Of a DNA stretch of 64,000 bases, positions 1 through 64,000 are shown one piece after another; position 1 is the first letter of the stretch, and each line of letters starts with the position of its first letter. The position numbers were made by a program, and so were the translations under genes. The stretch is taken from NCBI RefSeq assembly GCF_947489355.1, contig NZ_CANLDD010000011.1, positions 1-64,000 of the forward strand. Direction: 5' to 3'. This DNA comes from an uncultured Microbulbifer sp. Lineage in GTDB: Bacteria > Pseudomonadota > Gammaproteobacteria > Pseudomonadales > Cellvibrionaceae. Below the pieces are notes generated by a model. That model saw only the letters and a list, made by a program, of their open reading frames with translations. It did not search any database and was not told where the DNA came from.

Positions 1-39
1 AAAAAGCGAGAAGCCTACGGGCAACTGGCCGCTTTTTCT
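1..39. terminator. Possible bidirectional intrinsic terminator at window edge
   Basis: The first 39 bases start with AAAAAGCG and end with CGCTTTTT, with a shorter GCC/GGC pair inside. This gives a hairpin with an A-tract on one side and a T-tract on the other. The gene it would serve lies outside the window. Confidence 0.4.
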
Positions 40-225
40 AGCTCCATTGAGATATGCACTTACAAGTTGAATCTAGGCCTCAATTATTCTGACGCCGGAG
101 TACTAATCGTAGGTGAAAAATAGGATAAAAAGCGCTTTAGATTGGTTTTGCTCAGAAATGCTGCTCGAGAATTAGTATACAGGATGATCTGTTTAGGAGG
201 TTAAAGGAATAGTTTTGGAGAAAAA

Positions 226-717
226 ATGCGATCAATATATTTAGTCGTTGTATCTGTTTTGGTTGGGTTGAATGCTTCTGCTTCAGAAAATCCCATTGGG
301 TACATTGGATTCCACAATGGATTACCCTGGGCAATCCAGTTTAATGATTGTACAGAATACAATTTTGAAGGCGCGGAAAAATATCTGTGGTTTGACAGAA
401 CACTTGAATCAATAAGCTGTTATCAATATAAAGAAATGGATGAATCCGATCTTAGAGATGAGGCTATTCCAATCTATGAAGCCCCTAGGTTTGATACAGA
501 AAAATTTACGATTAATAATTTTTCGGAATTTTCTGTTTCAAGCAGTGGTTGGGGGACATTTCCAAATGTATATTCAACATCCGGAAATTGCTGGTTCAAG
601 GTTAAAGAGGGCTGGATATTCTTGAGTTCGGTCGATAAAGGATTCGTCCAATTTTATCAGGGTGATCAAGACAAAGGGGCTAAGGCTGCGCATGAAACCT
701 ATTTTCGTATACACTAA
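226..717 (+). CDS. Small secreted protein of unknown function
   Basis: This 163-residue protein starts with a clear signal peptide: a short charged start, a hydrophobic run VVVSVLVGL, and a likely cut after the ASA around residue 20. The mature part is rich in aromatic and acidic residues and has three cysteines. A good ribosome site (GGAG followed by A-rich spacer) lies just before the ATG. I do not recognise a family. Codon use and base composition are AT-richer than the core genes further on, which fits an accessory gene. It stands alone, with about 100 empty bases before the next gene. Confidence 0.65.
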   Translation: MRSIYLVVVSVLVGLNASASENPIGYIGFHNGLPWAIQFNDCTEYNFEGAEKYLWFDRTLESISCYQYKEMDESDLRDEAIPIYEAPRFDTEKFTINNFSEFSVSSSGWGTFPNVYSTSGNCWFKVKEGWIFLSSVDKGFVQFYQGDQDKGAKAAHETYFRIH

Positions 718-825
718 GCGCTTGCCTTACAAACTAATGATGCTATTTTTCAGGCCGGGTTCCTGCGCCGTATGGATTCATCAAAGCTTTATGCCACATA
801 GGCTGATTGCGATAATAAACTAACG

Positions 826-1203
826 ATGAATATTCTGATCGATTTGGAGAGGGCATTGCATCAATGTGACATTCGCCAAAATAGAGCGGAGGTTGAAAGC
901 CTGATTCATGCGAGCTTCAAGGAGGTTGGCGCCTCCGGTAGAAGTTACAATTTCAACACCATTATAAAAATGATGGGCGCAGAGCAATCGTCAAACGGTT
1001 ATATTCATTCCCAGGATTTTGAAAGCATTCTGTTGGAATCATCCGTATATTTGCTTCTGTATAAGTCAGCTTGGGTGGATAATAACGGCATTAAAAGTAA
1101 TTTTGCAAAGCGTTCCTCTATTTGGGTATTTACTGGTGAAAATTGGCAGTTAAAGTATCATCAGGGTACTCCGTGCCAGGAGTTTGAGTTAAGGATACGA
1201 TAG
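826..1203 (+). CDS. SnoaL/NTF2-like (DUF4440-type) small protein
   Basis: This is a 125-residue cytoplasmic protein with no signal peptide. The pattern fits the NTF2-like fold of DUF4440 proteins: an N-terminal helix (LERALHQCDIRQNRAEVESLI), a later strand ending SSIWVFTGENWQLKYHQGTP, and a total length near 120. In that family the final strands typically read WxxxxGxWxxxxHQxTP, and this is seen here. Members bind small molecules or act as weak enzymes, so the substrate cannot be predicted. The start ATG has only a weak ribosome site. The gene is AT-rich like its neighbours. Confidence 0.65.
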   Translation: MNILIDLERALHQCDIRQNRAEVESLIHASFKEVGASGRSYNFNTIIKMMGAEQSSNGYIHSQDFESILLESSVYLLLYKSAWVDNNGIKSNFAKRSSIWVFTGENWQLKYHQGTPCQEFELRIR

Positions 1204-1287
1204 GCTCCTAGTCTGTGGTTTCACTCGGACAATCTTAATCAAGATGATCGTGGCGTGGTTGTCATTAAACAGACAGAAAGTCATTAT

Positions 1288-1660
1288 ATGAAATATACAG
1301 TTCGTACAGCCTTCGCTTCGGACATTTCTAGGATTAAAATATTAATAGAGAAGTCTGTACGAGGCTTATCAGCTTATGATTATACACAAGAACAAATTGA
1401 AGGGGCACTACTATCTGCTTGGGGTTTGGACACACAATTGATTAAGGATGAAACCTATTTTGTAGTGGAAACTGAAAATCTGCTGATTGGCTGTCGTGGT
1501 TGGAGTTACCGCGCAACGCTGTTTGGAAATGATAGAAAAAAAGATAGAAATCCTGATATATTGAATCCAGCGATCAATTCAGCAAAAATTCGCGCATTTT
1601 TTATAAAGCCCCGCTATGCGCGAAAAGGCATTGGATCTATGATAATGCAACAATTAGCCA
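1288..1660 (+). pseudogene. GNAT N-acetyltransferase, 3' end lost at an IS junction
   Basis: About 124 residues of a GNAT acetyltransferase are readable from MKYTVRTA to SMIMQQLA. They include the acetyl-CoA binding loop of motif A (FIKPRYARKGIGSM). The reading frame then runs straight into DNA that, on the other strand, encodes an IS481-type transposase. The last strands and helix of the GNAT fold are therefore missing, and the frame ends at a chance stop near 1752. An upstream GTG at 1255 in the same frame is possible, but the ATG at 1288 fits the usual family start. The product is probably inactive. Confidence 0.75.
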
Positions 1661-2091
1661 GGTCATGCCGTAACCAGATACTGCGAACCCCGCTAGACGA
1701 CACAAAGAGACCGCGCTTACGTAGCTCATTGGATACCCGTACCTGCCCATGAGCAGGCTCTTCAAGGGCATAAGCCAGCACTGCTTCTTCGATAGCTGAG
1801 TCAACGCGATTCTTGTGATTTGGCACCCGCCGGTTCTTCTCCAGCAGGGCGTCCACGCCGCCGCTGGATACGGCTTCTTTGTAACGATAGAAGGTGTCTC
1901 GCGATACGCCGAGCATCTTGCAGGCTTTGGAGATATTGCCGAGTTCTTCCGCCAGATTGAGCAGACCGGTCTTGTGTTTAATGATGCGATCGTTAGTATG
2001 AATCATGGGGTTTATCCTTGGTTTTGGTTTCAGGTTTCGTCACCTTCATCAAAACCGGTAAACCCCCTCTTTTCAAGGAGATGTGTCAGAT
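1661..2091 (-). mobile_element. IS481-family insertion sequence remnant (5' end only)
   Basis: The minus strand from 2006 downward encodes the first roughly 115 residues of an IS481-type transposase: the helix-turn-helix ISKACKMLGVSRDTFYRYKE and the following linker ending SSSGVRSIWLRHDL. The DDE catalytic domain that should follow is absent. At 1661 the frame runs into acetyltransferase sequence. Upstream of the start codon the typical short IS leader is present, and the element seems to end near 2091 with a terminal TGACACATCT on the minus strand. The 3' half and its inverted repeat are deleted, so the element cannot move by itself. Confidence 0.75.
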
Positions 2092-2101
2092 TTGGTCTGA
2101 A

Positions 2102-2722
2102 CTAATACAGCACAGGCCTGTCTATGCCCTCCACAACCACCTTATAATCATCGCCCAAACTCGTTGCCACTGCCTTTGCATCTGCTGAAAATAGCGCAAT
2201 AATTTCACTTCTGTACTGATTTGGATTGACAACGCTAACATCAATCGAACCTAACGAATTGAATTCAGTTCTTCCAACAAGGTTAACCTTATCAACAAAA
2301 CTTGCCATTTCTTCAACCAGCTTTGTCGCTTTATTCATATCGGAAGGGATCGCTGTTTTCACGCGAATTTTAGCCCTACTGGTGTCTGGCCTGGATCCTC
2401 TTTTCAATTCTATACGATGATTATCCAGTGTTAATGGTATTACAGACCCTGACTCAACGATACTGAGCTCAATATTACGGTGTTTTGAGGCTGTTGAAAT
2501 AGCATTTTTTAGCGTCTGATAGATCTCTTCTTTTATGCGCTTTTCATCCCTGGTATCATCCCATACTTCGACCTCAAGAAGTAAAAAATCTCCTGTTTTC
2601 TTCAGCACCACGCCCGGCAATGGCTCATCTATCCTGGCAGCCGTGACGATGACTTCTTCTAGCGCTTGCCCCCAGCCGTTAAGTGATGAGGACAGTGCAA
2701 GTATCGCGATAAATTGCTTCAT
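2102..2722 (-). CDS. Secreted protein with a TonB-box-like N-terminus, unknown function
   Basis: This is a 206-residue protein with a signal peptide (MKQFIAILALSSSLNGWGQA) followed at once by LEEVIVTAARI, the motif that begins most TonB-dependent receptors. No plug or beta-barrel follows. The rest is a soluble alpha/beta-looking domain with repeated helix-strand units and a distant feel of SIMPL-type proteins. The stop codon lies about 11 bases from the end of the IS481 remnant, so the C-terminus may or may not be original. I cannot name a function; the TonB-box resemblance is a direct observation, its meaning is not. Confidence 0.65.
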   Translation of the reverse strand: MKQFIAILALSSSLNGWGQALEEVIVTAARIDEPLPGVVLKKTGDFLLLEVEVWDDTRDEKRIKEEIYQTLKNAISTASKHRNIELSIVESGSVIPLTLDNHRIELKRGSRPDTSRAKIRVKTAIPSDMNKATKLVEEMASFVDKVNLVGRTEFNSLGSIDVSVVNPNQYRSEIIALFSADAKAVATSLGDDYKVVVEGIDRPVLY

Positions 2723-3420
2723 TTTTCAATTCCCGATTACAGTTCACGCTTGTTATAGTGACGGGCAACTTGTTGTGAACCCAACATTAGTAGGGGTTGA
2801 TAGAGAAATAAACTGCCCCGGCATGCCTGTTCAAACTCTTCCCCAATTCCCGGTTCTCTGACATTTCCTAGTTTGCAGTATACGATGGGCTTGACAGAGG
2901 TCAATACAGCCATCATAGACTTCACCTAAAGCGTAGAAGTGGATACAGAACAGAGCCAACCGGCCAATGCTTGAGGGCTCCCTAGACGCGCAACGATTCT
3001 AAAATGCCCCAATTTATAGTGAAGAAGCTGCGCTCTCTGGCAAACACAATGGTCAGTGAGGCATAGGGGCCATGCCCCGGCCACAGGCCAGCGCATCTGT
3101 TTTACGTAATGCGCGCTATCATCCTCTACCTATCCCCTTTCCCAGACTCCCATAATGCGGACACTTCTACCCTTCCCCACGCTGTCATTCACAGAGGACC
3201 TGCCTGATAGGCGTAGCTTCTGTGCATTGTGGCTTGCGGGAAGAAACCCGCGGCGAGGCTAAAAAAACTAAATATAATCCCTGTCGCGCTTTGAGCGCAG
3301 ATCCACAACTTTACTCCAGCAAAGCTATTGCGAATGCATTGAGCTACTGAGCCAATAAGTCGTGGCTTTCCAGAAGTGTTGAATTGCAATACGCCTGGCT
3401 TCTAGCAGATAACCGGCAAT
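2723..3420. other. Intergenic stretch without recognisable genes
   Basis: About 700 bases. Short open frames are present on both strands, the longest a 66-codon one at 3189-3389 on the minus strand. None has a good ribosome site, a family match or steady codon use. No tRNA, IS end or strong hairpin was seen. It probably holds the promoter of the gene at 2722 and decayed sequence. Confidence 0.4.
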
Positions 3421-4053
3421 TTATGAAGTTTCGATAAATTTATCGTGCTTCGCAGACGCACCCAGGATTTTTACCATAAACTCAGAGAGCAAACCGGCAG
3501 TAAAGCCCCAGATTTCGTAGCCAGCATACTGGTAAGCAGGCAGGTGGATGGTGCAGTCATCCATGATGATATGGTCGGTGCGGATGCGCGGGTCGGCAAG
3601 AAAAAAAGACAGGGGCACGCGGAACACGGCATCCAGTTCGCCCGGATTTGGGGTCAATTCGATATCCGGAGCGATAACCGCCACCCAGGGCGTAACAGAT
3701 ACTTTCCAGCGGGTGGTGCGCGGCCACAGGGGGCCGAGCATACGCACGGCATGCATAGGCAGAGCGATTTCCTCCTCTGCTTCGCGCAGGGCGGTATATT
3801 GCAATGAAGGGTCGGTGGCATCCCAGCGACCACCCGGCAGAGAGACTTCCCCCGAGTGGGTGGACAGGTTGGCGGAGCGCTTGGTGAGAATAACACAGGG
3901 GTCCGGCTCATCAGTCAGTGCGATCAGCACCGCTGCATGCCCGTGCAGCGCACTGCCCTTGGGGACACCTGCCTCAAGTGTTGTTAGTTTCTGGGAAATG
4001 GATGCTTCAATCTTGTCCAACATAGCAATTCGTTCCACCCGCACACTGTGCAT
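3421..4053 (-). CDS. Nudix hydrolase, CoA pyrophosphatase (NudL/YeaB) type
   Basis: This 210-residue protein probably hydrolyses coenzyme A or its derivatives to a 3',5'-ADP part and phosphopantetheine. Two signatures sit together: the CoA-pyrophosphatase motif ILTKRSANLSTHSGEVSLPGG, then the Nudix box running through TALREAEEEI, whose glutamates bind the metal. Length is slightly above the 190-200 usual for NudL. An internal ATG at 4023 could also serve as start; neither has a strong ribosome site. It stands alone at the 3' side of the RND efflux operon, with a 185-base gap. Confidence 0.82.
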   Translation of the reverse strand: MHSVRVERIAMLDKIEASISQKLTTLEAGVPKGSALHGHAAVLIALTDEPDPCVILTKRSANLSTHSGEVSLPGGRWDATDPSLQYTALREAEEEIALPMHAVRMLGPLWPRTTRWKVSVTPWVAVIAPDIELTPNPGELDAVFRVPLSFFLADPRIRTDHIIMDDCTIHLPAYQYAGYEIWGFTAGLLSEFMVKILGASAKHDKFIETS

Positions 4054-4238
4054 ATTCCCTGGGATTTATCATACGGGTTTTTGCGGGAAAGACCGAGCCC
4101 TATACCAAACTATTCTTTTGTGACTATTAGCCAGATAGTCAACCCAACGCTCCTGGCCTGTTTAACAATCGGTCATCAATATCGACACAAAGACACCCAT
4201 TCCCCGAACTTTTCAGCGCAGGAACCAGCCCCAAGGTA

Positions 4239-7200
4239 TCACTCACCTACTGCGGATTTTTGCTGGTTCTGAGGCACGTAACCGCCCTTCAGTTTTTCGC
4301 GCACCCTCTGCACCATTGCGTAGTACACCGGTACCAGCAACGTGGCAAACAGACTGGCGGCCAACATGCCCCCAAAGACCACCAGGCCCAGGGAGACGCG
4401 ACTGACCGCACCGGCCCCGGTGGCCACCAGTAGAGGGGCCACTCCGAGAATAAACGATATAGCTGTCATTAACACCGCGCGAAAACGCAGGCGGGTAGCG
4501 GAAAGCGCGGCCTCAGTAATGGACTTGCCTTTATCCCTTTCCACGCAGGCAAACTCGACAATCAAAATGGCACTCTTCGCCGCCATGCCGATCAACAGTA
4601 CCAGACCAATCTGGGTGTAGAGGTTGTTGATGGAACCCGCGAGCCAGACCATTAGCATGGCACCGCTGATGGCGATAGGTACACATAACAGAACGGCGAA
4701 AGGGATGCTCCAGCTCTCGTATTGGGCCACCAGAAACAGGTACACAAATACGATGGCCAGGCTGAAGAGAATCGGTACCAGATTACCGGAGGTGACTTCC
4801 TGCAAACTGATCCCGGTCCACTCGTAGCCGTAGCCCTCCGGCAGGTTCTGCGCCAGCGCTTCCATGGCATCCATGGCCTGGCCACTGGAAAAGCCAGGGG
4901 CCGGGGCGCCGTTGATGGTGATACTGTTGTACAGGTTGTAGCGCGTGATGGTCTGGGGCGCCACAATGGGTGTGATGGTGGCCACGGAGGTCACCGGCAC
5001 CAGGCCACCGCTGTTGGCGCGCACATAAAAGCCCGCCAGGTTTTCCTCCTCGTCGCGAAATTGCGCATCCGCCTGGGCAATCACCCGGAACACTTTGCCG
5101 TAGAGGTTGAAGTCATTGATGTAATAGCCCCCGAGCAGTGTCTGCAAGGTGAAATAGACTTCCGGCAGGGGCACGCCGAGCACATGGGCTTTTTCCTTAT
5201 CCAGTTTTAATTCCAACTGCGGGGTGCTGGCCTGGTAACTGGTAAATGCCTGGGCAATTTCCGGTTTCTGGTTGGCATTGCCGAGCAGGTCGAACAGCAC
5301 CTGGGACAACGCCAGAATACTGCGCCCCTGGAGATCCTCCAGCACAAACTCAAAACCGCCCACCGTACCAATGCCGGGCAGTGGTGGAATGGCGAAGGGC
5401 ATAATCTGCGCATTGGGAATGGCCGTCAGCTTTTTTTGCAGGCGCTCCATAATGGCAAACTGATGCTCTTCCCTGCTGGTGCGCTCTTCCCAGGGTTTGA
5501 GTACAGCAAACATCATCGCGGTATTGGAAGAGGCGCTGCTGGTCAGCTGGTTGTATCCCGGCACAGCCACCACATGGGCCATGGCTGGTTCCTCCAGTAG
5601 GATGTCCGTGATCTGGTTGACCACTGGGCCCGTTCTCTCCAGGGAGGAACCGTCCGGCAACTGCACGTGCAGTGTAAAGGTGCCCTGGTCCTCATCGGGG
5701 ATAAAGCCAGTGGGAATATGGCTGAACAACCAGTAAGTGAGGAGAAAAAGTCCAAAGATCGAACCAATCCCCACCAGCGGCAACCCGACACACACCTTCA
5801 CCAGGCCCACGTAAAAATTGGTAGCCCGGTGCAGGAACTTATTAAAAAAACCAAATAGCCCGGTTTCCCTGATCCCCGCCACCTCGCCCTTTTCTCCCGC
5901 CCTCAGAATGCTGGCACAAAGTGCCGGGCTCAAAGTGAGCGCGTTAATGGAGGAGATCGCCACTGCCATGGAAATGGTGATGGCAAACTGCTGGTACATT
6001 TTCCCGGTAATTCCCGGCATCAACATCACCGGCACAAATACCGCAAACAGCACCAGGGTAGTGGCAATCACCGGGCCGGTCACCTCACGCATGGATTCCA
6101 GCGCAGCTTCTTTCGGGGACAACCCCTCTCCCATCAGGCGCTGGGTGTTTTCCACCACGATAATCGCATCATCCACCACGATGCCAATGGCGAGGATCAG
6201 GGCAAAAAGCGTGATGGTATTGATGGTCATACCAAAGGCGAGCATCAGGGCAAAAGTGCCCACCAGGGATACGGGTATTGCTATCGCCGGAATCAAAGTG
6301 GAGCGCCAGTCCTGTAAAAACAGAAACACCACCAGAATAACCAGGACCAGGGCAATAAAGAGCGTCTCCACAACCTCCTTGACCGAGGCCTCCACAAACA
6401 ACGTGGTATCGTAGAGCACCTCCGCGGTCAGCCCCTTCGGGAAACGCTGGGAAAGCTGTGCCACCTTCTCCTTGATCCCTTCGGCCACATCCAGGGCATT
6501 GGCATCAGGCAACTGGTACACACCGATCACGGCAGAGGGCTGGTTGTCCAGCTGGCCGTATGAGGCATAGGATTCACTGCCCAGCTCCACCCTGGCCACA
6601 TCTTTCACTTTCACCATGGCGCCATCGGGCTTGGCGCGAATAGTAATTTCCTCAAATTGCCTGGGGTCGACCAGGCGCCCCTGTACGAGAATATTGTACT
6701 GGAACTGCTGGTCTGTGCGGATCGGCGGCGAGCCGAGCTGCCCTGCGGCCACCTGAATGTTTTGCGCCTGTACCGCATCGACGACATCCTGCACGGTGAC
6801 ATCCAGGGAGGCCATACGATTCGGATTGAGCCACAGGCGCATGGCGTAGTTGCGCGAGCCAAAAATCACAACGCTGCTCACCCCCAGCACGCGGGCCAGC
6901 TCATCCTTTAAATAAATCTCGGCATAATTGGCCAAAAACAATTCATCAAATTTTTGCTCCGGGGAAAAGAGATTTACCACCAGCAGCAGCGTGGTACTCT
7001 GTTTGGAGACGACAACACCATCCCGCTTCACATCCTCAGGCAGTTGCGGCATGGCCTGCTCCACCCGGTTCTGCACATTCACCTGAGCGATATCATCGTC
7101 GTAGCCGGATTTGAACGTGACGGTTAGGCTGTAGGTGCCGTCATTACCACTTGTGGAAGACATATAATCCATGCCCTCTACCCCATTCACCTGGGATTCG

Positions 7201-7397
7201 ATAGGCACAGCGACACTGTCGCGCATCACCTCGGCACTGGCGCCCGCATAGGTAGTGGCCACATTGATGGTGGCGGGGGTAATTTCTGGAAATTGCGCAA
7301 CAGGTAATAAGGGCAAAGAAAGAATTCCCGCCAGGGAAATCAAAATCGAAATCACAAAGGCGAAGCGGGGCCGCCGGATGCAAAAAGCACTGATCAT
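4239..7397 (-). CDS. RND multidrug efflux permease (AcrB/MexB, HAE1 family)
   Basis: At 1052 residues this has the standard size of the inner-membrane pump of a tripartite drug exporter. It exchanges protons for hydrophobic or amphiphilic compounds and passes them to an outer-membrane channel. The start MISAFCIRRPRFAFVISI is the typical first transmembrane helix. The proton-relay pair is seen in helix 4 (IGIVVDDAIIVVEN) and the essential lysine in helix 10 (GMAAKSAILIVE). Two large periplasmic loops flank the membrane domains as expected. The adaptor gene lies 32 bases upstream on the same strand. No outer-membrane channel gene or TetR-type repressor is next to the pair, so a shared TolC and remote control are likely. 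Confidence 0.93.
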   Translation of the reverse strand: MISAFCIRRPRFAFVISILISLAGILSLPLLPVAQFPEITPATINVATTYAGASAEVMRDSVAVPIESQVNGVEGMDYMSSTSGNDGTYSLTVTFKSGYDDDIAQVNVQNRVEQAMPQLPEDVKRDGVVVSKQSTTLLLVVNLFSPEQKFDELFLANYAEIYLKDELARVLGVSSVVIFGSRNYAMRLWLNPNRMASLDVTVQDVVDAVQAQNIQVAAGQLGSPPIRTDQQFQYNILVQGRLVDPRQFEEITIRAKPDGAMVKVKDVARVELGSESYASYGQLDNQPSAVIGVYQLPDANALDVAEGIKEKVAQLSQRFPKGLTAEVLYDTTLFVEASVKEVVETLFIALVLVILVVFLFLQDWRSTLIPAIAIPVSLVGTFALMLAFGMTINTITLFALILAIGIVVDDAIIVVENTQRLMGEGLSPKEAALESMREVTGPVIATTLVLFAVFVPVMLMPGITGKMYQQFAITISMAVAISSINALTLSPALCASILRAGEKGEVAGIRETGLFGFFNKFLHRATNFYVGLVKVCVGLPLVGIGSIFGLFLLTYWLFSHIPTGFIPDEDQGTFTLHVQLPDGSSLERTGPVVNQITDILLEEPAMAHVVAVPGYNQLTSSASSNTAMMFAVLKPWEERTSREEHQFAIMERLQKKLTAIPNAQIMPFAIPPLPGIGTVGGFEFVLEDLQGRSILALSQVLFDLLGNANQKPEIAQAFTSYQASTPQLELKLDKEKAHVLGVPLPEVYFTLQTLLGGYYINDFNLYGKVFRVIAQADAQFRDEEENLAGFYVRANSGGLVPVTSVATITPIVAPQTITRYNLYNSITINGAPAPGFSSGQAMDAMEALAQNLPEGYGYEWTGISLQEVTSGNLVPILFSLAIVFVYLFLVAQYESWSIPFAVLLCVPIAISGAMLMVWLAGSINNLYTQIGLVLLIGMAAKSAILIVEFACVERDKGKSITEAALSATRLRFRAVLMTAISFILGVAPLLVATGAGAVSRVSLGLVVFGGMLAASLFATLLVPVYYAMVQRVREKLKGGYVPQNQQKSAVGE

Positions 7398-7429
7398 AAA
7401 ACAGCTAAGCGGCCCGCGGCCGTATCGGG

Positions 7430-8704
7430 CTACTTGTAATCATCGACGGCTCCTTCAGGCTCGGGATACTCGCTATCAACGTGAATGCCCGGCAATAGTT
7501 CAATCACCCCCTGGCCGGTACCGGATTCCGCCGGCAATTCCCCATTGCGGGCGGGTGCTGCGGGCTGCGCTCGGGCATCATAGGGGTCGCGCGGGGTGTT
7601 TTGCGGTGTAACCGGCTTGTCCGCCACCACCCGCTGCAATCCGTTGACGATCACCGACTCGCCGGCAACCAGCCCCTGGTTTACAGCCCAGAGTTCCCCC
7701 TCCCGCTGCCCGAGGACCAGGTAGCGCTTGAGTGCCATATTCTTCTCGCCCAACACAAATACGTAGCGGCCCTGCATGTCCTCCAGCACCGCCGCTTGCG
7801 GCACCAGGGGTTTTAGGGCCTCACTGCCGGTAAAGACCCGGATGGAAACCCGCGCGAACTGCCCCTGCACCAGCAATTGGCTCGGATTGGGGAAGAGTGC
7901 GCGCACGGCGACAGAGCCGGTGGTCTGGTCGATCTGGTTGTCGATAAATACGATCTCGCCCCGGTAGGGGTAAAAGTTACCGTCCGGCAGCTCGATACGA
8001 ACGTCCAGCCCTATCGGCGACAGCCCCGTCTGGCGGCGCCTTTGCGTGTCCACCTGCAGGGCGTAGAGTTGGTCTTCCGGCACCTCGAACAGCACATAAA
8101 TGGGGTTCATCTTGACGATGGTGGTCAGCGGGTCCGAGTCGGGACCCACCAGGGAACCCTCGGTAAATTCGGTGCGTCCGATGCGCCCGGTCAGAGGGGC
8201 GTAGATCTTGGTGTAGGAAAGGTCCAGCCGGGCACTTTCCACTTTGGCCCGGTCTGCATCGACCTGGGATTTTGTCTCTTCATACGTGCCCATCAATTCA
8301 TCCATCTGTACCTGGCTGATGGCACCGGTGGCGACCAGGGTGCGGCCGCGGCGGAAATTGCGTTCGGCTACCCGCAGTGAGGCCTTGGATCGCTCCAGAT
8401 TGGCGCTCTGGTTGTCCAGTTCCGCGATAAAGGGGCGAGGATCTATCTCAAACAGCAGCTGGCCCTGTACAACGGTATCCCCCTCCTGAAAGTGCCGGCT
8501 CTGGATGTACCCCTGTACCCTTGGGCGCACTTTATATTCGTCGGTCGCTTCCACCCGGCCGACAAATTCAAAGCGCGGGATGACCGGCTGCTCACGCACT
8601 ACCAGTACCTCCACGGGGGGCGGGGGTGGCTTTTGCTGCTTATCTTTGTCACCACAGGCGCACAAGATAAATAACACAAGCCCAAAAAATACAATACGCG
8701 CCAT
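7430..8704 (-). CDS. RND efflux periplasmic adaptor lipoprotein (AcrA/MexA type)
   Basis: This membrane-fusion protein links the permease to the outer-membrane channel. The chosen start, ATG at 8704, gives a lipoprotein signal (MARIVFFGLVLFILCAC) with the modified cysteine near residue 18. A TTG 14 codons upstream keeps the frame open but would spoil the signal. The domain order is usual: hairpin-flanking lipoyl halves (GRVEATDEYKVRPRVQGYIQ and YTKIYAPLTGRIG), a coiled-coil hairpin between them, a beta-barrel, and the membrane-proximal domain. The tail is acidic and proline-rich and longer than in AcrA. It is the first gene of a two-gene operon with the permease and is divergent from the Nudix gene at 8807. 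Confidence 0.92.
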   Translation of the reverse strand: MARIVFFGLVLFILCACGDKDKQQKPPPPPVEVLVVREQPVIPRFEFVGRVEATDEYKVRPRVQGYIQSRHFQEGDTVVQGQLLFEIDPRPFIAELDNQSANLERSKASLRVAERNFRRGRTLVATGAISQVQMDELMGTYEETKSQVDADRAKVESARLDLSYTKIYAPLTGRIGRTEFTEGSLVGPDSDPLTTIVKMNPIYVLFEVPEDQLYALQVDTQRRRQTGLSPIGLDVRIELPDGNFYPYRGEIVFIDNQIDQTTGSVAVRALFPNPSQLLVQGQFARVSIRVFTGSEALKPLVPQAAVLEDMQGRYVFVLGEKNMALKRYLVLGQREGELWAVNQGLVAGESVIVNGLQRVVADKPVTPQNTPRDPYDARAQPAAPARNGELPAESGTGQGVIELLPGIHVDSEYPEPEGAVDDYK

Positions 8705-8806
8705 GGCAGACCGGGGACCGCCTTTGTACACTAGGGTTTCTAACAACTATAGGCGTCAAAAAGTCGGTGGGCTGGCGTTGGAATCCCGCATAGGTATACT
8801 GACGTC

Positions 8807-9346
8807 ATGAAATTTTGTAGCCGCTGCGGCAGCGATGCCGTCACACTTTCTATCCCCAAAGGCGACGACCGCCCGCGCCACCTGTGCGGCAACTGCGGCG
8901 CCATACACTACATTAACCCCCGGGTGATTGTGGGCGTACTGCCTTATCTCGATGACCGGGTCATGCTGTGCAGACGCGCCATTGAACCCCGTCGGGGACG
9001 CTGGACCCTGCCTGCCGGTTTTATGGAGAACGGTGAAACCAGTGAAGAGGGGGCGCTACGGGAGTCCTGGGAAGAAGCACGCGCTAACATTCGTATGGAC
9101 GACCTCTACTCAATCTACGATATTCCCCATATCAATCAGGTCTACCTGATGTATCGCGGCGAATTGACAGACACCAATTTCGGACCGGGGCCGGAATCCC
9201 TGGAGGTAGCGCTGTTTCGCAAGGGGGAAATTCCCTGGCCGGAGATCGCCTTTCCCATCATGCACAAAACGCTCGAGCATTATTTCGAGGACAGTGAGCA
9301 AGGGCATTACCAGTTGCACCGGGGCGTGATCTCACGCAAGCTGTAA
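8807..9346 (+). CDS. Nudix hydrolase with N-terminal zinc ribbon
   Basis: This 179-residue hydrolase starts with a zinc ribbon made of two cysteine pairs (CSRCG and CGNCG) and continues into a Nudix domain whose box reads GFMENGETSEEGALRESWEEA, with the metal-binding glutamates in place. The ribbon plus Nudix arrangement resembles NADH pyrophosphatase NudC, but the protein lacks NudC's extra N-terminal domain and its length fits a smaller family often annotated as ADP-ribose or nucleotide-sugar pyrophosphatase-like. Substrate is therefore uncertain. It is divergent from the efflux operon, with about 100 bases of shared promoter region. Confidence 0.85.
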   Translation: MKFCSRCGSDAVTLSIPKGDDRPRHLCGNCGAIHYINPRVIVGVLPYLDDRVMLCRRAIEPRRGRWTLPAGFMENGETSEEGALRESWEEARANIRMDDLYSIYDIPHINQVYLMYRGELTDTNFGPGPESLEVALFRKGEIPWPEIAFPIMHKTLEHYFEDSEQGHYQLHRGVISRKL

Positions 9347-9397
9347 ATCGCCCAATCTGCAATAGGACTGCCATTTGAAACACCGAGGGAAGCTTGC

Positions 9398-9910
9398 ATG
9401 AAATACTTCGCACTCCTTGCCGTGCTACTGCTAATAGGAAGCGGATCATTCATGCTTCTGCCCACTTCAATTGGCAAGCCTGTTTTGTCTCCGCCGCAAT
9501 GGTTGCACCCGGATACATTCACCAGCGCAAAACAACAGGCTCAAGACACCATAAAGGCACTACAGGCCCAACTACACAAGGCCGCGATACGCACCCCAGC
9601 GCTGGCGGAATCCAGCAATTCCCTACAGCGTGAAGCACCCAATACAACCACCACCGAAGTGTTTACCTGGCGGGACCGGGAAGGCAACTGGCACTTCTCC
9701 GATACGGTGCCGGAGGGGCTTGGCAGATCTGTGCGCATACACAGAATAAAACCCATCAATACAGTGCCCGTCACAGAAACCTCCCCCAGCGCGGCGCAAC
9801 GACCGCAAGAGCACTTCCCCCCTGGGGACAGTGTTTCCGATCTGCTAAAAGAGATCCAGGCACTGCAAAAAAAACGCCAGCAACACCAACAGGCGCTCGA
9901 CAACCTCTGA
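9398..9910 (+). CDS. DUF4124-domain envelope protein
   Basis: This 170-residue protein is anchored or exported through an N-terminal hydrophobic helix (YFALLAVLLLIGSGSFMLL). The middle carries the DUF4124 signature VFTWRDREGNWHFSDTVPEG around residues 86-105, a short beta-meander seen in many proteobacterial periplasmic proteins. The C-terminal 30 residues are a charged helix (LLKEIQALQKKRQQHQQAL) that should form a coiled coil. A good ribosome site (GAGGGA) precedes the ATG. The biochemical role of DUF4124 is unknown. It follows the Nudix gene after 51 bases and may be co-transcribed. Confidence 0.78.
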   Translation: MKYFALLAVLLLIGSGSFMLLPTSIGKPVLSPPQWLHPDTFTSAKQQAQDTIKALQAQLHKAAIRTPALAESSNSLQREAPNTTTTEVFTWRDREGNWHFSDTVPEGLGRSVRIHRIKPINTVPVTETSPSAAQRPQEHFPPGDSVSDLLKEIQALQKKRQQHQQALDNL

Positions 9911-9951
9911 CCTTGCGAACTCGCCGAGATCTGAGGGCTTGCGTCCGGTTT

Positions 9952-10278
9952 TTATCGGCTGGGACCACAGCGCTCGTCCAAACGCCACAGGTCAAAGGCT
10001 GGCTCCTCGTAGGGATGCGCTTCATACAGGGCCGCCAGCGCCGCATCCACGCAGGTTTCGGCACACACCATTTCCACCCGGTACTCCGCCACCTCTTCCA
10101 CCTGCCCGGATTCGCCCAGAAACGGCTGACTGCCTGGCTGCGGGCGGAACTGGCCGCTGCCCAGCACCTGCCAGCAGCAGTGATCATAATCGCCAATACG
10201 CCCCGCACCCGCTGTAAACAATGCTTGTTTTACCGCTGCCAAATGTGTTTCGGGAATATAGATACAGAGTTTATACAT
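9952..10278 (-). CDS. Stand-alone NIF3/YqfO-type C-terminal domain protein
   Basis: This 108-residue protein matches the small domain that is inserted in the NIF3-like YqfO metalloproteins and also occurs alone in gammaproteobacteria (COG3323-like). Seen features are the opening strand YKLCIYIPETHLAAVKQALFTAGAG, the conserved GDYDHCCWQVLGSGQFRP and the closing HPYEEPAFDLWRL. The domain has a CutA1/PII-like ferredoxin fold; its job is unknown. Total length is that of the free-standing form, so it is not a fragment. It sits 109 bases beyond the ybbN stop and is separated from it by an intrinsic terminator. Confidence 0.8.
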   Translation of the reverse strand: MYKLCIYIPETHLAAVKQALFTAGAGRIGDYDHCCWQVLGSGQFRPQPGSQPFLGESGQVEEVAEYRVEMVCAETCVDAALAALYEAHPYEEPAFDLWRLDERCGPSR

Positions 10279-10326
10279 TGGAGAGAATCACATTGAAAAC
10301 ACCACACGGCACAGCAGTGTACCACT

Positions 10327-10354
10327 CAAAAAGCAGGGGGCGTTCAGCCCCCGC
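10327..10354 (-). terminator. Intrinsic terminator downstream of the YbbN-type thioredoxin gene
   Basis: Read on the minus strand, a GC-rich stem (GCGGGGGC, loop TGAA, then GCCCCCTGC with one bulged base) is followed by TTTTTGAG. It lies 34 bases past the stop of the thioredoxin gene, as expected for a factor-independent terminator. Confidence 0.75.
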
Positions 10355-10387
10355 TACAGCCCAGTCAAACGCTGTTTATAAGCGCAT

Positions 10388-11242
10388 TTAGAACATCATG
10401 GTCATCAGCTTGCGCTGGTATTGGGTGGCAACCGGATCGCCGGCGCCCAGGCTTTTCACGATATCCAGAAAGGTCTGCTTGGCAGCACCGTCGGCAAAGT
10501 GCATATCCCGGCGCAGAATATCCAGCAGCAGCTCCAGTGCTTCCTGGTGGCGGTCGGCCTGGCTGTACTGCACGGCCAGTTGATAAGCGGCGTCACCGTC
10601 TTGGGGGTTTTCCTTCAGCGCTTTCTGCAGGGCCTGGATTTCCGGCGTATCCGCCGCCTGTTGCTTTAATTCCAGCTGTGCCATCAGTTGCTGGTATTCG
10701 GCATCCTGATCAGCGAGCAGGATTTTCCCCAGTACCGTGCCCGCTTCCTGAGCGCGGTTCTGCTCAAGTAATAGCGCCGCCAATTGCTTGGCAATATCCA
10801 CGCGCTCAGTGGACTCACTGTAGGCCTGGCGCAATAGCGGCAGGGCCGCACCTTTGTTCCCCTCAGCGATCAACGCCTGTGCCTGCTGCAGTTTGATGTC
10901 CCAGGGTTTGGGCAGGTACTTGTCAAGCATTTCGCGAATCTGTGACTCCGGCTGCACACCGGTGAAGCCATCTGCCGGCTGACCGTCTTTGAGCAGCATC
11001 ACGGTGGGTAGGCTGCGCACGCCCAATTGCCCTGCGAGCATCTGCTCAGTATCCGCATTCACCTTGGCCAACAGGAACTGGCCGGCGTACTCATTTGCCA
11101 GCTTTTCCAGCACCGGCATCAATTGCTTGCAGGGCTCACACCAGTCGGCCCAGAAGTCCACCACCACCGGGCGCTGCATGGATTCTTCAATCAGTACCTG
11201 CTGGGCGTTGTCCGCCGTTACATCAATAATAAATTCGTTCAC
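10388..11242 (-). CDS. ybbN: Thioredoxin-TPR co-chaperone, CnoX/YbbN family
   Basis: This protein joins an N-terminal thioredoxin domain (residues 1-110) to four or so TPR-like helix pairs (residues 115-284), the layout of CnoX, which protects proteins from over-oxidation and hands them to GroEL. Here the thioredoxin site is a full WCEPC (C35 and C38), unlike the E. coli protein, which lacks the CXXC pair. It may therefore also reduce disulfides, as redox-active relatives do. The best start is the GTG at 11242, placed 5 bases after a perfect AGGAG; the frame opens two codons earlier at another GTG that overlaps this site. It is transcribed alone and ended by a strong hairpin. Confidence 0.88.
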   Translation of the reverse strand: MNEFIIDVTADNAQQVLIEESMQRPVVVDFWADWCEPCKQLMPVLEKLANEYAGQFLLAKVNADTEQMLAGQLGVRSLPTVMLLKDGQPADGFTGVQPESQIREMLDKYLPKPWDIKLQQAQALIAEGNKGAALPLLRQAYSESTERVDIAKQLAALLLEQNRAQEAGTVLGKILLADQDAEYQQLMAQLELKQQAADTPEIQALQKALKENPQDGDAAYQLAVQYSQADRHQEALELLLDILRRDMHFADGAAKQTFLDIVKSLGAGDPVATQYQRKLMTMMF

Positions 11243-11469
11243 AACCACTCCTGAGTTGAGTTTGTCCGCGCATAATTTTACAGGGAATTTGGTGAATATT
11301 AGCCCAGCGATTCAGCCGGTTTTACAGAATCTCTTCGATCGTCGCCTTTATATTGCCAGTGCAAGCATGTGGGGCCGTCTGGCTTTCAAAAGCTCGTGCC
11401 AGCCCATTTGCGGGAGTGACACCCCGCGTTTATCCCATTGACCCCGCTACCTGTTTGCCAATAGCGTTA

Positions 11470-11850
11470 CTAGCGGTACAAACTCTCTACTCCGTAAGCC
11501 AGCTGCAGGGATTGCCGCTCCGCCTTGCGCAGGCCTTTCACCACCAGCCCATAGGATCGATCCGCCATCCGCTCGATTTCAAAGTCCGGCACACTGCCAT
11601 CCAACAATACGGTATTCCAGTGCTTCTTGTTCATATGGTACCCCGGCAGCACACCAGAAAAGATATCCCGCAGAGCCTGGGCCTCATCCGGGTCGCATTT
11701 TAAATTGGTGGCATCCACTCCGCGATAATCCCCGAGCGTAGCAAACATCCGCCCCCGGATTTTGAACACCGCCACCGCCGGGCCAAAGGGAAAGTCCTCC
11801 ATGGCCTCAGGGCGGGAGAGCAGATAATCCCGCAATGCCGCTCTGTGCAT
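11470..11850 (-). CDS. MmcQ/YjbR-family protein
   Basis: This 126-residue protein belongs to the MmcQ/YjbR family, small proteins with a CyaY-like fold often listed as DNA-binding. The start HRAALRDYLLSRPEAMEDFPFGPAVAVFKIRGRMFATL and the later GYHMNKKHWNTVLLDGSVPDFEIERMADRSYGLVVKGL are both typical. The physiological role is not established. It ends 222 bases from the thioredoxin gene and begins 8 bases after the end of the upstream peptidase-like gene, so both probably share a transcript. Confidence 0.85.
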   Translation of the reverse strand: MHRAALRDYLLSRPEAMEDFPFGPAVAVFKIRGRMFATLGDYRGVDATNLKCDPDEAQALRDIFSGVLPGYHMNKKHWNTVLLDGSVPDFEIERMADRSYGLVVKGLRKAERQSLQLAYGVESLYR

Positions 11851-11858
11851 TCTATTTC

Positions 11859-13226
11859 CTACCAGTTCAGGGAGGATGGCAGACGCGGCGAAGACAGCAA
11901 CCTGGCAAAGCGTTGCCAGCGCTCATCGCCATCCTTTGCGCCATTTTCGACATAATCCGCCACCAGTTTCTTGCCCCAGTTGTAGTTGATCACATAAGCG
12001 CCATAGGCGTCGACAAAGTCTTTGCGCTGCTTCGCCTTGGCCGGGCTCATCAGGGTGTACTTCTCAAACAGTGGCGCTACTTGATCGCCTTCGATCTCGC
12101 CATCGATATATTGGCGCGCAATTTCATTGCCGGCAAAACCGAGTTTCTCCACCAGCGCCATCACCTGGTCGTATTTCCCGGCACTGGCCGGGTCCAGGCC
12201 CGCCAGGGGATAGAGCACCTCCATCTCAAAGCGGGCCTTCTCCCCACCGGGAAAAGCCAGGTCGATACCGTAATTAGCGCTCCCTTCCGCAACCAGCGAC
12301 TGCGGACTGAACAATGGGTAGACACTGTACTCCACCCAGCCGCGCGTTTTCACCAGCGACTGCTCCAGCAGCGCATTGTAGGTGTGGTGACCGGGATAGC
12401 CCTCGTGGCAGCCCAGGTCAATGGCGCGATCAATGGTGATCGGCAGGCCCCGATTGACCTGGATCAGGCTCTGGGCACCGCCCTGGTACCAGTTGTAACC
12501 ACTCCAGGGTTTGTCGCTGACATATTCCAGCACGAAGTTTTCGTTGTCCGGCAGGGAGATATGCTCCTTGGTGCGCCGCCGGCACTCCTCGATCGCCGCC
12601 CCAAACACCGCCTGCAGTTTGTCTGCGGGTATTTCAAATCCCTGCCGGAACGTCTGCACGCGTGCACTCAGGGGCCGGTCTCCAGGCAACAGCGTGTCCA
12701 GCTCCAGCAGTAAGGGCTCGAAGCTGGCGAGGTCCCGTTTGGGAGGCTCGGTATCGTAGAGCTGACGCGCTTCATTGGCAAAACTGCGCTCACCCGGCCC
12801 GGCGAGGCTGCGCGCGTGAGCCACCAGAGCACGCAATTGGGTTTTCAAATAGTGCCGGCGCAGGTCGTCACTGGACCCCTGTAACTCTGCCTGTACCGGC
12901 AACCGCAGCAGCAGCTCCCGGCCACGCTCGGCAATCTGTGCCGGGCTCGCCCCATCGAGGGCCGCCTGTTCCCGCCAGGCCGCCGGACCGTAATAGGCAT
13001 CCACGTAATGCTTGTCGTGGTTGCCCAGTGCCAATACCAACTGTACATACTCCGTGGCAATGCTATCCATGTCTGTGCCTTCGTTTTTCTCTTCTGCCAC
13101 CGGCTCCAATGCACCCCGCTGAGTTTTCACTCCGGTTTCCCCGCTGGCTTTGCCTTCGCAGGCACCCAGAAACAGTGCCGCTATCAGTAAAGGCCACAGG
13201 CGCAGCCCATTTACCACTCGCTGCAT
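11859..13226 (-). CDS. DUF885-like putative zinc peptidase, lipoprotein
   Basis: The protein has a lipoprotein signal (LWPLLIAALFLGAC) and then an all-helical region of about 420 residues. Around residue 275 it carries GCHEGYPGHH, which resembles the HExxxGHH-type zinc motif of DUF885 proteins (usually HEAIPGHH), and further on a glutamate-containing EGSANYGIDLAFP that could supply a third ligand. This points to a metallopeptidase-like fold; activity is inferred. The ATG at 13226 has a clear GGGGAG ribosome site 7-8 bases before it and puts the signal at the very start. An in-frame ATG at 13253 also has a plausible site. It lies 100 bases downstream of nhaA and 8 bases before the MmcQ gene. 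Confidence 0.75.
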   Translation of the reverse strand: MQRVVNGLRLWPLLIAALFLGACEGKASGETGVKTQRGALEPVAEEKNEGTDMDSIATEYVQLVLALGNHDKHYVDAYYGPAAWREQAALDGASPAQIAERGRELLLRLPVQAELQGSSDDLRRHYLKTQLRALVAHARSLAGPGERSFANEARQLYDTEPPKRDLASFEPLLLELDTLLPGDRPLSARVQTFRQGFEIPADKLQAVFGAAIEECRRRTKEHISLPDNENFVLEYVSDKPWSGYNWYQGGAQSLIQVNRGLPITIDRAIDLGCHEGYPGHHTYNALLEQSLVKTRGWVEYSVYPLFSPQSLVAEGSANYGIDLAFPGGEKARFEMEVLYPLAGLDPASAGKYDQVMALVEKLGFAGNEIARQYIDGEIEGDQVAPLFEKYTLMSPAKAKQRKDFVDAYGAYVINYNWGKKLVADYVENGAKDGDERWQRFARLLSSPRLPSSLNW

Positions 13227-13325
13227 GATTGTCGCTCCCCAGGTTCGTTTCATACGTATTTTGACCTCAAAGTTGTTCTGAGGGGACCCCCGGTGGCAAT
13301 GGGGGCTGTAGGGTGACAAGTTCAC

Positions 13326-14798
13326 TCAGCCCGGCCTGCCGGTGCGCTCGTTCACGCTATCCGCTTTTGACGCTGCACCGTCACCCACCTGGTGCTGACT
13401 TTCTCCCACCCCCGGCTCAAATTCCTCGCACACCGGCGCATTGCGCAGCACCAGGAAACCGGCAATGCCGGCGATCACCGAGGCCAGTAGAATGCCCGCC
13501 TTGGCCTGGATCAGCAGATCGTACTGGTTGTTGAAGGCCAACTCGGCAATAAAGATGGACATGGTGAAACCGATACCACCGAGCAGCGCCACTCCGACAA
13601 TATGCTGGAAGTTCGCCGACTTGGGCAACCTGCCCCAGCCCAGTTTCCAGCCGATCCAGGTGGCCCCCACAATGCCCACCAGTTTGCCCAAAACCAATCC
13701 GGCAATAACCCCCAATGTCACCGGGTTGACGACTGCACTGGAGCTGGTAAAGCTGTCGAAGGGAATGCCCGCATTGGCCAGGGCAAAAATGGGAATGACC
13801 AGAAAACCCACTGGGGTGTGCAAGCGGGTTTCCATGCGCTGCAGGGGCGATTGGGCCAGGTTTACCCCATTGCCAAGAGCCATCACCCGCGCGCGCAAGG
13901 CGTCGTTGGCAATGATTTTGTCACCGGGGCGAAAGCAGCGGTCGAAACTGCGGATAATATCTTTCACAAAGGTACTGAAGGCCACCGGATCATATTTCGG
14001 TTTGGCCGGTAACGCCATGGCGGTAATCACACCGGCAATGGTGGCATGCACCCCGGCCAGGTAAAACTCATACCACAGTAATATCCCCACAAACACATAG
14101 GCCGGGGAGCGGCGTACGCCCGCCGCTTTCAGCAGCCACATAATCACTATGAGGCTGCCCGCTGCAATCAGCGCCGCAACATTCACCTGCTCGGTATACC
14201 AGATCGCAATCACCAGAATTGCGCCCAGGTCGTCCACAATCGCAAGGGCCACCAGGAAGGTCACCACCGCACGGGGCACCCGATTGCCCAGCAACGCAAT
14301 ACAGCCCACAGCAAAGGCGATATCCGTGGCCATGGGAATGCCCCAACCACGCTCTCCCTCGCCGCCGGCGTTAAAGGCGACGTAAATCAGGGCTGGCACC
14401 AGCATACCGCCAATCGCCGCCATTACCGGCAGAACTGCCTGGCGCAGATCGGACAGCTCGCCCACCATAAATTCACGCTTCAATTCCAGGCCCACAAGGA
14501 AGAAAAAGATGGCCATCAGGCCATCGTTGATCCAGTGGTGCAGGGATAGGGAAAACGCCCAGTCCCCGGCACTGAGACTGATCGGCATATGCAGCAGGTG
14601 CTTGTAGGCATCCTGCAGAGGGGAGTTGGCGATAATCAGTGCCGCCAGCGCGGAAAGCATCAGTAAAATACCACTGCTGCTTTGGCGGTGGATAAATTCC
14701 TCAAAGGGGGTCACCAGGCGCCCAAAGGCCCCTTCCAGCGGTGCCTCAAAGACTTTCCCCTTGCGAATCTTGAACTTATCCAAAATGCTTTTTGCCAT
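13326..14798 (-). CDS. nhaA: Na+/H+ antiporter NhaA, extended form
   Basis: NhaA expels sodium (or lithium) from the cytoplasm in exchange for two protons. The sodium site is intact: the aspartate of MATDIAFA (D159) and the pair in ALAIVDDLGAIL (D189, D190). The protein has 490 residues against about 390 in E. coli. The surplus is a 40-residue charged N-terminus, a roughly 45-residue hydrophilic insertion between helices (FSTFVKDIIRSFDRCFRPGD to QRMETRL), and a 40-residue acidic tail. Such longer NhaA proteins are known from marine bacteria. It is divergent from tlyA, and a sodium-rich habitat would suit it. Confidence 0.93.
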   Translation of the reverse strand: MAKSILDKFKIRKGKVFEAPLEGAFGRLVTPFEEFIHRQSSSGILLMLSALAALIIANSPLQDAYKHLLHMPISLSAGDWAFSLSLHHWINDGLMAIFFFLVGLELKREFMVGELSDLRQAVLPVMAAIGGMLVPALIYVAFNAGGEGERGWGIPMATDIAFAVGCIALLGNRVPRAVVTFLVALAIVDDLGAILVIAIWYTEQVNVAALIAAGSLIVIMWLLKAAGVRRSPAYVFVGILLWYEFYLAGVHATIAGVITAMALPAKPKYDPVAFSTFVKDIIRSFDRCFRPGDKIIANDALRARVMALGNGVNLAQSPLQRMETRLHTPVGFLVIPIFALANAGIPFDSFTSSSAVVNPVTLGVIAGLVLGKLVGIVGATWIGWKLGWGRLPKSANFQHIVGVALLGGIGFTMSIFIAELAFNNQYDLLIQAKAGILLASVIAGIAGFLVLRNAPVCEEFEPGVGESQHQVGDGAASKADSVNERTGRPG

Positions 14799-14924
14799 TG
14801 GCTGACATCCTTATTTTCAAGGTTCGGCCCCACAAAAACCAGGGCTGCTCTTCTACCTATGGGAGCCAGAGGTTAGCATGCCCTCTGTATCCTTAACCAT
14901 CCTGACAGGATTTCGCGATCAGCC

Positions 14925-15680
14925 ATGACCCGCCTGGACCAGCTCCTTGTACAGCGCAACCTCGCCAATTCCCGTACCCACGCGAAAAAACTTGTAGATG
15001 CGGGCAGGGTCCTGTTTTCGGAGGGCGGCCCTTTAGCGCCCGCCCGCAAAGCGGGACAATCCGTCAGTGCGCACTGCGCGCTGGAAGTTAGCCCCCTGCC
15101 AGAGGACCGATATGTTTCCCGCGCCGGCTTGAAACTGGCCGCGATTCTCGACCACACCGGGCTGGACCCCAAGGGCTGGCAGGCACTGGATGTGGGCTGC
15201 TCCACCGGTGGTTTCAGTGACTGCCTGTTGCAACGGGGTGCCACCTCGGTGGTGGGGGTGGATGTGGGACGGGACCAGCTGGCGCAGCAACTACTCGACG
15301 ATCCGCGCATGCACTTATTCGAGGGCGTTAACGCCCGTCAACTGACCGCCTCCCAGATGGCGCCTTACGCGGACAACGGCTTCGACGCCATCGTGGTGGA
15401 TGTTTCCTTTATCTCCCAATCGCTGATCCTGCCGCAGCTGCCCCCACTGCTGAAACCCACCGGACAATTGTTGAGCCTGATCAAACCACAGTTCGAAGTG
15501 GGCCCTGCGGGCATCGGCAAAGGCGGCCTGGTGCGCGATGCGAAACTCTACCGCCCGGTGCGCGAACGGATAACCCGTTTGATCCTGGCGCTGGGGCTCG
15601 AAGTCAGGGAATATATTGAAAGCCCAATTAAAGGAGGCGATGGCAATCGGGAGTTTTTACTTTGGGCGGTGCCTGTTTGA
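14925..15680 (+). CDS. tlyA: TlyA-family rRNA 2'-O-methyltransferase / hemolysin-like protein
   Basis: The 251-residue protein has an N-terminal S4 RNA-binding domain (TRLDQLLVQRNLANSRTHAKKLVDAGRV) and a FtsJ-like methyltransferase domain. The SAM loop reads LDVGCSTGGFSDCLLQRGA, and the K-D-K-E catalytic set is visible in SRAGLKL, VVDVSFIS, LIKPQFE and GNREFLL. In mycobacteria TlyA methylates 16S and 23S rRNA at cytidines; in proteobacteria the target is less studied, and the haemolysin label is historical. It stands alone, divergent from nhaA. Confidence 0.9.
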   Translation: MTRLDQLLVQRNLANSRTHAKKLVDAGRVLFSEGGPLAPARKAGQSVSAHCALEVSPLPEDRYVSRAGLKLAAILDHTGLDPKGWQALDVGCSTGGFSDCLLQRGATSVVGVDVGRDQLAQQLLDDPRMHLFEGVNARQLTASQMAPYADNGFDAIVVDVSFISQSLILPQLPPLLKPTGQLLSLIKPQFEVGPAGIGKGGLVRDAKLYRPVRERITRLILALGLEVREYIESPIKGGDGNREFLLWAVPV

Positions 15681-16094
15681 CAGACAAAAAAAACTGTACA
15701 CAGCCAAAGCACATAATCCAAATTTAGGTGGTCAGGTAATTTAAGGTATTAGTGAAACTCGACGAGTGAGGTGTCCAGCTCACTGCCGCTGATACTGAAC
15801 TCCGCCCCAAGTTGAAACTCAAAAAGTGTATATATCCCGCTTTGCTGCAGCCTCAACCATCGCGAAGAGTAATATATCCATTGTGCGGGTCTTTGTAAGC
15901 CGTGCCGGGTTTGAACAGCAATGAACATGCGTGAAGCCTCAAGCGGGCCTTAGGGTTCTTCGGCCCTGTCACGAAAGGGTTCTATCCCCCGGCGAAATGA
16001 AAACCTCTCTACGCCCCCCCTGGGGGGAGGCACCGATGGGTTCCCACGTTAGAGTGAAGCAGATATAAGAGGCAATTTAAGAGAGAACACAATA
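15681..16094. other. Intergenic region upstream of the amylase gene
   Basis: About 410 bases without a credible gene. Visible are a C-run/G-run palindrome (seven C, one T, six G at 16014-16027), an AT-rich block near 15830-15890 and an AGAGAGAA ribosome site before the amylase ATG. A carbohydrate-responsive operator could lie here, but no known operator sequence is recognisable. Confidence 0.4.
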
Positions 16095-17771
16095 ATGAAA
16101 AAACTGGTCAGCGTGGCCGCCGCACTCTGTCTGATGGGGTTGGGTATGGCAAGTGCAACCGCCGCAGACAAGCGGGTGGTTGGGGCGCAGGTGGACCCTT
16201 TCTGGCGCAATGCGAGCGTCTATTTCCTGTTGCCGGACCGTTTTGCCAACGGCGATCCGGGCAACGACCGCGCTTATGGGCGCAAAGACGATGCCGAGCG
16301 GCTGCGGGGTTTTGCCGGTGGCGATCTCCACGGCGTGCTCGACAAGCTGGAAGCTGGTTATTTTCGCGACCTGGGGGTAACCGCCCTGTGGATGTCCCCG
16401 GTGGTGGAGCAGGTGCAGGGTTACGATGAGGGCGATGGCCGCACCTACGCTTATCACGGCTACTGGCCCCGCGACTGGACAGCGGTGGACGCCAACTTCG
16501 GCAGCGAGGCAGACCTGCGCCGGGTGATTGAAACCGCCCACAGCCAGGGCATCCGTGTATTGCTGGATGTTATTTTGAACCACGCAGGCCCGGTCACCAA
16601 GCGGGACCCTCTGTGGCCCGCGGCCTGGGTGCGCACCGCACCGGTGTGCGACTGGAAAAACTTTGCCGGCAATGTTCACTGCGCGCTCACCAGCAACCTG
16701 CCGGATATCCGCACGGAAAGCGAGCAGCCGGTGGACCTGCCCCCACACCTGGTGGCCAAATGGCGCAGAGAGGGGCGCCTGCAGCAGGAACAACGCGAAT
16801 TGGATGCCTTCTTTGCGCGCACCGGCTACCCGCGCGCGCCCAAGTATTACATCGTCAAGTGGCTCACAGACTGGGTGCGGGAATACGGTGTGGATGGCTT
16901 CCGCGTGGACACAGCCAAGCATGTGGAACCGGAAATCTGGGCGGTGCTGAAGAAAGAGGCCAGCCTGGCACTGGCACAATGGAAGGCAAACCATCCGGAT
17001 AAAAAACCCGATGACCGCGGCTTCTTTATGCTGGGGGAGGTCTACCATTTCGGCGTCGATGACTTCGGGCCCACCAAAGGCAGAGTATACAATTTCGGCG
17101 ACCGGCAAGTGGATTTCTTTGCCTATGGATTCGACAGCCTGATCAATATGGGCTTTGCCCAGCACGCTGCACAATCGCCGCAGGATATTTTTTCCCGCTA
17201 CTCCTCCGCTCTGCATGGAGGCGCCCTGGATGGGCTGGGCGTGCTCAACTACCTGGGTTCGCACGACGATCATCACTCCTTCGACCGCGAGCGCAAACAG
17301 GTCAGGACGGCGGCCCTCAAACTGATGCTGGCGCCGGGCGCCGCGCAGATCTATTACGGCGATGAAATTGCCCGGCCAATGATCGTGAAAGACGCCCGCG
17401 GCGACGCCTCCATGCGCAGCTTGATGAACTGGGAAGACCTGGAACGCAGCTCCACCCAAGCACTTCTCGACCACTGGCGCAAACTGGGACAGTTCCGCCG
17501 CGCCAATCTGGCACTGGGTGCCGGCGAACACAGGAAACTGGCGGACAAACCCTACACTTTCTCGCGCACCCTGGAGGGGGAACCCCCGGTACTGGTCGCC
17601 CTCGGTGTCAAAACCGGTAACAAATCCCTGCCGGTGTACGGTCTGTTTGCCGATGGCACCCTGCTCAAGGACTATTACTCCGGCACTGAGAGCCCGGTGG
17701 CCCAGGGGCGGGTTCATTTCAACACGGACAGCGACCTGCTCCTACTGGGGATCGCCCCTGGACGTGAATAA
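16095..17771 (+). CDS. Exported alpha-amylase, GH13 family (MalS-like)
   Basis: This 558-residue enzyme should cleave alpha-1,4 bonds in starch or maltodextrins in the periplasm or outside the cell. A signal peptide is clear (LVSVAAALCLMGLGMASATAA). GH13 landmarks appear in order: VLLDVILNHAG (region I), DGFRVDTAKHV with the nucleophile D272 (region II), MLGEVY with the acid/base E315 (region III) and YLGSHDDHH with the transition-state aspartate D391 (region IV). The long loop carrying CDW...CALTSNLPDI and the overall layout are close to periplasmic MalS-type amylases. No maltose transport or regulator genes adjoin it, apart from a LysR remnant downstream. Confidence 0.9.
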   Translation: MKKLVSVAAALCLMGLGMASATAADKRVVGAQVDPFWRNASVYFLLPDRFANGDPGNDRAYGRKDDAERLRGFAGGDLHGVLDKLEAGYFRDLGVTALWMSPVVEQVQGYDEGDGRTYAYHGYWPRDWTAVDANFGSEADLRRVIETAHSQGIRVLLDVILNHAGPVTKRDPLWPAAWVRTAPVCDWKNFAGNVHCALTSNLPDIRTESEQPVDLPPHLVAKWRREGRLQQEQRELDAFFARTGYPRAPKYYIVKWLTDWVREYGVDGFRVDTAKHVEPEIWAVLKKEASLALAQWKANHPDKKPDDRGFFMLGEVYHFGVDDFGPTKGRVYNFGDRQVDFFAYGFDSLINMGFAQHAAQSPQDIFSRYSSALHGGALDGLGVLNYLGSHDDHHSFDRERKQVRTAALKLMLAPGAAQIYYGDEIARPMIVKDARGDASMRSLMNWEDLERSSTQALLDHWRKLGQFRRANLALGAGEHRKLADKPYTFSRTLEGEPPVLVALGVKTGNKSLPVYGLFADGTLLKDYYSGTESPVAQGRVHFNTDSDLLLLGIAPGRE

Positions 17772-17807
17772 TCCGACCGCTTGAGTCCGGCAACCACCCA
17801 GGTTTAA

Positions 17808-18006
17808 GATAAACGTATCAAGCTGCCGGATAAGGTTTTGGGCTTGGTTTATTCTTTTGCCGACTACCGCTCGGCAGGTGGTGAGAAGCAAATTGAATCG
17901 CTCCTGCAGGAATTTACCGAACCGATTGTGGGGATGTATCTGTACTATCCGCAAGAATACAGCTCTGTGAAGCTACTGCGACTGTTTATCGATCACATTC
18001 AGTGGA
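17808..18006 (+). pseudogene. LysR-type regulator, C-terminal remnant
   Basis: A stretch of about 65 codons reads KLPDKVLGLVYSFADYRS, then LLQEFTEPIVGMYLYYP and SSVKLLRLFIDHI. This is the pattern of the end of a LysR effector-binding domain (short loop, LLxxF, xxYP, then KxRxFIDFI). No start codon, no helix-turn-helix and no upstream part exist; an in-frame stop lies directly before it. It is a decayed leftover of a regulator gene and cannot bind DNA. Confidence 0.5.
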
Positions 18007-18024
18007 GCGGATGCTGCAAGGTGC

Positions 18025-18059
18025 CGGCCTTCCACCGGCTCGGGGCAATCGCCCTTGGC
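18025..18059. repeat. Short repeat of the PEPVEG-encoding type
   Basis: The minus strand reads GDCPEPVEGR in one frame. This is the accidental translation of a short palindromic repeat family found across many bacteria. Only one copy was noticed here, so the assignment is weak. The GC-rich 18010-18395 stretch around it contains no credible gene. Confidence 0.3.
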
Positions 18060-18395
18060 ACTGTTTCCCCGCGAATCAGGCAGAGTGTGTCGCGGTCGTG
18101 TCGTGCCATTGGATACCCCCCGCAAGGTTACTCTGCCCCGCACTACGGGAGGTTGCACTTACTACTCAATGTCGGTCTCTCCCGACTGTCACACCATTGG
18201 GCAGGTGTCACCCCATCCCGTCTACTCAACCCGACCCGAACAACACCACTACGGAAAAAACCCTTTTGCTGTGTGCCGCCCTGTGCAGCAGGCGTGTGCA
18301 TCGGCACGCCTCGTGTCTGCCTGGGTCCTCCCCGGGGAGGCCCCCAGCGCACAACCACCTCTCTCTCAACCAACCCGCGCCTGCGGCGCAGTTAC

Positions 18396-18599
18396 TCACT
18401 GTGGCGTGGCCGGTTCTTGGGACAATTGTTCTGATAAGCGCGCAAGCGTTCTCCAGCGGGGATTCTCGGTGGTGCCATTGGCGATTTTGATCAGAGTGAA
18501 GTAAGGCACGCCAGAGCGCTCGGAAATTTCTTTCCATTGGCCCCGGCGCTCCCGCAGTTGCGCCCTGACTTTTTCAAGCAAATCACCGCCTGTATCCAT
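18396..18599 (-). CDS. Small HTH protein, phage Cro-like
   Basis: This 67-residue protein is little more than a helix-turn-helix: LLEKVRAQLRERRGQWKEISERSGVPYFTLIKIANGTTENPRWRTLARLSEQL. The form is close to small XRE or Cro-type proteins of lambdoid and Pseudomonas phages. It has a GGGGG ribosome site before the ATG. It is divergent from a CI-like repressor gene, and three similar palindromes lie between them, which is the classic arrangement of a phage lysis-lysogeny switch. No other phage gene is nearby. Confidence 0.65.
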   Translation of the reverse strand: MDTGGDLLEKVRAQLRERRGQWKEISERSGVPYFTLIKIANGTTENPRWRTLARLSEQLSQEPATPQ

Positions 18600-18623
18600 C
18601 GAAGACCCCCATTTGAGGCTAAA

Positions 18624-18677
18624 TTAGCCATATTGGGCTCGAATGTCAAGCCATACATGGTTAGCCATATATGGCAA
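18624..18677. promoter_or_regulatory. Three operator-like palindromes between Cro-like and CI-like genes
   Basis: Three related 12-base sites lie in the 87-base divergent intergenic region: GCCATATTGGGC (18627-18638), GCCATACATGGT (18650-18661) and the perfect palindrome GCCATATATGGC (18664-18675). Their centres are 23 and 14 bases apart. The last one is 11 bases before the repressor start codon, so occupation should block its own transcription. This resembles the triple operators of lambdoid phages. That the two flanking proteins bind here is inferred from position. Confidence 0.65.
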
Positions 18678-18686
18678 TATGCGGGA

Positions 18687-19376
18687 ATGAAACATCAGCT
18701 GAGAAAACGGATCGCCGCCAGGCTCGACCAGGCCATGAGAAACAGCCCCAGCCTCTCCACCCAGGCGGCGCTAGGAAAGCGCAGCGGCGTTGGCCAGACC
18801 ACCATCGGTCGCATACTGCGAGCCGAGGTCGATGCCCGCGCGGAAACTTTGGGGGCACTCGCCAAGGCTCTGGGAAAGTCCGTGGCATATTTCACCGACA
18901 GCGGCAAACCACCGCCGGGCAACCTCATCCAGGAAACCCCACTCACCTATACCAGCGATGCCACCGCCCGTGAAATCTGTCGTCGGGTACCACTGATTTC
19001 GCCAGTGAAAGCCGTTACCTGGGCAGAGGCTTTTGAGAGTGGCACTGCCTGGGCAGACGGAGAGCAGATTCCCACCACCACCCGCGTCGGCCCGCGCGCG
19101 TTTGCCCTCAAGGTTGAAGGGGACGCCATGACCGCACCCAATGGCCTCTCCATCCCGGAGGGGTACATCGTGGTCGTGGACCCGGACTGCGACTGCGAGA
19201 ACGGCTCCATTGTGGCCGCCAGGCTGCCCGGCGACAAAAAAGTCACCCTGAAAAAGCTGGTTATCGATGGGCCCAATCAGTATTTGAAATCCCTCAATCC
19301 CGCCTATGTACCCATTCAAATGAACCGCAACGGCAAAATCATTGGCGTGGCCAAAAGTGTCCTGTTCGATCTGTAA
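18687..19376 (+). CDS. Phage CI/LexA-like repressor with degenerate autocleavage site
   Basis: This 229-residue repressor has an N-terminal XRE helix-turn-helix (STQAALGKRSGVGQTTIGRIL, residues 24-44) and a C-terminal S24/LexA-like domain (residues 100-229). In active relatives the C-terminal motif is GDSM with a catalytic serine, and the cleavage site is Ala-Gly in a VPLISWVQAG context. Here they read GDAM (A147) and VPLISPVKAV (A109-V110), while the general-base lysine (K189) remains. Self-cleavage during the SOS response is therefore unlikely, although the dimerisation fold may be intact. The start at 18687 fits the family; the frame is open further upstream only across the operators. It lies 284 bases ahead of the alkylation-repair genes. 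Confidence 0.82.
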   Translation: MKHQLRKRIAARLDQAMRNSPSLSTQAALGKRSGVGQTTIGRILRAEVDARAETLGALAKALGKSVAYFTDSGKPPPGNLIQETPLTYTSDATAREICRRVPLISPVKAVTWAEAFESGTAWADGEQIPTTTRVGPRAFALKVEGDAMTAPNGLSIPEGYIVVVDPDCDCENGSIVAARLPGDKKVTLKKLVIDGPNQYLKSLNPAYVPIQMNRNGKIIGVAKSVLFDL

Positions 19377-19660
19377 GGACAGCCCCAGCCCCTGAACAAA
19401 GCCCTCGCCGCGGTCCCACGGACCCCGCAATATGGCGTCCGGGCGCTTGCTGCAGCAGATTCCACGCCGGTCCCCCGCACACAGGCTGGCATTTTTTCGC
19501 GACGCAGCCCCCCTACTCCACACGCCCGCCAGCCGTTGACAGGCCCAGCTTCATAAAATCCAACTCCCTGTGTGGGCATCGATGGCACCGTCAGTACCGT
19601 TTTTGACTAGTCCATACCCTGCCATCGCCATACACTGGGAGGCTGAAACGGGAGGGGTCG

Positions 19661-21127
19661 ATGAAAATCGATACAGCAATTTGCACCAGAGCGCGCCTGG
19701 CGCGCGACCGGCGCTTCGACGGGCGCTTTTTCACCGCGGTAAAAACCACCGGGATTTTCTGCCGCCCCATCTGTCCGGCGCGGTCCCCACTGGAACGTAA
19801 TGTCACCTATTTTGCCACCGCAGCGGAAGCGGCAAACGCCGGTTTCAGGCCCTGCCTGCGCTGCCGACCGGATTGCGCACCGGGCAGCCCGGCCTGGGGG
19901 CTGGTCTCCACCACGGTGCAGCGGGCGCTGAAGTTAATGCGCAGTGAGCGCGAACCCCAGTCCGTGGAAAGGCTCGCGGAACGCCTCGGTATCAGCAGCC
20001 GCTACCTGCGCCGTTTATTCGCCGAGCACCTGGGGGTGAGCCCCCTGGCGGTATGGCAGACTGAGCGCGCGCTGTTTGCCTTCCGGCTATTGCGCGACAC
20101 CCCTCTGGCGATTGCCGAGATCGCCTTTGCCTCGGGCTTTAACAGCCTGCGCCGTTTTAATGGGGTATTTAAGCAGCTCTACCAACGCACCCCGTCTGAA
20201 GTACGCAGAGCGGGCAGTGCCGACGGAATGGCAAAGGGCGCACCTACACGGTTGCAGCTGTCTCTTGATTATCGCCCACCACTGCACTGGCCACAGATAC
20301 TGGCCTTTCTCGGCGTCCGCGCCCTCGCTGGAGTGGAGCGGGTGGAAGATGGGATTTACCAGCGCAGTTTTGAACTCGACCGCTACCGCGGTGTACTGCG
20401 CGTGGCCCACGAGCCGGAGCATCACCGCCTGCTGGTGGAAATCAGCAGCCAGGGGGGCGCTACCGGTCTGTACCTGCTCAACCAGCGCCTGCGCCGCCTG
20501 TTTGACCTGGATGCGGACAGCGCTGCAATTGCAGCGGTGTTAAGCCGCGACCCCCTGCTGGCCCACCAGTTGGAAATGGCACCGGGCCTGCGCCTGCCCG
20601 GCGCCTGGGACCCCTTTGAGACTGCCCTGCGGGCGATTTTGGGGCAACAGATCAGCGTCGCCGCAGCCACCACCATCGCCGGGCGCCTTGTCGCCCGCTA
20701 CGGGACCACTTTTGTGGATGACGCCGGCACAAAACACACCCTGTTTCCCACTGCAGAGCAACTGGCGCAGGCGGACTTTGCCGGCCTGGGCCTGACCCGC
20801 AGCCGCACAAAAACACTGCGTGGGTTTGTGGCGGCGACCCGCGATGGGCGCATCGATTTTACCCAGCCCTCCCTGGATTCCTGGTGTACGCAGGTAACTG
20901 CACTACCGGGCATCGGTGACTGGACAGCGCAGTATATTGCCATGCGCGGCCTGTCCATGCCCGACGCCTTTCCCGCTTCGGACCTGGGTATTTTGCAGGC
21001 GTTGGGCAGCGCCAATGAAAAAGCAACGCCCAAAGCGGCCCTGGCAAGGGCCGAGCACTGGCGACCCTGGCGCGCCTACGGCGCCCTGTTGCTGTGGCAG
21101 TCATTGAAATCGGGAGAGCCAAGATGA
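19661..21127 (+). CDS. Ada-N / AraC / AlkA fusion: methyl-phosphotriester sensor with 3-methyladenine DNA glycosylase II
   Basis: The 488-residue protein combines three modules. Residues 1-80 form the Ada zinc domain with cysteines C34, C38, C65 and C68; the first of these accepts methyl groups from phosphotriesters in Ada. Residues 85-185 are an AraC-type DNA-binding domain (SVERLAERLGISSRYLRRLF, then AEIAFASGFNSLRRFN). The rest is an AlkA glycosylase with the helix-hairpin-helix LPGIGDWTAQYIAM and the catalytic aspartate in FPASDLGI. It likely senses methylation damage, activates the pathway and removes alkylated bases. It overlaps the downstream methyltransferase gene by 4 bases (ATGA), so both are translated together. 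Confidence 0.92.
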   Translation: MKIDTAICTRARLARDRRFDGRFFTAVKTTGIFCRPICPARSPLERNVTYFATAAEAANAGFRPCLRCRPDCAPGSPAWGLVSTTVQRALKLMRSEREPQSVERLAERLGISSRYLRRLFAEHLGVSPLAVWQTERALFAFRLLRDTPLAIAEIAFASGFNSLRRFNGVFKQLYQRTPSEVRRAGSADGMAKGAPTRLQLSLDYRPPLHWPQILAFLGVRALAGVERVEDGIYQRSFELDRYRGVLRVAHEPEHHRLLVEISSQGGATGLYLLNQRLRRLFDLDADSAAIAAVLSRDPLLAHQLEMAPGLRLPGAWDPFETALRAILGQQISVAAATTIAGRLVARYGTTFVDDAGTKHTLFPTAEQLAQADFAGLGLTRSRTKTLRGFVAATRDGRIDFTQPSLDSWCTQVTALPGIGDWTAQYIAMRGLSMPDAFPASDLGILQALGSANEKATPKAALARAEHWRPWRAYGALLLWQSLKSGEPR

Positions 21128-21618
21128 TCCATTACCAGCGTTACACCACCGCACTGGGAGAAGTAGACATCGCCGCCGGCGAAGACGGTATTGTTGCACT
21201 GCAGTTTCACAACAAAGCACGCCCACTGTGCCTGGCTGCGGATTGGCAACCCGGTGCCACGGCATTGACCGACCGGGCCGCGCAACAGCTGCGGGAGTAT
21301 CTGGCGGCAAAGCGACAGGACTTCCACCTGCCCCTGGCACCCCGCGGTACCGCATTCCAGCGCCGGGTATGGGAGGTACTGCTGGCAATTCCCTATGGTG
21401 AAACCCGCAGCTATACCCAGCAAGCACAGCATCTGGGGCAACCGCGCGCCATCCGCGCTGTAGCGCGCGCCAATGGCGCCAACCCTGTGGCGGTGGTGAT
21501 TCCCTGTCACCGGGTGATCGGGGCCGATGGCAGTCTCACAGGCTATGCCGGCGGCCTGCCTCTGAAGGCACACCTGCTCACTCTGGAGGGAGCCCGGTTT
21601 GTAGCTCCGCTCCCCTAA
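21124..21618 (+). CDS. ogt: Methylated-DNA-protein-cysteine methyltransferase (Ogt type)
   Basis: This 164-residue suicide enzyme repairs O6-methylguanine and O4-methylthymine by moving the methyl group to its own cysteine. The acceptor motif VVIPCHRVIG is intact, preceded by the helix-turn-helix RAVARANGANPVAVV and the Arg-finger region. The N-terminal domain is of Ogt type. Its ATG overlaps the stop of the Ada-AlkA gene (ATGA). Together the two genes supply the functions that E. coli divides among Ada, AlkA and Ogt. Confidence 0.93.
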   Translation: MIHYQRYTTALGEVDIAAGEDGIVALQFHNKARPLCLAADWQPGATALTDRAAQQLREYLAAKRQDFHLPLAPRGTAFQRRVWEVLLAIPYGETRSYTQQAQHLGQPRAIRAVARANGANPVAVVIPCHRVIGADGSLTGYAGGLPLKAHLLTLEGARFVAPLP

Positions 21619-22502
21619 TCCGGGCTTTGCAACGCCCCGAGGTCACAGTATCCGTGATGACCGGCCTTCATGCTTTGGAGAATAGATTCAGAGGTCTTTG
21701 CCCAATTCACAGTTTTTGGTACTGTTCTGCCTGATGAGTTTGCTGGCCTCTATAGAACGCGCCTCCGGGAGAGGGAAACCAACCCTGTCAGTAGCACTGC
21801 CGGCCCAGTGGAGGGGATGGTTCTGAGGGGTTCCCCTGCTTCTGCTCATACCAGCCTTTCGATTTATTTTTCCCAAAGCCCGAGCCTTACAGCCATAACT
21901 GCATTGGCAATTTTCCCGACCGCCGTCGTTTGTCTTATCTGCTCTCGCATGATTGTACCAATTGGTATCTCTGGTTGTTGATTTGCACCTACAGGTGAAT
22001 CTCAAGATAAGCATATTTAAAGCCAGATAATAGGGCAATTAGGACGATGAAATAGCTTTTGCTCTGGAGCTGGGGCTGACCTTATGCACATCCTTTGAGA
22101 ATAGCTGTGATTCCACAAGCTGTATTGGCGCTATTGAAACAGTAACTACAAATTGAAATCCCTTGATTTCTATCGGTAATTCTGACGTCTTGGAAGACAG
22201 TTTTGTCAAAAGACACGGAGCGCTTTATACCACAGGGCATTCTTGCACACTTCAGAGTCAACTGCGTAGCCCAATATGCAAATCTTCTTGATTGCTTCGA
22301 GTTAAATTTGTTACAGGCCACTTCCATTCTCAGGATGCATGTCAGGGATAAAATATGTACCAAAGTCCAAGCTTTGAATGAGTGAGATATAGTGTTTCTG
22401 AAGGTTGGCCTCAAGTTTGCCTTGAAATAAAATTTGGACAATATTACAGTTTCGAACTACCGTCACCAATAATCTGGACAATTGATAAACACGGAATGCA
22501 GC
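21619..22502. other. AT-rich intergenic region
   Basis: Nearly 900 bases between the methyltransferase and the SIMPL gene. Base composition is clearly more AT-rich than the repair genes. The longest open frames (119 codons at 22082-22441 on the minus strand, 116 at 21688-22038 on the minus strand) have no recognisable family, no good ribosome site and an odd amino-acid mix. I see no IS ends, tRNA or strong terminator. Confidence 0.4.
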
Positions 22503-23228
22503 ATGAACAACAATAACAAAGCCAACATCATCTTTGCGGCATTTCTTTTGGCCACCGGGATCACTGCCGCAGGATATTTTGTCAGCCAGACCCTGTACAA
22601 ATCAAAAATCGCCTTAAATACTGCTGAAGTCAAAGGACTTGCAGAGAGGCGCGTTGAAGCAGATACCGCCTATTGGTCAATACAATATACCGTGACCGGG
22701 GAAAGCAAAGCAGAAATTCCCGCATTGTATGACGATTCCAAAGCCGACCAGAGCAAAATTATCTCTTTACTGAAAAGCAATGGATTTACTGACCAGGAAA
22801 TTCAGCCAGGCATAATAAACTACCTGAAAAAAGAATTCCGGAATGAAGACCAGAAACTGGTTGAAGAGGAACATCTACTGGTAGGTGAAATTACAGTCGA
22901 AACCCAAAAAGTCCGATTGGTGTCTGAGGTCAGGTCCAATTTAAATACACTCATCGCTCAAGGACTTGACATCAAAAATAATCCGCCAGCCTACCATTTT
23001 ACCCAATTGAATAAAATCAAACCCGAGATGCTGAAAGAGGCAACCACAAATGCCAGGATCGCCGCAAATGAATTTGCCACAAACGCTGGCGTTGAGGTCG
23101 GTGGGATTAGGAGTGCACGACAGGGCGGGTTTGTTATACGGGACGTGGGTGAAAACTATGGTGATACCAGGAAAATAGAAAAGGATGTAAGGGTGGTAAC
23201 CAATGTTACTTTTTTTCTTACTGACTAA
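22503..23228 (+). CDS. SIMPL-domain (DUF541) protein, membrane-anchored
   Basis: The protein has 241 residues from the chosen ATG (a TTG seven codons upstream is also open). An N-terminal hydrophobic helix (IIFAAFLLATGITAAGYFVSQ) anchors or exports it. The SIMPL fold follows: VKGLAERRVEADTAYWSIQYTV, later the helix-strand units with SNGFTDQEIQPG, and the closing RKIEKDVRVVTNVTFFL. SIMPL proteins such as BP26 and YggE are periplasmic and linked to stress tolerance; BP26 forms ring-shaped oligomers. No partner genes are adjacent. Confidence 0.85.
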   Translation: MNNNNKANIIFAAFLLATGITAAGYFVSQTLYKSKIALNTAEVKGLAERRVEADTAYWSIQYTVTGESKAEIPALYDDSKADQSKIISLLKSNGFTDQEIQPGIINYLKKEFRNEDQKLVEEEHLLVGEITVETQKVRLVSEVRSNLNTLIAQGLDIKNNPPAYHFTQLNKIKPEMLKEATTNARIAANEFATNAGVEVGGIRSARQGGFVIRDVGENYGDTRKIEKDVRVVTNVTFFLTD

Positions 23229-23369
23229 CTGAATGAGCTTAGGCAACTGTACTCACCCATGCGCGAGTACCATCCCGTCAGCTATTGATTCCAATCAGAC
23301 CAATTTTAATGGGTATTGGTGTCATGCAATCGAGCCTGCTCTAAGGACCCTTATGATCATTGCGGTGTT

Positions 23370-24022
23370 TTAAGTCCCCGATGATTTCTTCAACTGAATG
23401 CCAACGTCTCTGACAATGGCTTTGAAAGACTTCTGTGTGCCTCCGAGAGGAAAGAGCAAGGTGGGGTTTCGATGGGTTGCCCAGTACGTGCGTAGTGCCT
23501 GCAGTGCCATCTTGGGCAGGAAGACGAAGCGGCCTTTCTTGCCTTTCGCATGGCGCACATGCAGAAGGCCTCGTTCGCTGTCGATATCGGCCACGCGAAT
23601 GCTATGGGTTTCCCTAAGCGCAAACCCATGCTGAAGCAGGTGAGAATGAAGTTATGGTAACGCCGCTCGTGGGCACTGTTGATCAACCACTCCAGATCTT
23701 TGGCAATTAGCACATTGGGGAGGTTTTTCTCTTGAGGCGGTTTGATAATATCCACCCACTGCCAGCCGCGCTTAAGCACATGCTTGTAAAGAAGCTGCAG
23801 GCCATTACGATCCACCTTTACCGTTGACCAGAAGTGGGAGCTGATGAGGGACTCGGAATAACCCTTAAGCTGCTCTTGGGAGAGGGTGTAGGTTGGGTTG
23901 TCAAAATATTCGCTGGCGCGGCTGTAAAGGTCAATGGTCAATTCAGCTTTGCCCTGACGTTTGCGTACGCTAAGATATTTTCGGTACAGTGAATCGAGTC
24001 GTTTCTGCTGTGCTTTATTCAT
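23370..24022 (-). pseudogene. IS91-associated tyrosine recombinase, frameshifted and truncated
   Basis: The first 140 codons give an integrase N-terminal core-binding domain (SSHFWSTVKVDRNGLQLLYK, then WQWVDIIKPPQEKNLPNVL) and the start of the catalytic domain with the first arginine (SMGLRLG). Directly afterwards the frame changes: the sequence continues in another frame as VADIDSERGLLHVRHAKGKKGRFVFLPKMALQAL. Adding one G at about 23612-23614, in a GGG run, would restore LRLGE. The C-terminus stops before the H-x-x-R and tyrosine boxes, so the catalytic site is gone. This type of integrase travels with IS91-like elements, but no transposase lies here. Confidence 0.8.
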
Positions 24023-24178
24023 AAAGATATTCCTCTAGTTGTCGTGCGCTGGGGTGAGTACGTAGGGGAATTCTCTTTATGTTGGAGGAGTTAAATTTTG
24101 CCGCGTAGCGGCTTCATTCAACAATCAGATTGGAGTGTGTACAATTAACACTTCTCCAATAAAAGTGGGAGCGCACCT

Positions 24179-26146
24179 TTGAATACCCGCAACTGTTTTT
24201 TCGGTCTGGTTCTGTTTTTGCTAGGCGCCTGCCAGCGGGATACCGCAGGGGTTATTGATCAGGCCAGTGAGGCCAGCATCGCAACCCAGGAATACAACCA
24301 ACAGTTTGCCCCTGAATTGGATTTGTCCTCCTCGGCAGAGTTTGAACAAGCCACACGGGGCCTGATTGCCGAAGCGCCCCTGGATAGTATTGAACACGAT
24401 CAGGGGCGCATCCTTTGGGAACCATCCGCCTATGGTTTTATTCAGGGAAAAGCACCGGCAACCGTCAATCCGAGCCTTTGGCGACAGGCCGCCTTGAACA
24501 ATATTCGCGGTTTGTTCAGAGTGACTGACGGCGTGTACCAACTGCGCGGGTTTGATCTGGCCAATATGACAATTATTGAGGGGGATACAGGCTGGATACT
24601 GGTTGACCCTTTAACCACAATCGAAACCGCCGGCAGCGCCTTGCGGTTTGCGCAAGCCCAGTTGGGAGACAAACCCATCACCGGCATTATTTTTACCCAC
24701 AGCCATATCGACCATTTCGGCGGTGCAATGGGCGTGGTACCGCCTGCCGATCTTGAAATGGGCAATATCGTGGTTGTTGCGCCCGAAGGTTTTATGGAGG
24801 CGGCGACCAGTGAAAATATTGTCACCGGTCCAGCGATGACCCGGCGCGCCATGTTTATGTATGGAAAGCGACTGCCGCGCTCGGTGACCGGCCATATTGA
24901 TTCAGGGCTTGGTAAAGAACCCATATTTGGCAGCACCAGTATTTTAACACCCACGATAACGATTGATCAGTTGAGACAGCATGAAACGATCGATGGCGTG
25001 GAATTTATTTTCCAGAATGCACCCGGCAGTGAAGCGCCTGCCGAACTTATGTTTTATCTGCCAGCCAAAAACGCCTTTTGCGGTGCTGAGGTGGTTTCAA
25101 GAACCCAGCACAATTTATATACTCTACGTGGCGCGAAGGTGCGCAATGCCTTAAGTTGGAGCAAGGCCATAGAAAATGCCCGAACCCAGTTTTCTCAGGC
25201 CGACATTTATTTTGGCAGTCACCACTGGCCAATCTGGGGCAGGGACCATATTCAGGCATTCTTAACCAAGCAGGCCGATCTTTACCGCTTTATTCACGAT
25301 CAAACCCTGCGTTATGCCAACCAGGGCAGCACCCCAAAAGAAATTGCGGAAAAGATTCGTATCCCAAGCTCACTGTCTTCCGTCTTTTATAATCGCGGTT
25401 ACTACGGTACCCTCAGCCACAACAGCAAGGCCGTGTACCAGTATTATTTTGGCTGGTATGACGGCAATCCTGCCAACCTGAATCCACTGCCCCCTTCACT
25501 GGCTGGCAGGAAATACCTGGAATATATGGGCGGCGCTGATGCTGTAGTAAAGAAAGCCAGGGATTCCTTTGCCAAAGGGGAGTATCGCTGGGTCGCGGAA
25601 GTGCTGAACCACGTCATCTTTGCCGAACCCTCACATGTAGAGGCAAAACAACTTCTGGCCGATGCTTATCAACAATTGGCCTATCAGGCAGAGTCCGCTC
25701 CCTGGCGGGATGCTTATCTGACAGCATCCCATGAATTACTGAACGGCCCCCCCAGGCAGGGGGTGAATATGAATGATGCGATCGAGCTATTGCGGGAGAC
25801 CCCGGTTGAACACTTTATGCAGGCTTTGAGCGTCAGGCTGAAAGCCGAGGACGCCGAAGATCTGGAGTTGGTGATTGGTATCCATTTTACCGATATCGGC
25901 CAGACGTTTACCCTGCAGCTACGCAATTCAGTCTTACACTATCGCAGCGGTGAAATCCCTGCCGGGACCAATGCCCGGTTATCCATTACACATCCACTGT
26001 TTATTGATCTGCTGGTGGGCCGCGCTGGGCTCAGTGAGATACTGGGATCTGAAGATATTCGCCTTCAAGGCAGCAAACTGGATTTCTTGAAATTTATTTC
26101 CCTGTTTGATACACCCAAGGGAAACTTCCCTATTGTCGAGCCATAA
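24179..26146 (+). CDS. Alkyl/aryl-sulfatase, metallo-beta-lactamase type (SdsA1 class III), lipoprotein
   Basis: This 655-residue enzyme should release sulfate from alkyl sulfates such as dodecyl sulfate. It has a lipoprotein signal (FGLVLFLLGAC) instead of the plain signal peptide of SdsA1. The binuclear zinc site is seen as THSHIDHFGG, with the following FCGAEVVSRTQHNLYTLRG. The alpha-helical dimerisation domain and the C-terminal SCP2-like lid (LELVIGIHFTDIGQTFTLQLRNSVLHY) are present, and the length is within a few residues of SdsA1. Translation probably starts at TTG 24179, with GTGGGAG nine bases upstream. It stands next to a 51-codon frame and a convergent BKACE gene. Confidence 0.92.
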   Translation: MNTRNCFFGLVLFLLGACQRDTAGVIDQASEASIATQEYNQQFAPELDLSSSAEFEQATRGLIAEAPLDSIEHDQGRILWEPSAYGFIQGKAPATVNPSLWRQAALNNIRGLFRVTDGVYQLRGFDLANMTIIEGDTGWILVDPLTTIETAGSALRFAQAQLGDKPITGIIFTHSHIDHFGGAMGVVPPADLEMGNIVVVAPEGFMEAATSENIVTGPAMTRRAMFMYGKRLPRSVTGHIDSGLGKEPIFGSTSILTPTITIDQLRQHETIDGVEFIFQNAPGSEAPAELMFYLPAKNAFCGAEVVSRTQHNLYTLRGAKVRNALSWSKAIENARTQFSQADIYFGSHHWPIWGRDHIQAFLTKQADLYRFIHDQTLRYANQGSTPKEIAEKIRIPSSLSSVFYNRGYYGTLSHNSKAVYQYYFGWYDGNPANLNPLPPSLAGRKYLEYMGGADAVVKKARDSFAKGEYRWVAEVLNHVIFAEPSHVEAKQLLADAYQQLAYQAESAPWRDAYLTASHELLNGPPRQGVNMNDAIELLRETPVEHFMQALSVRLKAEDAEDLELVIGIHFTDIGQTFTLQLRNSVLHYRSGEIPAGTNARLSITHPLFIDLLVGRAGLSEILGSEDIRLQGSKLDFLKFISLFDTPKGNFPIVEP

Positions 26147-26157
26147 AAGGGATTGTG

Positions 26158-26313
26158 ATGACGACGAAAAGCCAGGATGCATCGATTAAACTTCCCAATA
26201 CAGAGTGGCTGGCCAATAATCCAAACTGCTTATGGGCCAACGCCCCGAATGCCACAATAGTTCTATTTCAAGGACATGTATGGCTCGCAGAGGCCGGCAC
26301 CGGAAATCGCTAA
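26158..26313 (+). CDS. Possible 51-residue small protein
   Basis: A 51-codon frame opens 11 bases after the sulfatase stop with a good ribosome site (AAAGGGA) before its ATG. The product starts MTTKSQDASIKLPNTEWLAN and ends in GHVWLAEAGTGNR. It has no signal or membrane segment and matches no family I know. It could be a real small protein co-transcribed with the sulfatase or the beginning of a gene cut off by rearrangement. Its end overlaps the stop of the opposite gene by four bases. Confidence 0.3.
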   Translation: MTTKSQDASIKLPNTEWLANNPNCLWANAPNATIVLFQGHVWLAEAGTGNR

Positions 26314-27164
26314 CAAAAAATATCCCGGGCCCTTTGCGGGGATACTACCTTGCGCCCACACTCTTCTGCCACCGCTACCAGGGCTTCAATCAACTGGCCA
26401 TTGCCGCTGGAACGATCCCCGCCCGGCAGATAAAACGTATCCTCAACCCCCGTGCGCAAATGTCCACCCAGTTCGGCCGTCTTGCGATGCACCGGCCAGA
26501 TTTCGTCCCGTCCAATCACTGTACTTTGCCAAAGACTGCCGGGCTTCATATATTTGGGCATCAATGCCAATAGCTCAGGATCAGCGGGCATTCCTGAGGC
26601 CACCCCCATCACCAGGTTGTAATTGGGCTTGTCCACCATGCCCACATCCGCATACATGCCAACTGAGCGCACTATGCCCAGGTCGAAACACTCAAACTCC
26701 GGCCGTGTGCCCACTCCAGCACAAACCTCAAGCAGCTCCGCCACTTTGTCTACGGGGTTGTCGAACACCATCGGAGACCAGGCCCAAGTCCCGTTGGCGC
26801 GCACCTTCAGATAGTTGAGACTGCCGGCATTGCAAGCGGCGATCTCCGGTTTGCCGGCGCGCACACATGCCAGTGGACCGTGTTGGTCGCGCCCAATGGT
26901 ACCGGTGGAAAAATTCAGAATAACGCCCGGACATTTTTCCCGAATCGCAGCGGCAATTTCCAGCGCTACTTGCGGGTCCCAACTGGGCAGGTGCCCTTTG
27001 CCGGGCTCCTGGTTGCGAAAGTGCACGTGCATAACCGAGGCCCCGGCATCATAGGCTTCACGGGCAGAGTTCGCCATTTCCTCCGGTGTTACCGGTACCG
27101 GATGTTGCTGAGGATTGGTGAGCACCCCGGTCAGGGCACAGGTAATAACCACTTCATCGGACAT
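26310..27164 (-). CDS. BKACE-family beta-keto acid cleavage enzyme (DUF849)
   Basis: The 284-residue TIM-barrel protein belongs to the family of 3-keto-5-aminohexanoate cleavage enzyme, which condenses a beta-keto acid with acetyl-CoA to acetoacetate and a new CoA ester. The zinc ligands appear as VMHVHFR (H46, H48), and the conserved opening VVITCALTG and later LNFSTGT and EFECFDLG fit well. The frame is open on the minus strand to 28052, but that upstream part is out-of-frame shadow of the peptidase gene. The ATG at 27164 has AGGAG at proper distance. Other lysine-fermentation genes are absent, so the substrate is probably another beta-keto acid. Confidence 0.9.
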   Translation of the reverse strand: MSDEVVITCALTGVLTNPQQHPVPVTPEEMANSAREAYDAGASVMHVHFRNQEPGKGHLPSWDPQVALEIAAAIREKCPGVILNFSTGTIGRDQHGPLACVRAGKPEIAACNAGSLNYLKVRANGTWAWSPMVFDNPVDKVAELLEVCAGVGTRPEFECFDLGIVRSVGMYADVGMVDKPNYNLVMGVASGMPADPELLALMPKYMKPGSLWQSTVIGRDEIWPVHRKTAELGGHLRTGVEDTFYLPGGDRSSGNGQLIEALVAVAEECGRKVVSPQRARDIFC

Positions 27165-27377
27165 CGCGGCTCTCCTGAATGTTCTATTAAGGCCCTCTGG
27201 AAGGCCAATATCTCTAAACCGGTTCCAGCGAATGCGTACAGACAGGCCGGCAACAGAGACCAAGCGCTTGCTTGGGTACAGCAGCCTAGCACAGGGCAAG
27301 CGCCAGAAAAAGACACCTTGTAACCACGCTACCCGCCCTGCAGAATGCCCGAAAACCGCTAAGGAAGTGAAAGCCCA

Positions 27378-29327
27378 ATGATTGAGGCCCCTGTGACGAA
27401 AACCGCCCCCTACGGCAGCTGGAAATCCGCAATCAGTGCCAAGCTCATTGCCAAAGCCAGCGTGCGTCTGTCGGAAACCAGTTTGTACAAGGGGCGCTAT
27501 TACTGGCTGGAATCCCGCCCGGCCGAGCAGGGTCGCAATGTGCTGGTTGAATACTGCTCGCAACAGGGGCGGCGGGACCTGATTTCGGCCCCCTTGGGCA
27601 TCCGCTCCAAAGCCCACGAGTATGGCGGCGGCAGCTATCTGGTGCAGAGAGATACCCTGTTTTTTGTGCTTGCCGAGGACCAGTGTCTCTACCGCATGCC
27701 GTTGAGCGGTGCCCAGCCCGAGGCCATTACCCCCAGGCGGGATTGCCGCTATGCGGACCTGGTGCTCGACGAAAAACGCAACCGCCTTATTTTTGTGGAG
27801 GAGGACCATTGCGACCGCAGTGAAGGTGTGGAAGCCCGTGCACGCATTGTCGCAATCGACCTGGACAAACCTCTGCCCCGCACACCAAGGGTTTTGCTGG
27901 AAGGGGCGGACTTTTACTCCAGCCCGGCCCTGAATGCCGAGGGCAACAAATTGAGTTTTCTGCGCTGGCACCACCCCGACCTCCCCTGGGATGCCACCGA
28001 GTTGTGTATTGCCGCAATGGACGATAAAGGGGAAATCAGCGAAGTCATGCAAGTTGCTGGTGGGGAAAACGAGTCGATTTTCCAGCCTCAGTGGTCACCA
28101 AAAGGGGAACTCTTCTATGTTTCAGATCGCAACAACTGGTGGAACCTCTACCGTCTGGGTTCCGACACGCCTCTGTGGGAAAAAAAAGCAGAGTTCGCCA
28201 CACCCCAGTGGACGTTCGGCATGTCCACTTACGGCTTTATCGGTATCGAGGACATTCTTTGCACCTATACAGAGGCCGGCCGTTGGCACCTGGCGCAGAT
28301 CAATACTCTGACCGGTGTGCATCAAACCATTCAACAACCCTATTGCGATATCGAAAGCCTGCGCTGCGAAAACGGCAAAGCTGTGATGATTGCCGCCGGC
28401 TCAGACCGGTTTCCCGCCGTAGTCGCGTTTAACCGCGCCAACCAAGCCCTCCGAGTGGTTGCCAAGAGTAACAGCCATGATTTACCAGCCAACCTCTTTT
28501 CCTGTGCCCGTGAAGTTGCCTTTACCGTGGATGGCCGGGCGGTATACGGCTTTTATTACCCACCACACAACCCGCAGTTTTGCGCTCCGGAGACTGAAAA
28601 GCCCCCGCTCATTGTCTTCAGCCACGGTGGCCCAACCGGCGCCACCTCTGCCGGTCTCAACTTAAAAGTACAGTACTGGACCAGCCGCGGCTTTGCCATT
28701 TTGGATGTCAATTACTCCGGCAGCACTGGCTACGGACGCAGGTATCGTGACCGCCTCGCACACAAGTGGGGGCTCTACGATGTGGAAGAGGTTTGCGCCG
28801 GAGCGCGCTATTTGGTTTCCCAGGGCCTGGCAGACCCGGAGCGGCTCTTGATCAAAGGCGGCAGTGCCGGCGGCTATACCGTGCTCGCCGCCCTGACTTT
28901 CCAAGATACCTTCAAAGCCGGCGCCAGCCACTATGGCATCGGCGAATTGAGCAGCCTGGCCAAGGACACCCACAAGTTTGAATCCCGCTATCTGGACAAA
29001 CTGGTCGGCCCCTGGCCCGCAGCAGAAGCCGTTTACCGTGAACGCTCGCCGATCTACCACGTGGAAAAGTTGCGCTGTCCGGTGATCTTCTTTCAGGGTA
29101 TAGAGGACAAGGTGGTACCGCCCAACCAGGCCGAAACCATGGCGCAGGCATTGAAGCTCCGCAGGATTCCGGTATCCCTGGTCACCTTTGCCAACGAGGG
29201 CCACGGTTTTCGCAGTGGAGACAGCATTGAGATGGCTCTGGAGGGGGAACTGGAATTTTACAGCCGTATTTTTGGCTTTCCACTGGCAGAACCCGGTCCA
29301 GGTATTGATATTGAGAATCTTGCTTAG
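27378..29327 (+). CDS. S9 family prolyl-oligopeptidase / acylaminoacyl-peptidase-like enzyme
   Basis: This 649-residue serine peptidase has an N-terminal beta-propeller (residues 1-390) and a C-terminal alpha/beta-hydrolase domain. The triad is S496 in KGGSAGGY, D577 in GIEDKVVPPN and H609 in NEGHGF. The HGGPTGATS stretch near residue 415 forms the oxyanion region. There is no signal peptide, so it acts in the cytoplasm on short peptides, as in the acylaminoacyl-peptidase branch. A ribosome site AAGGAAG precedes the ATG. It is divergent from the BKACE gene and converges on greB. Confidence 0.92.
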   Translation: MIEAPVTKTAPYGSWKSAISAKLIAKASVRLSETSLYKGRYYWLESRPAEQGRNVLVEYCSQQGRRDLISAPLGIRSKAHEYGGGSYLVQRDTLFFVLAEDQCLYRMPLSGAQPEAITPRRDCRYADLVLDEKRNRLIFVEEDHCDRSEGVEARARIVAIDLDKPLPRTPRVLLEGADFYSSPALNAEGNKLSFLRWHHPDLPWDATELCIAAMDDKGEISEVMQVAGGENESIFQPQWSPKGELFYVSDRNNWWNLYRLGSDTPLWEKKAEFATPQWTFGMSTYGFIGIEDILCTYTEAGRWHLAQINTLTGVHQTIQQPYCDIESLRCENGKAVMIAAGSDRFPAVVAFNRANQALRVVAKSNSHDLPANLFSCAREVAFTVDGRAVYGFYYPPHNPQFCAPETEKPPLIVFSHGGPTGATSAGLNLKVQYWTSRGFAILDVNYSGSTGYGRRYRDRLAHKWGLYDVEEVCAGARYLVSQGLADPERLLIKGGSAGGYTVLAALTFQDTFKAGASHYGIGELSSLAKDTHKFESRYLDKLVGPWPAAEAVYRERSPIYHVEKLRCPVIFFQGIEDKVVPPNQAETMAQALKLRRIPVSLVTFANEGHGFRSGDSIEMALEGELEFYSRIFGFPLAEPGPGIDIENLA

Positions 29328-29379
29328 ATGCCCCCTGGCAATAAGGGAAATTGCATGACCGGGATGGGGACCTGTAGTT

Positions 29380-29406
29380 GCCTGGAAACCCAGTGGGTTT
29401 CCAGGC
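29380..29406. terminator. Perfect 12-bp hairpin between convergent genes
   Basis: GCCTGGAAACCC (29380-29391) is the exact reverse complement of GGGTTTCCAGGC (29395-29406), separated by AGT. It lies between the ends of the S9 peptidase and greB. There is no long T-tract on either side, so it may act as a bidirectional weak terminator or protect transcript ends. Confidence 0.6.
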
Positions 29407-29426
29407 TGAAAGTCGTGCGTTGAAAG

Positions 29427-29900
29427 CTATTGTTTATACTCGATCAAATTGATAGACCAAATCTTGACCCCGGCATCTGTCACCACCTCGGCCTCATCAC
29501 CCACCGCCTTGTTCAAAAGCGCCCTGGCCATGGGGGAGTCGACGGATATGTAGTCTTTACGGCTAAAGATCTCGTCATACCCCACGATGCGAAACTTCAG
29601 CACCGCACCCTCATCATCCTCTACCTCCACCCAGGCACCAAAGAAGACTTTGCCTTCCTGTTCGCGGCTGTACTCGACAACCTTGAGCGTCTCTATGCGC
29701 TTTCGCAGATAGCGGACACGACGATCAATCTCCCGCAGACGTTTTTTATTGTACTGATAGTCCGCATTCTCACTGCGATCTCCCAGGCTGGCGGCCCAGG
29801 TAACCCGCTTTGTGACATCGGGGCGTTCTACGCGCCAGAGCGCATCGAGTTCTTCTTTGAGCGCTTCATAGCCCTGCTTCGTTATTAGTAGCGTTTTCAC
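29427..29900 (-). CDS. greB: Transcription elongation factor GreB
   Basis: GreB rescues backtracked RNA polymerase by inducing cleavage of the transcript's 3' end. The 157-residue protein has the N-terminal coiled coil with the two acidic tip residues in GDRSENADYQ (D41, E44) and the C-terminal FKBP-like domain ending IWSINLIEYKQ. Features such as YNKKRLREIDRRVRYLRKRIE separate it from GreA. It lies convergent to the S9 peptidase gene. An overlapping 65-codon frame at 29866-30063 is open but not convincing. Confidence 0.95.
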   Translation of the reverse strand: MKTLLITKQGYEALKEELDALWRVERPDVTKRVTWAASLGDRSENADYQYNKKRLREIDRRVRYLRKRIETLKVVEYSREQEGKVFFGAWVEVEDDEGAVLKFRIVGYDEIFSRKDYISVDSPMARALLNKAVGDEAEVVTDAGVKIWSINLIEYKQ

Positions 29901-30417
29901 TGAAAACCTGCATATTTAAATTTCTGAAGATTTCCCCGGCCACCCCTTCCAGATCAGAGACATACCCAGATACATTAATCACCCAATAACCAGGGGCCGC
30001 TGAATCAATAATAACCAGCGAGGAAAAGGGTAGCCTACCCGCTTCAATGAGGAAAGTGGTCAATTTTAGGGATCATTGCCCCAGGCTCTCACAGGAGCCT
30101 AAAACGGAATGCGCCCTACCCCGGATGGGGCAAGCCCTGCCTGAAAACCGCGCTGTCGCAACTGCCAGCCACTGCGACCCTCGAAAGAACCCGGGAAAGC
30201 GGCGACGGTACACTTTTTGACCCGGCACCCAAACAAACTGCCGGGCAGATGGAGCACAGGCTATTGCCGGCTCGAACCCAAAAGCCTGGCAAGCCTGCGC
30301 AGTTGTGCTGGGAATGCCAAGAATAATGATCAACCCAAGTATGCAATGCCTAATTTGTTGCCCAACCAGTTCCCCCTGTGAACAATAGGGGGGTTGAAGT
30401 AAAGGGAATGGATCTGT
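29901..30417. other. Intergenic stretch between greB and tag
   Basis: About 500 bases. On the minus strand a frame from about 30350 to 30073 reads a signal-peptide-like CILGLIIILGIPSTTAQA followed by some 70 residues with cysteines and many arginines. No ATG, GTG or TTG start with ribosome site is close to it. It may be a small secreted protein that lost its start, or chance. The rest should hold the greB and tag promoters. Confidence 0.35.
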
Positions 30418-31086
30418 ATGCGAAATTTCAACGATATTACAGCACCGGTGATCGACCGGTTTGGTGGTGAAGGCAATCTCGAAGCCAGGCTTGTCAAGCC
30501 CAAACTGCCACAATACCTAATGCTTATCCCAAACAGCCAGTGGCTATCTGCAGCCGCCAAAGCCGTATTTCAGGCGGGGTTCAGCTGGAACGTTATAGAG
30601 AAGAAATGGCCGGGCATTGAGCCGGTTTTTCACGGTTTTGATTTGTCTTTTTGTCGCTATCTGTCTGAGGAGGCCCTCGATAACCTGATGCACCAGAAGG
30701 GGATGGTACGGCATTGGAAAAAGACCCGATCCATTCAAAAAAATGCGGATTTCTTTTGGCACCTGTCCCACACCCATGGCAGCCTGGGAAACTACTTTGC
30801 CAGTTGGAATGCCGGTAACTATGTGCAAAACCTGAAACTACTGAGGAGGGGAGGCGACAGACTGGGGGGGAAAACTGCCCAGGTGTTTCTGCGCCGAATG
30901 GGGGTGGATACTCTGATTTTTGCCAGTGACACGGTACGGGCTTTGGTTCGGGAAGGCGTCGTGGAAAAGTCTCCCTCATCGAAAAAAGACTGGGCCGCCC
31001 TGCAGCAGGCGGTTGATATCTGGCAGGCGCAGTCCAACCGCAGCTTGAATGAAATCAGCCAGATCTTATCGTTTTCGGTGGGGTAG
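30418..31086 (+). CDS. DNA-3-methyladenine glycosylase I-like protein (Tag family)
   Basis: The 222-residue protein has the layout of the Tag superfamily: the FQAGFSWNVIEKKWPGIEPVF helix block and, later, helices that end in FLRRMGVDTLIFASDTVRALVREG. Tag enzymes remove 3-methyladenine from DNA. It differs from the classical E. coli Tag, whose zinc-binding cysteine and histidines are not visible here, and belongs to the COG2818-like branch. With the Ada-AlkA and Ogt genes 9 kb away, the strain has several alkylation-repair enzymes. A terminator was not seen after it. Confidence 0.75.
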   Translation: MRNFNDITAPVIDRFGGEGNLEARLVKPKLPQYLMLIPNSQWLSAAAKAVFQAGFSWNVIEKKWPGIEPVFHGFDLSFCRYLSEEALDNLMHQKGMVRHWKKTRSIQKNADFFWHLSHTHGSLGNYFASWNAGNYVQNLKLLRRGGDRLGGKTAQVFLRRMGVDTLIFASDTVRALVREGVVEKSPSSKKDWAALQQAVDIWQAQSNRSLNEISQILSFSVG

Positions 31087-31237
31087 GCGCAGTGGTTTTC
31101 TTTTAAACCAGCCGTTTGACCAGCGCGCATAAAGACCCATTGAAACAACCTTAAGCAACCCAATAGGTTCCTGATCTTCTAGCAATAGCAGGGCAAAGGT
31201 GGGGTGAGAAAGTTTCAACTGTACGAAATACCCCGGA

Positions 31238-31777
31238 TCAATCCTTTTTGATATTGATCCTTGCGCTGAGCACATGGTCCTCCCAGCAGCCATTAATCAA
31301 CAAATAGCGTTTTGCAGTGCCTTCGATCGTAAAATCCAGGTTGCGCAAAAGTGCTGCGGAGCGATGGTTATCGGGCATGTAGTTAGCCATCACCCGGTTT
31401 AGTTTCAATACATCGAAGGCATAGGCCACTACATGGCCACACAGTGTTTTCATCACGCCCCGTCCCTCATAGTGTTGGTCTACCCCATAACCCATGTTGC
31501 ACGCCTGAAACGGCCCCCGAATAATATTGGTCAGAGAGCAGACGGCAATAACCCTGGAAGCGCCCGGTAGAATACCCAGAAAGTGGATAGATCGCCCTTG
31601 CAGAAACTCACTCTGCCAAGCCTGCAGTCGCCGCTACCAGACCGGGATTGTGTGATATGCACCGCTTCTGGTGGGTTCCCACCGCCGCAGGTGATCCGCA
31701 TTTCTGAGATAAAAATCAGACAGTGCTTCCCCATCACCCACCCCAGCCAATCGAATATCCACCAGTCCTACAAACAC
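31238..31777 (-). pseudogene. RimJ-type N-acetyltransferase interrupted by a single nonsense codon
   Basis: Read from a GTG at 31777 (GGAG ribosome site) to the stop at 31238, 179 codons give an almost perfect RimJ/RimL-like acetyltransferase: DFYLRNADHLRRWEPTRS, FLGILPGASRVIAVCSLTNI, FQACNMGYGVDQHYEGRG and LNRVMANYMPDNHRSAALL. The only fault is codon 48, TAG at 31634-31636, between HTIPVW and RRLQAW, where relatives usually have glutamine. One C-to-T change would explain it. The remaining frame from the ATG at 31495 lacks the N-terminal half of the fold. Unless the stop is read through, the gene is dead; loss looks recent. Confidence 0.8.
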
Positions 31778-31879
31778 TACCTATCTCCAAGCGGCAAGGA
31801 GCCGTCAAACCAAGCGGATAACGCCGCTGCAGATCCGAATAGCAGAGTCCCTTGCCGGTTTATGCCATTTTTATTGGAT

Positions 31880-32794
31880 TTACTCAGCTGCGGATACCGG
31901 GGGGTCTATTCCTATCGCGTCACGCAAGAATTTCCACCCCAGTGCCCTGCCACACGCATATCCTTTCTCCAGCAGATCGGCCTCCTGGGTAAAGCGTTTT
32001 ACCGGAAAATGTTCCGGAGGCGCTATCACCGAGATGCGGCAATCTTCTGGGGGAGATTCAATGAAGTCCAGGGCCCGGTTGTATCTTCCCCCCCGATCCA
32101 GCACCGTTTCAAACAGGCGCGCGTGGTCATGGAAAAACTGCTTGATAAATTTTGGCGCGGGCCCGACTCGCTTCCGATATCCCCGTGGACGCGACAGCAC
32201 AACGGTTATATCACGGGCACCTTGCCGGTAAGCCCAAATAACCGGGATAGAATCCGCCAGGCCCCCGTCAGTCATCGGTTCACCATTTACCGGGGGGAAA
32301 TTCCGGTACACGACCGGAATAGCGCAGGATGCGGGAAACACCTCATGCATATTGTGCGGCGTTACGCGCACATAGCAGGCCCGGCCGCTGGCGATACTGG
32401 TAGTCACTGCATAAAGTGGCACCGCATTTTCTGTATAGCGCTGGATATTGAGGGGCTCATCCTTGTAAGAAGCGTGCCACAACCAGCTGATATCACAGAA
32501 GTGACCGCCCCGTAAATAACGGCGCCAGTCGATAAAATCCACCCGTCGCGCGTGATCCAACAAAATCCTGCGGCTGCGACCGTGGTCCCCCGCCAGGTAG
32601 CCAATCAGGTTGGTGGAGCCCGCGGAGACACCGATGGCAAAATCAAAGGGCCGGTAATCCGCCTCAATAAAGGCATCCAGCGCCCCGGCCGCAAAGATGC
32701 CCCGCATAGCACCCCCTTCCACCACCAGTGCGGAAAGAGGCGCCTTATCCATACCTGCAGTACTCATAGATTCACCACCACTATCACTGTGCAT
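31880..32794 (-). CDS. Patatin-like phospholipase (YjjU type)
   Basis: This 304-residue protein is a patatin-fold acyl hydrolase. The oxyanion loop reads VEGGAMRGIF, the nucleophile elbow GVSAGS, and the partner aspartate lies in MTDGGLADSIPV, so the Ser-Asp dyad is complete. The overall length and the LYLxG-like central region fit the YjjU group of bacterial patatins, which lack a signal peptide. Natural substrates are unknown, probably membrane lipids. Starts at 32767 and 32752 are also possible; the first 15 residues are not conserved. It is divergent from the PH-like gene. Confidence 0.88.
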   Translation of the reverse strand: MHSDSGGESMSTAGMDKAPLSALVVEGGAMRGIFAAGALDAFIEADYRPFDFAIGVSAGSTNLIGYLAGDHGRSRRILLDHARRVDFIDWRRYLRGGHFCDISWLWHASYKDEPLNIQRYTENAVPLYAVTTSIASGRACYVRVTPHNMHEVFPASCAIPVVYRNFPPVNGEPMTDGGLADSIPVIWAYRQGARDITVVLSRPRGYRKRVGPAPKFIKQFFHDHARLFETVLDRGGRYNRALDFIESPPEDCRISVIAPPEHFPVKRFTQEADLLEKGYACGRALGWKFLRDAIGIDPPVSAAE

Positions 32795-32952
32795 ACTGTA
32801 TTACGCCTCTGTAACCCCCTGTCCAGCCGGGAGGCAAGCAACACCGGCAACCCCCCCCACTCCCCGTGCCGTGACAGAATGCTTTTGCCAAGGGGGGTTG
32901 AACAACACTATGATTGCGATACCTAAGCCAGCCATCTTCCAAAAAAACCTCT

Positions 32953-33447
32953 ATGCAATCCGCTGTTTTTCAAGCGCCCTGGAGCCGTCAGCTCAAATTG
33001 ATCACTGCGCTGAGCACGGCTTTGCTACTGGCGATCCCCCTTATCCTGACGCTAAAAACTCCGGAATCTCCCTCCCCCCTCTATAGCATCGCCATTGCCC
33101 TGCCGCTCGCCATACTGCTGTTCTGCGCCCTGTTTGCCATCCGCGGCTACACTCTCCGGGACAACACCCTGCTGATTCTCCGTCCCGGTTGGAAAACCGC
33201 CATTCCCCTGGACGGTTTGACCGAAGCCCAGGCAAGTCCCTCCGCGATGCAAGGATCGGTGCGCATATTTGGCAATGGGGGACTGTTTGGCTATATCGGC
33301 CTCTTTCAGAACAAGACACTGGGGCGCTACAGGGCTTTTGCCACCAATCATGATACCGCCGTGGTACTGCGTTTTCGCACAAAAACCCTGGTAATCACCC
33401 CCGATAGGCCCGAGCAGATGGCGGAAGTACTTCGGCAATGCCGCTAG
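32953..33447 (+). CDS. Bacterial PH-domain-like membrane protein
   Basis: A 164-residue protein with two membrane helices at the start (LKLITALSTALLLAIPLIL and YSIAIALPLAILLFCALFAI) and a soluble C-terminal domain. The latter reads YTLRDNTLLILRPGWKTAIPLDGL, then FGNGGLFGYIGLFQNKTLGRYRAFATNHDTAVVLRF and LVITPDRPEQMAEVLRQ. This is the pattern of the bacterial PH-like domain PF10882. The function is unknown. The start at 32953 is chosen because the frame's earlier TTG has no ribosome site. Divergent from the patatin gene. Confidence 0.75.
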   Translation: MQSAVFQAPWSRQLKLITALSTALLLAIPLILTLKTPESPSPLYSIAIALPLAILLFCALFAIRGYTLRDNTLLILRPGWKTAIPLDGLTEAQASPSAMQGSVRIFGNGGLFGYIGLFQNKTLGRYRAFATNHDTAVVLRFRTKTLVITPDRPEQMAEVLRQCR

Positions 33448-33546
33448 TCCTCTACCAGCCGGGTTGGGCTGCTCATTGGCGCGCTTGGCATTTTCCCGGG
33501 GGGACAGCATACTGCCCCTGAAACTCGCACAACTGAAAGGAAGCCG

Positions 33547-34266
33547 ATGAAGAAAATGATTGTCGCCCTGGCGATTTCCTTGGGCACACTATCGGTGAGC
33601 GCCCATTCTGCCTGCGTGATTCTTTTGCATGGCCTGGCCAAGTCCGATGCCTCCATGACCAGATTGGAGCAGGCGATCAGTGCCGCAGGCTACAAAACCG
33701 TCAATGTGAACTATCCCTCCACAAAATTTCCCATTGAGGAGTTGGCCGGAAAAGCCATCACCCCGGCACTGGCTACCTGTGCCGATCAAGGCGAAGTCAA
33801 TTTTGTCACCCACTCCTTGGGCGGGATTCTTGTCCGTCAGTACCTGAGTCAGGCGGGGATTGAAAACCTGAGCCGTGTGGTTATGCTGGGACCACCCAAT
33901 AGCGGCAGTGAAGTGGTAGACAAACTCGGCCATTTCCCGGGCTTTCAGTTTGTCTTTGGCGATGCCGGCTTGCAGCTCGGCACCGGTGCCCTGAGTGTTC
34001 CCAACAAACTGGGGCGGGCAGAGTTCGATGTGGGCATCATCGCCGGCACCCGCAGTATCAACCTGATACTATCTCAGCTGATTCCAGACACAGATGACGG
34101 TAAAGTCTCGGTCTCCAGTACCAGGCTCGAGGGGATGAATGACCACCTGGAAATGCCGGTTACCCACGTATTTATGATGAAAGACAGAAGAGTCATTGCA
34201 CAGGTTCTCCACTATCTGAAACACGGCAGTTTCGCCCGCAAGAACAATACCACAATTGCTGATTAA
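33547..34266 (+). CDS. Exported alpha/beta-hydrolase (lipase/esterase-like)
   Basis: The 239-residue protein has a signal peptide (MIVALAISLGTLSVSAHSA) and an alpha/beta-hydrolase fold. The first strand and oxyanion loop read VILLHGLAKSDASM, and the nucleophile elbow is VTHSLGGILV. An aspartate (near IPDTDDGKVSV) and a histidine in MPVTHVFMM could complete the triad. Similar proteins are annotated as triacylglycerol lipase or esterase, and hydrolysis of short or medium acyl esters in the periplasm is likely. A ribosome site (AAAGGAAG) precedes the ATG, and a possible terminator follows 95 bases after the stop. Confidence 0.82.
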   Translation: MKKMIVALAISLGTLSVSAHSACVILLHGLAKSDASMTRLEQAISAAGYKTVNVNYPSTKFPIEELAGKAITPALATCADQGEVNFVTHSLGGILVRQYLSQAGIENLSRVVMLGPPNSGSEVVDKLGHFPGFQFVFGDAGLQLGTGALSVPNKLGRAEFDVGIIAGTRSINLILSQLIPDTDDGKVSVSSTRLEGMNDHLEMPVTHVFMMKDRRVIAQVLHYLKHGSFARKNNTTIAD

Positions 34267-34360
34267 TGCGATGTCCACCCTCTTCGACTGGCGCAAGCAC
34301 CGCTTCGATTCAGGCAACGCAACCAGTCAATATTCATCCTTCCTTCGGCCAGAGCCGGAA

Positions 34361-34389
34361 TCCCTGCTTGGGCCATGCAGGGAATTTTA
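34361..34389 (+). terminator. Possible intrinsic terminator after the esterase gene
   Basis: TCCCTGC (34361-34367) pairs with GCAGGGA (34377-34383) around a 9-base loop and is followed by ATTTTAAAAT. The T-tract is short and the hairpin lies 95 bases past the stop, so the call is moderate. Confidence 0.45.
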
Positions 34390-34554
34390 AAATCCACCCT
34401 TGTACGTTTTGTGAAAGCCAGCATTCAGTTTGTCGACCAAAGCGTCCGGGGCTACGCGACCTGGTCCCGCCATGAGCGACAGAACGCTCAGCGCGGCCCA
34501 CAGTTCCAGCGCGGCCTTTACACAAAACAACCCCAAAACTCAGGGTGAAACAAG

Positions 34555-35013
34555 ATGCAGTGGCAATGGTGCAGCTTTAGTGAACTCTCAATCGACCAGC
34601 TCTATGAAATACTGCGGGCCCGCCAGCAGGTCTTTACCGTAGAACAGAACTGCCCCTACCAGGATGCCGATGGCAAAGACCAGTACGCCTGGCATCTGAC
34701 CTGCTGGGACAGCAACCACAAGACCCCACAACTTATGGCCTACCTGCGCGTCTTGTTTCCGGGCAAGAAGTATCGCGAACCCGCCATCGGGCGGGTACTC
34801 ACCACGGAATCCAGCCGCGCTGCCGGACTCGGCAAAGCACTGATGTGCCGGGCTGTCCAACATACTCTGGACGAGTATCCCAAAACGGCTATTCGTATTT
34901 CCGCTCAGGAGCACCTCAGCCGGTTTTATGCAGAGTTTGGTTTCGAGCAGGTATCTGCTCCCTACGAGGAGGACGGCATACCCCATATAGAAATGCTGCG
35001 CCCGGCACCCTGA
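34555..35013 (+). CDS. elaA: ElaA-family GNAT N-acetyltransferase
   Basis: A 152-residue GNAT protein of the ElaA type. The family's opening (FSELSIDQLYEILRARQQVFTVEQNCPYQDADGKDQ) is nearly canonical, and the acetyl-CoA loop appears as IGRVLTTESSRAAGLGKALM. The end, ISAQEHLSRFYAEFGFEQVSAPYEEDGIPHIEM, is also typical. The natural substrate of ElaA is not known. A ribosome site AGGGTG lies before the ATG. It converges on the iron-uptake cluster with only 23 bases between stops. Confidence 0.92.
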   Translation: MQWQWCSFSELSIDQLYEILRARQQVFTVEQNCPYQDADGKDQYAWHLTCWDSNHKTPQLMAYLRVLFPGKKYREPAIGRVLTTESSRAAGLGKALMCRAVQHTLDEYPKTAIRISAQEHLSRFYAEFGFEQVSAPYEEDGIPHIEMLRPAP

Positions 35014-35036
35014 TCGATACCGGCCAGGCTAAATAA

Positions 35037-36545
35037 CTAGCCGCTACTGACAGCACCACTGACTGAGGGGGCAGGGTTGCACTCGCGACGACGCACCCAG
35101 GTATACAGGCAGGAGGCAGCGATACCGGCTGCCGTTAGCAACCATACAGCGTTGGCCACCAGTGAGGCGCGCACAAAGGAATCCGCTCCAAAAATAGAGA
35201 CATGCGTTATCACCGCCAGCAGGCAAGTGACAATAGTGGCCCCCCTGAGCAGCATGGACCACCCCGCCACTGTGCCAAAAAATGCAGCAACCACACTCAA
35301 AACAACTGTGGTTAACCAAAACACCTGCACCGCAGACACAGCAAAGACCAGGTAAGTCACTGCGCTTAAGGCGATGGCAAATGGTATTCCCCACACCTGG
35401 GCCATCCACACGCGCTCCAAGCGCACCGCAGGTGCGCCCCTCTGACGCTTGCGTATCAGCCAAATATTAATACCGGAAACCACCAGCACACACATGCCGA
35501 CCCCCAGCAGGAAGTAGGCGATTTTCACCGGGAAGCCGGAAAAATGGCCGAAGTGCAAGCGGAAATTGGAAGCGTACACCTGCTTACCGGCCTCCCCGTC
35601 AGACCAGCCCTCCTTGTGCATTAACCGGCCCTGGGCGTTGAACCGATAACGCTCTCCCCACACCAGGCGCCCGGGAACCCGGGTGACAATCTCAACCATC
35701 TGCCCTTCGCGGCCAGGGTGAAATATGCGCAGACGATTCTGCTCATGGCCCGGTGCCAGCCGTGACATCTCCGCAAGAATCTTTTCAAAGTCTGGCAGCG
35801 GCACCTGCCCGGCATCTTGCGCTATCGCAGACTCCTCCCTATACAGCATCGCCTCCACCTTCTCCACATCGCCGCCGAAGAAAAGCCCCGCAATCGCAAA
35901 GGCCACCACCTGTGACAGACCGATAAAGGCTCCCGTGACAGCAATCGCCAGGTGGAAAGGTGCGGCCCAGACACCCAGGCGGTTGTGCAGGTCCACCTGC
36001 TGTAAGCGCCTGGAACCCGCCATACGAAAAGAGAAGGCATCCTTGAGGATTTTGGGATGTGCCAGCAAGCCGGACAGGATCAGCGCCGCCATCAACACAC
36101 CGATCAACCCTACGAGTGGCACCCCCAGTACCACCGGCAGATTCAGGGCAAAGTGCAGATAGGTGAGAAAGTGGGTCCAATCGTGAAAGACTGTACCCTG
36201 CAGCGAGCCATCCTCTCCCAGATGCCGTTCAATTTTGCCAACACGCACAACCAATCTCGGCATATCCGAGTTGGGAATGGTAAAAGTGACTGAATTGAAT
36301 TTTTCCCCCTGTGCGCTCGCCAGTGCGCTGACCTGCTCTGTGGCAGTTGCGTAAACAGCGGGTTTGACCTCCAGGGTTTCCAGCTCGGAAGCCTGCTCCC
36401 AGCGCTCAAATTCGTTGTAGAAAACCGCCAGGGTACCGCTGACACACACAATATACAGCAGTGTGGACAGGGTCAGGCCCAGAACCGAATGCCCGTCGGT
36501 CATATCGCGTACAAAGGCCGGTGAGGGTTTGAGGGAGAATTTCAC
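35037..36545 (-). CDS. PepSY-associated membrane protein (PiuB-like, iron-regulated)
   Basis: This 502-residue inner-membrane protein has the PepSY-TM layout: a first helix (GLTLSTLLYIVCVSGTLAVFYNEFERWE), a periplasmic PepSY-like part, three more helices and a second periplasmic domain, then extra C-terminal helices. Family members next to TonB receptors are thought to reduce ferric siderophores at the membrane or help iron release. It begins at GTG 36545 with an AGGAAGG ribosome site. It is the third gene after the TonB receptor and the small membrane protein, all on the same strand, probably under Fur. Confidence 0.87.
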   Translation of the reverse strand: MKFSLKPSPAFVRDMTDGHSVLGLTLSTLLYIVCVSGTLAVFYNEFERWEQASELETLEVKPAVYATATEQVSALASAQGEKFNSVTFTIPNSDMPRLVVRVGKIERHLGEDGSLQGTVFHDWTHFLTYLHFALNLPVVLGVPLVGLIGVLMAALILSGLLAHPKILKDAFSFRMAGSRRLQQVDLHNRLGVWAAPFHLAIAVTGAFIGLSQVVAFAIAGLFFGGDVEKVEAMLYREESAIAQDAGQVPLPDFEKILAEMSRLAPGHEQNRLRIFHPGREGQMVEIVTRVPGRLVWGERYRFNAQGRLMHKEGWSDGEAGKQVYASNFRLHFGHFSGFPVKIAYFLLGVGMCVLVVSGINIWLIRKRQRGAPAVRLERVWMAQVWGIPFAIALSAVTYLVFAVSAVQVFWLTTVVLSVVAAFFGTVAGWSMLLRGATIVTCLLAVITHVSIFGADSFVRASLVANAVWLLTAAGIAASCLYTWVRRRECNPAPSVSGAVSSG

Positions 36546-36585
36546 GATACCTTCCTATTCCACAGCACGGGCACTGCACACCCGC

Positions 36586-37161
36586 TTATACAGCAGGCAA
36601 CAGATACAGGCCGCTCGCCGCTAAAAACAGCACCAAGGCTGCACCCGGGCGCAGCAGTTTCCGATCAGCACAACACCAGACAACCGCCAGGGTCCAGAAT
36701 GTGATGGCAACAAATCCCGCACCAATCAGGCGACTGCTGTCGACCAGATTGGCTACACCAAAGAACAACAGCCCTGCAGCCACGCCGCTCAGCGCCGGCA
36801 GAATAACCACCGCCAGGCATCTCGCAATACCACGCAACCCTATTAAATTCGCAGCCCTCGCGGGAGCAGGTTTGGTTGTCACCCTGTGTTTATCCTGTCG
36901 AGGTGGGCCACTGGGCCAGTCCCCGTTGAGCGCAATCAAACCAAAGACCCCCAACATGACGATCAGGGTGGCAATACTGATTCCATACTCAACACCGACC
37001 ACCGCACTCCACCCCCAGGCGGAAACCACTACCAATGCCCAACCGAGCCAGCGGCGTACTGGCTGTACGCCAGTGTGCAACCAGGCCCTGTACAAAGTCA
37101 CTATGCCGGCGAGGGCGCTGAGGCTGGCCAGCCCAGCGATGATGTAGATTGCATTTGGCAT
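36586..37161 (-). CDS. Membrane protein of the iron-uptake cluster, unknown function
   Basis: From the ATG at 37161 the protein has 191 residues and about five hydrophobic helices, including IYIIAGLASLSALAGIVTLY and WLGWALVVVSAWGWSAVVGVEYG. A basic cytoplasmic loop (RQDKHRVTTKPAPARAAN) lies in the middle. It has no family I can name with certainty. Similar small membrane proteins are common between a siderophore receptor and a PepSY protein, so a role in ferric-siderophore handling is a guess from context. The frame is open to 37215 with a TTG start that lacks support. Confidence 0.65.
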   Translation of the reverse strand: MPNAIYIIAGLASLSALAGIVTLYRAWLHTGVQPVRRWLGWALVVVSAWGWSAVVGVEYGISIATLIVMLGVFGLIALNGDWPSGPPRQDKHRVTTKPAPARAANLIGLRGIARCLAVVILPALSGVAAGLLFFGVANLVDSSRLIGAGFVAITFWTLAVVWCCADRKLLRPGAALVLFLAASGLYLLPAV

Positions 37162-37427
37162 AAATACCACAAAGAAAGTCTTTGGCTCGCTCGATGAGTT
37201 CCCCTGAACAGACAATTTGTCCAGTCAATGCGTCACAGGGACAAGCCGCTACTGTCCCTGGCCGACGCACCCCGAAAACTCCTGCAATTTCGCCCAAAGG
37301 CGCCTGTATTGCAAGGACGGTGATCACATAGGGTTTGCAGGCCCTGTCAGATCGCCGGGATTATTGTTAAAAGGGCGAGACGTGTACCCGCACACACGCC
37401 ATGCCGGTAAAAGCCCCGGAAGCAAAC

Positions 37428-39650
37428 TCAGAAGGTGTAACGCGCTTCTGCCGTCACATAACGGCGCTCGCCGTAAAAACAGTCCCCGCGGCTCAGGCAA
37501 GAGGTGGTGTGGATTTCATCCGTCAGGTTTTTTACATTTAGCTGGAAATTCCAGCTTTCCAGGGTGTAGCCGATAGTTGCGTCGTACAGGGTGTAAGAGG
37601 GATTATTGGATGGAAGCTCCTCAAAAAAGCTATTCAAGACAGAGTAAGATACCTCATTCAAAAATGGGTTCGATAAAATAACTTCACGAGTTTTTTCCAT
37701 TCCTGCATAGCTTTTCCCAACATGGCGCGCACCTAGACCAACTTTTAGGCCCTGAACCCATTCGCTTAAGTCGTAATTGGCCCAAAGTGAAAACTGCTCC
37801 TCAGGAATTGTTTCAAGTGGCGTGCCGATTTCATACGAAGCAAAGCTCTCTGTAATTTCAGTATCCAAATGACTATAGTTGGCCACCAGGCTCAGGTCAC
37901 CCCACCGACCGGAAGCCTCCAGCTCCACACCATCAATTTCAACTTCACCCAATTGAACAAATGAATTTGGAGTTGAGGCATTTAAATCACGTGTCAGACG
38001 ATTCTTCTGCGTAATTTCATAGGCGGAAGCGGTGATTAACAGACTTGTACCTTCAGGCTGATATTTAATCCCGACTTCAACCTGTTCACCTTCGATTGGC
38101 TTAAATGCATTATTTGTACCTGCTACAGGCTCAAATGACTCAGAGTAGCTTGCATAAGGTGAAATGCCATTTTCATAGGAATACATCACACCAAAACGCA
38201 GGGTAGTCGCATCTTCATCATAGGAAGAGCCACCCACTGTTTCAGACTTGGAGAAGTCCCGACGTAAACCGGTACTGAAAATCCAATTGTCATGGGTGAT
38301 CTGGTCTTGAAGGTAAAAGCCCAATTGCTCAGTTTCAGTTTCAATATGTCGCCATTCGCTACGCTGCTCTAGCCCTGTGGGAACATAGCCATAGACAGGA
38401 TTGAAAAGATCAATTTTACCACCTTCCAAAGGCAAACTGAGACGGTCATTGGCCGTTTTTGCGTCCTGGCGATCAAGACCAAACGAAATCTGATGCTCGA
38501 AAGGTCCAGTTGTCATTTCACCGGAAATACGTAAATCGAATATCAGAAGATCGCTTTTGGCATCACTTACAAAAACTGTACGATACACTTCCTGAACATT
38601 CGGATTGAGCATATTTACAGGATCATATAACACACCAGAAGGGAACATCGAATTGTAATCAACTTCACCCTCTGAATAGCGCAAACCAGCATTGAAACCC
38701 CAGTTATCGCTAAAGCGATGATCTATCCAGACACTGTAGGCGATTTGCTGAGTATCGTATTTATCCCAGTCGGGCTCGCTCAGGAAAGTGTCTGTGGGAA
38801 TAGCCCCATGACTATTGTCAACACGAGTGCCGCCATAGGGTAAAAATGCGGCAGTGGTACCGGACTTATCATACTGATAATTGGCAAGGAAGGTAATTTC
38901 TGTATCCGCACTGGGGCGCCAGGAGATAGAAGGCATAAACAAAGTGCTGTTATCCTCTACATGATCCACCTGGGCATCGGCATCACGGGCATAACCCACT
39001 ACGCGGTAGAGCCATTTGCCTTCATTGTCCAACGCACCAGTCACATCGCCGGCAATCACTTTGCGGTCGTAGTCACCACCCTGCACCATTAGCTCACCGC
39101 CAAATTCGCTCTGGGGACGCTTGGAAACCAGATTGACAATCCCGCCTGTAGAGCCCTGGCCGTAGAGCACAGAGGAAGGGCCTTTGAGGATTTCCACCCG
39201 TTCAAAAGCGTAAAGATTGGCACGGGCACTGGTATAGCTGCCAAAAATGGACTGCAAACCATCAATAAACATCACGGGGGCTACCCCGCGCACAGAGGAC
39301 CAGTCACCACGAGCATCCACACCAAACAAACCGCCATTCACACCGGCGGAATATTGCAGCACATCCTGTACAGATTTGGAGCCGGTAGCATCAAAGAAGT
39401 TTTTATCGCGCAGTGAAATAGAAAAAGGCGTCTCATCGACCGGGATATCCAGCTTGCCGATAGAAGTCTGGCGGGACAGATTCAGCGTGCCGGTAACCTG
39501 AACTTCCTCCAGGCGCTCGCGCCGGTCTTCGGCTGCAATCACCGCAGTAGAACTGCCGGCAGCAACAGCGAGTGCCAACAGGGAGCGGCTGAGGCCAGCC
39601 ACAACAAGAGACATATTTTGGCACAAACCTTGGTTTCGAGCGCTACCCAT
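37428..39650 (-). CDS. TonB-dependent siderophore receptor
   Basis: This 740-residue outer-membrane receptor takes up an iron chelate with energy from TonB. After a long-headed signal peptide (SLLALAVAAGSSTAVIAA) comes the TonB box EEVQVTG. The plug domain follows, with the typical RGVAPVMFIDGLQS, FERVEILKGPSSVLYGQGSTGGIVNLVSKRP, and then the barrel ending RRYVTAEARYTF with terminal phenylalanine. Layout and the DVLQYSAGVN region match the FhuA/FpvA-like siderophore group, without the signalling domain. The ATG at 39650 has GAGGGA ahead of it. A Fur-box-like sequence lies 70-90 bases upstream. Confidence 0.92.
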   Translation of the reverse strand: MGSARNQGLCQNMSLVVAGLSRSLLALAVAAGSSTAVIAAEDRRERLEEVQVTGTLNLSRQTSIGKLDIPVDETPFSISLRDKNFFDATGSKSVQDVLQYSAGVNGGLFGVDARGDWSSVRGVAPVMFIDGLQSIFGSYTSARANLYAFERVEILKGPSSVLYGQGSTGGIVNLVSKRPQSEFGGELMVQGGDYDRKVIAGDVTGALDNEGKWLYRVVGYARDADAQVDHVEDNSTLFMPSISWRPSADTEITFLANYQYDKSGTTAAFLPYGGTRVDNSHGAIPTDTFLSEPDWDKYDTQQIAYSVWIDHRFSDNWGFNAGLRYSEGEVDYNSMFPSGVLYDPVNMLNPNVQEVYRTVFVSDAKSDLLIFDLRISGEMTTGPFEHQISFGLDRQDAKTANDRLSLPLEGGKIDLFNPVYGYVPTGLEQRSEWRHIETETEQLGFYLQDQITHDNWIFSTGLRRDFSKSETVGGSSYDEDATTLRFGVMYSYENGISPYASYSESFEPVAGTNNAFKPIEGEQVEVGIKYQPEGTSLLITASAYEITQKNRLTRDLNASTPNSFVQLGEVEIDGVELEASGRWGDLSLVANYSHLDTEITESFASYEIGTPLETIPEEQFSLWANYDLSEWVQGLKVGLGARHVGKSYAGMEKTREVILSNPFLNEVSYSVLNSFFEELPSNNPSYTLYDATIGYTLESWNFQLNVKNLTDEIHTTSCLSRGDCFYGERRYVTAEARYTF

Positions 39651-39717
39651 GGAGATCCCTCAGTACTCAATAAGACATGTATTGACCGCAGCGGAGTGTG
39701 TGGTCTCGAATTATGCA

Positions 39718-39739
39718 GATACTAATGGTAATGGTTATC
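39718..39739. promoter_or_regulatory. Putative Fur box upstream of the TonB receptor
   Basis: On the minus strand the 22 bases begin GATAAC-CATTAC-CATTAG and end TATC, three NATWAT-like hexamers in a row that resemble the Fur consensus. It is 68 bases upstream of the receptor's start codon. Repression under iron-replete conditions is inferred. Confidence 0.5.
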
Positions 39740-40065
39740 ACTTGCAATATTGTTGAGATGTTTTTTGCTATCAGTTGCGCCCCATTGTGCAAAGGTCCTG
39801 GCAAGAGCCCAGTGGAGTGCGGTATATGGTGGGGTTTGAGGGTATTGTTGTTCTCAGGCAGCCGATCCCTACGCCCCAGCAGGTGCTGCCTTTATTATTC
39901 CTCAAGCCAGGACTGCCAGAGAAAGGCCGGGATCTTTTCCTGTTTGTCAAATGCAACGGGAAGGAAAACGAGGGCAACGCCACGAGGGTACCCGGGCGGG
40001 ATTGCAGCGGTACAGAGTCTGCACCGCTGCCGCAGGAGGGTCTATTTCAGAGTCGTCCGCCAGGA
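39740..40065. other. Intergenic region between receptor promoter and M28 peptidase
   Basis: Some 330 bases with only overlapping short frames on the plus strand, none with a known family. No convincing terminator was found for the peptidase gene that ends here. Confidence 0.35.
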
Positions 40066-41844
40066 TTATTTTCTGGCGCCGGCACTCGCATCACGGATTG
40101 CGCGAAACTCGTTGCCTGGATACCAGTTGGGCCAATCCTGATTATTGGCCAAGACCAGCCCCAGTTGCAGCCCCAACTGCAGGTCCATGGCTGCCCCCTT
40201 TAAATTCCACGCCGGATCATAGGCATCGCCCGGCTTGTGATAGTGATCGCTGAGATATTCCTCACCTTTGCGCCGAGCCCATTCGCGACCGTGCTCCAGG
40301 TTGTCGGTGCCGGAGTCAAAATACAGCATGGGAACCCCTTTTTTCGCCAAGCTGAAATGATCCGAGCGATAAAAGTAACCACGCTCAGGGTGCTCCTCGG
40401 GAACCAGGTAACGGCCCTGCGCCTTTGCGGCGGTCTCCAGCAACGGTTCCAGTTCGCTGCTGCCATAGCCGATAACAATAATATCCCGGGCTGGCCCGAG
40501 CACATTCATGGCATCAAAGTTTATGCCCGCAACCGTTTTCTCCAGGGGCGCAGCGGGGTGCTCAGCGTAATATTTGGAGCCGAGCAGGCCGGATTCCTCA
40601 GCGGTGACCGCAACGAAGACCAGTGAGCGGTCGGGGCGTTCAAGTCTTACCGCCTGGGCAGCCATGGCCAGCAGACCGGCAGTACCTGTGGCATTGTCCA
40701 CGGCGCCATTGAAAATCTGGTCTTCGCCTTTGGCATTGCTGTTTACGCCCAGGTGATCCCAGTGCGCGGTGTACACGATCACCTCATCCGGGCGCTTCCG
40801 GCCCGGCAATTTGGCCACCACGTTGCGGGAATTGGAGGTTTGCAGGCTGTTTTGCAGCCGGATATTGGCCTTGAGGCCGAGTGCCTTTGGCTTGAAGTCG
40901 CGGGTTTTTGCCGCGGCCATCTCTGTTTGCAGATCCAATCCAGCGGAGCGAAACAATGCCCTGGCAGCATGGTTGGTCACCCAGGCCTCCACCGCGACGC
41001 GGTCGACATTGCGGTCGTCGGTTTCTAAGCTGATTTGTGCGCCGGACCAGGAACCGCTAACCACCTCCCACGGATAACCGGCGGCCCCGGTCTCGTGAAT
41101 GATGATGGCACCCTCAGCACCCTGGCGGGCGGCTTCCTCAAATTTATAACTCCAGCGTCCATAGTAAGTCATGGCGTTGCCATTGAAGAGAGACTCGTCC
41201 TTGCTGGCATAGCCGGGGTCATTGACCAAAATAACGGCGGTCTTGCCGGACATGTTCAGGCCAGAGTAGTCGTTCCAGTCATTCTCGGGGGCAACAATGC
41301 CATAGCCAACAAATACCAGTTCGCTGTTCTCCAGGGCGGATGCAGAGGTTTGCCGCTGAGTGAAAGCCACCATGTCAGTGATTGGCTGCAGTACCTGCTC
41401 GACACCCGCGCCCGCAATGCGGAGGGGAGTGGATTCGATCTGCATCTCAACGATGGGCACCTGCTGGAACCAGCTCGGCTGGCCATCTGCACCCGTGGCG
41501 CCGGGTGTCAGCCCCAGCGTTTTAAATTGCTCTGCCAGATAGCTGACGGTCAGCGCCTCGCCGGTTGTGGCGGGGGCACGTCCCTCGAACTGATCGGAAG
41601 CGAGAACCGCAATATGTTTGTGCAGATCTGCAGCGATAGCATCGGCCTGGGCCTGCTCAACTTCACCAGGGGTGGGGCTGGAACCGGTGGTGGTCCCAAC
41701 TGGATCCTGGTAACGGGTGTGGGCAGCTGCCGGTCCCACTGCCTGCTGCCCGGTCGCTTTGGGATCGCCTTGGCTGCAGGCGGTGAGTGCGCTGCCGACA
41801 GCGATAGTCAGGCCGAGGCGGCGCCAGAGGGATGAGATTTGCAT
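40066..41844 (-). CDS. M28-family zinc aminopeptidase with PA domain, lipoprotein
   Basis: The protein has 592 residues from ATG 41844, which has an AGGA site and a lipoprotein signal (LGLTIAVGSALTAC). A protease-associated domain is inserted between residues 130 and 280. The M28 catalytic core follows with YTAHWDHLG (zinc ligand His), GAVDNATGTAGLL (bridging Asp), VTAEESGLLGSKYY (Glu pair) and FYRSDHFSLAKKGVP (His). It should trim N-terminal residues from peptides at the cell envelope. The frame is open upstream to 41988, but that part has no signal. The M14 gene upstream ends 174 bases away. Confidence 0.9.
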   Translation of the reverse strand: MQISSLWRRLGLTIAVGSALTACSQGDPKATGQQAVGPAAAHTRYQDPVGTTTGSSPTPGEVEQAQADAIAADLHKHIAVLASDQFEGRAPATTGEALTVSYLAEQFKTLGLTPGATGADGQPSWFQQVPIVEMQIESTPLRIAGAGVEQVLQPITDMVAFTQRQTSASALENSELVFVGYGIVAPENDWNDYSGLNMSGKTAVILVNDPGYASKDESLFNGNAMTYYGRWSYKFEEAARQGAEGAIIIHETGAAGYPWEVVSGSWSGAQISLETDDRNVDRVAVEAWVTNHAARALFRSAGLDLQTEMAAAKTRDFKPKALGLKANIRLQNSLQTSNSRNVVAKLPGRKRPDEVIVYTAHWDHLGVNSNAKGEDQIFNGAVDNATGTAGLLAMAAQAVRLERPDRSLVFVAVTAEESGLLGSKYYAEHPAAPLEKTVAGINFDAMNVLGPARDIIVIGYGSSELEPLLETAAKAQGRYLVPEEHPERGYFYRSDHFSLAKKGVPMLYFDSGTDNLEHGREWARRKGEEYLSDHYHKPGDAYDPAWNLKGAAMDLQLGLQLGLVLANNQDWPNWYPGNEFRAIRDASAGARK

Positions 41845-42018
41845 AATGTTGTCCTGTGAGCCTTGCTGCACAGAATTATGCCTGATCTCGATCCATCTAA
41901 CGACAGCTTGCAGAAGCCTGCTGTAATGGATAAGGGCCAGGTATCGAACAAAAGCCGTCAAAACGCACCTGCCCGATACCGTATACAAGGGACATTCAGA
42001 GGGGCATTTGGCCTGGCC

Positions 42019-43143
42019 CTACGGCAAGGTTTTCAGCACTGCCCGGATCGGGTAGAGGATATCGCGGGCCAACTGCTGGCTGCGGGCGGGGGACCACCCC
42101 TCGATCGGATCGGGCAGCTTGTCATTATCCTTAAAGGGCATCTCCAAGGTCAGGGCCAGGGTGCGAAACTGGTGCCCGGCCCAGGCGGTGCCTATGGACA
42201 GGTTGGCTTCACCGGGCTTGTCGCGCTCGTAGCCGTATTCGGTCTGGAAATCCGGACTGATCGCCTCGTAGGCACGTTTGAAGGTCTCCTCCTGTTTCGC
42301 ATGGCGGTCGTCATAGCCGGGAATGCCCTCACAGGCAGCGACAAAGTTGTAGGGCAGTGCCTCGTCCCCATGAATATCCAGAAAAAGTTCCCCGCCGAGC
42401 TCCAGCATTTTCTGTCGCACCAGAAAAACCTCCGGACTGCGCTCCAGGCTGGGCTCAAGCCATTCACGATTCAGGTTTGCCCCCGCCGCATTGGTGCGCA
42501 GGTGGCCGCGCACACTACCGTCGGGATTCATATTCGGCACCACATAAAAAACGGTATCCGCCAGAAGACTTCGGGCTGTAGGGTTGGCCTCGTCCAGCAG
42601 CGCATCCAGAAAGCCTTCCACAAACCATTCCGCCATGGTTTCCCCGGGGTGCTGGCGAGCGATCATCCAGACCCGGTGCCTGGCACTACTGACAGCCCCA
42701 ACCGTCAGCATGGTCATATCGCGACCGTCGAGGGTCTTGCCGAGACTCTGCATGTGTACCTGATCGCTGCTTTGCGCCCAGGCGAGTAAATCCAGGTGCC
42801 GCTCCCAGGAATAAGGGGCGAAATAGGCGAGATAGATACTTGGCTCATCCAGCGTTACGGCGAAATCCAGGCTATTTCCGTCATAGCTGGCGCCGAGACG
42901 AAACCAGTGCTGGCGGTCGTAGGAAGCGCACACCCGGTAGTTTTCCCATCCCTCCGGATAGGCGGACTTACCGGCATTCACAATGCGCAGGGGATAACTC
43001 GACCCTCTCTCCCCCTCCAGGCGAAAGTGAAACCACTGATAAAAATCGGAATTGTGGTCCTGGCGGATGGCCAACTCAACCGGATTGGTAGTGGAATTGA
43101 CAACTTCGATATTTCCGCTGTCGAAAGCACTGGTTATATTCAT
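42019..43143 (-). CDS. M14-family zinc carboxypeptidase (cytosolic CCP-like branch)
   Basis: This 374-residue protein has an N-terminal beta-sandwich (residues 1-130) and a carboxypeptidase domain. Zinc and catalytic residues are in place: RQHPGE (near 163), NMNPDGSVRGHLRTN, LDIHGDE (near 258) and the catalytic glutamate in LTLEMPF. This arrangement is that of cytosolic carboxypeptidase-like M14D enzymes, which in animals remove glutamates from tubulin; bacterial substrates are unknown. No signal peptide is present. A very good ribosome site (AAGGGGGG) precedes the ATG. Confidence 0.9.
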   Translation of the reverse strand: MNITSAFDSGNIEVVNSTTNPVELAIRQDHNSDFYQWFHFRLEGERGSSYPLRIVNAGKSAYPEGWENYRVCASYDRQHWFRLGASYDGNSLDFAVTLDEPSIYLAYFAPYSWERHLDLLAWAQSSDQVHMQSLGKTLDGRDMTMLTVGAVSSARHRVWMIARQHPGETMAEWFVEGFLDALLDEANPTARSLLADTVFYVVPNMNPDGSVRGHLRTNAAGANLNREWLEPSLERSPEVFLVRQKMLELGGELFLDIHGDEALPYNFVAACEGIPGYDDRHAKQEETFKRAYEAISPDFQTEYGYERDKPGEANLSIGTAWAGHQFRTLALTLEMPFKDNDKLPDPIEGWSPARSQQLARDILYPIRAVLKTLP

Positions 43144-43419
43144 ACACGCCCCCCTTTTTTGTTGCTGGGCGCAGGATACAGGGCTCGAGCATTTTTTTCA
43201 GGCGCCTGGTGGGGGAAACTGCCACTTTATAAGTAAATTGTCATGTCACCCATCTGATAATTTGGACCGCTTGCAGAAGAGGGGTTGAGGGAATTTGCGC
43301 CGGCAGTTACCAGCCCATAAAAGAAAAATAGAACTTGCACTGCACACTTGTGTCAGCTGCCGGGGCGTCAATCCCCCGGTCAAGGAGGCACAATGAGGCC
43401 AGTTGTGCAAATAATAAAA

Positions 43420-43620
43420 AAGCACGGTACCGGATTCGATACCGTGCTTTAGCCAATCCCTGGCGGCACCTGCTGCGACTACTACTCCCTGAAATTTCCG
43501 GTGTCGGTCCCAGACAAATGCTTGCTGCCCGGACTGTTCACAAGTGCGTCACTCCACACTGTCAGAAATCAATGACATCTCCATAACATTCCGTAGCAGG
43601 CGCTGATTAAAGTTTAGGCA
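43420..43620 (-). ncRNA. Candidate GGA-rich small RNA (RsmY/CsrB-like?)
   Basis: On the minus strand a strong intrinsic terminator ends at about 43420, yet no gene on that strand lies upstream within 2.3 kb. The 136 bases before it contain seven GGA triplets, including ATGGAGATG, CAGGGAG and CAGGGAT, which resemble the CANGGA sites that bind CsrA/RsmE. Chance would give about two. No clear GacA box or strong promoter was found, and the 5' end (somewhere near 43610) is a guess. It could equally be an unrelated Hfq-type RNA or a terminator that serves no RNA gene. Confidence 0.35.
43423..43452 (-). terminator. Strong intrinsic terminator (minus strand)
   Basis: AAAGCACGGTA and TACCGTGCTTT form an 11-bp perfect stem. 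On the minus strand it is followed by six T and then ATTATT. On the plus strand the T-tract is short, so it acts mainly on minus-strand transcripts. Confidence 0.75.
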
Positions 43621-43815
43621 GCTTTTATTGCACTTTGTTGCACCCTGGTGCAGATAGGCGTAAATTTAGTGGCTTTTCCCTTTACCCATGGAAGGATATT
43701 TGGCTGGGCAGGCGAGAATGGCGATCCCTTCTCTGGAATTGGCCTGCTGGACCCGAGGCCGGACAGCAGACTGGGATTCCGGATTTGATCATAAGCTGAA
43801 AGAGGTTAGAAGTTC
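43621..43815. other. Intergenic region upstream of the YceK-like lipoprotein gene
   Basis: No gene seen. Contains a small inverted repeat around 43637-43650 (TTGCA...TGCA) and probably the promoter of the gene at 43816 and of the candidate small RNA. Confidence 0.3.
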
Positions 43816-44298
43816 ATGGGTAGTAGCATTAAGCGCAGTATTGCCCTTAGCAGTGTATTGGTGATGGTAATGAATGTCAGCGCCTGCGGTTATTTTCTGT
43901 ATCCTGAGCGCAAAGGCCAGACGGGCGGTCGCGTGGACCCGGCAGTGGTTATTTTGGATGGCGCCGCACTGCTTTTTGGGTTTCTTCCCGGTGTTGTAGC
44001 CTTCGCAGTAGACTTCACCAATGGCACAATCTACCTGCCGCCGGGCAGCCCCTCGGTAATCGACCGGCACACCAGCAGTGTCGATACAGACAAGGTACAA
44101 AAAGTGACTGACGAAGATGGCCACGCCTGGCTTCAACTATCTATTGAGGGCAAATCTGACGATAGTGGGGATCTGGCAGATCTGGAGGTCATCCTGACAG
44201 ACGTTACCGGGCAAAAAGTGGATGCTGATGACATTGTCTGGTTGCAGGATGCCGCAGCTTTGCAGGCAGCCATCACCGCTCAAGTCGCGGCACGTTAA
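43816..44298 (+). CDS. Lipoprotein of unknown function, YceK-like region
   Basis: The 160-residue product begins with a signal that ends VMNVSAC, so the mature protein should be a lipoprotein starting CGYFLYPERKGQ. Then comes VVILDGAALLFGFLPGVVAFAVDFTNGTIYLP, a hydrophobic stretch that resembles the YceK/YidQ lipoproteins, in which a small transmembrane-like segment leads into a short conserved end. The last 80 residues are acidic and soluble (DDSGDLADLEVILTDVTGQ). Function is unknown. It is followed by about 300 non-coding bases. Confidence 0.7.
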   Translation: MGSSIKRSIALSSVLVMVMNVSACGYFLYPERKGQTGGRVDPAVVILDGAALLFGFLPGVVAFAVDFTNGTIYLPPGSPSVIDRHTSSVDTDKVQKVTDEDGHAWLQLSIEGKSDDSGDLADLEVILTDVTGQKVDADDIVWLQDAAALQAAITAQVAAR

Positions 44299-44602
44299 GC
44301 GCTCCATTAGACGGGAGCTGAACTTTTACCCGGCGCAGAGAAGTACCCCCGTCCGCCGCAGTCTGTTCTGGGCCTTTCGTATACCGGCAGGCCCAGAGAC
44401 GCCGGTTATTCCAAGAGGGCAATCCCCGGTGATTGTGAGCAGGTAATGGCTAAGGGTTTTTACTACCCTGTCAGAGGCATAAGAACCGGGCTCATCACCC
44501 CATCCTTAACAAAATACCATGCCAAAAGCCCTGTCGTCGCAGCAATCCTGAAATACGGCGCATTCGGCACTTTTTTCTTCCAGCCCAGCAGGAGCAAAAA
44601 TT
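44299..44602. other. Intergenic region with a small hairpin
   Basis: No gene found in about 300 bases. CTGGGCCT and AGGCCCAG near 44367-44397 form an 8-bp stem with a long loop and no T-tract. An AGGAG ribosome site for the following gene lies at its end. Confidence 0.35.
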
Positions 44603-45481
44603 ATGAGTCTCTCGTATTTTTATAATATTCCCGAGCGTCACGTTTACACAATCGCAAACTGGATCATGGTGGTGTACCTCGTCTGGACCGGCGTTCTCTC
44701 ATTCGGAGAAACCGGCTCCCAAATAATCAGTAACTGGTTCAGTCAGCATCTTCTCTTTTCAAAAATCGACATACCGTGGATGCTTTTGGCATGGCTGATC
44801 GGTGCAGTAAAAATTGTGATCGCGATCGGGCTCAGCCAACGTAATCGGCATAGCAGGCGTTATCAATGGTCTGCACTGGCCGCTTTTATACTGCTGATTG
44901 CCCCCACCACGCTTCTGCTGACAAACCCGGTGTGGGTGGCGTCCTACGGCGGCTTCCCGTTTATCGGCTCGGGCCAGGGAATCATAAAGTACTTCTCCAT
45001 GGCTGGCGTGGCCCTGTACTTGTATGCCTCCAGTAGGTCTTCACAAGGGTGTCGGCGCATTGCCATTGGTCTGTGCATTTTTGGCGTCGCCATTGTGATG
45101 GGGTGGATTGGTGCGATGAAATTCACCGCCTTTGAGGCGCAGGGTATTTTCCCCCTGATGAGCACCAATCTCTTTTTTTCCTGGACTTACACTGTTTGGA
45201 CTACCCAGGGGGCCTCAAATTTCATTGGTATCGTCGAATTACTGTTCCTGGTAACGCTGCTACTCGCACCGGTATCCAAACGTATTGGGTTGTTCGGTCT
45301 GGCCGGCATCCTGGCCACAGCGATCGGAACCACAACCTTTCTTTTCAATACCCCCGGGTATGACCTCTTTATTCTCGATCTGAATACAACAGGTCAGTTC
45401 ATCATCAAAGACTGGCTTCTGTTTGCAGCCGCATTAATCTTCTACAGCGCTATGACACGCCGGGAAGGATCCACCACCTAA
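44603..45481 (+). CDS. DUF417-like (YkgB-type) integral membrane protein
   Basis: This 292-residue protein has about eight membrane helices. Two halves look related: each has a helix with GWIGAMKFTAFEAQGIFPLMSTN-like or similar sequence, followed by a helix with G-E/K-x-x-I-A-I/LV. The second half (VMGWIGAMKFTAFEAQGI, NFIGIVELLFLVTLLLAP) is the signature of the DUF417 or YkgB family, which is up-regulated in some species under chlorine or redox stress (RclC). The role is not known. A good AGGAG site precedes the start. Confidence 0.75.
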   Translation: MSLSYFYNIPERHVYTIANWIMVVYLVWTGVLSFGETGSQIISNWFSQHLLFSKIDIPWMLLAWLIGAVKIVIAIGLSQRNRHSRRYQWSALAAFILLIAPTTLLLTNPVWVASYGGFPFIGSGQGIIKYFSMAGVALYLYASSRSSQGCRRIAIGLCIFGVAIVMGWIGAMKFTAFEAQGIFPLMSTNLFFSWTYTVWTTQGASNFIGIVELLFLVTLLLAPVSKRIGLFGLAGILATAIGTTTFLFNTPGYDLFILDLNTTGQFIIKDWLLFAAALIFYSAMTRREGSTT

Positions 45482-45981
45482 CGAAAGCATGCAACGGGCA
45501 GAGCCCCCCAGGGGCTCAGTTCAGTGTTATCGCTCTTTTTGCCCCCAGAGCGATCAGGGGCCGCCAATTGAGGCGGCTACCCCTTACTACCGGGTCGGAG
45601 GGAAAGAACACCCCTCTCCCAAGACGCGCTGTGAAATCATCACTGTACGCTCGTAATCGGCATCCATGTCTCATACGATCCTGGCAGCGGGGTATTCTTC
45701 CCTCCAGCCTTGCTAGCAACTGTGTCATAGAGAAGTTCTCTACCGCTTGAGCAGAAAAGTGGTCGGACTCAGGGAGTCGATCATTTTGTGGAACCGCACA
45801 GCCGTGGACGCCTGGACCCGAAATACCCTGTGCTGCTGCCCCCGCACTTCCCCGGGTCTTATACACCGGGAAGGTCCGCCTGTGCAGCGGATAGGTTTTT
45901 GCTGCACACAACTGTTTTTCGGTGCGATACCCTGCAATTCTTGGCTGTTACCCTATCCGGCAACCTCCCCCGCTGGAAAGC
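45482..45981. other. Intergenic region holding one copy of the 109-bp palindromic element
   Basis: Besides the repeat at 45597-45705, this 500-base gap contains only a frame of 131 codons on the minus strand (45516-45911) that runs through the repeat and is therefore suspect. No known gene is seen in 45706-45981. Confidence 0.4.
45597..45705. repeat. 109-bp palindromic MITE-like element, copy 1
   Basis: The ends are imperfect inverted repeats of about 28 bases: the left contains GGGAAAGAACACCCCTCTCC, the right GGCAGCGGGGTATTCTTCCC. The interior includes CGCTGT, TCGTAATCGGCATCCATG. A second copy lies at 47631-47739, about 80 percent identical by eye, on the other side of the transporter gene. 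It has no coding capacity of its own. Confidence 0.75.
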
Positions 45982-47358
45982 CTAGCCCAATAGTAGCCAG
46001 GCTGTACCGGCAATAATCAGCGATGCAGTCACACTCAGCACCGCACCCTCACGCACCATATCCTGCATACGCACTTTTCCGGTGCCGTAAGCGATCGCAT
46101 TGGGTGCTGTGGCCACCGGTAACATGAAAGCGCAGCTGGCACTCATGGCGGCCGGTATCATCAACACCATCGGATCGAAACCTGCAGAAGTGGCCGCTGC
46201 CGCAAGTATCGGCATCAGCAGTGTAGCTGTAGCAGTATTGCTGGTAATTTCTGTGAGGAAGGTGACACCGAGACAGAGCAATAGCAACATCACCCAGAGG
46301 GGCATGGCGGTCAGGAAGGAAAGTCCGCTGCCCAGCATACTGCTCAGGCCCGAAACGGAAAAGCCTTTGGCCAGGGCGAGACCACCGGCAAAGAGCAGCA
46401 ACATGCCCCAGGGGATTGTCTCAGCGGTCTGCCAGTCGAGCAAGCGACCGCCTTTCCCGTCGGGAATCATAAACATGGCCACCACAGCGGCAATAGCGAC
46501 TGTGCTGTCTCCGGCAGAGGCAATATCCAGCCACCCACTCCAGCCGCCAAAGGGGGCATTGCGGGTGATCCAAAAAGCAATGGCGAGGCCAAACACCAGC
46601 AGTGTGCGCTTTTCCTCTGCACGCCAAGCCCCAACCGCCGGCGGTTCGATTACATTTTTAAGATGGACACCGCGGGTAAGCCAGAGCGTCATAATCGGCA
46701 GAGTGGTCACTACTACAGGAAGACCGATCTTCATCCAGCTCACGAAACTGAACGTCCGACCGGTTACCTCCTCATAAATGCCCATAAAAATAACATTTGG
46801 AGGCGTACCCAGCGGCGTACCCACGCCCCCGAGACTTGCGCCATAGGCAATACCCAAAATCAGTGCAATGCTCAGTCGTTGATTTTGGATACGGGAGAGA
46901 ATTGCCAGGGCAATGGGCAGCATCATTAGAGTTGTGGCGGTATTCGAGATCCACATACTGAGAAAACCTGAGGCCAGCATAAACCCCAGAACCAACCGCC
47001 GACCGGAGGATACGCCAACGATGCGCAGCATATACAGGGCCAGGCGCTCATGGGCCCCACTCTTTTCCAGAGCCTTGGACAAGATAAAGGCCCCCATGAG
47101 CAGCATAATCACATGACTTCCCAGCGATGCCGCCACCATTTTATAATCGGCCACCCCGAATAAGGGTAGAAGTATAAAAGGCACCAGAGAAGTTGCCGGG
47201 ATAGGCAGTGCCTCGGTAATCCACCAGATCACTGTAAGCAATGTAATAGCCGCAGTGACCGCAGGCAGATACGCCAAATCTAGCTCACGCAAAAACACGT
47301 AAAAAAAAACGGCCAACAACGGCCCCAAAACGACAAAGCGCTGGCGCGCAATCGACAT
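45982..47358 (-). CDS. DASS-family sodium/dicarboxylate symporter (SLC13/INDY type)
   Basis: The protein has 458 residues from ATG 47358 (GGGGGTGGGT precedes it; the frame is open seven codons upstream). It shows eleven or so membrane helices and the two hallmark SNT loops: ISNTATTLMMLP near residue 140 and ITSNTATATLLMP near 385, which bind sodium and the carboxylate in VcINDY. It should import C4-dicarboxylates such as succinate, or sulfate-like anions in some branches, together with sodium. It stands alone and is bracketed by two copies of a palindromic repeat. Confidence 0.88.
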   Translation of the reverse strand: MSIARQRFVVLGPLLAVFFYVFLRELDLAYLPAVTAAITLLTVIWWITEALPIPATSLVPFILLPLFGVADYKMVAASLGSHVIMLLMGAFILSKALEKSGAHERLALYMLRIVGVSSGRRLVLGFMLASGFLSMWISNTATTLMMLPIALAILSRIQNQRLSIALILGIAYGASLGGVGTPLGTPPNVIFMGIYEEVTGRTFSFVSWMKIGLPVVVTTLPIMTLWLTRGVHLKNVIEPPAVGAWRAEEKRTLLVFGLAIAFWITRNAPFGGWSGWLDIASAGDSTVAIAAVVAMFMIPDGKGGRLLDWQTAETIPWGMLLLFAGGLALAKGFSVSGLSSMLGSGLSFLTAMPLWVMLLLLCLGVTFLTEITSNTATATLLMPILAAAATSAGFDPMVLMIPAAMSASCAFMLPVATAPNAIAYGTGKVRMQDMVREGAVLSVTASLIIAGTAWLLLG

Positions 47359-48276
47359 ACCCACCCCCCAACAATCCAATCTCCCCCAGGCACTATGTGC
47401 ACCAGAGGAAAATGCCCTTTTTTTCTGTAACCAAAGCGCCGGTCGCTGCCACCCTACTTTTCCGTTACTTCTTAACCAAACACATCCCAGAGTTCCTCCA
47501 GGATTACCCCTGAAACATCGCCTTAAATGGGCGAAGAAGCTCGCGCATCAAGGATAATACGGCCCGCAGTGTCATAACACCTCCCTGTCTAAGTATACAC
47601 CGCTATGATTTGGGAAATTACTACCGGTTCGGAAGGAAAGAATACCCCTTTCCCAGGACGCGCTGTGAATACATCCCTGTATGCTCGCAATCGGCATCCA
47701 TGCCTTAAACGGTCCTGGGAGAGGGGTATTCTTCCCTTCTGCCATGCTAACCGCGCACACAAGTATCGCGTGTATAGAAATCGCAGAAAATCCTAAAGCA
47801 GTATATCCAATAGGATGGAAATCTGGAAACAACGATGCCGGGCCAATGACTCTAACGGACATGGCCACCCCGATATCACGAGCATTAATTAGGATTTACC
47901 GGACCGGATCAAGCAAAGTAATGTCACACTGAACCTAGGATAAGGTATACGAATATCCTGCCATCTCAAGTGCAAATCTGAAGATGCGTAACCCGGAAGA
48001 TAAGCTGTAGCTGGCCATCTACTGGAAACGTGGATAGCCCATTGCGCTTTGGCCTGGTCCTAAGGTAACACTGGAACCGCTGGCGATAAAATAACTGAAT
48101 CCTTTCGTCAAATCTATCAAAAATCCCGCAGCTTCAAATTAAGATATCCAACCCCCCGACCTCGCAGCAGGCAAGGGATGCACTGCTCCGTTACTGCGCA
48201 AGGCCATTAAACCTCAACAGAGCCCCACAGACGACTATGCAAATGTGAGACGAGCTCCTCAAGATTCAATAATCCG
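47359..48276. other. 900-base intergenic region with the second palindromic element
   Basis: Apart from the repeat at 47631-47739 nothing is recognised. Frames of 60-98 codons overlap the repeat on both strands and are not credible. The 47740-48276 part is AT-rich and without known signals. Confidence 0.4.
47631..47739. repeat. 109-bp palindromic MITE-like element, copy 2
   Basis: The left end GGAAAGAATACCCCTTTCCC and the right end GAGAGGGGTATTCTTCCC pair as a long imperfect stem of about 26 bp that also includes CAGGAC/GTCCTG. The interior holds ATACATCCCTGTAT and GGCATCCATGCC, which are palindromic too. Length equals that of copy 1 at 45597-45705, in the same orientation. The elements lie on either side of the DASS gene. 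Confidence 0.78.
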
Positions 48277-49161
48277 TTAATCTGGCACCTTTACAGTCAA
48301 ATTATTCTTATGTGCATAATCCGGATCACCTCCAAGCCGCTTGTTGCAATTCAGGCCATTGATTGCTCCAATATCATTATTACTCAAAGTAAACCCTGAC
48401 AATAACAAATTGCTGCGAATGTTATCCAGTTTTTCTGCCTTGGGGATCACAATACGATGCTGTTGCACATTCCATTTCAATATGACTTGTGCCGGAGACA
48501 CAGAATGATTTTCTGCGATTTCTACAATTAATGGGTCCACTATCGGTTTTTCACTCTGTGGCACACCACTCCAGGAAGATCCGGAACCCAGGGGAGACCA
48601 ACAGCTAATAGCAATTTTGTGAAACTGGCAGTAATCTACCAGCGGCTGCTGGGTGAAATAAGGATGTAATTCAATTTGATTGCAGACCGGACGAATCTCG
48701 GCAAATGTAGCAATTTGTTCGATATCCGTCTTGCGGAAATTCGATAAACCCAGGGCGCGTACCTTCTTCTGCTGATACAGCGCCTCCATAACCTCCCAGG
48801 TTTCCCGGGTATAGGCTGGCACTGGCCAGTGAATCAGGTAGAGATCCAGATATTCCAGTTGCAAACGTTCCAGGCTGCGCGCGAAGGCATCGTGGGTTTT
48901 GCTACGCCCCTGCTCGGTATCCCAGATTTTACTGGTTATAAAAAATATCTCCCGCGGCAGGCCGGATTCCCTGATCGCGCGCCCCAGGGCGCGCTCATTG
49001 CCATACACAGAAGCTGTATCAAACTGCCTATAACCGATCGATATCGCCTTTAGAATGGTATCAGTGACATATTCATTATCCTGTTGCCAGCCGCCCACAG
49101 CGGCCAGCCCCATGCCGACCTGGGGAATCTGCACGCCATTATTAAACTCGATAAAGTACAT
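48277..49161 (-). CDS. Aldo/keto reductase
   Basis: This 294-residue NADPH-dependent reductase converts aldehydes or ketones to alcohols. The catalytic tetrad is complete: D48 and Y53 in YRQFDTASVYGNE, K78 in FFITSKIWD and H111 in LYLIHWPVP. The barrel pattern and RALGLSNF and IVIPKAEKLDNIRSNL belong to the AKR5-like prokaryotic group, close to 2,5-diketogluconate reductases. An AAGGGA site lies before the ATG. No partner genes suggest a substrate. Slightly AT-richer than the core genes. Confidence 0.92.
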   Translation of the reverse strand: MYFIEFNNGVQIPQVGMGLAAVGGWQQDNEYVTDTILKAISIGYRQFDTASVYGNERALGRAIRESGLPREIFFITSKIWDTEQGRSKTHDAFARSLERLQLEYLDLYLIHWPVPAYTRETWEVMEALYQQKKVRALGLSNFRKTDIEQIATFAEIRPVCNQIELHPYFTQQPLVDYCQFHKIAISCWSPLGSGSSWSGVPQSEKPIVDPLIVEIAENHSVSPAQVILKWNVQQHRIVIPKAEKLDNIRSNLLLSGFTLSNNDIGAINGLNCNKRLGGDPDYAHKNNLTVKVPD

Positions 49162-49370
49162 AATCGATATCCCTTCCAGCTACTGCGCTGTGCACTGAAC
49201 ACCACTTCCTATGGCTAAAATTATCCGCTCTCGGCGGTATCGAGTGTAAGAGGTCACCCCCTGTTTCTTGGAAAATCCTACAGTATATAGGTAATGTAAT
49301 GCCATTCTTTCACTTGCGAGACACTAAAATCACCTTGCAGATTGGTTTAGGTTGAGTATGGTCTCAGACT

Positions 49371-49694
49371 TTATTTGGGAGGCAGCGAACCGGCGAAGTT
49401 AACGCCGCGGCTCACCCAATTGTCAAGGTCTTCGGCAACGGCATCCTCCTCAACATACACCATCCCTTTCAAAGGACGCCCGGTATAGTCCATTGGGCGT
49501 GTGTAGCGCTCCGCCAGCGCCTCCTGATAGTGATCAGGCCCTACCCTAACCATCAGTTCTTCGCCGACCACACCACAGGCCATGTTGCCATTTAACATAA
49601 ACGCCAAGCCCCCAAACATCTGTTTTTCACTGAGGCCCTGGTTTTCCTGTATCAGATTGCGCACTTTTTCTGCCAGGGTTTTGTTATACGCCAT
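49371..49694 (-). CDS. TfoX/Sxy N-terminal domain protein
   Basis: From ATG 49694, which has a textbook AAGGAG site, this is a 107-residue single-domain protein: LAEKVRNLIQENQGLSEKQMFGGLAFMLNGNMACGVVGEELMVRVGPDHY, then the conserved RPMDYTGRPLKGMVYV. Only the N-terminal domain of the TfoX/Sxy competence regulator is present; the C-terminal DNA-bending part is missing, as in many stand-alone members whose role is unknown. An upstream start at 49733 is open but lacks support. Confidence 0.88.
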   Translation of the reverse strand: MAYNKTLAEKVRNLIQENQGLSEKQMFGGLAFMLNGNMACGVVGEELMVRVGPDHYQEALAERYTRPMDYTGRPLKGMVYVEEDAVAEDLDNWVSRGVNFAGSLPPK

Positions 49695-50720
49695 AACAAT
49701 CTCCTTAATTTCTTTTACCGAGCGGGAAGCCATATTTCCACAGTCGCTACAAACCGCATAAATGCAAATTTGACAAAAGTAAACTCCACTGAAGACAATT
49801 CGCCGGAATAGTCCGCCTTCCTAGACGGTTGCGGCGGGTTATTGACAAGTGTCTAATGATGGGTACAGATATCATCCCAAGAGAGAAAAACAACTGCGCC
49901 CATTCCAGACAGTCTGCAAATATACCCCTACAGGATCGCGACCGGTCACCACACATCATATGGCTCTGGTAGACGGAGCCCCATCCCCTACCCTGCATAA
50001 GCAGCTGCATCCTGGCGATAAAATTTATATTGAATAATCATTTAAGTGTAGCAGGAAATAGCAAGACTTCTTCTTGATAAGATGCCGACGCAATAGGAGC
50101 ACTACATCAGTAAAAAGTGGATTTTAACGACATGCACCTTCTGAATAAATCGCCAGGCCGGTGGGATATTCACACTGCTTTTTCAAATATTGATACAAGG
50201 GAATATGGTAAATGGCAATTCCAGTGGAATTTACTTGTTGTATCTACCATGCCCGATCTTAATAAGCTATTCACACGAATTTTTTCTGTACGTCAGGGTC
50301 ACGCTTTCCGGCATTTTTGGCAACGTCTAGAATCGGATTTCTCGAACACAACTTATTTGTAGAATACGGATACGTCTTACATAGGAACAATTGCTGTTAT
50401 TTGGATGAAACTGCGCTTCTGTCAGGTAAAAACTCCGAAAGTGGACATTCAGGGCCTGAACCAGAGCTGACAGAACACCTACTGAATACCCAACGACCTT
50501 TGGCACTTGTAGCGTATTGCAACTCATACGTCTCGATCAGTATTTGGCAACACTTTGAAACAGCGCTCTCCCCTTCAATAAAAGCGGTCGCGGGCGTGCG
50601 CAAGCATTTTTCAACTGTGCTTCGGCTTTTGGCAAATACTGAATGCCCATGTGTGGTCGCAACGTCTTTTTGTCAATGCGTTTCACGCAACAGGCGTTGG
50701 GATCTGGTCTGTCGCCGGAA
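49695..50720. other. 1-kb region without recognisable genes
   Basis: A low-coding-signal stretch between the TfoX-N gene and cysG. Frames exist at 49849-50037, 50117-50362 and 50317-50766 on the plus strand, the second opening with GTG, but none has a fitting ribosome site, steady codon use or a family. It looks like decayed sequence from an accessory region. Confidence 0.4.
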
Positions 50721-52139
50721 TCAATTGCCACAGACAGGGGGCTGGAGATCTGACTGGTCCCGCTGATACCAGTGCAATTTCTCATGCAGGCTGACAACGC
50801 CACCGACGATAGTCAAAGTCGGCGCCTTTACTGCCTTGTTTTGCGCGAGGTCTGGTAGTGTCTTGAGGTCACCCACAATGACCCGCTGCGCCGGAGTTGT
50901 TCCCTTTTCGATCAGTGCCGCGGGCGTTTCCGCTGAGAGACCGTGGCGGGTGAGTTCGGTGCAAATGGTTCGCAGGCCCGTCAAGCCCATATAGAAAACC
51001 AGGGTTTGGCCAACAGAGGCCAATTCGCTCCAGGGCAAATCGAGGCTGCCTTCCTGCAGGTGTCCGGTAATAAAACGCACTGACTGGGCGTAATCGCGGT
51101 GCGTCAAAGGAATACCCGCATAGCTGGCACACCCGGACGCAGCGGTAATGCCCGGCACCACTTGAAACGGTATGCCGTGCTCGGCCAGTTTGTCGATCTC
51201 TTCGCCACCTCGGCCAAAAATAAAGGGATCTCCTCCCTTCAGACGCAGTACCTTTTTGCCTTTGTTGGCTAAATCCACCAACAGCTGGTTGATATCGCTT
51301 TGGGGAACCGAATGAAACGCTTTTTTCTTGCCAACATAAATGCGCTCGGCATCCCTGCGCACCAGGTCCAGAACCGCCGGGGATACCAGGCGATCATAGA
51401 GCACGGCATCGGCCTGCTGCATCAGACGCAGGGCGCGAAAGGTCAGCAAATCGGGATCTCCAGGGCCCCCGCCCACCAGGTAAACCTCGCCAGTCGGTGC
51501 AGGACTGCCCTGCCAGACCTGCAGGGCATTGAGCAATGCTTTTTCCCCTTCCGCCAGCTTCCCTGCCTCCATACAGCTGGCGACTGGGCCTGAGAAAACC
51601 CACTCCCAAAAATCCTTGCGCCGCGCTTCGGGCAATGCGGCTTTTACCCTGGTGCGCACACGGGCGGCAAGCTCCACCAGGGCGGCAAGCCCCGGGGATA
51701 GCAGCGCTTCGATCTGGGCGCGGATACGCCGGGTAAGCACCGGCGCAGCACCGCCACTGTTAATACCAATCGAGAGATCGCCGCGCTCCACCATTGCGGG
51801 AAAGGTAAACGTACACAACTGCGGCGCATCCACCACATTGACCGGCAGGTGCCGGGCGCGCGCATCGGCAGAGACCTGCGCATTGACCTCCGCACTATCG
51901 GATGCCGCGATCACCAGTTCAGCCCGCTGCAAATAATCGGCGCAGTAGGTTGTCTCAAACAGGGCTCCGTTTGAATCGGACACCAGTTGCCTGAGTTCGG
52001 AGGCAATCTCCGGGGCAACCACCCACAGGCGGGCTCCCGCCTTGCATAGCAAGCGGGCTTTGCGGGTGGCAATGGCGCCTCCACCCACAATCAAGCAAGG
52101 GCGGTTTTGGACATCAAACGCGAGAGGGAGATAGCGCAA
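50721..52139 (-). CDS. cysG: Siroheme synthase CysG
   Basis: The 472-residue trifunctional enzyme turns uroporphyrinogen III into siroheme, the cofactor of sulfite and nitrite reductases. The N-terminal 205 residues are the dehydrogenase/ferrochelatase part with the NAD loop [17 protein letters not shown]. The C-terminal methyltransferase shows [15 protein letters not shown], the [14 protein letters not shown] motif and [23 protein letters not shown]. Translation appears to start at TTG ([10 protein letters not shown]), with GGGA about 8 bases upstream; no ATG is nearby in frame. It is the last gene of the long ftsK-to-cysG run. Confidence 0.95.
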
Positions 52140-52229
52140 CGTCTTATCCCATTAAGTGGCAGACGGGAACAGTATTCCTCCAGAATACCCGGGGTAGTTA
52201 ACAACCCGGTAGCCGGCCAGAGTGCCGCA

Positions 52230-55309
<3,080 letters not shown>

Positions 55310-55317
<8 letters not shown>

Positions 55318-55921
55318 CTCTAATAACGTCGGTACCTGCGGGTGGTTTGAAGTCGAATACCGAGGCGGAAAGCTCGGGGTTGGCCTGAATGTCACTGAAA
55401 GTGATCTCGGTAGTCTGGCCCATGCTGTCGCGCACCGTAATCGCCGCGGGCAGCCCGTTTTTGGCAAAACCTATTTCCATGGCTTTAAAGGGCGCCGAGG
55501 GATTTTTCGGAACCAAGTGGTAGACGCCGTCTTTCAGGGAGACATTGAACGAATTGCGAATCTCTGCCACCTTGCCGCCGAGTAAGAGCGCAGGTGTTTC
55601 TTTGATACGCTTGTCCACCGGCCGTATCGTCACCTGTTCCAGATCCGGATCGTAAAGCCACAGGGTTTTATTGTTGGTCACCAATAGCTGCGCGTAGGGA
55701 TCCCCGGTTTCCCAGCGCAGTTTACCGGGCCGCTGTACAGAAAAGCTGCCACTGCTCTTCTGGGTCACTTTGCCGCGCTCATCAAGCAGGGTCTGCTGAA
55801 AATTGCCCGACAGCGCAGCGAGGGGCATAAGTCGCTTGCTGAGGTCATCGGTGGCATCGGCCCAGGCCCCTGCGGCAGCAACACTCACCGTCAACAGTAG
55901 ACTGTGCAGAATGCTTTTCAT
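55310..55921 (-). CDS. lolA: Outer-membrane lipoprotein carrier protein LolA
   Basis: LolA ferries lipoproteins through the periplasm from LolCDE to LolB. From ATG 55921 the protein has 203 residues with a signal peptide (LLLTVSVAAAGAWA) and a beta-sheet half-barrel: LSGNFQQTLLDERGKV, SFSVQRPGKLRWETGDPYAQLLVTNNKTLWLYDPDLEQV and the closing PELSASVFDFKPPAGTDVI. The window codes for several lipoproteins that would depend on it. It is between ftsK and rarA, the usual order. Confidence 0.95.
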
Positions 55922-56015
55922 AGTTGGATTCCAGTAGGTTGAGTTCACAAAGCATAATGGCGGGCCGGTGAACAGGCGCTTAACCCTCTTCCTGCCCGTC
56001 CGATGGCGCGCTCAT

Positions 56016-58358
56016 TCAAGGGGGTGGGGGGGCCAATACCTCCCGGTTGCCGTTGTGCCCGGCCGGGGACACAACCCCTGCGGCTTCCATGGCGTCAATA
56101 ATACGTGCGGCACGATTGTAACCAATCCGCAACTGGCGCTGCACAGAAGAAATGGAAGCCTTGCGTGATTTCGTCACAAAGGCGACTGCCTCATCGTAGA
56201 GGGCATCCGCTTCGGGATCCTCGCCCTCCCCCTCTTCAGATTGCAGCCCGGGCACCGGTATACTGTTGTTACTGTCATCGATAATGCCATCGATATATTC
56301 GGGTGTACCGCGTCGGCGCCAGTCGGCCACCACCTTGTGTACCTCGTGATCATCCACAAAGGCACCGTGCACCCGCACCGGCACACCGCTTCCCGGAGGC
56401 AGGTAGAGCATATCGCCATGACCGAGCAACTGCTCCGCCCCACCCTGGTCGAGAATGGTGCGGGAATCCACCTTTGAAGAAACCTGGAAACCGATACGGG
56501 TGGGCACATTGGCTTTGATCAGGCCGGTGATGACATCCACTGAGGGACGCTGGGTGGCCAGCAGCAGGTGAATACCCGCCGCACGGGCTTTTTGCGCGAT
56601 ACGCGCGATCAGTTGCTCCACCTTCTTACCGACAATCATCATCATGTCGGCAAACTCATCGATTACCACCACGATGGCCGGCAGCTTGTGCAAAGCCGGG
56701 GCCGTTTGTTCCCCTTCCGGAACGCTGGACATGGGGTCCGGCTGCCAAAGCGGGTCGGCAATGGGTTCTCCCGCCTCTTCGGCTTCCTCCACCTTGCGGT
56801 TAAAGCCCGCCAGGTTGCGCACCCCCAGCGCGGCCATCAGCTTATAGCGGCGCTCCATCTCCCCGACGCACCAGCGCAGACCGTTGGCGGCGTCGTTCAT
56901 ATCCGTGATGACTGGCGTCAGCAGATGGGGAATACCCTCGTAAACCGACAGCTCCAACATCTTCGGGTCCACCAGGATCAGGCGCACCGCTTCCGGCGTC
57001 GACTTGTACAACAAGCTGAGCAGCATCACGTTGACGCCCACGGACTTGCCGGAGCCCGTGGTGCCCGCCACCAGCAGGTGTGGCATCTTGGCCAGATCCG
57101 CCACCACCGGCTGGCCGGAGATATCGTGTCCCAAAGCCAGGGTCAGGGGGGATTTGGCAGCTTCGTAAACATCGGCAGACAGTACCTCACTCAAGCGCAC
57201 AATCTGGCGATTCTCATTTGGGATCTCAATCCCCACCACTGATTTACCCGGGATGACCTCGACAACACGGACACTGATCACCGCCAGCGAGCGCGCCAGA
57301 TCCTTGGCCAGATTGGAAATCTTGCTGACTTTAACCCCGGCTGCCGGCTGAATTTCAAAACGGGTGACCACCGGGCCAGGCAGCACAGAGACCACTTCAG
57401 CCACCACACCGAAGTCCTTGAGCTTCAGCTCCAGCAGACGGGATAACCCCTCCAGGGATTCCCGCGAGAAACCCGCCTTTTTATTCTGGTCCGCCGGGTC
57501 CAGTAAGCCCAGCGGTGGCAGAGCGCCGGTGACCGGACCGATTTTGAACAGCTCGCCCTGCTTGTCCTTGGTCGCGCGGGGACTCCGCTTTGGTTTTGGC
57601 GCCAGCGCTTCGATCTTCGGCGGCATTCTCTCCACACTGCGCCGCCTCTCCTCCTCCAAAGCGGCTTTGCGCACCACTATGGCCTCCCGTGCCACACGCT
57701 GTTCAGCGCGTTTTTGGCGCCAGTGTTTGTAGAACCGGCCGAACAGGGCGAAAAATCCAAGCGCAATGTGGCCAATGGATTCGGCCAGCCTGAGCCAGGA
57801 AAGTCCGGTGAACACGGTGATACCAATGGCAAAAATTGCCAGCAGTAAAATGGTTGCTCCCACATAGCCGAGGCTGGCTCCGGCGGCACCGGAAAGGGCC
57901 GCACCGATAATACCGCCATTGGAAAAGGGCAGCGGGGTCTCAGCCGGCGCGAAACAGAGGGTTGCCAGCGAGGCGCCGCTGGCAAGTACCAGCAGCAGGC
58001 CAAACACCCGTAGCAGGAACAGGGGCCCGTGAAAACGGGCACTGCGATCACGCAGAATGCGATAGGCACGCCAACCAATCAGCAGGGGCAACAGGTAAGC
58101 CATCCAACCCAGCAGAGACAGGCCTACGTCGGCAAGCCAGGCCCCGGTGGGCCCAATTGCATTTTGGAACTGATCGGTTTGCCCTACATGGGACCAACCG
58201 GGGTCCTGTGCATCGTAACTCAGCAGACTGATTGCCAATAGCAACGCCCCCGCCAGCAGGGCGATCAGAGCCCCCTCTCTGATTAAGCGGGAAATCAGCG
58301 GATCCGGCAGGGTATCGCTATTCGCAGCGGTTTCCTCGGTTGCACTCTCGGCCTTCAA
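56016..58358 (-). CDS. ftsK: DNA translocase FtsK
   Basis: FtsK sits at the division septum and pumps the chromosome termini apart. The 780-residue protein has four or five N-terminal membrane helices (up to about residue 190), a short linker and the RecA-like motor with Walker [13 protein letters not shown] and Walker [13 protein letters not shown]. The C-terminal winged-helix gamma domain, which reads KOPS sites, ends the protein. The linker is short, as in Pseudomonas (about 800 residues total) and unlike E. coli. The start is TTG at 58358 with a GAGG site. czcA lies 77 bases upstream. Confidence 0.96.
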
Positions 58359-58394
58359 AGACTTTCCTCAATACAGTTTTGTTGTTGCCAATAC

Positions 58395-58419
58395 CCCGGC
58401 AAGGGGATCGGTTGCCGGG
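58395..58419 (-). terminator. Hairpin between czcA and ftsK
   Basis: CCCGGCAA and TTGCCGGG form an 8-bp GC-rich stem with a 9-base loop just past the czcA stop on the minus strand. No T-tract follows, so it may be a weak terminator or attenuator that separates czcCBA from the ftsK operon. Confidence 0.4.
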
Positions 58420-58435
58420 TGAATCATAAAAGAAT

Positions 58436-61594
<3,159 letters not shown>

Positions 61595-61598
61595 TCAC

Positions 61599-62585
61599 TC
61601 AATGGCTGTGCGCAGCACCGGATTTTTCAAAGTCCGCTTTGATCAAATAGCTGTTTTCTGTGACATAGCGCTCGCCCACAGTGAGGCCGCTGAGCACTTC
61701 CGTCACAGTGCCATCGCTGCGGCCCAGTGCCAGTGGGCGGACCTCATAGGTTTGCCCGACTTTGACAAACACCACCGTAGTTTCGCGCAGTGGTTGCAGC
61801 GCGCGGTTCTCCACCACCAGGGGAACCCGGTTTTCACTGGTCACCACCTGGCCCTGCACCATCAGATCCGTGGTCCACAGATTGTCCGGATTTTCAATCA
61901 GCGCGCGGGCTATGGCAAAAGGCTGGCCGTTGCCCCCGGGGGCGAGACTGATAATGGTGGAATCAAAAGTGCGCTCCCCTGCGCTGATGGACACCCTCTG
62001 CCCGCGGCTGATCTTGTCTCGGCGCCCGGGGAATACCCGCAGTTCCGCCCACAGCCGGCTGTAGTTGGCAATGGTAAACAGCACCCGCTCCCCACTGAAC
62101 TCCCCGAGGCTGGCCTGTTTGTCGATAACCTGTCCGCGGATTGGCGCCACCAGGGGATAGACCTGCAGGCTGTCATTGGATTCAATGGCCGCGAGCTTTT
62201 GTCCTTTTTCCACCAGATCCCCAAGTCCTTTCTCGATGGCCACAAGCGTACCGGGATAGCGGGCGCGCACATGGCTGATACTGCGGTGGTCAATCGCGGT
62301 TTTACCGTACAGGGTGACACTTTCCCCAATGGTGCCGGGACCCGCTACGGCCGTCCTGATACCTGCTTTGTGCGCGGTTTTATCCGGGATCTGTATACGG
62401 CTTTCACGGAATTTATGCTCCCGGTGAGCCCGCTCGCCGCCGTGGGACACCTGTTCGCCAGGGTAGTTGTCGTGACGATTTTGCTCTGTTTCAGTGGTAT
62501 GGGTCTGGCCCGCGACCGAGAGCCCCGGAAAGAGGAGCGGGAGTATCAATAGCACCCGCTGAATGATTTTCTTTGCTCTGCTCAT
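61599..62585 (-). CDS. czcB: Heavy-metal RND efflux adaptor CzcB, His-rich N-terminus
   Basis: The 328-residue membrane-fusion protein begins with a signal peptide (LLILPLLFPGLSVAGQ). Then comes a stretch rich in histidine and acids (HTTETEQNRHDN, HGGERAHREH), which could bind metal ions. The lipoyl/barrel core follows: SHVRARYPGTLVAIEKGLGDLVEKGQKLAAIES, then VYPLVAPIRGQVIDKQASLGEF, and the protein ends in AAHSH. The alpha-helical hairpin is nearly absent, which makes it shorter than typical CzcB proteins of over 380 residues. It forms an operon with czcC and czcA. Confidence 0.9.
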   Translation of the reverse strand: MSRAKKIIQRVLLILPLLFPGLSVAGQTHTTETEQNRHDNYPGEQVSHGGERAHREHKFRESRIQIPDKTAHKAGIRTAVAGPGTIGESVTLYGKTAIDHRSISHVRARYPGTLVAIEKGLGDLVEKGQKLAAIESNDSLQVYPLVAPIRGQVIDKQASLGEFSGERVLFTIANYSRLWAELRVFPGRRDKISRGQRVSISAGERTFDSTIISLAPGGNGQPFAIARALIENPDNLWTTDLMVQGQVVTSENRVPLVVENRALQPLRETTVVFVKVGQTYEVRPLALGRSDGTVTEVLSGLTVGERYVTENSYLIKADFEKSGAAHSH

Positions 62586-62599
62586 TACTCAATCCAAAA

Positions 62600-63931
62600 T
62601 TATTGACGGCTTTCCAAGCCCAGAGGCCCGAGCGGCCCGGCGGTCAGTTGTTCAATCTCGGCACCGAACAGCAGCACGGATCGCGCCGCCTCAATTCGGG
62701 CGCGCTCCGCACCGATTAACGCTTCCCGTGCGGCAATCAGATCCAAATAGGAATCCCGCCCGTGGCGATATGACCGCTCCACCTCTCCGAGTGCCTGGCG
62801 AAGGTTCGGGATAACGGAATCCTGCAGCGTGAATACTGTGTCGAGGGCCTGCTTTCGGTTGGAAACGGCGAGGTAAAGTTGCGGGTAGAGTTGCAACAGC
62901 GCGGCTTTTCGGCGCAGTGCCATAGCTTCCAGTTCCGCCGTGGCACTGATCAGGGCGCCCCGGTTGCGTTTGGCGGTAAATAGGGGCAGATTAAAACCCG
63001 CCAATGCGGTTGTCTCATCCACCGCCCTGTTGACCAGAACGCCGGCGTACCAGCCCAGGTCCGGGCTGGAGTTGGCCTGGACCAGGCGCAGTTGCGACGC
63101 CCGCAGGCGCTCTTCGGAAGCGAAGCGGGCAATTGCCGGGTTTTCCTGTGCACGGGCATAGAGTTCCTCAAAGCTGGCACCGGGTGCAAAGCGGTATAGC
63201 GCACGGGCATCCACATCGAATGCCTGCTCCGGTTGCCCCCAAAGTGCAGACAGCGCGTACTTGCGATAGACCAGCATGCTCTGCTCGGACTGCTCGGCCA
63301 GAACCGCTTTGGCCAGTGTGGATTCTGCGCGCATTCGCTCTGAAACAGGACTGGCCGCGGCAATCACCCGCTCACTGACCATTTTCAGTGTTTCCCGTGC
63401 CAACGAGACCTTCTCTTTGGCGAGCACTACCAACTCCTCGGCAGCGAGCACCTGCGTGTAGCGGCGGATCACTTCGCCGAGCAAATCCAGTGCCCTGGCC
63501 TGTTCTTCGGCAATCAGCACATCGAGTTGGGCGCTGACCACATCGACTCGCATCTGGCGCTTGCCGCCCAGCTCAATCACTGAAGACAACGCCACCACCA
63601 GCTCCAGCTCATTTGCGGCGGCGTCCTCAGGATCGGGCGCCTCATCCGGTTCATCACCGCCGAAATGCTTGCGTTCTGTCTCAAACCTGAAGTCGAAGGC
63701 AGGGCGCAAGGCCGCCGTTCGCGCGGCACCAGCCAGTTTCTTTCTCTGTAACGGGAATACCGCGAGTTGTGGGTTTTGCGCCAGCGTCCGCGCGATGGCA
63801 TCCGGCAGTGTCAGCAACTCCCCCTTCTGCGCAACCACAGCCTCCGCAGGCAAGTACAAAATGGCCACCACGAGCGGCCAGGCGGCCCGGCGGCAGGTCA
63901 CGCCCGCAAAGAGCCTGTGGAAAAAATCCAT
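62600..63931 (-). CDS. czcC: Outer-membrane channel CzcC (TolC family)
   Basis: From ATG 63931 (GGGAG site six bases before it) the protein has 443 residues. A signal peptide (AAWPLVVAILYLPAEAVVAQ) is followed by the two repeated TolC-type halves, each made of long helices and beta-strands: LTLPDAIARTLAQNPQLAVFPLQR, ELELVVALSSVIELGGKRQMRVDVV, and later NLPLFTAKRNRGALISATAELE. It provides the exit duct of the metal efflux system. It is the first of the three czc genes; the region beyond 63950 is only 50 bases and shows no gene. Confidence 0.9.
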   Translation of the reverse strand: MDFFHRLFAGVTCRRAAWPLVVAILYLPAEAVVAQKGELLTLPDAIARTLAQNPQLAVFPLQRKKLAGAARTAALRPAFDFRFETERKHFGGDEPDEAPDPEDAAANELELVVALSSVIELGGKRQMRVDVVSAQLDVLIAEEQARALDLLGEVIRRYTQVLAAEELVVLAKEKVSLARETLKMVSERVIAAASPVSERMRAESTLAKAVLAEQSEQSMLVYRKYALSALWGQPEQAFDVDARALYRFAPGASFEELYARAQENPAIARFASEERLRASQLRLVQANSSPDLGWYAGVLVNRAVDETTALAGFNLPLFTAKRNRGALISATAELEAMALRRKAALLQLYPQLYLAVSNRKQALDTVFTLQDSVIPNLRQALGEVERSYRHGRDSYLDLIAAREALIGAERARIEAARSVLLFGAEIEQLTAGPLGPLGLESRQ

Positions 63932-64000
63932 GAATATCTCCCAAGTCACATCCCGGTTGGCGCGAGCGGGCCTTTCGACGCTCTGTTCCCGCGCAGCAAT

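Follow-up and report, generated by a model that had tools for sequence, protein, structure and literature searches.

An isolated CI/Cro immunity region with a repressor predicted to be blind to SOS cleavage

Main finding

The window (the whole stretch of 64,000 nucleotides that was analysed) carries a divergent pair of a cI gene (HTH and S24 domain) and a small HTH cro gene, which is the layout of a lambdoid immunity region. The repressor has lost both the serine nucleophile and the Ala-Gly cleavage site, and the stand-alone locus has been kept by vertical descent under purifying selection in two species (dN/dS <0.1). The explanation preferred here, held with moderate confidence, is a relict CI/Cro switch that would be blind to SOS and would give standing immunity to phages of the same operator type.

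Locus and gene content

The following genes were identified:

18396-18599, minus strand: cro-like gene P0002, 67 aa, with a match to PHROG phrog_9425 and a likeness to the Cro of PAJU2
18687-19376, plus strand: cI-like repressor gene P0001, 229 aa, with HTH_3 at residues 25-69 and an S24-fold C-terminal domain at 102-222
23370-24022: tyrosine-recombinase-like integrase gene, apparently frameshifted, with a weak Phage_int_SAM_4 match

P0001 matched Pfam HTH_3 and Peptidase_S24 (68.7 bits for S24, cut-off 23.3) as well as PHROG phrog_4, 'transcriptional repressor' (1.4e-35), and P22 c2 was 44% identical to it over residues 26-221. The PHROG matches of P0002 were phage repressors only (phrog_9425, 9.5e-16), and the Cro of Pseudomonas phage PAJU2 was 49% identical to it (9e-12).

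A first-pass annotation of this DNA had described two divergent HTH genes around palindromes in 87 bases, and had called them an orphan phage-type CI/Cro switch laid out like a lambdoid immunity region, which is supported. The coordinates of both genes were confirmed, and the pair, the operators and the cro promoter were all found. Its further claim that no other phage gene is near holds for intact genes: none of N, cII, O, P or int was found beside the pair, and the neighbours are bacterial. It does not hold for phage-type DNA in general, as a noncoding block (18011-18200) adjoins the pair and the apparently frameshifted integrase lies about 4 kb off. The DNA match to a second species of the genus (genome G040) ends before the integrase. 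In the explanation preferred here, the 1.4 kb from 18011 to 19392 form a chromosomal island, an immunity region without its phage.

Loss of self-cleavage residues

P0001 was aligned to lambda CI and also to nine relatives, and the residues were assigned as follows:

19011-19016, plus strand: codons A109-V110, Ala-Gly cleavage site lost (KAV for QAG), aligned with lambda A111-G112
19125-19127, plus strand: codon A147, nucleophile lost (GDAM for GDSM), aligned with lambda CI S149
19251-19253, plus strand: codon K189, general-base lysine kept, aligned with lambda K192

The alignment of the C-terminal domain thus bore out the two losses and the kept lysine that had been proposed earlier. No alternative serine or Ala-Gly site was correctly placed against lambda CI and the nine relatives, which ruled out a misplaced serine or another Ala-Gly site as an escape from the cleavage loss. 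Since Ser147 and the Ala-Gly bond are gone, RecA filaments would be unable to trigger self-cleavage, and autocleavage of P0001 should be impossible. In the predicted structure (pLDDT 83), the C-terminal domain superimposed on that of lambda CI (1f39; TM 0.83 by target length, rmsd 1.9 Å), and the structure matches included the uncleavable LexA mutants S119A and G85D, i.e., the same two kinds of change. By prediction, the domain is folded yet catalytically dead.

For comparison, 134 distinct S24 relatives were collected from prophages, viral contigs and genomes using patterns that admitted Ser and Ala. In this set, which is biased towards relatives of the query, the nucleophile site held Ser in 125 and Ala in nine, and the Ala-Gly bond was present in 91. 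The closest relatives (52-55% identity in the C-terminal domain, one of them C7 in the same genome) all had GDSM with QAG or AAG. A tree built without the trait columns, and having few columns and many weak forks, gave at least two origins of the Ser-to-Ala change among 133 relatives, one in the window species and G040 and the other in a separate Pseudomonas-type clade that also lacks the lysine and the cleavage site.

The Pseudomonas GDAM proteins (L237, L240, L241, L245, L133) are chromosomal S24-type regulators with Lys-to-Arg and without a cleavage site. They adjoin acyl-CoA dehydrogenase/biotin carboxylase genes, in most cases with a small gene facing them, and are predicted to be cleavage-dead CI-like proteins of independent origin. 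Two further GDAM S24 proteins (L132, L134) each have an integrase-like gene after them; likely mobile elements thus carry putatively cleavage-dead repressors too.

Operators and cro promoter

Within the 87-bp gap, a promoter for cro was predicted together with three related 14-bp operators, each of which has AGCC close to one of its ends and GGYW at the opposite one:

18626-18639: operator O1, AGCCATATTGGGCT, in the spacer of the cro promoter between -35 and -10
18649-18662: operator O2, AGCCATACATGGTT, with one change in G040 (AGCCATACACGGTT)
18663-18676: operator O3, AGCCATATATGGCA, ending 10 bp ahead of the cI start codon
18621-18649, minus strand: PR-type cro promoter, TTGACA-17 bp-TAATTT, overlapping O1 and O2

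With a three-related-palindromes statistic that was devised after inspection of the data, the gap scored 36, above all 300 dinucleotide shuffles (mean 24.7, maximum 33). The cro promoter was missed by a simple promoter scan because its -10 element fits the consensus at just three of six positions; it is kept in G040, and its form in a prophage of a third species (genome G007) is TTGACG-17-TAATCT. Operators and promoter were thus found again in two further species. An exact-pattern search for public phages with the same immunity returned none, and the O2-O3 core was on no IMG/VR contig. The sole phage known to have these operators is the single G007 prophage, which counts against standing immunity.

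Distribution, selection and origin

This type of Cro was present in three of the 48 genus genomes (the window's own, G040 and G007), and the island, A147 and A109-V110 included, was found at the same locus in one further species (G040) out of 47 of the genus. The window and G040 share the order amylase, cro/cI, ada-alkA, ogt and SIMPL gene; in the module-free species checked, amylase and ada-alkA are apart. The CI proteins of the two species are 93% identical. For cI, dN/dS against G040 was 0.095 (HTH 0.045, linker 0.29, C-terminal domain 0.11), and for cro it was 0.032; dS was 0.40 and 0.42, respectively, somewhat higher than the 0.26-0.30 of the neighbours. The presence in G040 of the same island with the same lesions and low dN/dS indicates that the island is maintained, and the predicted loss of cleavage is older than the split of the two species.

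Prophage genes beside the module in most relatives would have spoken against the first-pass annotation, and here the outcome was mixed: this Cro occurs in two relatives, and the module stands isolated at the shared locus in G040 and lies in a prophage in the other. The G007 prophage is P22-like and has an integrase beside a tRNA gene as well as terminase, portal and coat genes, the late-gene names being readings of ORFs and not family searches. Its immunity region has a Cro 61% identical to P0002 and the same three operators and promoter, and its repressor, which is without an S24 domain, shares 34 of 68 DNA-binding residues with P0001. As Cro type, operators and DNA-binding domain all recur in this prophage, the module is taken to be phage immunity DNA. 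The recognition helices of P0001 and the G007 repressor are nearly identical (GVGQTTIGRI and GVGQSTVGRI), which together with the common operators makes cross-immunity plausible. A scan of GTDB and IMG/VR with the single protein found no close relatives.

The G007 prophage (L074) also carries an apparent diversity-generating retroelement on the minus strand (8575-9903, 10368-10796 and 15755-16156). As read from its ORFs, it has one that is reverse-transcriptase-like and proteins with related CVRAVRSG ends.

Conserved noncoding block beyond cro

18011-18200, no strand assigned: noncoding phage-type block, 190 bp, downstream of cro, the best-conserved DNA of the island

The block is 96.3% identical between the window and G040, compared with 89.4% for cI, 91.2% for cro, and 42% and 68-76% for the flanks of the block. 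Its seven differences in 187 positions have a P of ~3e-15 at 25% divergence and of ~5e-4 at the rate of cI itself. One other full-length homolog was found, in G044 (L326), where it lies in a satellite/prophage region, near an S24 repressor and immediately ahead of a PriCT_2 primase gene; a search with the block model R1 gave strong full-length copies in G040 and G044 only. Shorter pieces of the block recur near matches to C4 antisense RNA, isrK and c4-a1b1, or ahead of other early phage-type genes. At five loci of the window's own genome and G040 (L319, L320, L331, L333, L334), the C4, isrK and c4-a1b1 Rfam matches are clustered and adjoin a 36-47 bp piece common to the window block. Given these phage and satellite neighbourhoods of its relatives, the block is considered a segment of a phage or satellite early region.

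No Rfam family matched 18011-18200 above threshold, and C4 (RF01695) gave no match up to E=10. A twister-sister hit in the block (15.9 bits, cut-off 34) was taken as chance. The block folded no more stably than its shuffles, covariation was seen at one pair only, in a set of too few sequences, and no terminator that would bound the cro-side transcript was found. The block may be a regulatory element of phages, RNA or DNA, that has so far gone unrecognised.

Alkylation-response genes and operator matches elsewhere

Recruitment of the module to alkylation-response control had been suggested in the first-pass annotation, and was not supported by synteny, upstream conservation or the operator search. 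The ada-alkA gene is present in 46 of the 48 genus genomes and has the module beside it in just two of the 46; Ogt follows Ada-AlkA in all 30 loci examined. In module-free species, DNA homology upstream of ada-alkA begins at ~19590, and the 70 bp upstream of the gene are conserved in genomes without the module. The stretch 19590-19660, with 94% identity in the two species that carry the module, is consistent with being the promoter of ada-alkA itself, and no CI operator was found between 19376 and 19661. The link was therefore rejected as unsupported: ada-alkA and ogt belong to the genus core, the DNA upstream of them stays conserved where the module is absent, and no operator is near.

Genome-wide, 17 operator matches were obtained against 10 with a reversed-pattern control, i.e., no enrichment. 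Three operator-matching sequences outside the island were common to the genomes of the window species and G040, and the sole flank-aligned pair lies inside a coding gene; no promoter-borne operators outside the module were seen in common. On this basis no wider CI regulon was found, the pattern being not enriched and no promoter site being seen to be conserved outside the island.

Preferred explanation and its rivals

By the logic established for phage lambda, CI bound at O1 and O2 would shut PR, and Cro at the sites would oppose CI. In the preferred explanation, a temperate P22/D3-like phage was lost and its immunity region stayed behind as a chromosomal island. CI dimers on O1-O3 would keep the cro promoter closed and would probably also control the cI promoter, and Cro on the same sites would set the opposite state. 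The fold of the CI C-terminal domain would have been kept for dimerisation and cooperativity. With a cleavage-dead CI, DNA damage would not flip the switch, and the repressor, acting in trans, would silence prophages and incoming phages whose operators match, so that protection would not be lost during SOS. CI may still be inactivated by another route, such as an antirepressor or a protease. Cro and the block are conserved as strongly as CI, which counts against standing immunity alone, as a locked repressor needs neither.

Because Cro and the block are kept, the main rival, less probable but a serious one, is a working bistable switch over its own PR transcript, in which CI would repress cro and the block (a small RNA or leader). 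Induction would be independent of SOS and would come from noise, stress or the antirepressor of another prophage, as in DicA/DicC with DicF. The intact Cro, promoter and operators speak for such a switch, as do the 96.3% identity of the cro-side block between species (~70-75% for neutral DNA) and its relatives in phage and satellite early regions near C4/isrK RNAs. The block, however, matched no Rfam family above threshold, folded no better than shuffles, had one covarying pair and was followed by no detected terminator, and with two close species its high conservation may have other causes. An extended form of this idea is unlikely: a domesticated minimal switch in which cleavage-dead CI and Cro would together govern a novel, conserved noncoding RNA (18011-18200) that acts on phages or the host, with SOS-independent, heritable on and off states, and in which CIs would repeatedly have been made host-safe by the same Ser-to-Ala change.

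Slightly less probable again is a host regulator recruited to control other genes, including the alkylation-response pair. The Ada-AlkA/Ogt genes do adjoin the module in both species, in the same orientation as cI, and IrvR/IrvA is a precedent for the recruitment of such pairs, but the adjacency is clade-specific, ada-alkA nearly always lacks the module and still keeps its 70 bp of upstream DNA conserved, and promoter-borne operators conserved elsewhere were not seen. A neutral relic, i.e., a decaying prophage fragment in which cleavage was lost by drift, would account for the absence of all other phage genes, the lost catalytic residues and the broken integrase nearby. It is very improbable, and appears largely refuted by purifying selection: dN/dS is 0.03-0.10 with dS of ~0.4, both frames are open, and promoter and operators are intact in two species.

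In the preferred explanation, the loss of cleavage would have a use. A phage repressor kept as protection is a risk, as DNA damage would destroy it. A dimer domain that is kept while the nucleophile and scissile bond are lost, with purifying selection in two species, makes P0001 a natural, putatively uncleavable CI, and the independent Pseudomonas Ser-to-Ala clade suggests a recurrent route. With this locus, the idea of domesticated, SOS-proof immunity, or of an SOS-independent epigenetic switch, can be put to the test.

Comparison with known systems

P22 c2 and lambda CI resemble P0001 in the HTH and S24 domains, fold, operator-promoter logic and lysine general base; they differ in having the Ser nucleophile, the Ala-Gly site and an attached phage. 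PAJU2 (Detrevirus) has the same cI-cro layout (Cro 49%, cI 32%), but its cI is of the cleavable type (GESM and QAG), its operators are different and the phage is complete. Prophage repressors that cannot be cleaved are common, and antirepressors often lift their action (PMC3121763, PMC10432266). The Gifsy GfoR/GtgR and N15 repressors are, like P0001, beyond SOS cleavage (PMC3121763, PMC10432266), whereas GfoR/GtgR homologues are small (~150 aa) and antirepressor-regulated, and no antirepressor is linked to the window module. The Pseudomonas GDAM regulators share the chromosomal setting, the S24-type domain and the Ser-to-Ala change, and differ in their independent origin, Lys-to-Arg, missing cleavage site and lack of any cro partner seen.

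The closest known systems are DicA/DicC of Qin and IrvR/IrvA, and the finding stays close to both. DicA (Qin prophage, E. coli) is without an Ala-Gly bond, and together with DicC it makes up a bistable switch that does not depend on SOS (PMC10448788). Like the window module, it is a divergent CI/Cro-type pair with three operators, no Ala-Gly bond and retention in a host lineage. DicA belongs to a cryptic prophage that can still be recognised as such and that has dicBF, the DicF sRNA and the antirepressor Rem, whereas the window pair stands alone and its repressor, unlike DicA, has also lost the catalytic serine while keeping the S24 domain. IrvR/IrvA of Streptococcus mutans, likewise an orphan CI/Cro-like pair of phage origin, is part of the core genome and is not coupled to RecA (PMC7101444); IrvR still self-cleaves (constitutively and independently of RecA) and controls known host phenotypes, whereas cleavage of the window repressor is predicted to be abolished. 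What sets the window module apart is the combination of a stand-alone island, an S24 domain kept with its nucleophile and scissile bond dead by prediction, and a better-conserved block beyond cro.
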